Origin: a virus | Length of the DNA: 43,753 nucleotides | Reading direction: 5' to 3' (one strand) | Virus record (IMG/VR): IMGVR_UViG_3300044511_000153 | Span: 1 to 43,753 of that record | Part shown: positions 1 through 43,753 of the stretch, one piece after another | Numbering within the stretch: position 1 is the stretch's first letter | Layout of the letters: each line of letters begins with the position of its first letter | Notes under the pieces: generated by a model | Databases searched by the model: none | Told to the model about the DNA's origin: nothing | What the model saw: the letters and a program-made list of their open reading frames with translations, nothing else | Program-made: the position numbers and the translations under genes

Positions 1-367
1 CACGGCCTTGTTTTTTACCCGATAATCGGATATTCATATCCTTTTATCGGCGCCGATTTTACCATAACAAGCTAGGGCTTGTCAATACCTTAGGCCTAAA
101 AAGATATTCATATCCGTTTATCTTTTTTTACGGTCGCGCCGAAAATCGGATATTCATATCCTTTTATCTTTTTACGGTTACCTCGACAAGGCCTTGACAA
201 TATCACGGCGAATAAAACCTCGACAAGGCCTTGACAATATCACGGCCTTGTTTTTTACCCGATAATCGGATATTCATATCCTTTTATCGGCGCCGATTTT
301 ACCATAACAAGCTAGGGCTTGTCAATACCTTAGGCCTAAAAAGATATTCATATCCGTTTATCTTTTT
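1..367. repeat. 127-bp direct duplication (1-127 and 241-367)
   Basis: Positions 1-127 recur without a difference at 241-367, a 240-bp shift. The window edge cuts the first copy, so the true unit may be longer. Between the copies is a smaller tandem pair starting at 181 and 218, each containing the palindrome CAAGGCCTTG. No credible reading frame runs through either copy. It is the left end of a repeat-rich non-coding region. Confidence 0.95.
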
Positions 368-476
368 ACGGTTACCCCGCAAGTCGCCCCGCAAGTCGCC
401 CCGCAAGTCGCCGTAAATCGGATATTCATATCCGTTTATCTTTTTTACGGTCGCGCCGAAAATCGGATATTCAGGT
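28..476. repeat. family of interrupted palindromes GGATAT-TC-ATATCC
   Basis: The 14-bp element GGATATTCATATCC (6-bp arms, 2-bp centre) occurs at 28-41, 148-161, 268-281 and 420-433. Degenerate copies lie near 101-115, 341-355 and 464-476. Each is followed by a T-rich stretch and usually by TTTACGG. Several spaced copies of one dyad suggest binding sites for a dimeric protein (operator or replication iterons). That role is inference. Confidence 0.8.
375..410. repeat. three tandem 12-bp units CCCCGCAAGTCG
   Basis: Three perfect head-to-tail units at 375-386, 387-398 and 399-410, between two palindromic elements. It is GC-richer than its surroundings. The period is a multiple of three, so it leaves an artefactual repetitive reading frame, but nothing around it looks coding. 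Confidence 0.9.
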
Positions 477-505
477 CTTTTTATCTTTTTTACGGTCGCG
501 CTGTT

Positions 506-875
506 CAGTGTCAAGTCGAAAATCTTCAATGTTACCCCTGCGCCTAATTCAGTGTCAAGTCGAAAATCTTCAATGTTTTCCTGACCCTAAACCGTAGCGA
601 CCGTAGCGAGTTATGTGACCGTAAAAATTGTTTTTCCTTGCGCCTAATTCAGTGTCAAGTCGAAAATCTTCAATGTTTTCCTGACCCTAAACCGTAGCAG
701 TTTATGCGACCGTAGCAGTTTATGCGACCGTAGCAGTTTCTGAAACCGTTGCGCCCAATTCAGTGTCAAGTCGAAAATCTTCAATGTGATTGCTGCGCCT
801 ACTCCAGTGTCAAGTCGAAAATCTTCAATGTGATTGCTGCGCCTACTCCAGTGTCAAGTCGAAAATCTTTAATGT
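506..875. repeat. six copies of a 27-bp repeat
   Basis: A 27-bp element beginning CAGTGTCAAGTCGAAAATCT starts at 506, 550, 650, 761, 805 and 849, all in one orientation and almost identical. Intervals are 44, 100, 111, 44 and 44 bp. Copies are linked by short sequences that often hold the 16-mer GACCCTAAACCGTAGC. The spacing is too irregular and the linkers too similar for a CRISPR array. A cis-acting iteron array fits better. Confidence 0.9.
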
Positions 876-980
876 TTTCCTGACCCTAAACCGTAGCGAT
901 TTATGCAGTTTATGCAGTTTATGTGATCGTAGCGATTTCTGCGATTTATGTGACCGTAGTGATTTATGCAGTTTAGACAA

Positions 981-1012
981 AAAAAAAGCCTACACGAAAT
1001 GTGTAGGCTTTT
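981..1012. terminator. bidirectional intrinsic terminator
   Basis: The arms AAGCCTACAC and GTGTAGGCTT enclose a GAAAT loop, with an A-run on the left and a short T-run on the right. It resembles a Rho-independent terminator usable on both strands. It would stop minus-strand transcripts leaving the 1207-2019 gene. Confidence 0.8.
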
Positions 1013-1056
1013 GCGGTTTAGGTACGGTCGCTACGGTTTAGGGTCAATTGCTGCGG

Positions 1057-1191
1057 TTTAGGGTCAGCTATTTTTCGTGCAGGCCGCCGGAGTTTTTCCA
1101 GGTAAAAACAATTGCTACGGTTTAGGTACGGTCGCTACGGTTTAGGGTCAGCTATTTTTCGTGCAGGCCGCCGGAGTTTTTCCAAGTAAAA
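1057..1191. repeat. 51-bp direct repeat, 84 bp apart
   Basis: Positions 1057-1107 and 1141-1191 are the same apart from one base. Each begins with the TTTAGGGTCA end of the dispersed 16-mer and contains GCAGGCCGCCGGAG. The block lies just past the 3' end of the minus-strand gene at 1207. Confidence 0.9.
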
Positions 1192-1206
1192 GGCTTATTT
1201 TACCTC

Positions 1207-2019
1207 TTACCAAGGGAGACCCCCAGAGTCTTTCTGTTTTTTAGGAGGCTCCCAAGATGGGCTAGATATTGTAAAGCCTGTAAAGCTTTCAAAGTTAGTC
1301 TCCTCTAAAGGCTCTGGTACTTCATCTATATCAAAAGGGGATAAAATCATAACATCAGCCAATCTCTTGCTCGGCTCAAATATCCAACGTTGAGTAACCA
1401 TATGTTGGTAAAATGCAGGTATACCCCCCAGACTAGTTCCTTTAACACAACCATAAGAGGAAACCCCCTCCTGAATTGCGCGTTCTCTAATCTCAAGCAG
1501 CTCCTCTCTCTCCAGTCGTGGAATTTTTAACGTATGATAGTCCTTTAACATATGACCTAGGAAGTAGGAGTTAATTTTTGGATTGTCACTAAGAGTCCAC
1601 TTGGAATAAGGTCTCCCATACCCTGCGATATTAGGTACAGCACTACTAATACTAAGATTTTTCCCCATGTCTTTTAAGATATTACTACGAGGAAGGCTTA
1701 GTATCAGATAGATCGCCCTAAGTTGCTCTGTATCGTAGGTGACGCCATCTACATCTATCTCCCAGTCTCCTTGTAACTTTGCATAGAGCGTATCAAAGTC
1801 GCGCTGAGGGGCAGGAAATTTACTAACAATATGTAGTGCTTTATGAAGCCACCCACCAGCGGTATAAGGGTACAATATTTTAGGGTCAGAGTAAGCCTCT
1901 ATTAAAAAGGGCAACCCAAAATTATCAAACGAGGGGGTTGTTCTACTAAAAGCTCTTTTACGCTCCTTAGCAGCCAGGTTAGCTGCATGCGCGGTACGAG
2001 CTGCGGTGTTAAAATCCAT
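1207..2019 (-). CDS. hypothetical phage protein with SSB-like C-terminal tail
   Basis: 270 residues; I do not recognise the fold. The first 30 residues are Ala/Arg/Lys-rich and the middle is mixed, with several aromatic and loop-like stretches (GYGRPYSKW near residue 134). The chain ends in DSGGLPW, nearly the same as the last seven residues of the replicative helicase encoded at 25396-26769 (DPGGLPW). It is a lone gene inside the repeat region, with its own promoter (2085-2113) and a terminator beyond its end. The position, the shared tail and the flanking iteron-like repeats suggest, by inference, a role at a replication origin or with the replisome. Confidence 0.75.
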   Translation of the reverse strand: MDFNTAARTAHAANLAAKERKRAFSRTTPSFDNFGLPFLIEAYSDPKILYPYTAGGWLHKALHIVSKFPAPQRDFDTLYAKLQGDWEIDVDGVTYDTEQLRAIYLILSLPRSNILKDMGKNLSISSAVPNIAGYGRPYSKWTLSDNPKINSYFLGHMLKDYHTLKIPRLEREELLEIRERAIQEGVSSYGCVKGTSLGGIPAFYQHMVTQRWIFEPSKRLADVMILSPFDIDEVPEPLEETNFESFTGFTISSPSWEPPKKQKDSGGLPW

Positions 2020-2084
2020 AAAAATATATCCAAGTTAAGTTAAGTTAAAAATATAGTAAACCGAGATTGATTTACTATTTTAGT

Positions 2085-2113
2085 AGTATACAGAAATTTA
2101 AGAATAAAGTCAA
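2085..2113 (-). promoter_or_regulatory. sigma70-type promoter
   Basis: Read on the minus strand: TTGACT, 17-bp spacer, TATACT. The spacer ends in TTTCTG, as in the promoters at 6359 and 6627. It lies about 65 bp upstream of the start of the 1207-2019 gene, its only possible target. Confidence 0.8.
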
Positions 2114-2207
2114 GATCAAAATTTTAAGATTAACAAAAAAATAGTAACATTTTTTGCTACCTGTCTGCGCCGTAAAACCCCCAAAAAAATATCGGCCCGC
2201 GAAAGAA

Positions 2208-2458
2208 ATGAACAATAAAAACCTGTTTACAACTGCTTTTTTCAGTTAAGAAAGAAACTGTAAAAAGCGAATTATTCTGGTTTTTCTTGTTGCTAAGGAG
2301 GGTTGGGGGGTAAGAAAAAATGAACAATAAAAACCTAGTTACAACTGCTTTTTTCAACTAAAAATCAAAAAAATCTAACCTGACCCCTTTTTTATAAAAA
2401 ATGAAGGTGGAATCAAGAAAGAAAATGAACAATAAAAACCTAGTTACAACTGCTTTTT
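2208..2458. repeat. three copies of a ~34-bp repeat
   Basis: Near-identical copies beginning ATGAACAATAAAAACCT and ending in ACAACTGCTTTTT lie at 2208-2242, 2320-2354 and 2425-2458. The linkers differ. A 66-codon open frame on the minus strand runs through two copies but has no support as a gene. Upstream, 2114-2207 is AT-rich with nothing recognisable. Confidence 0.85.
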
Positions 2459-2487
2459 AATTGACCCTAAACCGTAGCAGTCGTAGC

Positions 2488-2765
2488 GATCTAATGCGAT
2501 CTAATGCGATCTAATGCGATCTAATGCGATCTAATGCGATCTAATGCGATCTAATGCGATCTAATGCGATCTAATGCGATCTAATGCGATCTAGTGCGAT
2601 CTAGTGCGATCTAGTGCGATCTAGTGCGATCTAATGCGATCTAATGCGATCTAGGGATTGACCCTAAACCGTAGCAGTCGTAGCAATCTAATGCTTGACC
2701 CTGCACTGTAGCAGTCGTAGCGATCTAATACGATCTAGTGCGATCTAGTGCGATCTAATACGATC
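2488..2765. repeat. phased decamer array carrying 22 GATC sites
   Basis: A 10-bp unit CTAATGCGAT (variant CTAGTGCGAT in four units) is repeated 16 times from 2491 to 2650. This places 17 GATC sites exactly 10 bp apart. Five more GATC sites at the same spacing occur at 2722-2765, after a copy of the 16-mer. The period is not a multiple of three, so it is not coding. GATC is the Dam methylation and SeqA target. Sites on one helical face suggest a methylation-sensitive control or origin element. This is inferred from the pattern only. Confidence 0.9.
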
Positions 2766-2901
2766 TATGCAATTTATACAATCTAGTGTAGCAAGCCTAA
2801 ACTGCTACGGTTTAGGGTCAAAAACAGTCTAGAGCGAGAGTCATGACCTTAACGGGAAAAAAGCGGGGCGGCGCGCAACCCCCCCTTTTTTTTTCTCGCA
2901 C

Positions 2902-2924
2902 AGAAAAGTGCGTAGCACTTTTCT
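2902..2924. terminator. perfect 10-bp hairpin, terminator-like
   Basis: The arms AGAAAAGTGC and GCACTTTTCT have a 3-nt loop and are followed on the plus strand by CCCTTTAGTTTTT. It could act as an intrinsic terminator, or be one of the cluster of hairpins at 2902-3197. No gene ends right beside it. Confidence 0.5.
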
Positions 2925-2973
2925 CCCTTTAGTTTTTGAAAAAGCATAAAAATTATAGTTTTTTCAGTTGCCG

Positions 2974-3022
2974 TAAAAGTCGAAAAAGAACCCGTATTAT
3001 TCAGGTTCATTTACGACTTTTA
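2974..3022. other. imperfect 49-nt stem-loop
   Basis: TAAAAGTCG (2974-2982) pairs with CGACTTTTA (3014-3022) and GAACC (2988-2992) with GGTTC (3004-3008). The A-rich and T-rich strands between them can also pair partly. The apical loop is 11 nt. It has no T-run and no adjacent gene end, so a terminator is unlikely. Confidence 0.65.
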
Positions 3023-3068
3023 TTTCTCAGTTTTTAAGATTACATTTCCCCCGTTCGCTTCAATTATC

Positions 3069-3197
3069 GGCTAGAGATTATGTAAGAAACTATGATTTAA
3101 CGACCTTCTTTCCTTCCCCCGGGTTCCCTAGACGGTTCACACTACGGGGGACAGGAAGAAGTTAATTAAATCATTAATTTCTTTAAAATCTCTAGCC
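3069..3197. other. 129-nt long imperfect inverted repeat
   Basis: Successive paired blocks: 3069-3079 with 3187-3197 (11 bp, perfect), 3084-3089 with 3178-3183, 3092-3100 with 3166-3174 (9 bp), 3105-3110 with 3156-3161, 3112-3114 with 3153-3155, and 3116-3121 with 3145-3150. About 41 base pairs close a loop of about 23 nt. No start codon or promoter is evident. It could be a cruciform, a replication or packaging signal, or a structured RNA. From 3198 to 3413 the sequence is AT-rich with nothing else I can support. Confidence 0.8.
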
Positions 3198-3413
3198 ATT
3201 GTAGACTTATCCAATATATACAATATTATAGCAGATTTTTAGATAAAATGAAAGCACATTTTTCGTAGATGAAATTGAAAGCTTAGAATTTTCTTAGATT
3301 TTTGATTACTATATCTTCGAAATTTTTATAAAAATTTCTGTAGAACATCCGACTAGAAGCTTAGAAAAAAATTATTTTTTATTAGCAAAAACTTTAGCAT
3401 ACTTTTAGATAAA

Positions 3414-3519
3414 AAACTTCTAAAACCTTTTTTCCTAAACCGTAGAAACCTTTTTTTCGTAGAAACTTCTAAAACCTTTTTTCCTAAACCGTAGAAACCT
3501 TTTTTTCGTAGAAACTTCT
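3414..3519. repeat. 49-bp tandem repeat, about two units
   Basis: Unit 3414-3462 is repeated at 3463-3511, and a third copy begins at 3512. Each unit contains CCTAAACCGTAGAAACC, a relative of the dispersed 16-mer, so this array probably grew from the same element. Confidence 0.85.
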
Positions 3520-3584
3520 ACGCTAGGGTCAAGCTTTAGATCGCTACGGTTTAGGGTCTTTCTAAACTTTAGCTAGAAATAAAA

Positions 3585-3608
3585 AAAACCGGCTAAAAAG
3601 CCGGTTTT
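3585..3608. terminator. bidirectional intrinsic terminator
   Basis: AACCGGCT and AGCCGGTT form a stem with a 4-nt loop. A-run and T-run flanks make it usable on both strands. The minus-strand gene ending at 3610 stops right beside it, so it terminates the tRNA and small-gene transcript before the repeat region. Confidence 0.85.
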
Positions 3609-3609
3609 T

Positions 3610-3900
3610 CTACGCTGTAATCCACTTTACTTCATCTTTGAATACGAGAGACTCAAAACCGTCGTACTCCTCAACTATAAACTCACGCCCTTGGTCTACC
3701 CAGACTACTGTAAGGTCATCAGCATTAAAGTACCCTCCATAGGTTTCTTCGCAGTATTCAGCAGGATTAACTCCAGCCTCTACCATCGCCACAATTTTAG
3801 GGTCAAATAAAAGCTCTTTAGAACTCCAGGAGCTCCAACCTGCCCCATACCCTGGAGAAATCAAAACCGCTACTTTACCGTCTCGAACTACTTTATCCAA
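3610..3900 (-). CDS. small conserved phage protein, unknown function
   Basis: 96 residues with a TTG start at 3898-3900. This start is chosen because AAGGAG lies six bases upstream and because longer readings run into the tRNA-Arg gene. The N-terminal part holds a distinctive stretch (VAVLISPGYGAGWSSW), and the rest is acidic. Similar small proteins are, as I recall, common in large phages, but no function is known to me. It lies between tRNA-Arg and a terminator and would be co-transcribed with the tRNA. Confidence 0.7.
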   Translation of the reverse strand: MDKVVRDGKVAVLISPGYGAGWSSWSSKELLFDPKIVAMVEAGVNPAEYCEETYGGYFNADDLTVVWVDQGREFIVEEYDGFESLVFKDEVKWITA

Positions 3901-3921
3901 CTCATTCTCCTTATTTAATGG

Positions 3922-3996
3922 CCTGCTGTAGTGGACTCGAACCACTGACCCTCAACTTAGAAGGCTGATGCTCTAATCCAACTGAGCTAACAGCAG
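3922..3996 (-). tRNA. tRNA-Arg (TCT)
   Basis: Complete cloverleaf: acceptor CTGCTGT/ACAGCAG, anticodon loop CTTCTAA with anticodon TCT, and T-loop TTCGAGT. It reads the AGA codon. Unlike the other tRNAs here, no CCA follows the discriminator base. The next gene's ribosome binding site starts about 10 nt downstream, so tRNA 3' processing would shape that mRNA's 5' end. Confidence 0.92.
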
Positions 3997-4198
3997 TTTA
4001 ACTCCGTGGAGATAAGAAGTCAATTTAAGGTCAACAAACAATCTACAAATTACAATAATCAAGCTACAAAGTTCTGTATATCCAGTAGCAATAAGCAAAA
4101 ATAATATTTTTACTGGAGCAAATGACTATAATTTTAGATAATACTTGTTTGTAACTTAAGTTTAGTTGAACTCTCTTATCGTTCTTATCTCCTAACTT

Positions 4199-4771
4199 TT
4201 ACAGGATGCCTTCTTCTTTCAATGTACTTACATCTTGGTCAGATAAAGTGATATTTGTTTCGACATTTACCTTAAGAAGATTATCCTGAAGATCTTGTTT
4301 GGTACGCTTTAATTCTTTAAGTTTGTTGTTCGCTGCTTCTATATCAAATTTGTTAAGAACAGTTGTTTCTATAAAACCATCACGGTAGTATGGAGTTTCA
4401 GCTGTCAAATTAGTTGACTTTGATTTATCTACACGAGCTGTTAATTCGTCAATTGTTTTTGATACAGCGGAACTTGCTAGTATTTCTCTAATAGCGATTC
4501 TGCTGTTAATATGTTCAATTTGAGTAAGCAAATCGTTAACACCTGCTTGTGTATTTGCACGACCAACTAATGCTCGAATATTGAACAATGTTTCAGTTAG
4601 TTGTTCCTTGCGGTTCACTAGAGCAAAAAATTCAACCTTAGCTTCCTTAATTGCATAATTAATTGAAGGCGTGAACTCTGTTACAGATGTATTCACATTT
4701 AAATTAATTGCATTAATAATTTTACGAATCTCAGCCTGAATTGCACTTGCTTTACGAAGACTTATTTGCAT
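4199..4771 (-). CDS. coiled-coil conserved phage protein
   Basis: 190 residues from the ATG at 4769-4771 with AGGA about eight bases upstream; a longer reading would run into the tRNA-Gly gene. The chain is almost all helical: charged heptad-like stretches near residues 5-60 and 140-175, and a C-terminus in LKEEGIL. It resembles a family of coiled-coil proteins of unknown role in large phages, though this is a recollection. It sits among tRNA genes. The 200 nt between it and tRNA-Arg contain a weak CCAGTA/TACTGG hairpin and no clear promoter. Confidence 0.75.
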   Translation of the reverse strand: MQISLRKASAIQAEIRKIINAINLNVNTSVTEFTPSINYAIKEAKVEFFALVNRKEQLTETLFNIRALVGRANTQAGVNDLLTQIEHINSRIAIREILASSAVSKTIDELTARVDKSKSTNLTAETPYYRDGFIETTVLNKFDIEAANNKLKELKRTKQDLQDNLLKVNVETNITLSDQDVSTLKEEGIL

Positions 4772-4787
4772 TTTTAATCCTGTATTT

Positions 4788-4862
4788 TGGAGCATCTAGT
4801 CAGAATCGAACTGACATCCTCAGCTTGGAAGGCTGTGATAATAACCATTATACGATAGATGC
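4788..4862 (-). tRNA. tRNA-Gly (TCC)
   Basis: Acceptor GCATCTA/TAGATGC pairs perfectly, the anticodon loop is CTTCCAA (anticodon TCC), the T-loop is TCGATTC, and the CCA end is encoded. It reads GGA. It lies five nt from the tRNA-Ser gene, which suggests processing from one precursor. Confidence 0.9.
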
Positions 4863-4864
4863 AA

Positions 4865-4959
4865 TGGCGGAGTGTATTGGATTCGAACCAATGATCCCTG
4901 TTTTTGCAGGGATGCTCCCTTAGCAGGGGAGTGCCTTCGACCAACTCGGCCAACACTCC
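4865..4959 (-). tRNA. tRNA-Ser (GCT)
   Basis: Class II tRNA with a long variable arm. Acceptor GGAGTGT/ACACTCC, discriminator G, encoded CCA, anticodon loop CTGCTAA (GCT), T-loop TTCGAAT. It reads AGC and AGT. Confidence 0.92.
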
Positions 4960-4983
4960 GATATTTTGACCATAAATTGTATA

Positions 4984-5058
4984 TGGATGCAGCCGGGGCA
5001 GTTTGCATCCCCTTCCAACACAGGTTATGAGCCTGGTGTCCGACTAACGGAAGCTGCG
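4984..5058 (-). tRNA. tRNA with CAT anticodon, divergent, initiator-like
   Basis: Anticodon loop CTCATAA and an encoded CCA are clear. The acceptor CGCAGCT/GGCTGCA pairs at positions 2-7 but leaves a C1-A72 mismatch, the mark of bacterial initiator tRNA. The rest is irregular: the T-loop reads TGCAAAC rather than TTCAAAT, the T-stem has a G-G mismatch, and the D-arm lacks the usual GG loop. It may be a phage tRNA-fMet, a CAT-type Met or Ile tRNA, or a decaying gene. Confidence 0.6.
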
Positions 5059-5065
5059 ATTATTC

Positions 5066-5158
5066 TGGTGAGTGACCACGGATTCGAACCGCGAATGTTT
5101 ACCACGAGGGACCAGATTTACAGTCTGGTGTAGCACACGCCATAGCTACAAGTCACTC
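5066..5158 (-). tRNA. tRNA-Tyr (GTA)
   Basis: Class II tRNA with acceptor GAGTGAC/GTCACTC, anticodon stem-loop CCAGA-CTGTAAA-TCTGG (anticodon GTA), a long variable arm, T-loop TTCGAAT, discriminator A and encoded CCA. Confidence 0.92.
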
Positions 5159-5193
5159 ATAATCTTTAACAAATTAAATGCTATCATTAGTTT

Positions 5194-5278
5194 TGGTGCT
5201 CCGAGCCAGAATCGAACTGGCAAGCCCTAAGGCGGCAGATTTTAAGTCTGCTGTGTTTACCTATTTCACCACCGGAGC
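5194..5278 (-). tRNA. tRNA-Leu (TAA)
   Basis: Class II tRNA with acceptor GCTCCGG/TCGGAGC (one G-U pair), anticodon stem-loop GCAGA-CTTAAAA-TCTGC (anticodon TAA), discriminator A and encoded CCA. It reads TTA, a codon expected to be frequent in this AT-rich genome. Confidence 0.92.
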
Positions 5279-5280
5279 TT

Positions 5281-5357
5281 TGGTTCGAAGAGCGAGACTC
5301 GAACTCGCAACCTAAGGATTATGAGTCCTTTGCTCTAACCAATTGAGCTATCTTCGA
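5281..5357 (-). tRNA. tRNA with CAT anticodon (Ile2 or Met)
   Basis: Regular cloverleaf with acceptor TCGAAGA/TCTTCGA, anticodon stem-loop AAGGA-CTCATAA-TCCTT, T-loop TTCGAGT, discriminator A and encoded CCA. CAT is read as Met unless C34 becomes lysidine, when it decodes ATA as Ile. The last eight codons and the stop of tilS lie inside its 5' half (5335-5357). Being fused to a gene for the lysidine enzyme favours tRNA-Ile2. However, its acceptor lacks the C4/C5 bases used by the E. coli enzyme, so identity is open. Confidence 0.9.
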
Positions 5358-5937
5358 TTCGTTTCTTAACTGTTTTATACAACCCGGGGTTAACTTTTAG
5401 TAACTCCGGTAAAATAAGGTGTCTCACCCGATTCCTAGCAGCAAAAGTAATATCCTGATTACTTTCATCTTCTAGCCACACTACACTATGTTTAGTAGCA
5501 TAGGCAGTAATAGCTTTTTTAGTTGTAATAATAAAAGGGCGAATGATATTCGCATTTGTAGGCTTTATATACTTACCTAAACCGTGTGCTGCTGAGAAAA
5601 CATACCACTCAACCGCATCATCTAGAGTGGTCGCTACAACCACTTGTTGTCTAATACTTTGTAAAAACTCGTAGCGACCACTCCGCCAGTACTCCTCACG
5701 TGACTGATTACTGCCTCTAACCTCTTTTTGATGTTTAATTATAATAGGTATATTTTGTTTTTGGCAGTAATCAGTCACAAACTCCAACTCTTTTTTAGCA
5801 AACTCAGAGTTGTGCACATAGTGTGCTACTGTTACTTTATGATTGCGTTGTAGAAAATGCAATGCAACCATTGAATCAATACCTCCACTGACCGCAACAG
5901 TAACTTCCCTAGGGATCTTTAGTTTTAAGTTAAACAT
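5335..5937 (-). CDS. tilS: tRNA(Ile)-lysidine synthetase homologue (TilS-like)
   Basis: 200 residues. TilS uses ATP and lysine to convert C34 of the CAT anticodon of tRNA-Ile2 to lysidine, changing decoding from AUG to AUA. Visible motifs: PP-loop SGGIDSM (residues 18-24), TTLDDAVE where cellular enzymes have HHxDDQxET, IRPF, and the TilS-typical WLEDESNQD followed by RNRVRHLILP and VNPG. The length covers only the catalytic domain; E. coli TilS is about 430 residues. The ATG at 5937 has only a weak AGGT upstream. The 3' end overlaps a CAT-anticodon tRNA by 23 nt, and a hammerhead ribozyme lies upstream in the leader. I am confident of the family; activity is inferred. Confidence 0.9.
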   Translation of the reverse strand: MFNLKLKIPREVTVAVSGGIDSMVALHFLQRNHKVTVAHYVHNSEFAKKELEFVTDYCQKQNIPIIIKHQKEVRGSNQSREEYWRSGRYEFLQSIRQQVVVATTLDDAVEWYVFSAAHGLGKYIKPTNANIIRPFIITTKKAITAYATKHSVVWLEDESNQDITFAARNRVRHLILPELLKVNPGLYKTVKKRIEDSSIG

Positions 5938-5983
5938 TGAATCAATTACCTGACCCTAAACCGCAAAAGCCTAAGCTGAAAAC

Positions 5984-6053
5984 AGGTGAGGCTGAAACTA
6001 GATTCGGTTTCAATTAAGTTGCTATCCACGGCGTACCGTAGTCTCTAACACCT
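5984..6053 (-). other. structured leader between ribozyme and tilS
   Basis: On the minus strand AGGTG (6049-6053) pairs with CACCT (5984-5988), and GAGACTA (6039-6045) with TAGTTTC (5994-6000, one G-U). A small ACGG-TACG-CCGT hairpin lies inside. It starts a few nt after the predicted hammerhead cleavage site, so it would cap the new 5' end of the tilS mRNA. A role in protecting the cleaved message is inference. Confidence 0.45.
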
Positions 6054-6057
6054 CTTT

Positions 6058-6137
6058 GTTGTTGACAATATGGTTCTCGGAGCTACTACTCTACAATCAC
6101 CATACTGTTTCGCCTATATAAGGCTCATCAGAACAAC
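6058..6137 (-). ncRNA. type I hammerhead ribozyme
   Basis: Read 5' to 3' on the minus strand: GTTGTT (stem I), CTGATGA (core), GCCT-TATAT-AGGC (stem II), GAAA (core), CAGTATGGT (stem III), a 24-nt loop holding a small GAG/CTC stem, ACCATATTG (stem III return), TC completing the GTC cleavage triplet, and AACAAC (stem I return). All conserved core bases are present. Stem I is 6 bp, stem II 4 bp and stem III 9 bp with one G-U pair. Both ends lie in stem I, making it type I. Cleavage is predicted between the bases at 6064 and 6063. It begins eight nt after the stop of the 6145-6312 gene and ends about 120 nt before tilS. Confidence 0.93.
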
Positions 6138-6144
6138 TCGCTCT

Positions 6145-6312
6145 CTAGCGCATAGTGTGATCCAGAAACTCCTCCACCGCTTCAGCAGGAGTAACCTCCG
6201 ATTCCCAGAGATCAAACCAATGGAAGTCTTCAAAAAAGGTGTGCTCTGCTCCAACTTCGTAAATCAGGATACCATCTACCTTAGTAAGCCATGTCCTATA
6301 ATCGCTACGCAT
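6145..6312 (-). CDS. small conserved phage protein
   Basis: 55 residues, acidic and aromatic-rich. The ATG at 6310-6312 is preferred because AAGGAG lies seven bases upstream; an in-frame ATG two codons earlier is too close to it. The N-terminus (MRSDY) resembles that of the neighbouring 6404-6586 protein (MKIRSEY), and both genes have almost the same promoter, so they look like an old duplication. The hammerhead ribozyme occupies its 3' untranslated region. Confidence 0.65.
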   Translation of the reverse strand: MRSDYRTWLTKVDGILIYEVGAEHTFFEDFHWFDLWESEVTPAEAVEEFLDHTMR

Positions 6313-6358
6313 TTTCATTCTCCTTAGCTTTAACTGTTTTTCCCCAACCAATGTGTAT

Positions 6359-6387
6359 ATTATACAGAAACCAGAGACTAAAGTCAA
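6359..6387 (-). promoter_or_regulatory. consensus sigma70-type promoter
   Basis: TTGACT, 17-bp spacer, TATAAT on the minus strand. About 55 bases around it match the promoter at 6627-6655 almost exactly. It drives the 6145-6312 gene and then the ribozyme, tilS and tRNA genes, since no other clear promoter lies between. Confidence 0.9.
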
Positions 6388-6403
6388 TATCAGATTTTTC
6401 TGC

Positions 6404-6586
6404 TTATTCCAAAGTTTCTTCAAACGAAAAATACTCTGCAATTTCTGATGTAACAGCATCGTAAATTGCTTTTTTGATGATCTCTTCTGATGGATCTTCG
6501 ACATGCTTATGAGCATGATTCCATCCAAGATTAATCCCACCCCATATGCACTCCGTTAGAATAGTGTATTCACTGCGAATTTTCAT
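6404..6586 (-). CDS. small conserved phage protein
   Basis: 60 residues beginning MKIRSEYTILTE, with an aromatic centre (WGGINLGWNHAHKH) and an acidic C-terminus. AAGGA lies about nine bases before the start. I recall similar short proteins in other large phages, all of unknown function. A promoter lies directly upstream (6627-6655), and another lies between it and the next gene. Confidence 0.75.
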   Translation of the reverse strand: MKIRSEYTILTECIWGGINLGWNHAHKHVEDPSEEIIKKAIYDAVTSEIAEYFSFEETLE

Positions 6587-6626
6587 TTTTCATTTTCCTT
6601 ATCTTTGTTTCCCAACCAATGTGTAT

Positions 6627-6655
6627 ATTATACAGAAACCAGGGACTAAAGTCAA
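6627..6655 (-). promoter_or_regulatory. consensus sigma70-type promoter
   Basis: TTGACT, 17-bp spacer, TATAAT on the minus strand. It starts three bases beyond the stop of the 6658-7035 gene and feeds the 6404-6586 gene. The block around it is a near-copy of the promoter at 6359-6387. Confidence 0.9.
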
Positions 6656-6657
6656 TA

Positions 6658-7035
6658 TCAGATTTTTGATTGTCGCCATGCAGAGATGATTTTTTCATCT
6701 TCAGGTTCTGCCCATGGGAGAAAAACCACTACTATTCGATCTTTTGCATATTGGCGGAACTGATTACCTTTTATGATAACCAGTTCTTCGGGCGTTTCCG
6801 CTGTAATTATCACCTCAGTTATCTTCCAGGTACTTAGGTCAATCTCTTGGTGAAATTCAAAGGAAGTGCTTTCCGGAGTGGATCCGGTGCAAAGTAATTC
6901 ACCTTTATGTTCGATAAGCACTTTAAACAGGGGGTCAGACACCAAACAAGCCGAGGATACCAGATGCTTCTGAGTAGAACGCCGCTTTTTTCCAGGGGTG
7001 TTAGTGTATTCAAAGGTCTCCACAGAAAGTTTCAT
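6658..7035 (-). CDS. hypothetical phage protein
   Basis: 125 residues, not recognised. The N-terminal third is basic (PGKKRRSTQKH). The remainder looks like alternating beta strands with a hydrophobic VVVFLPW segment near residue 106. AGGAG lies seven bases before the ATG. It is next to the 7055-7744 gene in the same direction. Confidence 0.75.
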   Translation of the reverse strand: MKLSVETFEYTNTPGKKRRSTQKHLVSSACLVSDPLFKVLIEHKGELLCTGSTPESTSFEFHQEIDLSTWKITEVIITAETPEELVIIKGNQFRQYAKDRIVVVFLPWAEPEDEKIISAWRQSKI

Positions 7036-7054
7036 TGTCGTTCTCCTAACTTAC

Positions 7055-7744
7055 TTAGTCCCAAAGTGCTTGAAAATACCTACCGAAGAGCATCAAACCA
7101 TTAGTAATCCGTTTTTGGTGTTCAGCACGCCCTTCCCAATCACATTCACCTTCAACCTTCCACTTCACAGGAGTAATACCCGAATCTGTTCTAGACAAAT
7201 CAAGCTCGGGGTTAGTAATCCAATATTGATCTTCCCAGTCAGAATCTGGTTGTAATTGTTCAAATGCCCAGATCATTTCATTTAGAGCCCAGTCCCAGCG
7301 ACTATGAATATCGCACTTAACATTTTGCTTGCACAAATCTGGATCTTGATAAAAATCAAATGTAAACTGAGAATCGTACTCTTCTGTTTCTGTAAACCGC
7401 ATTCCCAAAGGAACATCATCTAGTTCAACCATTGGGGAACCATGCTTCACTTCTTTTAGTCGTTTTAGCATAGGTAAAATGATTAATGCTAGAGTTGAAT
7501 CCATTGACCAAACATCGTAGTGATCAATATGAATTTTTACTTCCCTCTGCCTCTTCTCGTAGATCCATTGGCATAGATCCTCAACCCAGGTTTCAGATAA
7601 CCATTCAGCAAAATCGTTGTGTAATTTATAGTCCCACCGCTTTTCTAAATCAACCTCTGGATATTTTTCATGCCAGAAGAATAGTTTATCAACAAGCTGG
7701 TATGTACCAATGTAATTAATGTAAGGACCAATTTTAACCTTCAT
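7055..7744 (-). CDS. conserved phage protein, unknown function
   Basis: 229 residues, rich in Trp, Asp and Glu. It contains a recognisable central block: IHIDHYDVWSMDSTLALI (residues about 71-88) followed by PMLKRLK and a DDVP segment. I recall this arrangement in a family of proteins encoded by large phages, with no known function. No signal peptide or membrane span is evident. It lies in the minus-strand cluster of accessory genes downstream of the deaminase gene. Confidence 0.85.
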   Translation of the reverse strand: MKVKIGPYINYIGTYQLVDKLFFWHEKYPEVDLEKRWDYKLHNDFAEWLSETWVEDLCQWIYEKRQREVKIHIDHYDVWSMDSTLALIILPMLKRLKEVKHGSPMVELDDVPLGMRFTETEEYDSQFTFDFYQDPDLCKQNVKCDIHSRWDWALNEMIWAFEQLQPDSDWEDQYWITNPELDLSRTDSGITPVKWKVEGECDWEGRAEHQKRITNGLMLFGRYFQALWD

Positions 7745-7764
7745 TTTTTACCTCACTGTAATGA

Positions 7765-8073
7765 CTACATAGTATATTCAATAACTTTTATACCGGCCTC
7801 ACGGATAGCAAGCATGCAAACAGGACACGGACATGCATTTGCGGGGTTACCCTTAGAGTTATATCGCTCAATCTGAATTTTGTGCATATCTTTACCGCGA
7901 GCACGAATAATCGCCTGGATTTCGGCGTGAAGGTAAACGCGGTGTGGTTGTCCCACACGTCTTGCGAGATTCGCTTGTACAGGATGAGTTTTAACATAGC
8001 TGTTACCTCCAGTAGCTAACAAATTACCGCGTCTATCATACACTCTAGCAATAAGCAACTGTTTTTTACGCAT
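7765..8073 (-). CDS. zinc-dependent nucleotide/cytidine deaminase-like protein
   Basis: 102 residues. The deaminase zinc signature is present: HAEIQA near residue 49 supplies the His ligand and catalytic Glu, and PCPVC near residue 81 supplies the two Cys ligands. It is shorter than the dCMP deaminase encoded at 37177-37602 and only distantly like it, so the substrate is uncertain (a cytidine or deoxycytidine nucleotide is likely). Its ATG overlaps the stop of the upstream gene by eight bases (ATGCGTAA), implying translational coupling to the small DNA-binding protein encoded there. Confidence 0.8.
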   Translation of the reverse strand: MRKKQLLIARVYDRRGNLLATGGNSYVKTHPVQANLARRVGQPHRVYLHAEIQAIIRARGKDMHKIQIERYNSKGNPANACPCPVCMLAIREAGIKVIEYTM

Positions 8074-8404
8074 TTTCCGACAACAGACCCTCCAACTTAA
8101 CGAGAAGTGCTTCCAGCACCTGCTTGTTAGCTTTCTCCAGGGAGTTAAAGTTTTCAGCCGTCTCCCCTACCAAAGTCGCAAGACGCTGAACCAGAAGCTG
8201 CTTGCTAATGGGAGTATTCCCTGCTTTGTTCCTATACTCTTTACGAGTGTACACCTTTTCACGTGTCAATTTAGCTACAATAGACTTAGTAGTTTTATTG
8301 AACTTAAGCGCAAAAGCAGCAACCACTTTATCAGAGGGGTCAGCTTTATAAGCTGAAATAAGCTCGTCAGTCATCTCAGGGGTATAGTTAATTTGCATAT
8401 TCAT
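8066..8404 (-). CDS. small SANT/Myb-like DNA-binding protein
   Basis: 112 residues. Residues 8-50 have the pattern of a SANT/Myb-type helix-turn-helix (YTPEMTDELISAY, then AFALKFNKTTKSIVAKLTRE). The C-terminal half is a leucine-rich helical segment (SLEKANKQVLEALLVKL). The same two-part layout occurs in the proteins at 10056-10400 and 20921-21274, and the HTH pattern recurs several times in the D5-like protein at 24287-25024. A transcription regulator or nucleoid-like role is inferred. Confidence 0.75.
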   Translation of the reverse strand: MNMQINYTPEMTDELISAYKADPSDKVVAAFALKFNKTTKSIVAKLTREKVYTRKEYRNKAGNTPISKQLLVQRLATLVGETAENFNSLEKANKQVLEALLVKLEGLLSENA

Positions 8405-8419
8405 AATCCTAAAGTTAAA

Positions 8420-8578
8420 TTACCAATCAAAAGCCGGAAAATCATTACTATAATAAGCATACTCCCGAGCAGTTTCTAGCTGGTCGAAGTCTGCCACATA
8501 CTGGTTATCTTGATTAAAAACTTGGAACAGGTCTTCCATAAAATAGATAGTAAAATTCATAATAGTTTCAAGTTTCAC
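8420..8578 (-). CDS. small acidic aromatic protein
   Basis: 52 residues from a GTG start at 8576-8578 with AAGGA about seven bases upstream; an ATG six codons later has no such site. The composition is acidic with many Phe and Tyr residues. A consensus promoter (8612-8640) lies just upstream. The function is unknown. Confidence 0.6.
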   Translation of the reverse strand: MKLETIMNFTIYFMEDLFQVFNQDNQYVADFDQLETAREYAYYSNDFPAFDW

Positions 8579-8611
8579 TTTGTTTCCTTTCTTTCCTCAG
8601 CCAATGTGTAT

Positions 8612-8640
8612 ATTATACAGAAACTAACAGACTATTTCAA
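8612..8640 (-). promoter_or_regulatory. sigma70-type promoter
   Basis: TTGAAA, 17-bp spacer, TATAAT on the minus strand, in the same sequence context (TTTCTGTATAATATACAC) as the promoters at 6359 and 6627. It would transcribe the 8420-8578 gene and the downstream deaminase operon. Confidence 0.9.
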
Positions 8641-8665
8641 GTTACAATTTTTTAATGTGATCAGT

Positions 8666-8920
8666 TTAGTTTAAACTCTCTGCTAGAAGGTAGTTGGTAT
8701 TAAGTATCGCATCTGCTTCGGAGTTACCTAAGCTAAGCACTTTAACTGCTTGGTTTTCATCCTCATACCAAGCTACCCAGTTTTGGTTAAATGCAGTATG
8801 TAAAGTATACGGAGGCTCAAAAACCTCTCTAGTCCAAAAACCGTAGCGCAATTCCTCAGCCTCTTCATCTGCACTAATGTAATGCCACCCAGACTGGGTA
8901 TTAGTAAACTTGTACAACAT
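8666..8920 (-). CDS. hypothetical phage protein
   Basis: 84 residues, acidic with many Trp and Tyr. It contains WHYISADEEAEELRYGFWTR and a later WVAWYEDE, a pattern suggesting a small beta domain. Its ATG shares a base with the stop codon of the 20-residue membrane peptide upstream (TAATG), so the two are likely translated together. The function is unknown. Confidence 0.7.
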   Translation of the reverse strand: MLYKFTNTQSGWHYISADEEAEELRYGFWTREVFEPPYTLHTAFNQNWVAWYEDENQAVKVLSLGNSEADAILNTNYLLAESLN

Positions 8921-8982
8921 TATATTGTAATCAACAAGATAATAATTAAAGCAAGAACAACAGGTATGTCAAAGTTTTTCAT
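8920..8982 (-). CDS. 20-residue membrane peptide
   Basis: A 20-codon frame beginning MKNFDIP and continuing as an almost pure Val/Leu/Ile stretch, long enough for one membrane span. AAGGA is seven bases before the ATG, and its stop overlaps the next start as TAATG. A good ribosome binding site, the coupling and the promoter at 9013-9041 support it despite its size. Confidence 0.55.
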   Translation of the reverse strand: MKNFDIPVVLALIIILLITI

Positions 8983-9003
8983 TTTTGGTTCCTTTGCTAA
9001 AGT

Positions 9004-9885
9004 TTATAATATATTATAGCCTTTATTAGTGCTCTTGTCAAGTTCAAAAATTTTTCTAAACTGTAACCAGCCCCTAAAGTTGCCCGAGCCTACTTCCTGT
9101 ATATCGGGAGTCGCTTGATGCTCGATTGGAGATGCATGAATAGGGTCTTTAGAGGTTAAGGTACTACCTCTTTTATCAGTAAAAGGGCGAACCACCAATT
9201 GACTAAATAGTTCTAAGTCATCCTCTAACTTTGGTGTGGCGCCGTCGTGCTTAATATAACTAACTCTAGCACACCGCGCTGCCGAACACCGCACTGCATC
9301 CATAAAACTTCCCCTAGCCTTGTGTGCTAGTACTTCCTCTCTAGAGATATAGGGTAAGTGCCACTCCCCTATACTTAACACCTCGGGGGTTGACTCCTCT
9401 ATTGCATGATACATTAAAGTAGCTAAAGTTTGCATTTCTGGTTGAGCGTCTTTGTGCATTCTCAGAGAGAAAAAATTATCCCACTCAGTAGCAGTAACAA
9501 CAACATGGATCAATTGAAAAGGCTCTAGTATTCTGTTAACAATTTGTTTATGTACTCCCAAGCCTACTAACTTTTCAGCGTATGAAACTGCACTTTGAGC
9601 AGCTTCCTTCCATACTAGGTGAGCTCTCAGTTTATCCATGTTCCCTAGTTCTTCCCTAGCCTGCATACCGGACTGATTACGTCCCCAGTGTACGGGAGCA
9701 GCAGGGCTCTCTTTAACTTGAGCAATAGTTTTACTAACAGGTACCGCCCTACTTGAGCTAGCATTCCTACTAAATACTCTATGAGTCATAAACTCGCTAT
9801 GTATAAACCTAGGATAAGTCAATTGCATTGTAGTTATCCTATGCTCCTTATAAATACTATCTGCTATTATTTTAACACTAATCAT
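9004..9885 (-). CDS. thyX: flavin-dependent thymidylate synthase ThyX
   Basis: 293 residues. ThyX makes dTMP from dUMP with methylene-tetrahydrofolate, FAD and NADPH. The signature appears as THRVFSRNASSSR (about residues 34-46), the phage form of the RHRxxSxNxxSxR motif. Further on are EWDNFFSLR and an Arg-rich segment (CSAARCARVSY). Classical T5 encodes the unrelated ThyA instead, so this is a gene replacement relative to T5. Its start overlaps the stop of the small coiled-coil gene upstream, so it belongs to the operon read from 10441-10469. It complements dUTPase and dCMP deaminase in dTTP supply. Confidence 0.93.
   Translation of the reverse strand: MISVKIIADSIYKEHRITTMQLTYPRFIHSEFMTHRVFSRNASSSRAVPVSKTIAQVKESPAAPVHWGRNQSGMQAREELGNMDKLRAHLVWKEAAQSAVSYAEKLVGLGVHKQIVNRILEPFQLIHVVVTATEWDNFFSLRMHKDAQPEMQTLATLMYHAIEESTPEVLSIGEWHLPYISREEVLAHKARGSFMDAVRCSAARCARVSYIKHDGATPKLEDDLELFSQLVVRPFTDKRGSTLTSKDPIHASPIEHQATPDIQEVGSGNFRGWLQFRKIFELDKSTNKGYNIL
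9013..9041 (-). promoter_or_regulatory. consensus sigma70-type promoter inside the thyX 3' end
   Basis: TTGACA, 17-bp spacer, TATAAT on the minus strand. It overlaps the last codons of thyX and gives the membrane peptide and the 8666-8920 gene their own transcript. Confidence 0.88.
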
Positions 9886-10066
9886 TTAAGCCTTTCTCTA
9901 GTGCTTCTATTCTTTGTGCTAGCTCTCCCATAGCTCTCGCCAGTTCTATAATACTTTCAGCATTGTGCTGTGTAGAAGATATAACGGCTTGATTAAGCTC
10001 ACTATATGCATGTAGTGTGTCAACTATTGAAGCTAGCTGCTTCTTTGTAGAAAAATTAAATATCAT
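9878..10066 (-). CDS. small coiled-coil protein
   Basis: 62 residues, predicted almost fully helical, with heptad-like spacing toward the C-terminus (LARAMGELAQRIEALEKG). It overlaps the genes on both sides by 8 and 11 bases. It could oligomerise or partner one of its operon neighbours. No function is known to me. Confidence 0.65.
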   Translation of the reverse strand: MIFNFSTKKQLASIVDTLHAYSELNQAVISSTQHNAESIIELARAMGELAQRIEALEKGLND

Positions 10067-10400
10067 TTACAAAATACTTCTTTGCTTGCGGATCTATGGC
10101 CGCTAGGATTAATCGGAGTACCCCCTTAGGGGCTTTTTCTAAGCCTTCTAAATTAGTGGAGGGGGTGGACATTGCTTTAGCAATGAACTCCACTATCTCG
10201 TCTTTGTTAACAGGTATCTCCCCTGTCTTACTTAAATAAGTAGGTTTAATATATATACCCTCTTTACTTAGCTTCCCTACAATAGATCTTACCGGCCTGT
10301 CATACTTTTCAGCTAGGCTATTTACCGTTGCTCTAGTAGGGGACTCTGTATATGCTTTTGTAATATCATCAGTTTCTTCTTGGGTGTATTTTTTATTCAT
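10056..10400 (-). CDS. small SANT/Myb-like DNA-binding protein
   Basis: 114 residues, a paralogue of the 8066-8404 protein. The N-terminal HTH (YTQEETDDITKAY, then SLAEKYDRPVRSIVGKLSKE) and the C-terminal leucine-rich segment (GLEKAPKGVLRLILAAI) align position by position. GGAG lies six to seven bases before the ATG. It is the first gene of the leftward early operon. A position beside a divergent promoter pair suits a regulator that acts on those promoters, which is inference. Confidence 0.8.
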   Translation of the reverse strand: MNKKYTQEETDDITKAYTESPTRATVNSLAEKYDRPVRSIVGKLSKEGIYIKPTYLSKTGEIPVNKDEIVEFIAKAMSTPSTNLEGLEKAPKGVLRLILAAIDPQAKKYFVNDI

Positions 10401-10440
10401 TGTATCTCCATTTCAGCCATAAAAATTGAAATTGCAATAT

Positions 10441-10469
10441 ATTATACACAAAAACAGTAACAAAAACAA
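10441..10469 (-). promoter_or_regulatory. leftward promoter of divergent pair
   Basis: TTGTTT, 17-bp spacer, TATAAT on the minus strand. With the rightward promoter at 10486-10514 it forms the divide between the two transcription directions. Confidence 0.8.
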
Positions 10470-10485
10470 GACCAAAATTTTGGAT

Positions 10486-10514
10486 TTGACTTTTATACCA
10501 AGTAAGGGTATAAT
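10486..10514 (+). promoter_or_regulatory. rightward promoter of divergent pair
   Basis: TTGACT, 17-bp spacer, TATAAT. It starts the plus-strand half of the window. An ATG nine bases after the -10 element opens a possible 14-residue leader peptide (10523-10567) that overlaps the next start. Confidence 0.9.
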
Positions 10515-10563
10515 ACTAACTCATGAAAAACAAAAAACCTATTCCACCTAAAGGATATACTAT

Positions 10564-10755
10564 ATGAAGAATTTTGAAGCTTTTGGCTTTATCACCCAAG
10601 CAGGCTTGGCCCCTTCGGGGCCAATGCTACTACTAGTACGCTTGGTAGAGCAAGCTACTTTAGATAAGTGTGCTTACTTAGCCCACGCGGTAGATCCTAC
10701 ACTTGCAGAACTTTTCAAGGACATGAAAAATGAACTTTCTCTCCCTAGATCTTGA
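10564..10755 (+). CDS. hypothetical small protein
   Basis: 63 residues, not recognised. AAGGA sits about eight bases before the ATG. The coding sequence holds a GGCCCC-TTC-GGGGCC hairpin near 10608-10623 without a T-run. The C-terminus overlaps the start of the exonuclease gene by 26 bases. It is the first gene of the rightward operon. Confidence 0.55.
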   Translation: MKNFEAFGFITQAGLAPSGPMLLLVRLVEQATLDKCAYLAHAVDPTLAELFKDMKNELSLPRS

Positions 10756-11317
10756 ATTAAATAATGCCCCTGATAATACAACTCCAAACCCTAAGATTAT
10801 AGAGGTAGGGGTTAGTATCGGAGACCTTGAGTTAAGTGACGATACCTTTAAAGTATTTCACTGGTACCTTGACCCACGGGAGCCTATTTACCCTAACATT
10901 ACAGAACTTACAGGCATTACTGATGAAGACATTAGTAACCGCGCAGTTTCTCATGAGACTTGTGCCCAAGAACTGAGTGATTTAATAGCAGAGCATAAGT
11001 GCTTTGTAAACCCAGTGACTTGGGGAGGGGGAGATAGTGTTGCGTTGCTAAAGGAGTTTAGGGACAGGGGCATTACTTTTAACCACTTTGGTCGCAGGTG
11101 GATTGACGTTAAAACTTATCATGTTATGCGTAGTATTGCTATAGGAGGCTCCTATAAAGGAGGGTTAAGTAGTGTTATGGGGCGTTACAGGCTGCCTTTT
11201 AAAGGAACCCCTCACAGAGCCCATATAGATGCTTTTAATACTTTAAGACTCTTCAAGCTCCTAGTAAATAGGCATAACACTTTAGACACTACTACATCGG
11301 GATGGTCAGTTAAATGA
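10730..11317 (+). CDS. DnaQ-like 3'-5' exonuclease (DEDDh)
   Basis: 195 residues. The metal-binding motifs are visible: SLDLELNN (Exo I, Asp and Glu, residues 5-12), WGGGD near residue 98 (Exo II) and HRAHIDAFNTLRL near residue 170 (Exo III with the HxAxxD of the DEDDh class). The size suits a free-standing proofreading or RNase T-like exonuclease. AAGGA lies eight bases before the chosen ATG. The polymerase at 27614 carries its own exonuclease domain, so this enzyme is more likely to trim DNA or RNA ends. Confidence 0.85.
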   Translation: MNFLSLDLELNNAPDNTTPNPKIIEVGVSIGDLELSDDTFKVFHWYLDPREPIYPNITELTGITDEDISNRAVSHETCAQELSDLIAEHKCFVNPVTWGGGDSVALLKEFRDRGITFNHFGRRWIDVKTYHVMRSIAIGGSYKGGLSSVMGRYRLPFKGTPHRAHIDAFNTLRLFKLLVNRHNTLDTTTSGWSVK

Positions 11318-11535
11318 ACTATATCACAGCAGAAGAATTAAGCAGAGAATTGGCTCTTCGCGGGCATACAGTACCTCTTAGTTGTTTAGAGGAGGTAGCA
11401 CGCTCTCTAAACGCTAAAGTATCTCGTGAAGCTGGGATTGAACTAATTAGTATGCGGCTACAGCTACAAGGACTTAATGAGAGTAACTATAATGAAATGT
11501 TTAGTATGCAAAAAACCTTTGAAGGAAGTTTCTGA
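11314..11535 (+). CDS. hypothetical small protein
   Basis: 73 residues. It starts in an ATGA overlap with the stop of the exonuclease gene. The N-terminal half (ITAEELSRELALRGHTVPLSCLEEVARSL, with short helices) resembles a small winged or HTH-like domain. It overlaps the next reading frame by 44 bases, which is long, so the exact 3' end may be affected by the nearby frameshift. Confidence 0.55.
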   Translation: MNYITAEELSRELALRGHTVPLSCLEEVARSLNAKVSREAGIELISMRLQLQGLNESNYNEMFSMQKTFEGSF

Positions 11536-11694
11536 AGGAATTACAGAAATGCAACCCCGTGACGGGGTACACTTTTTCTCTTATATTATGGTTCCACTGA
11601 GTTTGACCCCATGGATGGCACTACTATGAATATCTTTGTTTGTGACGACTGTCTAGCTAATAATAAAGATGCTACTTTTATTAAGAAGGTCTAA
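11492..11694 (+). pseudogene. frameshifted CxxC zinc-ribbon phage protein
   Basis: The frame from 11492 starts MKCLVCKKPL and reaches RDGVHFFSY, then drifts into unrelated residues and stops at 11629. In the -1 frame from about 11585 the sequence continues YGSTEFDPMDGTTMNIFVCDDCLANN to a stop at 11694. Joined, the two halves make one 67-residue protein with paired CxxC and CDDC zinc ligands, like small zinc proteins I recall from other phages. A one-base deletion near 11585-11591, a sequencing error, or a programmed -1 shift could explain it. No classical slippery heptamer is seen. Confidence 0.65.
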
Positions 11695-11840
11695 TGATAC
11701 GCTTATTAGTCCTAATAATAGTTATAGAGGTAATATGGCTGAATGTCCAGTGTACTAAGCTGTATCCGGAAGTGAACTTTTATACTTGTATATCTAACAA
11801 AGTCCAGGGGAAACACTGTGTACAAAATACTGCCTACTAA
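11694..11840 (+). CDS. small membrane or secreted protein
   Basis: 48 residues, starting in a TAATG overlap with the preceding stop. The first 17 residues are a hydrophobic stretch (LLVLIIVIEVIWL), either an N-terminal anchor or an uncleaved signal. Three Cys follow. It overlaps the next gene by 23 bases. The function is unknown. Confidence 0.55.
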   Translation: MIRLLVLIIVIEVIWLNVQCTKLYPEVNFYTCISNKVQGKHCVQNTAY

Positions 11841-12012
11841 TTATAAAGTAACAATCTGTGAAGGTAATGATAAAGAGGCTATAGATTGGTGCAAAAACAA
11901 TCTAGAACTGCACCAGTGGAGTATTAAAGAATATACTAGCACTTACGAGCACACTATGTTTTTTGTAGACCCTCTTGTAGCTACGAGGTTTGAGAAGTTA
12001 TTTAGTATATAA
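11818..12012 (+). CDS. hypothetical small protein
   Basis: 64 residues from a GTG start with AGGGG about seven bases upstream. It has a mixed alpha/beta composition with YEHTMFFVDPLVATRF near the end. I do not recognise it. It is the last gene before the structured leader of the ribonucleotide reductase. Confidence 0.6.
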   Translation: MYKILPTNYKVTICEGNDKEAIDWCKNNLELHQWSIKEYTSTYEHTMFFVDPLVATRFEKLFSI

Positions 12013-12198
12013 TACAATATCTGTTTTTTAACTTTCCCAGATATTGTACTAAAACAGGAAAGTATAAACTAACCAAGTTTGCGGCTATTTTTATACACCC
12101 TGCTAGAGCTTTATTAAGCAGGCTAAAAACATAGTGAGGTTTTTAGTACTTGAGGGTGAAGTCACTATTTACGGCTGCAACAAGTGATAAAGGACTAT
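12013..12198 (+). ncRNA. pseudoknot-rich leader of nrdJ, candidate riboswitch
   Basis: Pairings visible: TACAATATCTG (12013-12023) with CAGATATTGTA (12038-12048); its loop ACTTTCC (12031-12037) with GGAAAGT (12057-12063), a full H-type pseudoknot with a T-rich first loop and an A-rich third loop; GTATAAA (12062-12068) with TTTATAC (12090-12096); CCTGCT (12099-12104) with AGCAGG (12117-12122); TAAAAAC (12124-12130) with GTTTTTA (12139-12145); and TAGTGA (12132-12137) in that loop with TCACTA (12162-12167), a second pseudoknot. The element ends at the ribosome binding site. The enzyme needs adenosylcobalamin, so a cobalamin-type or new ligand switch is plausible. The canonical B12 box is absent. 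Confidence 0.6.
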
Positions 12199-14049
12199 AT
12201 GAATAAAGCACAAGAAATTTTATCCAACATTACAATCTTTAATAAGTATGCTAAGCATATACCAGAGTTAAACCGAAGAGAGACCTGGGAGGAGATTGTA
12301 GAACGTAATATGGCCATGCACATACGCAAGTTTCCTAGGTTAAGGGAAGAAATCAAGCATGTGTATAAGAACTATGTGCTAACTAAAAAGGTGCTCCCCT
12401 CTATGAGATCTCTCCAGTTTGGAGGAGTGCCTATTGAACTATCTAATGCTAGGATGTTTAACTGTTCGTACCTTCCGATCGACAGTATAGACGCTTTTCA
12501 TGAGACTATGTTTCTGCTGCTTTCAGGAACAGGAGTAGGTTTTTCAGTACAGACCCATCACATAGAAAAGTTACCTAAAGTACATGGGCCAAACCCTAGG
12601 GCTAGGCGCTTTCTAGTGGGGGACTCTATTGAAGGGTGGGCAGATGCTATTAAAGTTTTAGTAAAGGCGTACTATACAGGCAAGGCAGATGTTATTTTTG
12701 ACTATCGAGGTATAAGAGCTAAAGGAGCTAGGTTACTTACTTCGGGAGGTAAAGCCCCCGGACCAGACCCTTTGCGCATTTGTATTGACAAAGTGCGCTC
12801 AGTGTTGAATAGTGCAGTAGGCAGAAAATTGACCAGTCTAGAGTGCCACGATATTCAGTGTCATATTGCTGACGCTGTTTTATCAGGAGGTATCCGTAGA
12901 GCTGCTATGATTAGCCTGTTTAGTCAAGGCGACCTAGATATGTTATCTTGTAAGGCGGGACCTTGGTGGGAACTAAACCCTCAGAGAGGCAGAGCTAATA
13001 ATAGCGTAGCTTTACATAGAAAGTTTACAACCAAGGACCAATTTGAAGCTATTTGGAGGAAAGTAGAGGAGTCAGGGGCAGGAGAGCCTGGTATCTACTG
13101 GACTAACGATTATGACTGGGGAACTAACCCTTGTGTAGAAATCGGCCTTCGTCCTTTTCAGTTTTGTAATTTAACAGAAATTAATGCTTCTACGGCGGAC
13201 ACCCAGGAGGAGCTCAATACTAGAGCTAAAGCAGCTACTTTTATAGGTACACTACAAGCTAGTTACACTGATTTCCACTACCTTAGACCTGTGTGGGAAG
13301 AGACCACTAAACATGACGCTTTAATTGGGGTGTCCATGACAGGCATCGGGTCGGGGGCAGTATTAAACCTTAGCCTAGAGGAAGCAGCTAAGACAGTTCG
13401 GGAGGAGAATGAGCGGGTAGCTAAACTACTAGGTATCAACCCTGCCGCTAGAACTACAGCGGTTAAGCCGGCTGGTACCACCTCTTTAGTCTTAGGTACT
13501 TCTTCGGGTATACATGCTTGGCATAATGATTACTACGTTCGTCGTATGCGGGTAGGTAAAAACGAGCCTTTGTACAGTTATATGAAGGAGAACTTGCCGG
13601 AGCTAATCGAGGACTGTCACTTTAAACCACATATAGAAGCTGTTATGTCTTTCCCTCAAGTAGCCCCCGAGAATGCCATCCTTAGAACTGAATCGTTTCT
13701 AACTCTACTAGAACGAGTTAAGAAGTTTAATCAGGAGTGGGTGAACCCAGGGCATGTTGATGGTATAAATAACCACAATGTTTCCTGTACCATTTCCTTA
13801 AAAACCGATGAGTGGAAAACTTGCGGAGAGTGGATGTGGGAAAACCGTCACACCTATAATGGTATTAGTGTTCTACCCTATGACGGGGGTACTTATATAC
13901 AGGCTCCTTTTGAAGACATTACTAAAGAGAGGTACGAAGAAATGTTACCTCTGCTTCAAAGTGTGGATCTAACTAACGTTATTGAGCTCGACGATAATAC
14001 ACTACTAAACGATCAAGCCGCTTGTGCGGGTGGAAAATGTGAAGTATAA
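12199..14049 (+). CDS. nrdJ: class II (adenosylcobalamin-dependent) ribonucleotide reductase
   Basis: 616 residues from the ATG at 12199, which has AAGGA just upstream; a GTG five codons earlier is less likely. It reduces ribonucleotides to deoxyribonucleotides using B12 as radical source. Monomeric RTPR-type features: FNKYA and RRETWEE near the N-terminus, NARMFNCSY with the first active-site Cys, SGTGVGFSVQ, SGGIRRAAM, NPCVEI with PFQFCNLTEI (second active-site Cys and radical loop), KPAGTTSLVLGTSSGIH, and a C-terminal CAGGKC redox pair. It is somewhat shorter than the lactobacillar enzyme (about 740 residues). T5 itself uses class I enzymes. A structured leader precedes it. Confidence 0.95.
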   Translation: MNKAQEILSNITIFNKYAKHIPELNRRETWEEIVERNMAMHIRKFPRLREEIKHVYKNYVLTKKVLPSMRSLQFGGVPIELSNARMFNCSYLPIDSIDAFHETMFLLLSGTGVGFSVQTHHIEKLPKVHGPNPRARRFLVGDSIEGWADAIKVLVKAYYTGKADVIFDYRGIRAKGARLLTSGGKAPGPDPLRICIDKVRSVLNSAVGRKLTSLECHDIQCHIADAVLSGGIRRAAMISLFSQGDLDMLSCKAGPWWELNPQRGRANNSVALHRKFTTKDQFEAIWRKVEESGAGEPGIYWTNDYDWGTNPCVEIGLRPFQFCNLTEINASTADTQEELNTRAKAATFIGTLQASYTDFHYLRPVWEETTKHDALIGVSMTGIGSGAVLNLSLEEAAKTVREENERVAKLLGINPAARTTAVKPAGTTSLVLGTSSGIHAWHNDYYVRRMRVGKNEPLYSYMKENLPELIEDCHFKPHIEAVMSFPQVAPENAILRTESFLTLLERVKKFNQEWVNPGHVDGINNHNVSCTISLKTDEWKTCGEWMWENRHTYNGISVLPYDGGTYIQAPFEDITKERYEEMLPLLQSVDLTNVIELDDNTLLNDQAACAGGKCEV

Positions 14050-14257
14050 TTGGAAATCCCTTTGGTTCCCTCCAATTAATCTCTGGAATGTGCCAGGGTT
14101 AAATAAGTACTACCACCCGCCTAGAGGCGGAAAGACAAGCTGCCAGAAAAAATGCAAACTAGACGAAGCTCTAGTTTGCACAGGGTGCAATAGAACTATA
14201 GAAGAAATAAAGCAGGCTTATGAAGACCAAATTTACTGTCTTGACAAAGCCTCTTAG
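14039..14257 (+). CDS. DUF1289-like Cys-rich small protein
   Basis: 72 residues from the GTG at 14039, with GGTGGA upstream. The C-terminal half reads CQKKCKLDE then VCTGCNRTIEEI, matching the DUF1289 pattern (four Cys, LD, GCxRTxxEI), a probable metal-binding unit of unknown function in bacteria. It overlaps the end of nrdJ by 11 bases and is therefore co-translated. A link to reductase redox chemistry is possible but unproven. Confidence 0.75.
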   Translation: MKYNWKSLWFPPINLWNVPGLNKYYHPPRGGKTSCQKKCKLDEALVCTGCNRTIEEIKQAYEDQIYCLDKAS

Positions 14258-14269
14258 TTAAGGTATAAT
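14241..14269 (+). promoter_or_regulatory. consensus sigma70-type promoter
   Basis: TTGACA, 17-bp spacer, TATAAT, overlapping the last codons of the DUF1289-like gene. It starts transcription of the small-gene cluster from 14310 on. Confidence 0.92.
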
Positions 14270-14309
14270 ATATGTATACTAAGAGATCAGGGAGTAATTG
14301 GAGTTAAAA

Positions 14310-14459
14310 TTGTGGGGTTACTGGGCTAAAGCCTTAGGGGAGAAATCTTATAGCGACTCTAAAAAGGCGGATGTAGTGGCTATAATTAGAACTATAATTA
14401 TAGCCAGCTACTTAATAACTAACGCTTTTATTATCGCGGGAGTTATCCACCATTGGTAG
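14310..14459 (+). CDS. small single-span membrane protein
   Basis: 49 residues from a TTG start at 14310 with GGAG six bases upstream; a TTG four codons earlier has poorer spacing. The N-terminal half is amphipathic and basic (WGYWAKALGEKSY). Then comes one clear membrane span (IIRTIIIASYLITNAFIIAG) and a short VIHHW tail. Similar small membrane proteins are, as I recall, frequent in large phages, possibly acting at the host membrane. Confidence 0.65.
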   Translation: MWGYWAKALGEKSYSDSKKADVVAIIRTIIIASYLITNAFIIAGVIHHW

Positions 14460-14487
14460 TTGTAGGGTAAATAATTTAGAGGTTAAA

Positions 14488-14670
14488 ATGACTCAAAAAG
14501 AATGGAATGTTAAGCGTTATTTCAAACTTCAAGAAAAACGGAACCAAGGTAAACTTGACAAAGAAGAGAAAAAAGAGCTTGAAGAAATGGCAATGATTCG
14601 TTTATACTCAATGATTGAGTCAGATGACGATGTAAAAGAAGTTTTTCATAAAATGAAGGCTAGGAATTAA
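14488..14670 (+). CDS. small charged helical protein
   Basis: 60 residues, almost entirely charged helix (KRYFKLQEKRNQ, then DKEEKKELEEMAM). AGAGG lies four to five bases before the ATG. Unknown function. It is followed immediately by the 14672 gene. Confidence 0.65.
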   Translation: MTQKEWNVKRYFKLQEKRNQGKLDKEEKKELEEMAMIRLYSMIESDDDVKEVFHKMKARN

Positions 14671-14671
14671 G

Positions 14672-14923
14672 ATGAATGCACTACTAGAAAGTCTGGTTGA
14701 TAAGTCTCAGTTGGAAGTTTGGGGTACTAATATGTACAATGGCGCTCCTGAGTATGAAGGGTCAGAGCTAGACATCCCTAAGTTTGTTGGCTTAATCCTT
14801 GATGAGTGCATCAAAGAAGCCCGCAAAGAAATGCCGGACTATGATTCTAGTGATGCTTATACGCGTGGCAGGTGCGATGGTATACTTGATGTTATTGTCG
14901 GAATAAAAAACCTTTTTGAGTGA
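14672..14923 (+). CDS. hypothetical phage protein
   Basis: 83 residues, acidic. A middle helix reads FVGLILDECIKEARKEM, followed by DYDSSDAYTRGRCDGILDVI. Not recognised with certainty. It is followed directly by the metallophosphoesterase gene, separated by only a few bases. Confidence 0.65.
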   Translation: MNALLESLVDKSQLEVWGTNMYNGAPEYEGSELDIPKFVGLILDECIKEARKEMPDYDSSDAYTRGRCDGILDVIVGIKNLFE

Positions 14924-14930
14924 GTGCAAA

Positions 14931-15818
14931 ATGAAAATCGCTCAATGTTCTGATATACATCTTGAATTTGGTTCATATGCATTTACTGATGTTAATGCAG
15001 ATGTACTTATTCTTGGTGGTGATACTCTTTTATCAATAGATTTTGAACCTTTGAACTTGTTCCAGGTACCGAAATCTAAACGCTATCATGATTTTTTTAA
15101 GGACGCAAGTACACGGTTCAAGGATGTAATTTACATTATGGGAAATCATGAACACTATCACTCTGATTTTGCCAAGACGGTTGAACATATTCGTGAATGC
15201 ATTGCAGAATACAAAAATGTTCATTTTCTAGATAACAATTCTGTAGTTATTGATGGGGTTACCTTTATTGGTGGTACTATGTGGACCAATATGAACTCAA
15301 GGAATCCGATAACAATTCAAGTCATGAAAAATAAACTAAATGACTTTATAGCTATTCAGAACAGTAATGTTATGCGGCGCACGAAGGTTCCTGTGTATGA
15401 AAGAGACGAAAATGGAAAGATCATTTATAATGAAAAACCTAAGTACAAGTTCATCACAGAACCGAGCTCTTTTAGTCCAGATGACGCAGCCGATGAGTTC
15501 TATAAGTTCATTGATTATCTAACAAGCGTGGTCGAACAAGCGCCGGATGAGAAATTTGTGGTATGCACACATCATGCCCCGAGCCGTTTGAGTACTAAGC
15601 CGCAATACCTAGAGGATTTTCACATGAACGGTGGTTACTCTAGTTCACTTGAGGAATTTATTCTTGACCATCCACAGATCAAGGTATGGACACACGGACA
15701 TACTCATGATAAGTTCGATTATTCTATTGGATCTACACGCATCATTTGCAATCCCCGTGGGTATGCTAATTTTGAAGCAAGTGCAGATGAATTTGAACCA
15801 CTGATATTTGAGGTATAG
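14931..15818 (+). CDS. calcineurin-like metallophosphoesterase
   Basis: 295 residues from the ATG at 14931. The metal-binding motifs appear in order: SDIH (Asp, His), GGDT, GNHEHYH, THHAPS and GHTHD, the five-motif pattern of the calcineurin-like family. The substrate cannot be told: phosphodiesters, cyclic nucleotides or diadenosine compounds are possible. Its base usage is less AT-biased at wobble positions than the replication genes nearby, which could mark later acquisition. It differs from the SbcD-like nuclease at 32737, which is partnered with an SbcC-like gene. Confidence 0.88.
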   Translation: MKIAQCSDIHLEFGSYAFTDVNADVLILGGDTLLSIDFEPLNLFQVPKSKRYHDFFKDASTRFKDVIYIMGNHEHYHSDFAKTVEHIRECIAEYKNVHFLDNNSVVIDGVTFIGGTMWTNMNSRNPITIQVMKNKLNDFIAIQNSNVMRRTKVPVYERDENGKIIYNEKPKYKFITEPSSFSPDDAADEFYKFIDYLTSVVEQAPDEKFVVCTHHAPSRLSTKPQYLEDFHMNGGYSSSLEEFILDHPQIKVWTHGHTHDKFDYSIGSTRIICNPRGYANFEASADEFEPLIFEV

Positions 15819-15820
15819 TT

Positions 15821-15949
15821 ATGGAAGCTAATGAAATGTTCACTCTAGGATTCGTGCTAGGAGTACTTGTATTCCTCCCCTTTTTGAGTATCGTAGAAAT
15901 GGCTATAGAACACTTATTTAATGCTTTGAAGAAAGGAAAGGGAGAATGA
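15821..15949 (+). CDS. small single-span membrane protein
   Basis: 42 residues starting two bases after the metallophosphoesterase stop. A hydrophobic span (FTLGFVLGVLVFLPFLSIV) is followed by a short helix and a basic C-terminus (KKGKGE). Its stop overlaps the next start as ATGA. Topology: probably N-out, C-in. The function is unknown. Confidence 0.6.
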   Translation: MEANEMFTLGFVLGVLVFLPFLSIVEMAIEHLFNALKKGKGE

Positions 15950-16221
15950 AACTTACCTACTCACCTAAGCAAATTAAGAAAGTTGCTAAGTTTATCTGGA
16001 AAAACAACCCTTATGCTGAAAAGTTTGCTACTACTAAGGAAGATTTAGCAGACCAGATTACGGGGAGGTTGCTCTCACTTGCGAAAGAGGGAGGGAAAAT
16101 TGTGGCTTCAAGGGGGTTTTGTATTACGCTTTGGCCGATAGATGAAGAAACCTTAGAGGCTGAGGTTCTAGTGGATGCTGCGGTTGGGTCAAAGAGAAGT
16201 TACAAAACAGTTAGTGTGTAA
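15946..16221 (+). CDS. hypothetical phage protein
   Basis: 91 residues with a strong AAGGGAGA ribosome binding site just before the ATG. The N-terminal half is a basic helix (YSPKQIKKVAKFIWKNN). The C-terminal half looks like a small beta sheet. Not recognised. The following 88 bases before the next gene show no clear feature. Confidence 0.65.
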   Translation: MKLTYSPKQIKKVAKFIWKNNPYAEKFATTKEDLADQITGRLLSLAKEGGKIVASRGFCITLWPIDEETLEAEVLVDAAVGSKRSYKTVSV

Positions 16222-16309
16222 TTTTGATATTGACCCGAGCATTCATTTTAAGACAATTTCTAATCGGTTCTTGCTGAAAAGCAAGGAATAAATAATACTA
16301 GGATTTATT

Positions 16310-16621
16310 ATGAAAAACTTAAATAAAGAAAACCTTTTTCGAACCTTGTATAAATCAAACCAAGATCGGGAAGAGTACCTTGATACGATCCCTAGAGATA
16401 TTAGCCCTGCCTTTTTTGATAACAAGTATACTAACTCAGCTTTAGTAGACTTGGACATGCTGATTGATTATATTTTTGGTAATTTCTCCGGCTCAATTTT
16501 CTGGTTCTTGTATGAGTGGAGACCTGGGTGTGAAGTTACGTTTAACGAAGAGACGGCTGTTATCAATAACATAGAGGAGTACATTGTATGGATGAAAAAC
16601 GTCGAAGGATGGGAAGGGTAA
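16310..16621 (+). CDS. conserved phage protein, unknown function
   Basis: 103 residues, acidic. The block SPAFFDNKYTNSALVD near residue 32, and later IFWFLYEWRPG with INNIEEYIVWM, resembles a family I recall in many large phages without a known role. It overlaps the next small gene by one base (TAATG). Confidence 0.75.
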   Translation: MKNLNKENLFRTLYKSNQDREEYLDTIPRDISPAFFDNKYTNSALVDLDMLIDYIFGNFSGSIFWFLYEWRPGCEVTFNEETAVINNIEEYIVWMKNVEGWEG

Positions 16622-16737
16622 TGTGCAGCAATGACTGTGATCAAGGAAGAAAGTGCGATTGTGGTGAACAAATAAACTTGGTCCTGCCAATGGTACTCGT
16701 CTTGTTAGTTCTTTTTATTGTAGCAGTGGTATTCTAA
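16621..16737 (+). CDS. small Cys-rich single-span membrane protein
   Basis: 38 residues. The N-terminus holds four Cys (MCSNDCDQGRKCDCGE), and the rest is one membrane span rich in Val and Leu. It starts on the stop of the previous gene (TAATG). The Cys cluster could bind a metal or form disulphides. The CxxGRxCxC pattern recurs, as I recall, in small proteins of other phages. Confidence 0.6.
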   Translation: MCSNDCDQGRKCDCGEQINLVLPMVLVLLVLFIVAVVF

Positions 16738-16738
16738 A

Positions 16739-16921
16739 ATGGGTACTATTTGTAATGAGTGCAAATACAATGATTTCACTGTGGAAATCAGGGGTGGAAT
16801 TACCTATCAATACCCCTCTTGCGATTACTTCCATAAGTGGTTTAAGAAAGCAGTAAAAATCGAACAATGTAGAGACTTTGAAAAATACGAACAGCCAAGT
16901 AGTACAGTACTCAAGGATTAA
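16739..16921 (+). CDS. small Cys-containing protein
   Basis: 60 residues starting one base after the upstream stop. CNECKYND near the start and later Cys residues (PSCDYF, EQCRDF) could form a zinc site. The spacing CxxC...C...C resembles other small phage proteins, but I cannot assign a function. Confidence 0.6.
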   Translation: MGTICNECKYNDFTVEIRGGITYQYPSCDYFHKWFKKAVKIEQCRDFEKYEQPSSTVLKD

Positions 16922-16924
16922 TAA

Positions 16925-16984
16925 ATGTCAGAAGTTATTTTAGTAGAAACAGTTAAATATATAGCTAAGGTTTCCCATGGTTGA
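16925..16984 (+). CDS. possible 19-residue peptide
   Basis: A short frame (MSEVILVETVKYIAKVSHG) with AAGGA eight bases before its ATG and an eight-base overlap with the next start. It may be a real coupled peptide or simply carry ribosomes to the 16977 gene. Confidence 0.3.
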   Translation: MSEVILVETVKYIAKVSHG

Positions 16985-17261
16985 GAGTATTAAATTAGAC
17001 GAGGGTAAGCTAAAGTGGAGTCTACTACCTCTAGAAAGTATTCAGGAAGTAATAAAGGTACTGATGTTTGGGGAGACTAAGTACTCTACGGACAACTGGA
17101 AGAACCTCAAAGATGCTAAGTCTAGGTACTATGACGCTGCTATGCGACATCTCACTGCATGGAAATTAGGGGCTAAGACAGACCCAGAGTCAGGGCTTTC
17201 ACATTTAGCCCACGCAGCTTGCTGCATCCTATTCATGACTTACTTCGAGTCTAAGAAATGA
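16977..17261 (+). CDS. dATP/dGTP diphosphohydrolase-like protein (DUF5664)
   Basis: 94 residues. The pattern DEGKLKWSLLPLESIQEV, then FGETKYSTDNWK, YYDAAMRHLTAW and GLSHLAHAACCILF matches the DUF5664 family, an all-helical MazG-related group annotated as dATP/dGTP diphosphohydrolases. Such enzymes can bias dNTP pools or hydrolyse purine dNTPs. Paired with a phage reductase and dUTPase, a role in nucleotide pool control is likely. The family match is by motif memory. Confidence 0.8.
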   Translation: MVESIKLDEGKLKWSLLPLESIQEVIKVLMFGETKYSTDNWKNLKDAKSRYYDAAMRHLTAWKLGAKTDPESGLSHLAHAACCILFMTYFESKK

Positions 17262-17271
17262 AAATTTGTAC

Positions 17272-17300
17272 TTGAAAATTATCTTTCAATACTCTATAAT
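17272..17300 (+). promoter_or_regulatory. sigma70-type promoter
   Basis: TTGAAA, 17-bp spacer, TATAAT, about ten bases after the stop of the 16977 gene. It drives the 17324-18395 cluster. Confidence 0.88.
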
Positions 17301-17323
17301 ATCATCTGTTGGTTGAAATTAAC

Positions 17324-17524
17324 ATGCTTTATTCAAAAGAGTTTTTAGTTGGTGCCTTTGCTAGTAAGTACTCATCCTTAGGTGAAAATACGGAAGCAGA
17401 TCTATGGTGCATGGCCTGGGATTTCTATGACACTGTAACTAAAGAGGACTTTAGAAAGTATGCTAATTTAACCCCCGAAATCTTAAATATCTATAGGAGA
17501 AACTTAAATGCAAGTAAAAACTAG
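17324..17524 (+). CDS. hypothetical small protein
   Basis: 66 residues from the ATG at 17324. An in-frame TTG at 17309 sits at the expected transcription start and has no ribosome binding site. Acidic, helical, with WCMAWDFYDTVTKEDFRKY in the middle. Unknown function. Its end overlaps the next start by 17 bases. Confidence 0.6.
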   Translation: MLYSKEFLVGAFASKYSSLGENTEADLWCMAWDFYDTVTKEDFRKYANLTPEILNIYRRNLNASKN

Positions 17525-17903
17525 TGACATGCTAGCAAAAGCTGCCACGTGGTTAGGTGTGTACGACGAAGGCGCTTTTATCACTTTTAGACACCTTCGG
17601 CGTACAAACCTCTCTTACAACCGCGTCCATGCAAAAGGTGGAGCAACTTTTTGCTTCTTAGTTGAGCCTAATAACGGTGTATTCCACTTTTCTGTAGCTC
17701 TTTGTTCTAATAAAGATATTTTTAATAAAGAACGGGGGCGCCAAATCGCTTTCGGCAGGATGACCTTGAACCACACTCATTTCTTAGGGGAGTTCTCAGG
17801 AGAGGACTCAATGCTAGAGCAAGCTTTAAGCGTTCTAGAGGATTCAAATAATCCTCTGGCATTAAAGTTACATAGAGATCATGAAAAATACGGCCTCTAT
17901 TGA
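17508..17903 (+). CDS. hypothetical phage protein
   Basis: 131 residues with AGGAG a few bases before the ATG, inside the end of the previous gene. The centre looks like a beta domain (ATFCFLVEPNNGVFHFSVALC) followed by basic and acidic segments. Not recognised. Confidence 0.65.
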   Translation: MQVKTSDMLAKAATWLGVYDEGAFITFRHLRRTNLSYNRVHAKGGATFCFLVEPNNGVFHFSVALCSNKDIFNKERGRQIAFGRMTLNHTHFLGEFSGEDSMLEQALSVLEDSNNPLALKLHRDHEKYGLY

Positions 17904-18033
17904 TGAAGAAGACCAGTTAATTATTAACATAATTACTGAACTCGAAGAACTAGAGCCTCAAGACTTAGAAAATTTCTTAGACTTAATAAATAATACACCA
18001 AATGAAGACAATTTATATTACAAAGATTTTTGA
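17881..18033 (+). CDS. small acidic protein
   Basis: 50 residues, very acidic (ITELEELEPQDLENFLDLIN), overlapping the end of the 17508 gene by 23 bases. Such small acidic proteins in phages sometimes bind host enzymes as DNA mimics, but nothing here proves that. It overlaps the next frame by 32 bases, so only one of the two may be translated well. Confidence 0.45.
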   Translation: MKNTASIDEEDQLIINIITELEELEPQDLENFLDLINNTPNEDNLYYKDF

Positions 18034-18220
18034 CAGTTACACTAGTTATATGGGGGAAAGTTATAACGAAGCTATGGAAGTCTACCATAAGTCTAAAAGT
18101 ACCTGCAGTGTCTTGCGTATGGATCCGGGTAGTCCTAAGCAAGTACTTCTGCATCGTAAAATTCAAGACAGCTTCTCTCGTATCATGCAGGACGCTTTTT
18201 ATGCCGCTGTACGAGTATAA
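18002..18220 (+). CDS. hypothetical small protein
   Basis: 72 residues starting MKTIYITKIFDSYTSYMGES, mixed composition, C-terminus basic. No strong ribosome binding site is seen. It overlaps the acidic protein frame upstream and the zinc-ribbon gene downstream by 20 bases. Moderate support only. Confidence 0.5.
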   Translation: MKTIYITKIFDSYTSYMGESYNEAMEVYHKSKSTCSVLRMDPGSPKQVLLHRKIQDSFSRIMQDAFYAAVRV

Positions 18221-18395
18221 ATGTAATAGCTGCGACTATACTTTTGAAGTATTTCATAAAACTACTGAAGTAATAAAGCGATGCGAGAGATGTAACTCTG
18301 TTAATGTTACTAGACTACTTTATACGAGTAGCTTGAAGTTTAATGGGGCGGGTTTTTATAGAGAAGGTTTCTCTAGTAAATTGAAGGACAGTTAG
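18201..18395 (+). CDS. FmdB-like zinc-ribbon protein
   Basis: 64 residues from the ATG at 18201, with AGGA eight bases upstream. It begins MPLYEYKCNSCDYTFEVFHK, the hallmark of the FmdB/CxxC_CxxC_SSSS zinc-ribbon family, and continues with the second CERC pair. The family is common in bacteria and some phages as a putative regulatory zinc ribbon, with no firm function. A longer frame exists upstream but does not fit the family start. Confidence 0.85.
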   Translation: MPLYEYKCNSCDYTFEVFHKTTEVIKRCERCNSVNVTRLLYTSSLKFNGAGFYREGFSSKLKDS

Positions 18396-18407
18396 TTAAA
18401 TTTTGAC

Positions 18408-18436
18408 TTGATTTCTGTAATACACTGTAGTATAAT
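18408..18436 (+). promoter_or_regulatory. sigma70-type promoter
   Basis: TTGATT, 17-bp spacer, TATAAT, shortly after the FmdB-like gene. The first long gene is 225 bases away, so the transcript has a long leader. Confidence 0.88.
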
Positions 18437-18442
18437 ATGTTT

Positions 18443-18660
18443 TTGGTATGGAGAAACCATGAAAGCAGTTTTTAACCTTTGATCTGAGTAACCAGATGAG
18501 GTAGCTGCTTGGAACATACAGAAACAAGGTACTAACAGATTTATAACATAACCTTGTTCGATTAATTTTTTGGTTGCGCGCGTAAACGGGGTAGCATATT
18601 TTTTTATTTAATAAAGACCTTCATTTTACGCACGCGCAACCTTTCTTTAAAGGCATAAAA
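18443..18660 (+). ncRNA. structured ~220-nt leader or small RNA
   Basis: Pairings seen: AAGCAG with CTGCTT around an inner ATCT/AGAT hairpin (about 18463-18510), AACAAGGT (18523-18530) with ACCTTGTT (18551-18558), and a strong GGTTGCGCG-CGTAAA arm (18572-18586) with its complement (18624-18641) enclosing 37 AT-rich bases. The GC-rich stem stands out in this AT-rich genome. Only a seven-codon frame is open after the promoter. It could be a regulatory leader for the 18661 gene or an independent RNA. Confidence 0.5.
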
Positions 18661-18876
18661 ATGGACAATGAAGACCTGACGATTTCTTTCAATGATATTC
18701 CTACTTTAGTGGTAAAAATCTCTGGGCTTAATTTAGTCGATGAGGCTGATGGCAGTGGTACACTACAATTTAACTACGAGGTACTTTCTGGTACTCCTCC
18801 GGGGGACTTAGAGACCCGTATTAAGAATACCATTTTCGAGGCTATTAATCAGGCCGTGTCTAGACACGAAAATTAA
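18661..18876 (+). CDS. hypothetical small acidic protein
   Basis: 71 residues, acidic, starting MDNEDLTISFNDIPTLVVK, with beta-like strands and a helical end (RIKNTIFEAINQAV). AAAGG precedes the ATG, inside a small CCTTT/AAAGG hairpin that could hide it. Unknown function. The 113 bases after it contain no recognised feature. Confidence 0.6.
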   Translation: MDNEDLTISFNDIPTLVVKISGLNLVDEADGSGTLQFNYEVLSGTPPGDLETRIKNTIFEAINQAVSRHEN

Positions 18877-18989
18877 ATACGGCCAAGCACTTAGGTGTTT
18901 TAACTAAAAACAGTTCTTAATGAGCGTACTAGCAGGCTCGAATCTAGTATCCAAAACATAATGAGCTTGTAACTTTATAGGAGAAACCT

Positions 18990-19208
18990 ATGTTTATGCT
19001 CCCTCTTATGTTTTTGTTGCAGGTAGTTCCTAATATTAATTATATCCCTCAACAAAGTATAATGACTGTATCAATAACCTGCCCTAGCGAACTAGTAGGA
19101 GTTAAAACTCCTGCTACTAAGGTGGTGCATTCTTCTCTAGATTTTGTACTTGATAACATCAATAATACTGGTATATTGCCCGTATACTTAGTACAAGTGT
19201 GTAAATGA
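18990..19208 (+). CDS. putative exported small protein
   Basis: 72 residues with AGGAG before the ATG. The first 13 residues are hydrophobic (FMLPLMFLLQVV), resembling a short signal or anchor. The rest is polar with Pro and two Cys. It overlaps the SleB-like hydrolase gene by four bases (ATGA), so the two may act together in the envelope. Confidence 0.55.
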   Translation: MFMLPLMFLLQVVPNINYIPQQSIMTVSITCPSELVGVKTPATKVVHSSLDFVLDNINNTGILPVYLVQVCK

Positions 19209-19747
19209 TTACTAATGCTATAATAACTTGTATGGCTCTAAATATCTACTACGAAGCTAACGCAGAACCTCTGGAGGGTAAATATGCTGTAGCTCATGTA
19301 GTACTAAACCGAATGCAAGAGAGCCGCGAGGGGGCGTGTACAGTAATATACAAACCTTCTCAATTTTCATGGACTTTAACTCCGCAAGCAGCGCCGACAG
19401 GTTTGGGCTGGTTAGAAGCAAAAATTATTGCGCGTGAGGTTTTGAATGGTAAGTCTACAGATCCTACGTGTGGTTCTACTTTCTTCCATGCGCAGGGGGT
19501 TCGGCCCAGTTGGGCGAAAAAACTAAAGAAAGTTACTAGAATCGGTATGCACATTTTTTATCGTGATGCCGGGCCTATTGCTCATTATATAGAGAATAAC
19601 GATGTTAAACACTTTTCCTTTTTTAGGCTTCGACTTGGACCTTATTTCCACAGCAAGAAACCACACCTCCAACTATCCTTTCATAAATATAATTACGGAC
19701 AAAAATCGCAGCAGCTATTCAATCGAAGTAGCAGTTGCTGGGTTTAA
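19205..19747 (+). CDS. SleB-like cell wall hydrolase with abnormal C-terminus
   Basis: 180 residues as read. Residues 1-125 match the cell wall hydrolase family of SleB: ALNIYYEANAEPLEGKYAVA with the likely catalytic Glu, VVLNRM, FSWT, TFFHA, PSWA and a terminal IGMHIFYRD. Family members usually end near that last motif. Here the frame runs on for about 55 residues that are an out-of-frame reading of the hsp20 gene (146-base overlap). A one-base shift near 19590-19605 would restore a stop, so an indel or sequencing error is likely. Expected activity is lytic cleavage of peptidoglycan. Confidence 0.8.
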   Translation: MITNAIITCMALNIYYEANAEPLEGKYAVAHVVLNRMQESREGACTVIYKPSQFSWTLTPQAAPTGLGWLEAKIIAREVLNGKSTDPTCGSTFFHAQGVRPSWAKKLKKVTRIGMHIFYRDAGPIAHYIENNDVKHFSFFRLRLGPYFHSKKPHLQLSFHKYNYGQKSQQLFNRSSSCWV

Positions 19748-19991
19748 GAAAGAAAATCTAGAAGTAACTTTCGAGAACGGCAATCTTGTAATTAGTGGAG
19801 AACACCCTGCAGAAGCTGCAGAGTTAGATAAAGTATATGAGATCCGTAACATATCAAAAGCTAAATTTACTAAGTCTTTTGTGGTTGCCCGCGCTTTCGA
19901 GCCTACGGATATATCACTAGATAATGGGATTCTAAAAGTAGTGCTAACGGCTACTAAGAAAGCCTCTAGTAATAAATTACCAATTAAGTAA
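19602..19991 (+). CDS. small heat shock protein (Hsp20/IbpA-like)
   Basis: 129 residues. Alpha-crystallin domain features: PFLGFDLDLI near the start, a YPFINI segment, YSIEVAVAGFKKENLEVTFE, then the typical GNLVISGEH, and DNGILKVVLTA near the end. Hsp20 proteins hold unfolding proteins in soluble form. Phage copies may protect virion or replication proteins. It is followed by a strong terminator, so it ends its operon. Confidence 0.92.
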   Translation: MLNTFPFLGFDLDLISTARNHTSNYPFINIITDKNRSSYSIEVAVAGFKKENLEVTFENGNLVISGEHPAEAAELDKVYEIRNISKAKFTKSFVVARAFEPTDISLDNGILKVVLTATKKASSNKLPIK

Positions 19992-19998
19992 GTTTTCA

Positions 19999-20025
19999 AA
20001 GGGCTGGATATCCAGCCTTTTATTT
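19999..20025 (+). terminator. intrinsic terminator after hsp20
   Basis: GGCTGGATATCCAGCC is a perfect palindrome preceded by AAAG and followed by TTTTATTTTC. It separates the hsp20 operon from the next promoter, which starts seven bases later. Confidence 0.9.
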
Positions 20026-20031
20026 TCTATC

Positions 20032-20060
20032 TTGATTTTTATATTTAGATTTGCTATAAT
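20032..20060 (+). promoter_or_regulatory. sigma70-type promoter
   Basis: TTGATT, 17-bp spacer, TATAAT, directly after the terminator. It starts the operon leading into the replication genes. Confidence 0.92.
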
Positions 20061-20066
20061 ATATGA

Positions 20067-20115
20067 AAGTTGGGAAGCTCAACTAAGCAGATTAATAAGG
20101 CGGCCCGACTTCCAA
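20067..20115 (+). promoter_or_regulatory. leader with competing hairpins
   Basis: AAGTTGGG (20067-20074) can pair with CCCGACTT (20104-20111), while AGTTG (20068-20072) can instead pair with CAACT (20080-20084). The two are mutually exclusive. A strong AAGGAG site follows, which serves a six-codon frame overlapping the next gene's start. It may be an attenuator-like control. Confidence 0.4.
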
Positions 20116-20146
20116 AAAAACCAAGGAGAAAGTATGAATACTAGCA

Positions 20147-20404
20147 ATGATTGAACTATACACCCTATTTGCCCTTTCGGGAGGTATACTCTCTACTGTG
20201 GAACTATACCTCCCCGTAGTAGAAAAACTAAAGGCTAAACGTATTACGGAACACCCTTTCGTTAGTAATACTGTTCTATCCGGCTTGTTATGGTTTGTCG
20301 GATCAGTATTAATAATACCCTTTTTTATTAAAGCACTTATTTTTGAAAAAGATAAGCAGCAGTTTATAGCTGCGGTATATGATGCCGCTATTAGTCAACC
20401 TTAA
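20147..20404 (+). CDS. two-span membrane protein
   Basis: 85 residues. Two hydrophobic segments, about residues 4-24 (LFALSGGILSTVELYL) and 43-62 (VLSGLLWFVGSVLIIPFF), flank a basic loop (KLKAKRITEH), and the C-terminus is hydrophilic. Inner membrane location is likely. The function is unknown. It is the first gene of the operon from the promoter at 20032. Confidence 0.7.
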   Translation: MIELYTLFALSGGILSTVELYLPVVEKLKAKRITEHPFVSNTVLSGLLWFVGSVLIIPFFIKALIFEKDKQQFIAAVYDAAISQP

Positions 20405-20420
20405 CTTCATAGGACATGAT

Positions 20421-20675
20421 ATGACCAGACTATCTTTTAAGTACACTAAACCTGATGGATCTATCTCTTATAGGGATACTATCTTGTTGAGTAAACCTAC
20501 AGATAATTATATGACGCTCGACTGTAGTGACTTAACTGAAGAGGATACGGAAATTTTGGAACAAAGATACGCAGAGTATGAAGCTGCTAGAAAGGCGTTA
20601 TTCTACGAGTTTGACCTACATAATTATATTAAGTCTTTCAAAGCTACACGCATGTCAGAATTAAATGATTATTAA
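20421..20675 (+). CDS. hypothetical phage protein
   Basis: 84 residues from the ATG at 20421 with AGGA six bases upstream. The N-terminal part (LSFKYTKPDGSISYRDTILL) looks like the beta strands of a small WYL-like or Sm-like domain. The C-terminal part is helical and acidic. The resemblance is weak and no function is claimed. Confidence 0.65.
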   Translation: MTRLSFKYTKPDGSISYRDTILLSKPTDNYMTLDCSDLTEEDTEILEQRYAEYEAARKALFYEFDLHNYIKSFKATRMSELNDY

Positions 20676-20906
20676 ATGATTAAGAAATTTAGTAAAACCG
20701 AGAGTATAACCATCAACAATTTAGCTACTGAGTGTTTGGTTTTACTTCAAGGGCTCTCAGAAGCCGAGAATGATCGGTTCATTAATATAGACAAAGAATT
20801 ACTAATGCGCTTAACTACTGGGTACTTACTTATGTATGAGACAGTAATTGAGCATAGTATAGTACCAACCCCACCTAAGTATTTAGGTGTTGATTATTTA
20901 CATTAA
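20676..20906 (+). CDS. hypothetical small protein
   Basis: 76 residues, directly adjoining the previous stop. A helical, acidic centre (LATECLVLLQGLSEAENDRF) is followed by a proline-rich end. Unknown. Confidence 0.6.
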   Translation: MIKKFSKTESITINNLATECLVLLQGLSEAENDRFINIDKELLMRLTTGYLLMYETVIEHSIVPTPPKYLGVDYLH

Positions 20907-20920
20907 CTAAAGGAACTTAT

Positions 20921-21274
20921 ATGGCATGGGATGATGCAAAACGCAGTAAAGCAATTAAAATGTACACAGAGGCTGAGCCAACCCCGGACACTTCTATCGA
21001 GATTATTAAAGATATTGCGGAGAAATTAGAGGAAACCCCCAACGGTGTACGCATGATTCTAACTAAAGCAGAAGTTTATATCAAGAAGGAAACCTCCACC
21101 TCTGGTGCCAAATCTACAGAGAAAACGACACGCGTTAGTAAAGCAGATAGTATCGCTGAACTAAAAAACGCTATCGAAGCTGGTGGTTTACAAGCGGATG
21201 TGGAACTGTTAGATAAGCTGACAGGTAAGCAGGCAGTTTATTTAGCTACGATTATTAAAACACTACTCAAGTAA
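20921..21274 (+). CDS. SANT/Myb-like DNA-binding protein, D5-related
   Basis: 117 residues with AAGGA before the ATG. The N-terminal HTH unit (WDDAKRSKAIKMY, then IIKDIAEKLEETPNGVRMIL) resembles the repeated units of the D5-like protein at 24287. The middle is a Ser/Thr/Lys-rich linker and the C-terminus a helical segment (LDKLTGKQAVYLATIIKTL) like those of the 8066 and 10056 proteins. It is the third short member of this family in the window. A transcriptional or nucleoid role is inferred. Confidence 0.75.
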   Translation: MAWDDAKRSKAIKMYTEAEPTPDTSIEIIKDIAEKLEETPNGVRMILTKAEVYIKKETSTSGAKSTEKTTRVSKADSIAELKNAIEAGGLQADVELLDKLTGKQAVYLATIIKTLLK

Positions 21275-21282
21275 GGTACAAT

Positions 21283-21882
21283 ATGGCTCGCGCAGCACAA
21301 CCTAGTGAAAAACTGACAGAGGCTAACATTTCTAAAGTAATAGAACTATTGAATAGTGAAAAACCTATTACAAAAAAGGTCGCTTGTGAAATGTTAGGAA
21401 TCGCTTATAATACTACTAGGCTCGCAAGCCTTATCGAGAAGCATACTGAGGCTATTAATTTTGAAAAAGAGCAGAGGGCGAAAAAGCGCTATAAGGCTGC
21501 CTCACCTGAGGAGGTTTCCTATATTTTACAGTCCTACCTTAGTGGGGACACTATTAGTGATATTTCTAAGCGTATCTACCGCAGCCCTGCTTTTGTAACT
21601 AATACAATAAACCGGACAGGGTGCCCAAAAAGGGAAACAGGTCACACTTATTTTAAGCCTGATCTACTGCCGGAAGCTTGTAGTAAAAAGGAGTTTGAGA
21701 TAGGAGAGAAAGTATTTTCCGCCCGTTATAACTCCTTGGCTCTAATTAAAAGTACTACCAAGTCCTCCGACGGAGATAATGTATACCTAGTGTGGCTACT
21801 AGATGAAAAATGGCAACAAAACGCTTACCAGCCTTGGTGGGAGTTAGGTAGCCTAGAACACTTAAAACAATATGGAATATAA
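21283..21882 (+). CDS. HTH DNA-binding protein
   Basis: 199 residues. Two HTH-like segments: VACEMLGIAYNTTRLASLIE (about residues 34-53) and, after a basic stretch EQRAKKRYKAA, the segment VSYILQSYLSGDTISDISKRI with SPAFVTNTINRTG (about 77-113), the resolvase or sigma-like type. The C-terminal half is a mixed beta domain with several Trp. In T5-like phages this position holds early regulators, so a transcription factor is likely. I cannot name the T5 equivalent. Confidence 0.7.
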   Translation: MARAAQPSEKLTEANISKVIELLNSEKPITKKVACEMLGIAYNTTRLASLIEKHTEAINFEKEQRAKKRYKAASPEEVSYILQSYLSGDTISDISKRIYRSPAFVTNTINRTGCPKRETGHTYFKPDLLPEACSKKEFEIGEKVFSARYNSLALIKSTTKSSDGDNVYLVWLLDEKWQQNAYQPWWELGSLEHLKQYGI

Positions 21883-21884
21883 CA

Positions 21885-22166
21885 ATGGATTATAAACTCT
21901 TCCTTACTAAAATGGACCACGCGGGGGATGCTTATGTTTACTTTAAGTCCTCTGTAACCCATCGAGATAAATACTATATTTGCACTTTAGACACAAGTAC
22001 TCCTTATATCAAAGAGAAGCTACATAATAACTTGAAAGCTCCTGTGGGGAGTATCAAGGTGTTTTGCTGGGATAGTAATAGTTTCAAGATATTAGAAGTT
22101 AGTAAAGTAACTAAAATTATCCCCTTATCTACAATAGTTAAGCAAAGTCCTGATATGGTAGTATAA
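21885..22166 (+). CDS. hypothetical phage protein
   Basis: 93 residues starting two bases after the HTH gene. Beta-strand-rich (DAYVYFKSSVTHRDKYYICTL, then IKVFCWDS), and its last base overlaps the PC4-like start. Unknown. Confidence 0.65.
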   Translation: MDYKLFLTKMDHAGDAYVYFKSSVTHRDKYYICTLDTSTPYIKEKLHNNLKAPVGSIKVFCWDSNSFKILEVSKVTKIIPLSTIVKQSPDMVV

Positions 22167-22507
22167 TGGAAGGGCGTACTTTATACTCTTACATTATTTT
22201 TGAAGATTTAGCAGAGTTTTCTCAGTGGCGTATAACTATAAGCGAATTTCGAGGGAAGGAGTACTTTGGTATTAGGAAGTATTTCTTGTCTTACGAAGGC
22301 ACCTGGGAGCCTACTAAAGAGGGTATAAGTACGGAATATACTCTTACGTTTACGCATAACTTATTACTAGCACTGTCTAACCTAGTATCTCGGTCTGAGC
22401 TGGACATGGCGGATCCTGAAGTAGTAAGTATTATAGACAATAGTAAGAAAGCTTATTGCAGTACTATTATAGATAACTTGAAGAGTTTAGCGAATGAAAC
22501 AAAGTAA
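22166..22507 (+). CDS. PC4-like single-stranded DNA-binding protein
   Basis: 113 residues. The PC4/YdbC fold signature is present: WRITISEFRGKEYFGIRKYF followed by PTKEGIS and a helical LLLALSNL segment. PC4 dimers bind unwound DNA. T5 is known to encode a PC4 homologue linked to recombination-dependent replication, and the position just before the ligase genes agrees. The C-terminal 30 residues are an extra acidic helix. It overlaps the ligase gene by 14 bases. Confidence 0.85.
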   Translation: MEGRTLYSYIIFEDLAEFSQWRITISEFRGKEYFGIRKYFLSYEGTWEPTKEGISTEYTLTFTHNLLLALSNLVSRSELDMADPEVVSIIDNSKKAYCSTIIDNLKSLANETK

Positions 22508-23465
22508 AGAGACTTTTATTAGAGCTTTTTTAGATAAAGCATCGAGTGCTTATTATAAAGGCAGCCCTTTAATATCAGACGAGCAGTACGACTACCTGGA
22601 GGGGCTAGTGGCTAGCGAGGGAGTAGGGTACTCTGACGTACAAAATGCCTTACCTCATATGGTTAAAATGTATTCCTTACAGAAGTACTATAAGGGGGAA
22701 GGTAAAGTACCTTTGTGTGACTACATAGGACCCAAAATACAAACCCCTAAACTAGATGGTGCTGCAATCAGTATTTTATATATTGAGGGAGTGCTAACAA
22801 GAGTCCTAACTCGTGGGAATGGTGTAGAAGGGCAGGATATTAGTAATAAATTTGTGGGCAACCCTAAAAGTATTATTCCTAATAAAATAAAGTTGCTAGG
22901 TATGGTTCAAATTACCGGCGAAATTGTGGCCTTAAACAGTACTCCTAATGCTCGCAACTATGCAGCAGGAGCTTTAAACTTAAAAGACTTGGATGCTTTC
23001 AATGAGCGTAACATTTACTTTGTGGCTTACAGCATTACTCCAGGAACAGAGTACTATTCCGACGATTTGAAACTACTAGACACCTTAGGTTTTAAGTCTG
23101 TGGCCCTTACGGAGTACTCCAGTAACTTTCCTCAAGATGGGGCAGTAGTACGCGTTGATAGTAATAAAGACTACGAAGCTATGGGGTATACTGCTAAGCA
23201 TCCACATGGAGCTTATGCTATTAAAGAGCGAAAAACTGGTAAAACTACGGTGTTGCGTGAGGTACTTTGGCAAACAGGCAAGAGTGGTAGAGTAACCCCG
23301 GTAGCTATTTTTGACCCTATAGATTGGGGCGGGGCTACAGTCACTAGAGCTACTCTTAATAACCCCGGGTTTATACAGTCAATGCAGCTAGAATTGGGGG
23401 ATACTATTGAAGTAGTACGAAGCGGAGAAATTATCCCTCAGGTTGTGGGAAAAGTATGGGACTAA
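22494..23465 (+). CDS. ligA: NAD-dependent DNA ligase, N-terminal subunit
   Basis: 323 residues, covering domain Ia, the adenylation domain and the OB fold. Nucleotidyltransferase motif TPKLDGAAIS has the Lys that is adenylated (about residue 87). LTRGNGVEGQDI, TGEIV and, near the end, TGKSGRVTPVAIFDP with GDTIEVVRSGEIIPQV mark the OB part. The zinc finger, helix-hairpin-helix and BRCT parts are encoded by the next gene. T5 is also annotated with such a split ligase. It seals nicks in replication and repair, and probably needs the second subunit. Confidence 0.93.
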   Translation: MKQSKETFIRAFLDKASSAYYKGSPLISDEQYDYLEGLVASEGVGYSDVQNALPHMVKMYSLQKYYKGEGKVPLCDYIGPKIQTPKLDGAAISILYIEGVLTRVLTRGNGVEGQDISNKFVGNPKSIIPNKIKLLGMVQITGEIVALNSTPNARNYAAGALNLKDLDAFNERNIYFVAYSITPGTEYYSDDLKLLDTLGFKSVALTEYSSNFPQDGAVVRVDSNKDYEAMGYTAKHPHGAYAIKERKTGKTTVLREVLWQTGKSGRVTPVAIFDPIDWGGATVTRATLNNPGFIQSMQLELGDTIEVVRSGEIIPQVVGKVWD

Positions 23466-23482
23466 GAAATGAAATTATTTAC

Positions 23483-23511
23483 TTGATTTTTACCGTTTAG
23501 TCCTGTATAAT
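23483..23511 (+). promoter_or_regulatory. consensus promoter between the ligase halves
   Basis: TTGATT, 17-bp spacer, TATAAT. It gives the second ligase gene and the D5-like gene their own transcript. Confidence 0.9.
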
Positions 23512-23535
23512 ACTATCATTGAATAAGGAAATCAA

Positions 23536-24285
23536 ATGATTGAAATCCCCACCAAATGTCCCAGCTGTGGGCATTCATTAACATCAGTTAATGACCAACT
23601 CTACTGTAAAAATAAAGAGTGTGAAGCTCAAACACTGAAAAAGCTAGAGCACTTTGCAAAAACTCTAAAGATTAAAGGTATGGGGCCAAAAACTTTAGAG
23701 AAACTTAACTTCGACACCCCACATGACTTCTATACTTATAGCGTAGGGCATTATGTTGATGCTTTAGGTGAAAAGATTGGGCGAAAACTTTTTAACGAAG
23801 TAGCCGCCTCCAAGTCCACCGAACTAGCTCTAGTCTTGGCAGCTTTCAGTATACCTTTAATAGGTAATACTGCTTCTGCTAAACTAGCTAAAGTAGTACG
23901 GAGTATTGAAGAGATAAGTGCAGACAAATGTAAAGAAGCCTCTCTCGGAGAAAAAGCTACAGCCAACCTATTGGAATGGCTGACATTAGAGGAGTACAAA
24001 GGACTTCCTTTTACTTTTAGAAACACTAGATCTTCTAATACAACAGGTGCAAACAGTAAAAACGTTACTGTTTGCATTACAGGCAAGCTAAACGACTTTA
24101 CTAATAGATCAGACGCAGAGTACCATCTAAACTCTTTAGGTTTTACCTGTGTAAGTTCTGTTACAAAAGGCACCACTGTTTTAATTGATGAAGAAGGTAA
24201 AACCTCCTCTAAAAGAGCGAAAGCAGAAACTTTAGGGGTTGAAATTTTGACTATAAACGAATTACTCGAAAGGTATAAAAATTAA
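23536..24285 (+). CDS. ligB: NAD-dependent DNA ligase, C-terminal subunit
   Basis: 249 residues: zinc finger with four Cys (CPSCGHSL, then YCKNKEC), helix-hairpin-helix repeats (KIKGMGPKTLEKL, then IPLIGNTASAKLAK) and a C-terminal BRCT domain (VTVCITGKLNDFTNRSDAEY). In cellular LigA these follow the OB domain on one chain. Together with the 22494 protein the total is about 570 residues, shorter than the usual 670. The pair presumably assembles into one working enzyme. The symbol is used here for the second subunit only. Confidence 0.92.
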   Translation: MIEIPTKCPSCGHSLTSVNDQLYCKNKECEAQTLKKLEHFAKTLKIKGMGPKTLEKLNFDTPHDFYTYSVGHYVDALGEKIGRKLFNEVAASKSTELALVLAAFSIPLIGNTASAKLAKVVRSIEEISADKCKEASLGEKATANLLEWLTLEEYKGLPFTFRNTRSSNTTGANSKNVTVCITGKLNDFTNRSDAEYHLNSLGFTCVSSVTKGTTVLIDEEGKTSSKRAKAETLGVEILTINELLERYKN

Positions 24286-24286
24286 T

Positions 24287-25024
24287 ATGACTACTACTAA
24301 ATGGGATATCGACCGTACCACCGAACTAAAGAATCTGGTTGGGAAAGAAACTCCAGTATCTATTGACACCATTAATCAAGCTGCAGAAGCCCTAGAAACT
24401 TCTGTACGTTCGATAGCATCTAAGCTGCGCAAATTAGGCTACGAGGTCGTTAGCATGGCTAAAGAAAAAACCCCTGCTTTTACTGAGGACGAAGGCAATG
24501 AATTAGCTGCTTTTGTTAAACTAAACGCGGGCTCTCTGACTTATTCAGAGATTGCAACTGAGTTTATGGATGGTAAGTTTACCCCTAAACAGATCCAAGG
24601 AAAAATCTTGGCGTTAGAATTAACTTCCAATGTTAAGCCTACTGAAAAGGCCGAGACAGTTCGCACTTACTCTGAGGCTGAAGAGAATAAGTTCGTTACT
24701 TTAGTGGGTCAGGGCAAATTCTTGGAAGACATTGCTGTGGCACTTAATAAGTCCATTAATTCTGTTCGCGGTAAAGCTCTTTCAATGCTTCGCAGCGGTG
24801 CAATCGAGAAGATTCCTGCACAGAAGGAATCTCATGCTAAGGCTCCTGCAACTGGGCTGGAAACTCTAGGCGATGTTAGTGATATGACTGTTGCCGACAT
24901 TGCAGCTAAACTAGAAAAAACCGATCGCGGTGTTAAGACTATGCTTACTCGCCGTGGCGTTACTTGCAAAGACTGGGACGGCGCTGCTAAAAAAGCTAAG
25001 ACTCAGGAAAAAGCTGACGCGTAA
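24287..25024 (+). CDS. D5-like DNA-binding regulatory protein
   Basis: 245 residues with four SANT/Myb-like HTH units: about residues 10-50 (AAEALETSVRSIASKLRKLG), 65-110 (YSEIATEFMDGKFTPKQIQG), 128-170 (DIAVALNKSINSVRGKAL) and 200-230 (DIAAKLEKTDRGVKTML). The tail is basic (KKAKTQEK). The position after the ligase genes and the size match T5 D5, an abundant DNA-binding protein that affects early and late transcription and replication. A terminator follows, so it ends the ligB transcript. Three smaller relatives occur elsewhere in the window. Confidence 0.85.
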   Translation: MTTTKWDIDRTTELKNLVGKETPVSIDTINQAAEALETSVRSIASKLRKLGYEVVSMAKEKTPAFTEDEGNELAAFVKLNAGSLTYSEIATEFMDGKFTPKQIQGKILALELTSNVKPTEKAETVRTYSEAEENKFVTLVGQGKFLEDIAVALNKSINSVRGKALSMLRSGAIEKIPAQKESHAKAPATGLETLGDVSDMTVADIAAKLEKTDRGVKTMLTRRGVTCKDWDGAAKKAKTQEKADA

Positions 25025-25038
25025 TATGGTTTAATTAT

Positions 25039-25078
25039 TAAGGCGATTTTGTGGGGCTACAAAATCGCCTTATTTTTT
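25039..25078 (+). terminator. strong intrinsic terminator after the D5-like gene
   Basis: A 14-bp perfect stem (TAAGGCGATTTTGT and its complement) with a 6-nt loop, followed by TTTTTT. The strongest terminator in the window. It may protect the downstream replication genes from D5-level transcription. Confidence 0.95.
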
Positions 25079-25088
25079 GAGGGAAAAG

Positions 25089-25388
25089 ATGAAGGTCACT
25101 ATTACTTATTATGACAACTACTCCTTAACAAAAGAGGAAATAATTAGACAAGCACAGCATAATTATGGGGAAAATGTTGAAGTAAAAGTAGAGCCGGTAT
25201 CTGATAACTATATTGACATGTTACAGTACTCCTTGCGTGGGTTAGTTACCTACGATCAAATATCTCACTACTTTAATTCAGGGCCTTTGTATAAACAAAA
25301 GCTAAAAGAACTAAGAGCTAGTATAATTAATGTTGTTAATACAGAGCTAGATACAATAGTTATTGACAACGAGGAACGGATAACTTAG
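25089..25388 (+). CDS. hypothetical replication-region protein
   Basis: 99 residues from the ATG at 25089, with GAGGG upstream. A beta-like N-terminus (MKVTITYYDNYSLTKEEI) is followed by helices. Unknown. It is the first gene after the D5 terminator and no promoter is visible before it, so it depends on read-through or an unrecognised signal. Confidence 0.65.
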   Translation: MKVTITYYDNYSLTKEEIIRQAQHNYGENVEVKVEPVSDNYIDMLQYSLRGLVTYDQISHYFNSGPLYKQKLKELRASIINVVNTELDTIVIDNEERIT

Positions 25389-25395
25389 TATAATT

Positions 25396-26769
25396 ATGAG
25401 CGATATCGGTGCAATTGTTCTAAATAGGCTAGTAAAAACTAAAAGTCTTGATGCTTGGGCACGTATCAAGCTACAGTTTTTAGATAGTTCCTATAGCAGT
25501 GTTTATTCTGCTATAAATAAGTACTACAACAATTACAATTGCATTCCAAACTTTGAAGATTTAGAACTGTTTGTCCGTGGAGGCCCAGTACTGCGGTCTA
25601 TAGCAGCTCTAAAGGAGTTAGAAGTATCGGAAGATCTAGACTTAGATTTTGCAATTGATACTTTAATTGATACATATACTCAAAATGAAACACTAAAACT
25701 ACTAGATAAGTTCGTGGACAACATCACTTTAATGTCTACGCAAGAAGTAAAGGATAGTTTGGCTAGTATCTCCATGTACTTAGATGAAAAAACACATACT
25801 AGTGAATCTATCTGTACTATGAACTCTATTGCTATTTTTGAAGAAGCACAGAATCAAGAGCACATCCGCTTATCTACAGGGCTTAATAATACTTTTGACG
25901 CAGAACTAGGCGTATACAGACAAGAACTAGTGTTAGTAGGAGGCAAGCGGGGGGCAGGTAAGTCCATCGTGTGTGCTAACCTAGTAGCTAATCAGTATGA
26001 GATGGGGAACACGGCTGCTTACTTCACTATTGAAATGACGGCTAAGGAAACCTTTGAGCGTGAGATGTCTATTTTAGCAGGGGTTAATCATGTTAACCTG
26101 AGGCAGAACAACCTTACTTATGAAGAAAAAATAAGACTAGCTAAAGTAAGAACTCAAATGTTCCAAGACGGAGACGATTTATACCTCCAGTTCTTAGAGG
26201 ATAAAGATTTAATCGGCTTAGAGCGTAAACTTAATATGACTAAGCATTTGAAACCTGATAATCAGTTTATTATTATTGACGATAGAGAACTCTCTATTGC
26301 CTCAATCGACCTGCATTTACAAAAATTAAAGGCCCAGTTTGGAGATAAGCTAACTATAGTAGCTGTTGACTATCTAAACCAAATTATCATACCAGGCAAC
26401 CCGCATAGTATGTATGAATGGACTAGTCAAATTTTTATCAGTAAAAAATTAAAAGAGCTTGCGCGTAAATATGATGTAATGATAGTTAGCCCTTTCCAGA
26501 TTGACGATGAAGGACAAACACGTTTTGCTAAAGGTATTCTCGATGCTCCCGATTTAGCGGTTAACTTAGACACGCACGAGAAATCTGATAATATCATATC
26601 ATTTAATATGACTAAAATCCGTGGAGGCCCACCCTTAGACTTTACTAGTGTAATGGACTGGGATACACTGCGTATTATACCGCAAGATGGAGTAGCTCCC
26701 AAGAAAAAGGCGAAAAAGAGTAAAGAGCCTGACCCTACAACTGCTGACCCTGGAGGATTGCCGTGGTAG
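25396..26769 (+). CDS. replicative DNA helicase (DnaB-like, T5 D6-type)
   Basis: 457 residues. RecA-like helicase core with Walker A GGKRGAGKSI (about residue 182), the following YFTIEMT segment typical of the DnaB family, Walker B-like TIVAVDYLNQI and an Arg-rich KIRGGP loop near the end. The N-terminal 130 residues are helical, as in DnaB. It unwinds DNA at the fork and works with the primase encoded next. The C-terminus (DPTTADPGGLPW) is nearly the same as that of the 1207-2019 protein. It overlaps the primase gene by seven bases. Confidence 0.9.
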   Translation: MSDIGAIVLNRLVKTKSLDAWARIKLQFLDSSYSSVYSAINKYYNNYNCIPNFEDLELFVRGGPVLRSIAALKELEVSEDLDLDFAIDTLIDTYTQNETLKLLDKFVDNITLMSTQEVKDSLASISMYLDEKTHTSESICTMNSIAIFEEAQNQEHIRLSTGLNNTFDAELGVYRQELVLVGGKRGAGKSIVCANLVANQYEMGNTAAYFTIEMTAKETFEREMSILAGVNHVNLRQNNLTYEEKIRLAKVRTQMFQDGDDLYLQFLEDKDLIGLERKLNMTKHLKPDNQFIIIDDRELSIASIDLHLQKLKAQFGDKLTIVAVDYLNQIIIPGNPHSMYEWTSQIFISKKLKELARKYDVMIVSPFQIDDEGQTRFAKGILDAPDLAVNLDTHEKSDNIISFNMTKIRGGPPLDFTSVMDWDTLRIIPQDGVAPKKKAKKSKEPDPTTADPGGLPW

Positions 26770-27617
26770 ATAGCGTTTTAGACTTATTAAAATCCCAGCG
26801 TATAGAGTATACTGCCTCTGGGAAGGATTATTTAATAAAGTGCCTCAACCCAGAGCACATAGACACTAATCCTTCTCTCCGAATAGATAGGTTATCGGGG
26901 GTAGGGCATTGCTTCGCATGTGGGTATAAATTAAACTTATTTAAGCACTTCGGGGTAATTACCAGTAGTCAACCGGCAAAGATCGGTGTATTAAAAGAAA
27001 AGATATACAGAATCTTTGCTGAGTCTCATGGGTTGAGTATGCCGAGCCATAGCATCCCTTATGTTCACGAGTACAGAGGAATATCTGCAAAAACGCTAGG
27101 TAGATTCGAGGCTTTCACTACCAACCAAGAGGACTTAAAAGATAGACTAGTATTCCCTTTAAGGGATACTACTCAACGGATAGTAGCTTTTTGTGGTAGA
27201 CATTTTGACAAGTTCTTTAAGCCTAAGTATAAAATCTACCCATCAGGAGTTGAAGTACCTTTGTTCCCAGGGAAATTAATTCCTGTTAATGGTACAATTA
27301 TTATTGTAGAGGGTATTTTTGATGCGCTTAACTTGATAGATAAAGGACTCCCTAACGTAGTTGCTACTATGGGGGTTACAACTTTAGTTAGCAAGGGTAG
27401 GCTAAATAAAGATAAAGTAGCTCAGTTAAAGTTACAGGGCATTACAAGAATCTATATAATGTATGATGGTGACAATGCTGGTCGTACTAATGCGGAAACT
27501 CTAAAGTCTTTGCTGCTAGAAGAAAACTTCTTCGCAGACACTATAGACTTAGACGATGACGAAGACCCGGGGGACATGTCACTAGAAAGAGTTAACAGGT
27601 TGAAGAGGATGTTATGA
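26763..27617 (+). CDS. DNA primase
   Basis: 284 residues from a GTG start with GGAGG six bases upstream. The N-terminal zinc-binding domain has CLNPEHIDTNPSLRI and HCFACGYK (CHCC ligands). Toprim motifs follow: IIIVEGIFDALNLID with the catalytic Glu, and IMYDGDNAGR with the metal-binding Asp pair. It makes RNA primers for lagging-strand synthesis. It matches the small T5-type primases. It overlaps helicase and polymerase genes by a few bases on each side. Confidence 0.92.
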   Translation: MVDSVLDLLKSQRIEYTASGKDYLIKCLNPEHIDTNPSLRIDRLSGVGHCFACGYKLNLFKHFGVITSSQPAKIGVLKEKIYRIFAESHGLSMPSHSIPYVHEYRGISAKTLGRFEAFTTNQEDLKDRLVFPLRDTTQRIVAFCGRHFDKFFKPKYKIYPSGVEVPLFPGKLIPVNGTIIIVEGIFDALNLIDKGLPNVVATMGVTTLVSKGRLNKDKVAQLKLQGITRIYIMYDGDNAGRTNAETLKSLLLEENFFADTIDLDDDEDPGDMSLERVNRLKRML

Positions 27618-29929
27618 AGATTGCTGTAGTAGATAAAAACCCAAACAATATAAAATATGGCAATTACTTTGATTTTAGCTATGACCACTTCCATTTGTCT
27701 AGTACAAAAGTGCCTAAGTTATTGAAGAAGGATGTTGACTTAGATTTAGATACCGACAACTATGACTATATAATTTTAGTTGGCGCCGAAGCTACAAAAC
27801 ATTTTACTAGAAAGGCAAGTGTTACAGACCATACAGGCACCCTAGTTGAGGATAAGTTTATTCCTTTAGTTAACCCTGCGATGGTTTCTTTTAAGCCGGA
27901 AGTTAAGCCTATTTTTGAAAGGTCTGTTCAACAGATCCACAGAATTATAAGTGGGGAAGGTCTAGTAAATACTACAGGAGACTTCCTAGGTATTACTGAC
28001 GAAGACAAAGCTATAGAATACCTGGACAAAGTAGAGCTATGGGCGCAAGAGTCGAACATTATAGCGTTAGACACAGAAACTACAGGGTTATACCCGCGAG
28101 ATGGCTATATTGTAGGGATGAGTATATGTGCAGCAGAAAGACACGCTGCATATATTAGTGCCGATTGTATTACTGACGTGTTCTTACAAAAGCTACAAAG
28201 ACTAATTAAACAGTACAAAGTAGTGTTCCATAATTCTAAGTTTGATATGAAAATGTTGCAGTATCATTTCAATTTAGAATTTTTTGAGATTGAAGATACA
28301 CTACTATTACACTACTTGCTAGATGAGACCCAAGGCACTCACGGGCTGAAACAATTAGCTATTAAATACACTAAGTTTGGAGACTATGATAAAGAGCTCG
28401 AAGAGTATAAGGATACTTACTGTAGAACGCACAAAATACTAAAAGAAGATTTTACCTACGATTTAATCCCTTTTGAGATTATGCATAGGTATGCGGCTAT
28501 TGATACTGCAGTTACTTTTGAACTGTACAAGTTCTTCTATCCCTTGGTCGAAAAGAACCCTAAACTGTTAAAGGTCAATAGGCAGATTTTAGTGCCGGGG
28601 ATTAAGATGCTGACTACTATGGAAGAGAGCGGGATCCCTTTCGACCCCGAGAGGCTGAAGTTTGCTCAAATTACTATCGACCGTAGTATTGAGGAGGCTC
28701 GTGACAATGTTTTAGCCTATAAAGAAGTCCAAGAGCTTAGTGAAAAACAAGGGGCTACCTTTAACCCTAATAGTGTACAACAACTTCGTACTCTATTATT
28801 TGATATGCTAAAACTAAACCCAATTAGTAAAAAAACAGGCACGGGGTTACAAAGTACAGATGCCGAAGTATTGGAAGAACTTAGGGGGCAACACCCAATT
28901 GTAGAAGATATTGTTACCTTGAGACAGTTAGGTAAAATTAAAGGTACGTACATAGATAAAATTATCCTAGAGTTAGATAGAGATAAACGACTAAGAACTA
29001 ACTTTAATATAACCTCCACTACTAGTGGGAGATTATCTAGTAGTGGCAAGCTTAACGCGCAGCAAATCCCTAGAGATGAGATGCGGGTTAAGGGAGCTAT
29101 AAAGGGGTATGGTAAGTATGAAAACTACAAAATTGTAAGCCAAGACTTAGCAACTGCTGAGATTTATTACGCTGCGGTCTTATCGGGTGACCCTAAACTG
29201 CAGCAAATTTTCAGAGATGGAGGGGATTTCCATAGCTCTATTGCTAAGCAGGTTTTCCACCTACCTTGCAGCGTAGAGGAAGTTAAGATTAAGTTTGCCT
29301 CTCTTAGGCAAGCTGCAAAAGCTATCTCCTTCGGTATTTTATATGGCTCAGGGGCGAAGAAAGTCAGTGAGACAGTAACTAAATCCTCGGATGTAATTTT
29401 CTCTTTATCAGAGGCTCAGGAGGCTATCGACCAATACTTTGGTACCTTTAGTGTACTAAAGCACTGGTTGGACAATACTAAAGCTCAGATTGAACGAGAT
29501 GGCTTTCTCTATACAAGCTTCGGGCGTAAACGCAGGCTGAAGAACGTCTTTAGCCCAGATAAAGGAATCGCGTCCCATGAAACTAGGAGCGGCATTAATG
29601 CTGCGGTACAGTCATTAGCTAGCGATATTAATGTTCTGGCTGCTATCGATACGATGCAGTATATCCAAGAGCATAAGCTTCGTGCGGAGATATTTATGCT
29701 AGTACATGACTCTATTGTAGCCTTAGTACATCCAGAGGACGTCGAAGAGTATACTAAAGTACTTGCCGCCAATACACAAAAAGATAGAGGGTTTAGCATA
29801 GTAGGAAAACCTATCGGGGTTGACCAAGACGTAGGCGAAGACTACTCTTTTGGTAAGTTTGATAAGTTGTGGGGTGAAGAGTATGCTAAGTTTAGCACAG
29901 ATCCAGTTTCCTATATACCTAGTGCCTAA
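27614..29929 (+). CDS. family A DNA polymerase with 3'-5' exonuclease (T5 D9-type)
   Basis: 771 residues. Exonuclease motifs: ALDTETTGLYP (Exo I, about residue 151), HNSKFDMKML (Exo II) and YAAIDTAVTFEL (Exo III). Polymerase motifs: A as VSQDLATAEIYYAAVLSGD (with the metal-binding Asp), B as RQAAKAISFGILYGSG, and C as LVHDSIVALV. A 130-residue N-terminal extension precedes the exonuclease. Motif A reads SQDLATAE instead of the common DYSQIE. T5 polymerase is about 855 residues and highly processive without a clamp. Confidence 0.95.
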   Translation: MKIAVVDKNPNNIKYGNYFDFSYDHFHLSSTKVPKLLKKDVDLDLDTDNYDYIILVGAEATKHFTRKASVTDHTGTLVEDKFIPLVNPAMVSFKPEVKPIFERSVQQIHRIISGEGLVNTTGDFLGITDEDKAIEYLDKVELWAQESNIIALDTETTGLYPRDGYIVGMSICAAERHAAYISADCITDVFLQKLQRLIKQYKVVFHNSKFDMKMLQYHFNLEFFEIEDTLLLHYLLDETQGTHGLKQLAIKYTKFGDYDKELEEYKDTYCRTHKILKEDFTYDLIPFEIMHRYAAIDTAVTFELYKFFYPLVEKNPKLLKVNRQILVPGIKMLTTMEESGIPFDPERLKFAQITIDRSIEEARDNVLAYKEVQELSEKQGATFNPNSVQQLRTLLFDMLKLNPISKKTGTGLQSTDAEVLEELRGQHPIVEDIVTLRQLGKIKGTYIDKIILELDRDKRLRTNFNITSTTSGRLSSSGKLNAQQIPRDEMRVKGAIKGYGKYENYKIVSQDLATAEIYYAAVLSGDPKLQQIFRDGGDFHSSIAKQVFHLPCSVEEVKIKFASLRQAAKAISFGILYGSGAKKVSETVTKSSDVIFSLSEAQEAIDQYFGTFSVLKHWLDNTKAQIERDGFLYTSFGRKRRLKNVFSPDKGIASHETRSGINAAVQSLASDINVLAAIDTMQYIQEHKLRAEIFMLVHDSIVALVHPEDVEEYTKVLAANTQKDRGFSIVGKPIGVDQDVGEDYSFGKFDKLWGEEYAKFSTDPVSYIPSA

Positions 29930-30398
29930 GCAAACAAGGGTATTGAATAACGAGGTTGTGGCGTTCTGTAGGGGGCGGTACAGTCTTATTTACGACAAAA
30001 ATATAGGTAAAAGTCTTTCTAAGAATAGGCTAGCTTATGCAAGCTCTGACTCTATAATAGGCAAGAAATCACTATACAAGTTTAAAGTCGCTTTATTCCA
30101 TCCCCAAGACTTATTTATACATAAAGCTAAGTATAGAACCTTTATTGATAGTGCGGGGAAATTGTTTACCTATACCCCCAAAAGTATTAAGGCGACGCTA
30201 GAATACTATAAAGTACAGAAGTATAGGGAAGTCTCGGTCGGTTACGTGGTATTCTTGCACGGAATACCTCAAAGATTCCTAATCAATAGACCTCCCGCAC
30301 TAGGGGATGCATACGCAGGGGTACTGCGGGTAGGCAGGGGTTACGTGTTATATGAGTTATGCGATAGTAAAAAACCGACTACTTGGAGGGCGATTTGA
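29922..30398 (+). CDS. hypothetical replication-region protein
   Basis: 158 residues from the GTG at 29922, which overlaps the polymerase stop; a TTG at 29943 is an alternative. No ribosome binding site is evident, so translation is probably coupled. The composition is basic (about 30 Lys and Arg), with beta-like strands (VSVGYVVFLHGIPQRFLI). Not recognised. The place between polymerase and SF2 helicase suggests a DNA transaction role. Confidence 0.65.
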   Translation: MPKQTRVLNNEVVAFCRGRYSLIYDKNIGKSLSKNRLAYASSDSIIGKKSLYKFKVALFHPQDLFIHKAKYRTFIDSAGKLFTYTPKSIKATLEYYKVQKYREVSVGYVVFLHGIPQRFLINRPPALGDAYAGVLRVGRGYVLYELCDSKKPTTWRAI

Positions 30399-31681
30399 AA
30401 GCTATTATATCGAATAGAATCTACCTTGACGCTAACCAAGGTTTAATGGAGAAGCTAAGCGCAGCGTTAACCTATACTATACCTTCCCCTACTCCTCGCC
30501 GATTACCTGAAATTCTTAAGACTTTTAACCGTATAAATAGTAGAGTGTGTAGTATCCCTGTAGGCAGGCTAGACCTGATCCCTCCGGAATACGAGATAAT
30601 TGATAAGCGCGCGCTAGTACCTGTAGAGTTCCCAGAGTTCAAGTTCTCTTTACGGGAAAGTCAGCAACTAGTTTATAATGCAGTAAAAGATAACACAATC
30701 CTCAATGCTCCAGTAAGTTGGGGGAAAACATTTACAGCTATTGCACTCGCTAAAAAACTCGGGCAAAAAACTCTTATTATAGCACACAATACTATGTTAA
30801 GAGACCAATGGATTGCAGAGGTAGAAAAAACTCTTAATATAGAGGCAGGTATTATAGGATCTAGTAAACTAAATATAGATCCTATAATAGTAGTAGGAAA
30901 TGTACAGTCAGTTACTAAAAAGGCGAAAGAGATAGCAGAGACTTTTGGGACAGTTATCTTGGACGAAATGCACCATGTAAGTGCAGATACTTTCTCAGAA
31001 ATTATAGATAAGTCGAGAGCTAGGTATAAAATAGGACTAAGTGGAACTTTAATACGGAAAGACAAAAAACACGTTATATTTAATGACTATTTCGGGTTTA
31101 ACACTATTAAACCGGAAAAAGAAAATTATATGGAACCTACGGTAGTTATAGCAGAGACAGAGATTACTTTACCTCCCGGTAGAGCATGGGCCGCTAGAAT
31201 TACCGCGCTAGAGGTATATAACCCGGGGTATCAAGACTTGATAGTTGCCCTTGCAGATAGTGCTGCTAAAAAAGGCCATAAAGTTCTGGTTGTAGGGTCT
31301 AGAGTTGATTTTTTGAAAACTTGTACCTCAAAAACTACTCAGCCTAGTACAGCTATAACAGGGGAAACTGTATTTTCAGAGCGTACAAGGCTGCTAAGTT
31401 TATTAGATACAGAGAAGTTGAACATTATTTTTGGCACTATGTCAATATTTTCTGAAGGTATATCTCAGAACTCTTTAAGTTGTCTTATTTTAGCTACCCC
31501 TATAAACAATGAAAGTCTTTTGACTCAACTAATTGGCAGGGTATGTAGGCTAAAAGAGGGTAAGCCCGCTCCTTTAGTTATAGATATAAACTTAAAAGGG
31601 ACAACTGCCCGCACTCAACAACAAATTAGAGTTAAGCACTATATAGAAAACGGGTATACTATAAAAAGGCTTAAAAAATAA
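30395..31681 (+). CDS. SF2 DNA helicase (T5 D10-type)
   Basis: 428 residues from the TTG at 30395 with GGAGG about five bases upstream. SF2 motifs: I as NAPVSWGKTFTA (Walker A), Ia LIIAHNTML, II as LDEMHH (DExH class), III LSGT, V near FGTMSIFSEGISQ and VI QLIGRVCRL. The N-terminal 90 residues are a separate domain. T5 D10 is a branch-migrating helicase involved in recombination and repair. The same function is likely here. Confidence 0.9.
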   Translation: MKAIISNRIYLDANQGLMEKLSAALTYTIPSPTPRRLPEILKTFNRINSRVCSIPVGRLDLIPPEYEIIDKRALVPVEFPEFKFSLRESQQLVYNAVKDNTILNAPVSWGKTFTAIALAKKLGQKTLIIAHNTMLRDQWIAEVEKTLNIEAGIIGSSKLNIDPIIVVGNVQSVTKKAKEIAETFGTVILDEMHHVSADTFSEIIDKSRARYKIGLSGTLIRKDKKHVIFNDYFGFNTIKPEKENYMEPTVVIAETEITLPPGRAWAARITALEVYNPGYQDLIVALADSAAKKGHKVLVVGSRVDFLKTCTSKTTQPSTAITGETVFSERTRLLSLLDTEKLNIIFGTMSIFSEGISQNSLSCLILATPINNESLLTQLIGRVCRLKEGKPAPLVIDINLKGTTARTQQQIRVKHYIENGYTIKRLKK

Positions 31682-31683
31682 TC

Positions 31684-31712
31684 TTGATTTTTGTATTTGG
31701 ATCGGGTATAAT
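31684..31712 (+). promoter_or_regulatory. consensus sigma70-type promoter
   Basis: TTGATT, 17-bp spacer, TATAAT. The predicted start of transcription falls at or next to the ATG of the 31719 gene. Its main target is probably the single-stranded DNA-binding protein gene. Confidence 0.9.
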
Positions 31713-31718
31713 TATACA

Positions 31719-32072
31719 ATGATGAGTAAAGCGCTTTGGTTTGACTGGAAAAAAATAAACACGCAATGTTCTGGCAGCATTGCTTGTATTTATAAAAAAT
31801 TTGAGCAAGGTGATTTACCGCCAGGGTCTTCTTTCTTGCTAAACTTGGATGGTGTACTAAATCACCGTGTGTCTATTAACCACAAGGTTATGTACTTCTA
31901 CTTAGCAAGTCTGAGAAATTATTTCGATTATGAATATCGAGATAACTTAGGATTATATTTGTACTTTTCAGATATAAAGATAGAGCATATTAAACAAAAC
32001 AAACTTTTAACAATCGAAAACGATTATATAAGATTTTATTACGAGGAATCAAAAAATGGGCATCAGTTTTAG
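31719..32072 (+). CDS. hypothetical protein, possibly leaderless
   Basis: 117 residues, rich in Tyr, Phe and Lys, with YFYLASLRNYFDYEYRDNLG in the centre. It looks like a real protein in composition but is not recognised. The ATG at 31719 lies seven bases after the -10 element, so an mRNA from that promoter would have almost no leader. The gene end overlaps the SSB gene by 17 bases and contains its ribosome binding site. Confidence 0.6.
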   Translation: MMSKALWFDWKKINTQCSGSIACIYKKFEQGDLPPGSSFLLNLDGVLNHRVSINHKVMYFYLASLRNYFDYEYRDNLGLYLYFSDIKIEHIKQNKLLTIENDYIRFYYEESKNGHQF

Positions 32073-32700
32073 TAAATCAGAAGGTAAAGCAAAAAAAGGC
32101 ACAGACCAGTATAAGTATAAAGAGGGCGAAAACTCTGTACGAATTTTTGGCGAAATTATGCCACGATATGTATATTGGCTTAAGTCTAAAGATGGTAAGG
32201 ATATTCCCGTTGAATGTTTAGGGTTTGACCGGGAAAAAGAAAAGTTCACTAATATAGAAAAAGACTGGGTTCAGCACTACTTCCCTCATCTAAAGTGTGG
32301 TTGGGCGTATGCAGTTCAAGCGATTGACTTGAGCGAAAACAAAGTCGTTCTTCTAAACTTGAAAAAGAAATTGTTTGAACAGATTAAACTAGCTGCGGAA
32401 GACTTAGGAGACCCTACCGATTTAGATAAAGGCTGGCCTATTGTATTCAAGAGAGTAAAAACAGGCAATTTAGCTTTTAATGTAGAGTACACACTGCAAG
32501 TTCTAAAATGTAAGAACTCGGCTGTTACTGAGGAGCAGCGTAAACTGATTGAGGGAGCTAAACATATTGACGAAGTTGTACCTCGTAATACCTCTGTAGA
32601 GCAAAAAGAGTTTATAGAGAAGAAAATTATGGGCGAGTCCACTACTGAAGAAGAAGTCCCTACTGAGCTTCAAGAAGAGGTAGAGGATATCCCTCTGTAA
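32056..32700 (+). CDS. single-stranded DNA-binding protein
   Basis: 214 residues. The N-terminus is basic (GISFSKSEGKAKKGTDQYKY), the core is OB-fold-like and aromatic, and the C-terminus is a long acidic tail ending EEEVPTELQEEVEDIPL. Its size, acidic tail and place in the replication operon fit a gp32- or gp2.5-like SSB; sequence similarity to any one family is not obvious by eye. GAGGA lies about eight bases before the ATG. It has its own promoter and terminator, as expected for a protein needed in large amounts. Confidence 0.8.
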   Translation: MGISFSKSEGKAKKGTDQYKYKEGENSVRIFGEIMPRYVYWLKSKDGKDIPVECLGFDREKEKFTNIEKDWVQHYFPHLKCGWAYAVQAIDLSENKVVLLNLKKKLFEQIKLAAEDLGDPTDLDKGWPIVFKRVKTGNLAFNVEYTLQVLKCKNSAVTEEQRKLIEGAKHIDEVVPRNTSVEQKEFIEKKIMGESTTEEEVPTELQEEVEDIPL

Positions 32701-32702
32701 TA

Positions 32703-32728
32703 AAATGGCCGCTTAAGCGGCCATTTTT
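32703..32728. terminator. intrinsic terminator after SSB gene
   Basis: AAATGGCCGC-TTAA-GCGGCCATTT followed by TTA. Near-symmetric, so it could act on both strands. The next gene starts eight bases beyond. Confidence 0.9.
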
Positions 32729-32736
32729 AATCCTAT

Positions 32737-33690
32737 ATGAAAATACTATTTACAGCAGACTGGCATATAAAATTAGGACAGAAAAATGTCCCTGTTGACT
32801 GGCAGAAAACTAGGTTCTATGAGTTTTATACCCATCTAAACGATTTAATTGAAAAACATAAAATAGAACTACTAGTACTAGGAGGAGATACTTTTGATAG
32901 AGTACCTTCTATAGAAGAATTAAGCTTATTCTTTGAGTTTCTCCACCAAGTAAATCAAAGTGTAGCTATACTAATATACCCAGGCAATCATGAAGCTATT
33001 AAGAAAGGGACAACCTTTCTAACTAGCTTAAAGTTGGTAACTAGAAAAATTAATTGTAACGCTACTATTTTAGATGATTATACCCGTATCGAAAATATGG
33101 ATTTCATACCGTATAATAAGCTAAAGGAGTTTCAGCCCGATGATTTTTCAGGGGAGATTCTGTTCACACATGTACGCGGAGAAATACCTCCGCATGTAAA
33201 ACCTGAAATAAACTTAGACTTATTTAATAAGTGGAAGCTCGTTCTCGCGGGTGACTTACATAGTCACAGCAATACTCAGAGAAATATAGTTTACCCAGGT
33301 AGTCCTATGACTACTAGCTTCCACAGAAAATTAGTTGATACAGGAGTTATAGTTTTCGATAACTGCACTCTGGACTGGTTTGTAGAGCCTCTTGAGGTAA
33401 GACAATTAATTCGTAAAACTGTTAATTCGCCTAAAGATATGATAAAAACAGAGTATCATCATACGGTGTACGAACTAGAGGGAGATATAGGAGAGCTTGC
33501 AAATGTGCAAGCCACGGAATTGTTAGATAAAAAGGTCGTTCAAAAAGATAGCCAGGCTACTTTAACTTTTAGGAAAGATATGAGTATATCCGATGAATTG
33601 AGCCTATATTTAACTGAAATATTAAATATTGAACCTACTAAGGTGCAAAAGGTAGTAGAGGCTTTTAATGATAGTATTAAAAACACTTAG
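32737..33690 (+). CDS. SbcD/Mre11-like nuclease subunit (T5 D12-type)
   Basis: 317 residues. Metallophosphoesterase motifs: FTADWHIKLG (Asp, His), LGGDTFD, PGNHEA, ILFTHVRGE and the later AGDLHSHS. The partner encoded next is the ATPase subunit; the two form an exonuclease/endonuclease that processes DNA ends and hairpins, important for recombination. The ATG has no ribosome binding site and lies eight bases after a strong terminator, yet the N-terminus matches the family, so the start seems right. Confidence 0.92.
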   Translation: MKILFTADWHIKLGQKNVPVDWQKTRFYEFYTHLNDLIEKHKIELLVLGGDTFDRVPSIEELSLFFEFLHQVNQSVAILIYPGNHEAIKKGTTFLTSLKLVTRKINCNATILDDYTRIENMDFIPYNKLKEFQPDDFSGEILFTHVRGEIPPHVKPEINLDLFNKWKLVLAGDLHSHSNTQRNIVYPGSPMTTSFHRKLVDTGVIVFDNCTLDWFVEPLEVRQLIRKTVNSPKDMIKTEYHHTVYELEGDIGELANVQATELLDKKVVQKDSQATLTFRKDMSISDELSLYLTEILNIEPTKVQKVVEAFNDSIKNT

Positions 33691-35473
33691 TTGGTATAAC
33701 ATGTTTTCCTACGGCCCTGCTAATTCTTTAGATTTAAGTGCGGAGCCTGTTACACAACTATTAGGTTTAAATGGGCATGGTAAAAGCTCTATACCTCTGA
33801 TTATAGAAGAATTACTTTTTAATAAAAACTCAAAAGGGATTAAAAAGGCTTCTATAGTCAACAGAGAGTTAAACACTAATAAATACGGAGGTTCTCTAAC
33901 CTTTACACTAGAAGCAGATGAATATATTATTGATATATCCCGTAGCGGAGCTACCCAAAAAGTAAAACTCTTAAAAAATGGGGGGGATATATCTTCACAT
34001 ACTGCTACAGATACTTTCAAGCAACTAGAAAGTATTATGGGGGTTGACTTCAAGACCTTTAGTCAAATAGTATATCAAAATAATACTAGCAGTTTACAAT
34101 TTCTAACCGCTACGGACACTAATCGAAAGAAGTTCTTAATCGACCTACTTTCCCTAGAAAAATACGTAGAAATCTTTGAGCAGGTAAAAGAAATACACAG
34201 AACTATAGCAGACAAGCTAATTATGCTCCATGCAGTATTAGAAAGCTCAACCAAAAGTTTAGAGAAATTATCAAAAACCTCTCTTGAAGAGTGTGGTATT
34301 GTAGCAGTACCTGTTTTAGACAGTAAATTACTCTCCTCAGTAAAGGAGTTAAAACTACAACTAAGAAACATAGAAGATCTGAATACTAAGATCTCCTCTA
34401 ATAACCAATATATTAGGTTTAGGGATTCCATAGACGTAGCTGAACTAACTAAAACGTATACTAAGTACGACCTCTCTGATACTCAACAAAAAATTGGGGC
34501 GTGTAAAGCAACTATTACGAGTAGTAAAGCAACTGCCGATAAGTTTAGTAAATTAACTACAGATGCTGTGTGCCCCACCTGCTGTCAGAATATAGACCCT
34601 GTGGCAGTATCTTCTATTATAGCTAACGCCACTAATGAAGTAACCTTCTATAAACAACAACACGCCAAATTAACCGCCACCTTAGAGGACATGGAGGCTA
34701 GCAATAAAAAATATGAGGACCACCAAACCTTACTAGCTTCGTTTGAGAAGTACTCAAATTTAATTGATACCACTTTACCTAAAATCCTGTTCGAGAGAAC
34801 GAAACTAGAGCAAGAGATAAAAGCTTTGGAGGCTGCTATCTTAAAAACTCAAGAGAGTATATCCAGCGCGGAGAGGTCTAATACTGCTGCTATTACACAT
34901 AATGCAAAAATAGGAGTAGTAAAGCAACAACTAGAAGAACTGAAAAGTACCCTCTCTACCCACCGGGCGGAGTTAAAAGAGGTGGAGGAAAAGTCGGGGT
35001 TACTAGAGATTTTGAAGAAGGCTTTTAGTACAAACGGACTATTAGCCTACAAGATTGAAAACTCTGTAAAAGATTTACAGAGCTTAACAAACTACTACCT
35101 AACTGAACTCTCAGATGGTAGGTTCCAGTTAAACTTTGCAATAAACAACGATAAATTAAATGTTATAATAGTAGATAACAGCCAAGAAGTGGAAATAACC
35201 TCCTTAAGTGCTGGAGAATTAACTAGAGTTACCACTTCAACCTTGTTAGCTATCCGAAGGCTAATGGCTAGTCTATCTAAGTCCAGAATTAATATACTAT
35301 TCTTAGACGAGACTATTGATGCACTAGATAACTATGGAAGGGAAAAGTTAATAGAGGTTCTTTTAAAAGAAGAACTTAATACTTTCTTAATATCACATAG
35401 TTATTCCCACCCCCTAATTAAAAAAATGCAAGTTATAAAAGAGCAAGGTATTTCAAGGATAGAAGATGGTTGA
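33668..35473 (+). CDS. SbcC/Rad50-like ATPase subunit (T5 D13-type)
   Basis: 601 residues. Walker A LLGLNGHGKSSIP near residue 33, long coiled coils on either side of a CPTCCQNI zinc hook near residue 304, the signature SLSAGELTRVTTS and Walker B INILFLDETIDALD. This is the layout of SbcC, Rad50 and T4 gp46, at the short size usual for phages. It overlaps the nuclease subunit gene by 23 bases. It probably drives the nuclease by ATP-dependent conformational change. Confidence 0.94.
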   Translation: MIVLKTLSWYNMFSYGPANSLDLSAEPVTQLLGLNGHGKSSIPLIIEELLFNKNSKGIKKASIVNRELNTNKYGGSLTFTLEADEYIIDISRSGATQKVKLLKNGGDISSHTATDTFKQLESIMGVDFKTFSQIVYQNNTSSLQFLTATDTNRKKFLIDLLSLEKYVEIFEQVKEIHRTIADKLIMLHAVLESSTKSLEKLSKTSLEECGIVAVPVLDSKLLSSVKELKLQLRNIEDLNTKISSNNQYIRFRDSIDVAELTKTYTKYDLSDTQQKIGACKATITSSKATADKFSKLTTDAVCPTCCQNIDPVAVSSIIANATNEVTFYKQQHAKLTATLEDMEASNKKYEDHQTLLASFEKYSNLIDTTLPKILFERTKLEQEIKALEAAILKTQESISSAERSNTAAITHNAKIGVVKQQLEELKSTLSTHRAELKEVEEKSGLLEILKKAFSTNGLLAYKIENSVKDLQSLTNYYLTELSDGRFQLNFAINNDKLNVIIVDNSQEVEITSLSAGELTRVTTSTLLAIRRLMASLSKSRINILFLDETIDALDNYGREKLIEVLLKEELNTFLISHSYSHPLIKKMQVIKEQGISRIEDG

Positions 35474-35927
35474 TTCCCGAGATAAAGGCGCTAGGGCGGA
35501 ATTAAAGGTAAGGGATGAGCTAAGAAAGCTAACCCTCCATAAATGGGAGCGTACCCCTAGTTCTGGTGCTTTAAGTGCAGTTCATATGATGAAAGGCGAC
35601 TTATACATACCAGGGGTAGCTAACATATACTGCGTGGAAGTGAAGCACTATGCAGAGGACCAACTAACCTCGAAAATACTAACAACTACGGTTAAGTCCA
35701 CTTTTGATCTTTGGTGGGAGCAAACTATTCGGGAGTCTCATGAAACTAATAGAAAGCCTCTGCTTATATTCAAACACGACCGTGGAAAATTGATGTGCGC
35801 CGTAGACGACATTATTACGCCTCCAAATAAGTTACCCGTGCGATACTTCCTTATAGGGCACTTAAATGTGTGGGTACTGAAACTTGAGGACTTTATCAAT
35901 TACTGTAAACCTAATTTTGTACTATGA
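35466..35927 (+). CDS. Holliday junction resolvase-like nuclease (T5 D14-type)
   Basis: 153 residues. PD-(D/E)XK layout: GARAELKVRDEL (Glu), RTPSSGA, then KGDLYIPG with the catalytic Asp and CVEVKHY with the Glu-x-Lys. This is the order of motifs in archaeal-type resolvases and related phage enzymes. It overlaps the SbcC-like gene by eight bases and the flap endonuclease gene by four. Cleavage of branched DNA is the likely role. Confidence 0.85.
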   Translation: MVDSRDKGARAELKVRDELRKLTLHKWERTPSSGALSAVHMMKGDLYIPGVANIYCVEVKHYAEDQLTSKILTTTVKSTFDLWWEQTIRESHETNRKPLLIFKHDRGKLMCAVDDIITPPNKLPVRYFLIGHLNVWVLKLEDFINYCKPNFVL

Positions 35928-36742
35928 AATTCTCAGATATGACTAAAAAGGCTACTAATAACTTACTAGTAGTAGACGGACTTAACTTTGCCTTTCGCTA
36001 CAAGCACGCGAAAAAGCGAGACTTTGGTATCGAGTTCCTAAAGACAGTTCAAAGCCTTGCAGACTCTTACAAGTGTGGAAAAGTTGTGATTACCGCAGAT
36101 AAAGGCTCTAGTGAATTTAGAAAAACTCTATACCCTGAGTATAAAGCTAACCGCAAAGAAAAGTATGAAAATCAAACAGAAGAAGAAAAGCGAGAGTTTG
36201 AAGAGTTTTTTACGGATTTCTCTGACTGCTTAACTTTAGTCTCTAAACACTACCCAGTACTACGATTTCAAGGGGTTGAGGCTGATGATATAGCTGCTTA
36301 TATTGTTAGAAGGTACAAAAAAGACTATAATATCTGGTTAGTCTCATCAGATAAAGACTGGGACATATTGATAGATAGTAATGTAAGTAGATTTTCTTAC
36401 GTCACTAGAAAGGAGACTACTTTAGAGAATTGGGAGGAACACTACCCCATCCAGCCTTCTAATTATGTAGGGTTTAAAGCTATAATGGGAGACTCTGGAG
36501 ATAACATAAAAGGGGTTGAAGGTATTGGGCCTAAAAGAGCTTCACAACTACTAAATGAACATACTGATATATTTACTTTACTTGATACCCTCCCTCTACC
36601 GGGCAAACAAAAATTTATACAAAACCTAAACAAAGCTAAAGACCTATTAGAGCTGAACTTACAACTGGTCGACATATTGACCTACTGTGAGGAAGCTATA
36701 GGGGCTAACAATATGAAGGAGATTGACAATGTTTTCGCTTGA
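35924..36742 (+). CDS. 5'-3' exonuclease / flap endonuclease (T5 D15-type)
   Basis: 272 residues. Features of the FEN family: LLVVDGLNFAFR with metal-binding Asp, TADKGSSEFRKTLYPEYKANR in the active-site and arch region, QGVEADDIAAYI, LVSSDKDWD, and the helix-hairpin-helix GDSGDNIKGVEGIGPKRA. T5 D15 (291 residues) is the classic member and it removes RNA primers and 5' flaps. It overlaps the start of the dUTPase gene by 14 bases. Confidence 0.94.
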   Translation: MKFSDMTKKATNNLLVVDGLNFAFRYKHAKKRDFGIEFLKTVQSLADSYKCGKVVITADKGSSEFRKTLYPEYKANRKEKYENQTEEEKREFEEFFTDFSDCLTLVSKHYPVLRFQGVEADDIAAYIVRRYKKDYNIWLVSSDKDWDILIDSNVSRFSYVTRKETTLENWEEHYPIQPSNYVGFKAIMGDSGDNIKGVEGIGPKRASQLLNEHTDIFTLLDTLPLPGKQKFIQNLNKAKDLLELNLQLVDILTYCEEAIGANNMKEIDNVFA

Positions 36743-37184
36743 GCTACCTATTAAAATAGAGACGGAATTTAATCACGAATATGGCTTACCTACTTACGCT
36801 ACAGAAGGGGCGAGTGGTGTAGACCTTCGCGCTAACGTTAAAGTGGAAGTTAAGCCTTACTCTACTGAGTTGATCCCGACAGGGATCAGGTTGATGTCGA
36901 TGCCGAAAGGCTACGAATTACAGGTGCGGCCAAGATCGGGGGTTAGCTTAAAAACTCCGCTGAGAGTAGCTAACTCTCCTGGTACTATAGATAGCGACTA
37001 CCGAGGAGAGATAAAAATTATTATGACTAATACTTCAGGAGATACTGTGATAATACCTTTAGGTGAACGAATCGCACAGCTTGTACCTCAAACTGTACCT
37101 AGTATAGTATTTGAGTCGAGTACAGAAGCAGAAGTAACTACTAGAGGTGCGGGAGGATTTGGGAGTACAGGACAACATGTCTGA
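36729..37184 (+). CDS. dut: dUTP diphosphatase
   Basis: 151 residues from the ATG at 36729, with AAGGAG seven bases upstream. All five trimeric dUTPase motifs are visible: SGVDLRA, RPRSGVSLK, GTIDSDYRGEIKI, GERIAQLV and the C-terminal RGAGGFGSTG arm. It hydrolyses dUTP to dUMP and diphosphate, keeping uracil out of DNA and feeding dUMP to ThyX. It overlaps dCMP deaminase by eight bases. Confidence 0.96.
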   Translation: MFSLELPIKIETEFNHEYGLPTYATEGASGVDLRANVKVEVKPYSTELIPTGIRLMSMPKGYELQVRPRSGVSLKTPLRVANSPGTIDSDYRGEIKIIMTNTSGDTVIIPLGERIAQLVPQTVPSIVFESSTEAEVTTRGAGGFGSTGQHV

Positions 37185-37602
37185 AATGACTAAATGGGAT
37201 AAGTACTTTTTAGATGTAGCATTTTTAACTGCGGATCTATCCCACTGTACTCGCCTCAAAGTAGGATGTATAATAGTAAAAAACCGACGTATTATTTCTA
37301 TAGGGTACAACGGAATGCCTTCAAAGTGGGACAACTGTTGTGAAACTATAGTAGATAACCGACTATCCACAAAACCTGAGGTACTACACGCAGAGTCCAA
37401 CGCTATAGCTAAGTTAGCACAATCCCATGAAAGTGCTGAAGGGGCAACTATATACATTACACACAGCCCTTGTATGGAATGTGCTAAACTGATATATCAA
37501 AGCGGTATAAAGTACTTATTCTATGATAAAGAATACAGGGATAGTGCAGGCATAGATTTCCTAAAGAACTCAGGTGTTCTAGTAACAAAAAGCCACGGGT
37601 AA
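37177..37602 (+). CDS. dCMP deaminase
   Basis: 141 residues from the ATG at 37177 with AGGA upstream. Zinc site: HAESNAIAK (His and catalytic Glu) and SPCMECAKL (two Cys). The N-terminal WDKYFLDVAFLTADLSHC stretch is typical of phage and human dCMP deaminases. It converts dCMP to dUMP for thymidylate synthesis. Its stop codon lies within the terminator that ends the rightward operon. Confidence 0.95.
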   Translation: MSEMTKWDKYFLDVAFLTADLSHCTRLKVGCIIVKNRRIISIGYNGMPSKWDNCCETIVDNRLSTKPEVLHAESNAIAKLAQSHESAEGATIYITHSPCMECAKLIYQSGIKYLFYDKEYRDSAGIDFLKNSGVLVTKSHG

Positions 37603-37619
37603 AAACCGTGGCTTTTTTT
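37587..37619. terminator. bidirectional terminator at convergent gene ends
   Basis: AAAAAGCCACGG and CCGTGGCTTTTT with a 7-nt loop. The rightward replication operon and the leftward lysis operon end here, the stop codons of both genes lying within or next to the hairpin. Confidence 0.95.
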
Positions 37620-38106
37620 AAGGTAAAATACCTTTAACTAGATCAGTTATTGTTAACCCAAAAGTCATTTGATAGTGAGCAATGTCAGGACTAGCGGTGA
37701 AGCTACCACCCCATTCTAGTCCGTTAATCTGTTTGGACAACCTTGCTACAGTAAGCCAGGGCTCTATACCAGGGCTTGACCAATCAACTTTTTTGCTAGC
37801 TATCAATAGCTGACCTTCTGAGTGTATTCCTATATCAAAAGCTAACCCGTACCCGTGATAGCTAAGATTAGCGTGCTTGGAGTTAGTAGCCCACTTATTG
37901 TCCGACTCTAATATAGGAGGCAACTCGGCTCTAGCTCTTAACTTATTAGTATATTCGAGGGATTTTCTGCCTTGTGCATAGATAGCAGCCTGCCGAGCCT
38001 CTCCCCTAAGAGCGTCTACAATTTCTATTTGTACACCATTACTAGCAGCTAAATTTATTAAAGTGTTAGCAGCAGCTTGCACTTTAGGATGTAGTGTGTT
38101 AATCAT
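37618..38106 (-). CDS. M15-type endolysin (L-alanyl-D-glutamate peptidase-like)
   Basis: 162 residues from the ATG at 38106; a GTG three codons earlier is also possible. Peptidase M15 features: zinc ligands in SYHGYGLAFDIG (His and Asp) and DIAHYQM (His), with VDALRGEARQAAIYAQGRKS upstream. T5 endolysin (137 residues) is of this class and cuts the peptide stem of peptidoglycan. Here it is joined to a muramidase gene and a holin candidate, an unusual double endolysin arrangement. Confidence 0.9.
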   Translation of the reverse strand: MINTLHPKVQAAANTLINLAASNGVQIEIVDALRGEARQAAIYAQGRKSLEYTNKLRARAELPPILESDNKWATNSKHANLSYHGYGLAFDIGIHSEGQLLIASKKVDWSSPGIEPWLTVARLSKQINGLEWGGSFTASPDIAHYQMTFGLTITDLVKGILP

Positions 38107-38107
38107 A

Positions 38108-38602
38108 TTATTCACTTAAAAATAAAGCTCGTTCAGCCGTTCGACGTCTTACCAAACCTTTTAGAACTCTGCCTCCAGCTTTAACGTATTTTAGGAACTC
38201 TTCCGCAGCGGCTTTATACTCTCTGCGATTAACCTTCTGACGGAGGGTGCTCCTCTGAAAGACCCCCAAACCAAGGTTAAAAGCAAAACTGACAAGAGCA
38301 TCAAACTGATTTTGTGTAAGTTTGCCAGGACAGCACACGCGAACTCCGCGCTCAAATCGTTGTAGATCTCTATAAAGTATTGCATCAATTTCTTCCTCCG
38401 TAAAATCTCGATTATCTTCAGGTTTTATATTGTACGCTCTTCTAAAATTCATCCCTTCAGGCGTGCTAGGGTAGCTTGCTTGCTCCGGGTACAGGACATG
38501 CCCCACTCCTACTGTCCATAAAGCTGCGGGGCAGCGGTAAGGCTTTCGCCTTACCCCCTCATAATGCTTAATTAAAGCCACGGAGGTTTTTGAGACTTTC
38601 AT
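38108..38602 (-). CDS. GH24 lysozyme (muramidase) endolysin
   Basis: 164 residues. The N-terminal IKHYEGVRRKPYRCPAALWT holds the catalytic Glu of lambdoid-type lysozymes, followed by VGVGH and, later, LTQNQFDALVSFAFNLG, the characteristic GH24 helix. The N-terminus has no signal-arrest helix, so export would depend on a holin. It overlaps the holin candidate by four bases. It cleaves the glycan strands, complementing the M15 peptidase. Confidence 0.92.
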   Translation of the reverse strand: MKVSKTSVALIKHYEGVRRKPYRCPAALWTVGVGHVLYPEQASYPSTPEGMNFRRAYNIKPEDNRDFTEEEIDAILYRDLQRFERGVRVCCPGKLTQNQFDALVSFAFNLGLGVFQRSTLRQKVNRREYKAAAEEFLKYVKAGGRVLKGLVRRRTAERALFLSE

Positions 38603-39090
38603 CTTTTACCGTTCCCAAATTGACGACCCCCAAACCAGAAAGCAACAATAGCTCCCCATAGTGCCTGTGTATCTTCACTCCAAATCATGTATATAGTTTC
38701 ACTAAAGCTAACGCTACTATAATACGCATACCAAGCGGCAAAAGCATCGACAGCAATTAGCAAAGCGAATAAGCCGTAAGTAATGACAGGCTGTACACTA
38801 GCACGTAGATTGACTATCCAAGAGCTAGCTCCCTCGTTTAGCTTACTACTAAACGCATATAAAGCTTCAGCCTCTCGAATTCGAGCATCCACTACCTGAG
38901 AGCCATAATTGATCTCAGCTACTTCTTTTTGGATTTGGAACCCTGCCTTTTGTAGTTCTAGCTCCCTCTCGGTCTGCAGGCGCATTAGTTCTAGTTCGTG
39001 TCTTTTATCACTTTTATCTTGAAAAAACTCCAGTAACTTAGGTAGCCCGCTACTAGCGAAGCCTAGTAAGGTGGATAATAATGTTAACAT
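38599..39090 (-). CDS. holin-like membrane protein
   Basis: 163 residues. A short hydrophobic N-terminus (MLTLLSTLLGFASSGL), a long charged helix with coiled-coil character (residues 25-80), and then two hydrophobic spans, about 96-118 (VITYGLFALLIAVDAFAAWYAY) and 135-153 (ALWGAIVAFWFGG). This topology with a basic C-terminus (NGKR) fits a three-span phage holin family. The gene lies beside two endolysins. The role is inferred from topology and context. Confidence 0.75.
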   Translation of the reverse strand: MLTLLSTLLGFASSGLPKLLEFFQDKSDKRHELELMRLQTERELELQKAGFQIQKEVAEINYGSQVVDARIREAEALYAFSSKLNEGASSWIVNLRASVQPVITYGLFALLIAVDAFAAWYAYYSSVSFSETIYMIWSEDTQALWGAIVAFWFGGRQFGNGKR

Positions 39091-39181
39091 ATTTTAACCT
39101 TTCTACTTTTTAGTTAAGTCTTTGATAGCTACGAAAGCTATAACAACCAAACCTTTTGCCTAAACTTACAAAAGGATGCAC

Positions 39182-39208
39182 AGGCACCTACCCTAAAGGT
39201 AGGTGCCT
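39182..39208. terminator. hairpin, probable terminator
   Basis: AGGCACCTACC and GGTAGGTGCCT form an 11-bp stem with a 5-nt loop. On the plus strand it is followed by TTTCT. On the minus strand, where the neighbouring genes lie, no T-run follows, so its use there is unclear. Confidence 0.55.
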
Positions 39209-39220
39209 TTCTACTTGTTA

Positions 39221-39448
39221 CTAAGCGGGCTCAGTAGGCTCGTCGAGGCTCTTCTCTAAAGCTTTTTTGAGCATACTAAAGAACGCGTCCCGACCAACTT
39301 GTAGCTGGTCCACGTTAAACCTAGCGGCTCCTATTTTACGGTCTAGGTCAGCAACATGATTAACCAAAATTTGTTGCTCTTGAGTCATATCCTCAAAGTG
39401 ATATTCAATATCGTCAATAACGATGGGGGTTTTTTCAGTTTTTCCCAT
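39221..39448 (-). CDS. small conserved tail-region protein (DUF6447-like)
   Basis: 75 residues: an N-terminal VIDDIEYHFEDMTQEQQ segment and a helical rest that could form a coiled coil. This combination resembles the DUF6447 family found near tail fibre genes of large phages. That is a motif-level recollection. It lies between the tail fibre and lysis genes. Confidence 0.7.
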   Translation of the reverse strand: MGKTEKTPIVIDDIEYHFEDMTQEQQILVNHVADLDRKIGAARFNVDQLQVGRDAFFSMLKKALEKSLDEPTEPA

Positions 39449-39502
39449 TTTATACTCCTTAACTTATTATTTTTCCGTTAAACTCTCTTCGCTAACGGTC
39501 TC

Positions 39503-39877
39503 TTAGGTTGGCTCTTTTGATGTCGGGGGTGTATAGTTTTCTTCTACAGGTGCCCACGGCATTTTGGCTTCTATTACAGGTTTAACTTTTTGCTCGATTT
39601 GTTCGGCAATTTTACCGTTTACATGCTCTTCATACCCCCCGGTAACAACTGACTGAATCCAGGATAATACATCCTGTTCTGTTAGCTGTTCAAATGGAAT
39701 GAAAGGACCTGAGTCATCTGAAGGATCTACGGTGAAAGGCGTAGCTCCTGAAAAAGTACCTTCGTTTCCGTTTTCGTCGGTGCCTGTTTTGGTCCAATAA
39801 GTTTGAACTATAGCCCCTAACTTAGATGCCGAAACATCTTTGGTTTTAATACCTGTAACTTTCCATGTGTAAATCAT
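39503..39877 (-). CDS. conserved tail fibre-associated protein
   Basis: 124 residues, starting TWKVTGIKTKDVSASKLGAI, then VQTYWTKTGTDENGNEGTFS and IPFEQLTEQDVLSWIQS. I recall such proteins beside tail fibre genes in several phages, with unknown role. A chaperone or small tail component is possible. Its ATG overlaps the stop of the tail fibre gene by four bases. Confidence 0.75.
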   Translation of the reverse strand: MIYTWKVTGIKTKDVSASKLGAIVQTYWTKTGTDENGNEGTFSGATPFTVDPSDDSGPFIPFEQLTEQDVLSWIQSVVTGGYEEHVNGKIAEQIEQKVKPVIEAKMPWAPVEENYTPPTSKEPT

Positions 39878-42800
39878 TTATTTTCTCCTAAAATATTAAT
39901 GATTAATGCTTCTAATTTCGCAATCTTAGCGTCTTGTTCTTTAATAGCTTCAATAAGAACTGGTACTAACCTGTCATATTGTACAGTTTTATACCATTCC
40001 CCTGTTTTACTAGTAATTTCTCCATCAACTGACTGTATATCAAATGGAGCATGTTTAACAACTTCTGGTACTACTTTTTCGACACTTTGTGCTGAAAGGC
40101 CGATTTGAATTTCGTCACCAACAAATCCGTTCTCTCTGGCAATATCATTATGTGTGTACTTGAATGTTTCTATTGACTTTATTGTCTCTAGAGCATTTTC
40201 TATTTTTCCGACCTTTGTTTTGAGACGTTCATCGGAATAATATGCAGTAACATCCCCAGTGGCGTAGATAGCCCCGGCTCTAAAACTTTCAAACCCGTAG
40301 CCTGAATTGTTTATTATATTTATCCACCCATTAGAACTAAGAGCAATCTGTGACGCTACCCGGCCGCTCCAATGGAAAGAAAGACGAGGAGCAGTTGCCC
40401 ATGTATCATCTTGCGCACCACCGAAATTTCGCTCTCTTATTTCAATTGCCGCTTCTGTATATGAAGAAGAGTTAGATAAGCCAGCAACTCCGCCTGTTAC
40501 GTAAAGATTATTTATTCTAGTAGTACCGTTTGGATCAACGTAATAATTGGTGTCGTTGTGGTCATAGAGGATTGGAGTACGGACATCAGAATATCCGTAA
40601 ATGATACCATCTACTTCAAGTGACGCAGGCGTTCTTAATCCTCTTAGATCACCGGTGATAAATGAAAATAATTCAGTTGTAGTCTGAACAGTACTCCAGT
40701 CCCCACCAAGATCCATAATGTTATTATAGTAAGAACCATTCTGGATTTTGCGAAGTCTAATTTGGCCATAAGACCAAGTAGAGCTAGTATTTCCAAATAC
40801 AACTACAAATCTTCCATCTTTAACACCGAGACGAATCGATTTGTCTGTATAGCCAATTACATTACAAGCAGTATTATACCAAGTCTGCCAATTATGACCC
40901 CCGATAATAACAGTACATATACGTGGCGAATTATATTCGTATATATCAAATACCATATGAACCATACCATAATTAGATATAGTCCCGGGTAAATAGAAGA
41001 TTACTTCGCCGGTCGATGTGTTGGGAGCAGACCATTCAATATTTGGATGTGCATAATTATGACCTTGTTCAATAGTTCCTGCGATTTGTAATGATGTTCC
41101 AGTGGATGCTGGATCTAAATAATAAGAAGGGTTGTTGGAATCGTAGAAGATCGGTGCGCGTAAATCTACATTATTTGTAAACGAAACACCTGATGTCGCA
41201 ACTGTCTCAGTGATACCATAACCAGCTAGTGTAGTTGGCTTACCAGAAACACCAGCCCAAGATACAGAACCTGCACTATCAGCATACCCTGCACTTATCT
41301 TTGTCCAAGATCCCCAAGTTCCTCCTTCGCGAGCTCGCATTGTGATGTACTTGTCAGAACTGTGATACCGTGGAATTGCAAGTTGCAACGCATAACTACC
41401 ATAAGAGTAGTCATTACCGAGACCTAACGCTAAACCGTAAAACTGTGACGACCCAGTTCCTGGACTTGTACCCGAACTGGTGTGCGCAAAAAACGGCCCA
41501 AAATTTGAAACGCTGTCAAACCCGCCAAAGTTACCGTGGTTCGCTCCCATGTTGTTAAACAGTTGAGTCGATGACAAACCGTTAAGTTGTGCAGCAGAAC
41601 CAGTAATATTGATACCCCAAGTACCACTTGCACCAGAGCCGGTTGTACCTGCTTTCCCATCTAGTGCTGTTTGAGTAGCAGTTGAGATAGGTTTGCTCAA
41701 GTCAGAGGTATTATCTACATTACCAAGGCCAACATCAGCTTTAGCTAAGGTTACAACCCCAGTTTTTCCAGCAACAGAAGTAACAGCATCAGCAGGTAGT
41801 GCAGTCCAAGTTAATGAACCAGCTGTTGCACCAGCTGTTAGAACCTTACCAGCATTAGTTGTCCCAGTAGCTGGTACATGTAATGAACCATCTGTACTTG
41901 GGTGTACATAATTATTAGCACTAGCAGCAATACCATCTAGCTTAGATTTATCTGTACTTGACATTAAACCAGCAACAGTTGTAGTAGCATCACTATGGGT
42001 ATGGCTGGTGTTAGATTTAGAATCTAGTGCTGTTTGAGTAGCAGTTGATATAGGCTTACTTAAATCAGATGTATTATCTACATTACCAAGTCCAACATCA
42101 GCTTTAGCTAAGGTTACAACCCCAGTTTTTCCAGCAACAGAAGTAACAGCATCAGCTGGCAATGTAGTCCAAGTTAATGAACCAGCTGTTGCACCAGCTG
42201 TTAGAACCTTACCAGCATTAGTTGTCCCAGTAGCTGGTACATGTAATGAACCATCTGCACTTGGGTGTACATAAGCTGTTGCCCCAGAAGCAATACCATC
42301 TAGCTTAGATTTATCTGTACTTGACATTAAACCAGCAACAGTTGTAGTAGCATTGCTATGAGTATGACTGGTATTAGACTTAGAATCTAAAGCTGTTTGA
42401 GTAGCAGTTGATATAGGCTTACTTAAGTCAGATGTATTATCTACATTACCAAGACCAACATCAGCTTTAACTAAGGTTACAACCCCAGTTTTTCCAGCAA
42501 CTGAATCAACTGCCCCTGAAGTTATATAGATATATGCTGATCCACTCCATCTGTATACTTTGTTAGTATCTAATGCTACATAAATCTTGCCAGATTCTCC
42601 TGTTCCAGGAAACCCTGTTAAATTTATGTATTCTAGAACATCGTCTACATATGATGGTAATCTAGCAGAATTAATTGTTCCAGATGTTATCTTAGATGCA
42701 TCTAAAGAGGTAATAGTAGCATCACTATGGGTGTGACTGGTATTAGACTTAGAATCTAGTGCTGTTTGAGTAGCAGTTGAGATAGGTTTGCTCAGGTCAG

Positions 42801-43753
42801 AGGTATTATCTACACTGCCTAGTCCAACATCAGCTTTAACTAAAGTCACAACTCCAGTTTTTCCGGCAACAGAAGTAACAGCATCAGCAGGTAATGATAC
42901 CCATGACATTGAACCAGCTGTTGCACCAGCAGTTAGAACTTTACCAGCATTAGTTGTCCCAGTAGCTGGTACATGTAATGAACCATCTGTACTTGGATGT
43001 ACATAATTATTAGCACTAGTAGCAATACCATCTAGCTTAGATTTATCTGTACTTGACATTAAGCCAGCAACAGTTGTAGTAGCATCACTATGGGTGTGAC
43101 TGGTATTAGACTTAGAATCTAAAGCTGTTTGAGTTGCAGTTGATATAGGCTTACTTAAGTCAGAGGTATTATCTACACTACCAAGACCAACATCAGCTTT
43201 GGCTAAAGTCACAACTCCAGTTTTTCCAGCAACAGAAGTAACAGCATCAGCAGGTAGTGTAGTCCAAGATAATGAACCAGCTGTTGCACCAGCTGTTAGA
43301 ACCTTACCAGCATTAGTTGTCCCAGTAGCTGGTACATGTAATGAACCATCTGTACTTGGATGTACATAATTATTAGCACTAGTAGCAATACCATCTAGCT
43401 TAGATTTATCTGTACTTGACATTAAGCCAGCAACAGTTGTAGTAGCATCACTATGGGTGTGACTGGTATTAGACTTAGAATCTAGAGCTGTTTGAGTAGC
43501 AGTTGATATGGGTTTACTTAAGTCAGATGTATTATCTACGTTACCAAGACCAACATCAGCTTTAGCTAAAGTTACAACCCCAGTTTTTCCGGCAACAGAA
43601 GTAACAGCATCAGCAGGTAATGATACCCATGACATTGAACCAGCTGTTGCACCAGCAGTTAGAACTTTACCAGCATTAGCTGTCCCAGTAGCTGGTACAT
43701 GTAATGAACCATCTGTACTTGGATGTACATAATTATTAGCACTAGTAGCAATA
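39874..43753 (-). CDS. long tail fibre with S74 chaperone domain, N-terminus beyond window
   Basis: At least 1293 codons are open to the window edge. The N-terminal part lies outside, since the frame continues without a stop to 43753. The visible part begins with repeats built on GKTGVVTLAKADVGLGNVDN and SSTDKSKLDGIA, of the kind seen in fibre shafts. Then comes a long beta-rich receptor-binding region and a C-terminal peptidase S74 chaperone: SDERLKTKVGKIENAL with the self-cleavage Ser, GLSAQSVEKVVPEVV and VQYDRLVPVLIEAIKEQD. T5's L-shaped fibre has the same ending, and its chaperone is cut off after trimer folding. Confidence 0.93.
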   Translation of the reverse strand, partial: IATSANNYVHPSTDGSLHVPATGTANAGKVLTAGATAGSMSWVSLPADAVTSVAGKTGVVTLAKADVGLGNVDNTSDLSKPISTATQTALDSKSNTSHTHSDATTTVAGLMSSTDKSKLDGIATSANNYVHPSTDGSLHVPATGTTNAGKVLTAGATAGSLSWTTLPADAVTSVAGKTGVVTLAKADVGLGSVDNTSDLSKPISTATQTALDSKSNTSHTHSDATTTVAGLMSSTDKSKLDGIATSANNYVHPSTDGSLHVPATGTTNAGKVLTAGATAGSMSWVSLPADAVTSVAGKTGVVTLVKADVGLGSVDNTSDLSKPISTATQTALDSKSNTSHTHSDATITSLDASKITSGTINSARLPSYVDDVLEYINLTGFPGTGESGKIYVALDTNKVYRWSGSAYIYITSGAVDSVAGKTGVVTLVKADVGLGNVDNTSDLSKPISTATQTALDSKSNTSHTHSNATTTVAGLMSSTDKSKLDGIASGATAYVHPSADGSLHVPATGTTNAGKVLTAGATAGSLTWTTLPADAVTSVAGKTGVVTLAKADVGLGNVDNTSDLSKPISTATQTALDSKSNTSHTHSDATTTVAGLMSSTDKSKLDGIAASANNYVHPSTDGSLHVPATGTTNAGKVLTAGATAGSLTWTALPADAVTSVAGKTGVVTLAKADVGLGNVDNTSDLSKPISTATQTALDGKAGTTGSGASGTWGINITGSAAQLNGLSSTQLFNNMGANHGNFGGFDSVSNFGPFFAHTSSGTSPGTGSSQFYGLALGLGNDYSYGSYALQLAIPRYHSSDKYITMRAREGGTWGSWTKISAGYADSAGSVSWAGVSGKPTTLAGYGITETVATSGVSFTNNVDLRAPIFYDSNNPSYYLDPASTGTSLQIAGTIEQGHNYAHPNIEWSAPNTSTGEVIFYLPGTISNYGMVHMVFDIYEYNSPRICTVIIGGHNWQTWYNTACNVIGYTDKSIRLGVKDGRFVVVFGNTSSTWSYGQIRLRKIQNGSYYNNIMDLGGDWSTVQTTTELFSFITGDLRGLRTPASLEVDGIIYGYSDVRTPILYDHNDTNYYVDPNGTTRINNLYVTGGVAGLSNSSSYTEAAIEIRERNFGGAQDDTWATAPRLSFHWSGRVASQIALSSNGWINIINNSGYGFESFRAGAIYATGDVTAYYSDERLKTKVGKIENALETIKSIETFKYTHNDIARENGFVGDEIQIGLSAQSVEKVVPEVVKHAPFDIQSVDGEITSKTGEWYKTVQYDRLVPVLIEAIKEQDAKIAKLEALIINILGENK
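41690..43753 (-). repeat. 363-bp coding repeats in the tail fibre gene
   Basis: The segment GTAACAGCATCAGC recurs at 41780, 42143, 42875, 43238 and 43601. Successive copies are 363 bp apart (121 residues), apart from one 732-bp step holding a variant unit with an inserted VYRWSGSAYIYITSG stretch. Nucleotide similarity between units is very high, more than needed to keep the protein. Recent duplication or gene conversion is the simplest explanation. Confidence 0.9.

Follow-up and report, generated by a model that had tools for sequence, protein, structure and literature searches.

The window, i.e., the whole 43,753-nt stretch of DNA from an uncultured phage analysed here, carries on its minus strand a candidate type I hammerhead ribozyme (6058–6137), which was delineated by descriptor scan, fold, and covariance model. 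Upstream of it, a sigma-70-type promoter sequence (TTGACT-17-TATAAT; 6359–6387, minus strand), one of several near-identical copies before small minus-strand genes, precedes an ORF of 57 amino acids (6145–6318, minus strand) that has AAGGAG 5′ of its ATG and ends 7 nt before stem I of the ribozyme. A 56-amino-acid reading of this ORF matched phrog_519, a family of unknown function (E = 1e-9). Downstream of the ribozyme lies a tilS-like gene (5335–5937, minus strand) encoding 200 amino acids with the N-terminal PP-loop ATPase domain of tRNA(Ile)-lysidine synthetase (PF01171, E = 2e-31; 44% identity to the TilS of PA5oct), and then a tRNA gene with a CAU anticodon (elongator Met or Ile2) and an encoded CCA (5281–5357, minus strand). 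The initial annotation had placed the ribozyme between two genes of one transcript, and the 57-amino-acid ORF and tilS are indeed both on the minus strand. Because no terminator-like site was found between these two genes, they are likely to share a single transcript, judging from the sequence. Promoter-like repeats were observed before small genes at 6359–6387, 6627–6655, 8590–8652, 2063–2125, and 10440–10481, the best two of which read TTGACT-17-TATAAT.

The spacer between the ribozyme and tilS begins with AAAGAGGTG immediately 3′ of stem I, contains one copy of the CGGTTTAGG repeat further on, and has no usable start codon at a normal distance. Such a spacer would be consistent with tilS having been inserted downstream of a hammerhead that was already there. 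A structured leader or riboswitch in this region was rejected as a candidate, given that the region folded no better than its shuffled versions (z = −0.45). The repeat CCTAAACCG/CGGTTTAGG occurs in 16 copies, located in positions 1–3600 of the window and at 5955 and 5576, with nearly all of them in the noncoding left end, and a tandem array of GCGATCTAAT is present near 2486–2655. At its other end, tilS overlaps the CAU tRNA gene, within which its stop and last seven codons are situated (5357–5335, minus strand), so that a single transcript would yield either the full TilS or the mature tRNA, never both. A search with an alignment of three TilS proteins identified relatives in 396 viral stretches, and the best 80 of these 396 other phage tilS loci were read. 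The overlap was absent from these 80 loci, 7 of which had a CAU tRNA 30–62 nt behind the tilS match. A further fold resembling a cloverleaf, with CAU in its anticodon loop, was noted at 4985–5057 (minus strand), with no ARAGORN or Rfam call and a z score of only −1.0.

Structure of the candidate ribozyme

On the minus strand, from 6137 to 6058, the sequence reads in the order GUUGUU, CUGAUGA, GCCU, UAUAU, AGGC, GAA, ACAGUAUGGU, a 24-nt segment, ACCAUAUUGU, C, and AACAAC. The 5′ strand of stem I (GUUGUU, 6132–6137; fold and descriptor scan) is directly preceded by A6138, which corresponds to the conserved A at position −7 of phage type I hammerheads, and is followed by the core CUGAUGA (6125–6131). 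Stem II (GCCU-UAUAU-AGGC, 6112–6124; fold and covariance model) has four base pairs and a 5-nt loop. The core GAA (6109–6111) is followed by a fourth A, which is A15.1 of stem III, and stem III itself (6065–6108) comprises 10 base pairs between ACAGUAUGGU and ACCAUAUUGU, including A15.1–U16.1 and one G–U wobble, and a 24-nt apical region that folds as a small hairpin. The 3′ strand of stem I (AACAAC, 6058–6063; fold and family conservation) is followed by AAA, as in the phage family. Stems I, II, and III therefore have 6, 4, and 10 base pairs, respectively, or 20 in total. The stem I (GTTGTT/AACAAC) and stem II (GCCT/AGGC) described previously were recovered unchanged, whereas stem III has 10 base pairs rather than the 9 given.

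All the required core elements (CUGANGA ... GAA, A15.1–U16.1, and H17) were present in the correct order in the sequence and the descriptor scan, and the three helices were arranged around this core with the correct spacing, both in the descriptor scan and in the minimum free energy (MFE) fold. The topology is that of type I, in which loops cap stems II and III and stem I is open. Hammerheads cleave after C17, leaving a 2′,3′-cyclic phosphate on the upstream product and a 5′-hydroxyl on the downstream product. By this rule, the predicted scission site lies 3′ of C17 (6064), and the 3′ product would begin at A6063 with a 5′-hydroxyl. The leader of tilS computed from this predicted site would be 126 nt (5938–6063, minus strand), in agreement with the earlier estimate of a cut about 125 nt before tilS.

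Statistical support and sensitivity of Rfam

The descriptor scan of both strands of the 43.7 kb window yielded 6137–6058 as the sole type I match and detected no second hammerhead. Applied to 1115 dinucleotide-shuffled versions of the whole window, the same descriptor yielded 18 matches with minimal stems and four with a stem total of at least 14, and none reached the observed total of 20. The MFE fold of the region is the hammerhead, with z scores of −4.5 (83 nt) and −3.7 (80 nt), and no shuffled sequence folded equally well. For an independent comparison, a covariance model was built from 23 type I phage hammerheads of one geometry in a gapless alignment, from which the window sequence was excluded; the core positions of this training set were fixed by selection, whereas the flanks and the length of stem I were free. 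The underlying core-pattern scan of IMG/VR (CTGATGAG-C ... G-CGAAAC) returned at least 120 contigs. This model matched the window copy over its full length (positions 1–53 of 53) with 47.5 bits (E = 8.2e-11). With the filters off, the same model gave 26.8 bits under another local parse with stem I misplaced, a lower value that we ascribe to how the long stem III is parsed. As a matter of general caution, a chance resemblance to a hammerhead might be considered for so short a core. However, this explanation is practically negligible and is refuted by the shuffle test and the independent covariance model, and the initial judgement that an accidental origin was very unlikely holds.

Gathering-threshold and permissive Rfam scans of the window reported no hammerhead (RF00163 or RF00008) at the cut-off; the best score of the window copy was 16.8 bits against a cut-off of 48.5, and its comparison with RF00163 (Hammerhead_1) and RF03152 (RAGATH-1-hammerhead) gave no match at E values up to 10. 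The gathering score is a library cut-off and not a biochemical definition of a ribozyme. When eight control contigs holding many hammerheads were scanned in the same way, none was reported at the gathering score, and for phage members whose stem III is short, RF00163 gave 25–30 bits where its cut-off is 34. Because Rfam misses all the hammerheads in these eight control loci, its failure to report the window copy is uninformative, and these results showed that the Rfam cut-off is too strict for the phage type I hammerhead family. The proposed check with the Hammerhead_1 model thus gave no match at the cut-off for either the window or the controls, whereas the covariance model constructed here detected the window copy.

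Another explanation is that the element is a decayed or inactive hammerhead, retained as a folded spacer or 3′-end hairpin. Natural hammerhead-like RNAs without activity exist (PMC3088659), and the conservation of this locus could not be demonstrated. Searches using TilS, gp7055, DNA polymerase, ribonucleotide reductase (RNR), and ThyX found no close relative of the locus. The single-query searches with TilS and DNA polymerase returned none, and the relatives found with gp7055, RNR, and ThyX had little in common with the window apart from the gene used as query and were not syntenic with it. The nearest named DNA polymerases belong to phages of Klebsiella and Enterobacter (about 110 kb), which, at 46% polymerase identity, are too distant for a comparison of the locus. 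Among the 160 contigs retrieved through the RNR or ThyX searches, the descriptor detected one hammerhead, and a covariance-model search of 70 of these 160 contigs recovered the same one. The record may cover only part of the phage genome. Against an inactive element, no core position of the window copy deviates from the consensus, every core-flanking pair is intact, and flanking bases that are expected to matter only in an active ribozyme (the A at −7 and the AA 3′ of stem I) are also retained. We consider an inactive remnant very unlikely.

A family of phage hammerheads linked to upstream stop codons

The core-pattern scan, together with a second pattern built on the window's own stem II (91 contigs), identified at least 224 distinct type I hammerheads across 206 viral contigs. 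Among the 224 hammerheads listed, stem I was exactly 6 bp in 194, an A was present at −7 in 194, and AA followed stem I in 136, and the window copy has all three of these traits. Among the conserved peripheral bases that might take part in a tertiary contact between loop II and stem I, the window copy carries the A at −7, the AA 3′ of stem I, and the TNNAT loop. The peripheral traits that were not used in selecting the window copy also fit the family. A stem III segment of 40 nt or more was found in only 7 of the 224 listed, that of the window copy being longer than usual. No member of the first set of 121 listed was located inside an ORF of more than 100 amino acids. The next start codon with a Shine–Dalgarno-like motif was at a median distance of approximately 30 nt (at least 100 nt in 31 of 163 listed), and the start of tilS, 120 nt 3′ of the window ribozyme, is above the usual gap of the family. 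In several contigs (L050, L095, and others), consecutive small phage genes were separated by type I hammerheads, as many as seven in a row, and eight loci with such runs had no Rfam gathering match. One contig contained three consecutive type III hammerheads with A/U-rich stems III of 9–13 bp (L100:10415–11252).

The position of the upstream stop codon was a further common trait. An upstream stop was located −12 to +15 nt from stem I in 158 of 213 listed members, compared with 100 of 870 CTGANGA sites on these contigs that do not belong to hammerheads. The window copy lies outside ORFs, with the stop codon at +7, i.e., 7 nt 5′ of stem I. In about three quarters of the listed phage hammerheads, the end of the upstream ORF fell inside the ribozyme or at its boundary, and in 36 of 213 listed members, the stop was the UGA of the catalytic core itself. 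It is conceivable, though unlikely, that phage type I hammerheads, including the window copy, are gated by upstream translation, so that cutting would report on the upstream gene. Under such gating, translation of the upstream ORF would terminate inside stem I or immediately 5′ of it, in many cases on the core UGA, and cleavage would be delayed for as long as the terminating ribosome shields the 5′ strand of this stem. The placement of the stop codon provides a testable handle on the purpose of phage hammerheads.

Regarding the genes that follow these hammerheads, they are varied and mostly unknown; 91 downstream proteins matched 43 PHROG families, nearly all of them once, and the terminase small subunit accounted for two of the 25 listed downstream families. 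The statement in the initial annotation that phage hammerheads occur mostly near lysis or packaging genes did not hold in this sample. A special tie to a tRNA-modifying enzyme had also been raised there. A rival explanation along these lines is that the hammerhead is dedicated to tilS and the tRNAs, with cleavage tuning the dosage of TilS or making the 5′ end of a tRNA precursor. The window ribozyme is directly upstream of tilS and the tRNA cluster, and the HDV-like theta ribozymes, which are reported to lie next to phage tRNAs (PMC10879173), set a precedent. However, neither the descriptor nor the covariance model detected a hammerhead at any of the best 80 of the 396 other phage tilS loci, and only 4 of the 224 listed hammerheads were within 1.5 kb of a tRNA, which is no enrichment, given that 3.7% of the bases of these loci are so placed. 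Because of these two results, the tRNA reading is unsupported. Furthermore, with 706 nt separating the predicted cleavage site from the first tRNA downstream, the formation of tRNA ends would continue to depend on RNase P. In the open-access papers searched, no account of a hammerhead associated with the tRNA or tilS genes of a phage was found. A dedicated role in tRNA modification is quite unlikely, and tilS looks like a chance neighbour of the ribozyme.

Proposed role and comparison with known ribozymes

The element is very probably a genuine type I hammerhead of a kind widespread between the genes of tailed phages, where it would act as an intercistronic self-cleaving element. From its fold, sequence, statistics, and family anatomy, we infer the cleavage, the chemistry of the ends, and an effect on expression as follows. 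The minus-strand operon would be transcribed from the promoter at 6359–6387 or from the upstream copies, and the RNA would fold and cut itself between C6064 and A6063. Cleavage would leave the folded ribozyme, bearing a 2′,3′-cyclic phosphate, at the 3′ end of the message of the 57-amino-acid ORF, and the downstream RNA, carrying tilS and then the tRNAs, would start with a 5′-hydroxyl and the 126-nt leader. In this way, polycistronic phage RNA could be split into units of separate stability and translation, a role that is likely to be generic and without specificity for tRNA modification. This message-splitting reading is adopted from the account of prophage hammerheads by Perreault et al. (PMC3088659).

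Alone, the window copy is one further phage hammerhead. The survey adds hundreds of phage type I hammerheads that follow a strict common plan linked to the upstream stop codon. Because the Rfam cut-offs report none in the eight hammerhead-bearing loci, it is probable that routine annotation misses a frequent means by which phages may cleave their mRNAs.

The HDV-like theta ribozymes of gut phages are likewise self-cleaving phage RNAs, reported to be tied to tRNAs (PMC10879173); they belong to a different ribozyme class, whose fold is not present in the window. RF00163 and RF03152 represent the same ribozyme class as the window copy. One of the hammerheads of Pelagivirus S35C6 (AP013542.1; L157:2995–3055) is also intergenic and has an identical stem-loop II (CUUAUAUAG) and a stem III of 11 bp, but it is flanked by unrelated small hypothetical genes and has another stem I. 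All three hammerhead types have been noted in phages (PMC7761336). The type I hammerheads of phages and prophages are intergenic in operons, with several often separating single genes (Perreault et al. 2011, PMC3088659). Tandem sets from prophage operons, arranged in a comparable way, are active in vitro, one of them also in Escherichia coli, and their flanking of prophage genes led to the suggestion that they cut long phage transcripts into smaller messages (PMC3088659). The window copy shares the core, the topology, and the intergenic operon position of these ribozymes, whereas it differs from them in being solitary, in its more extended stem III (10 bp plus 24 nt), and in preceding tilS. 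It is a member of a large, previously recognised kind of phage hammerhead.
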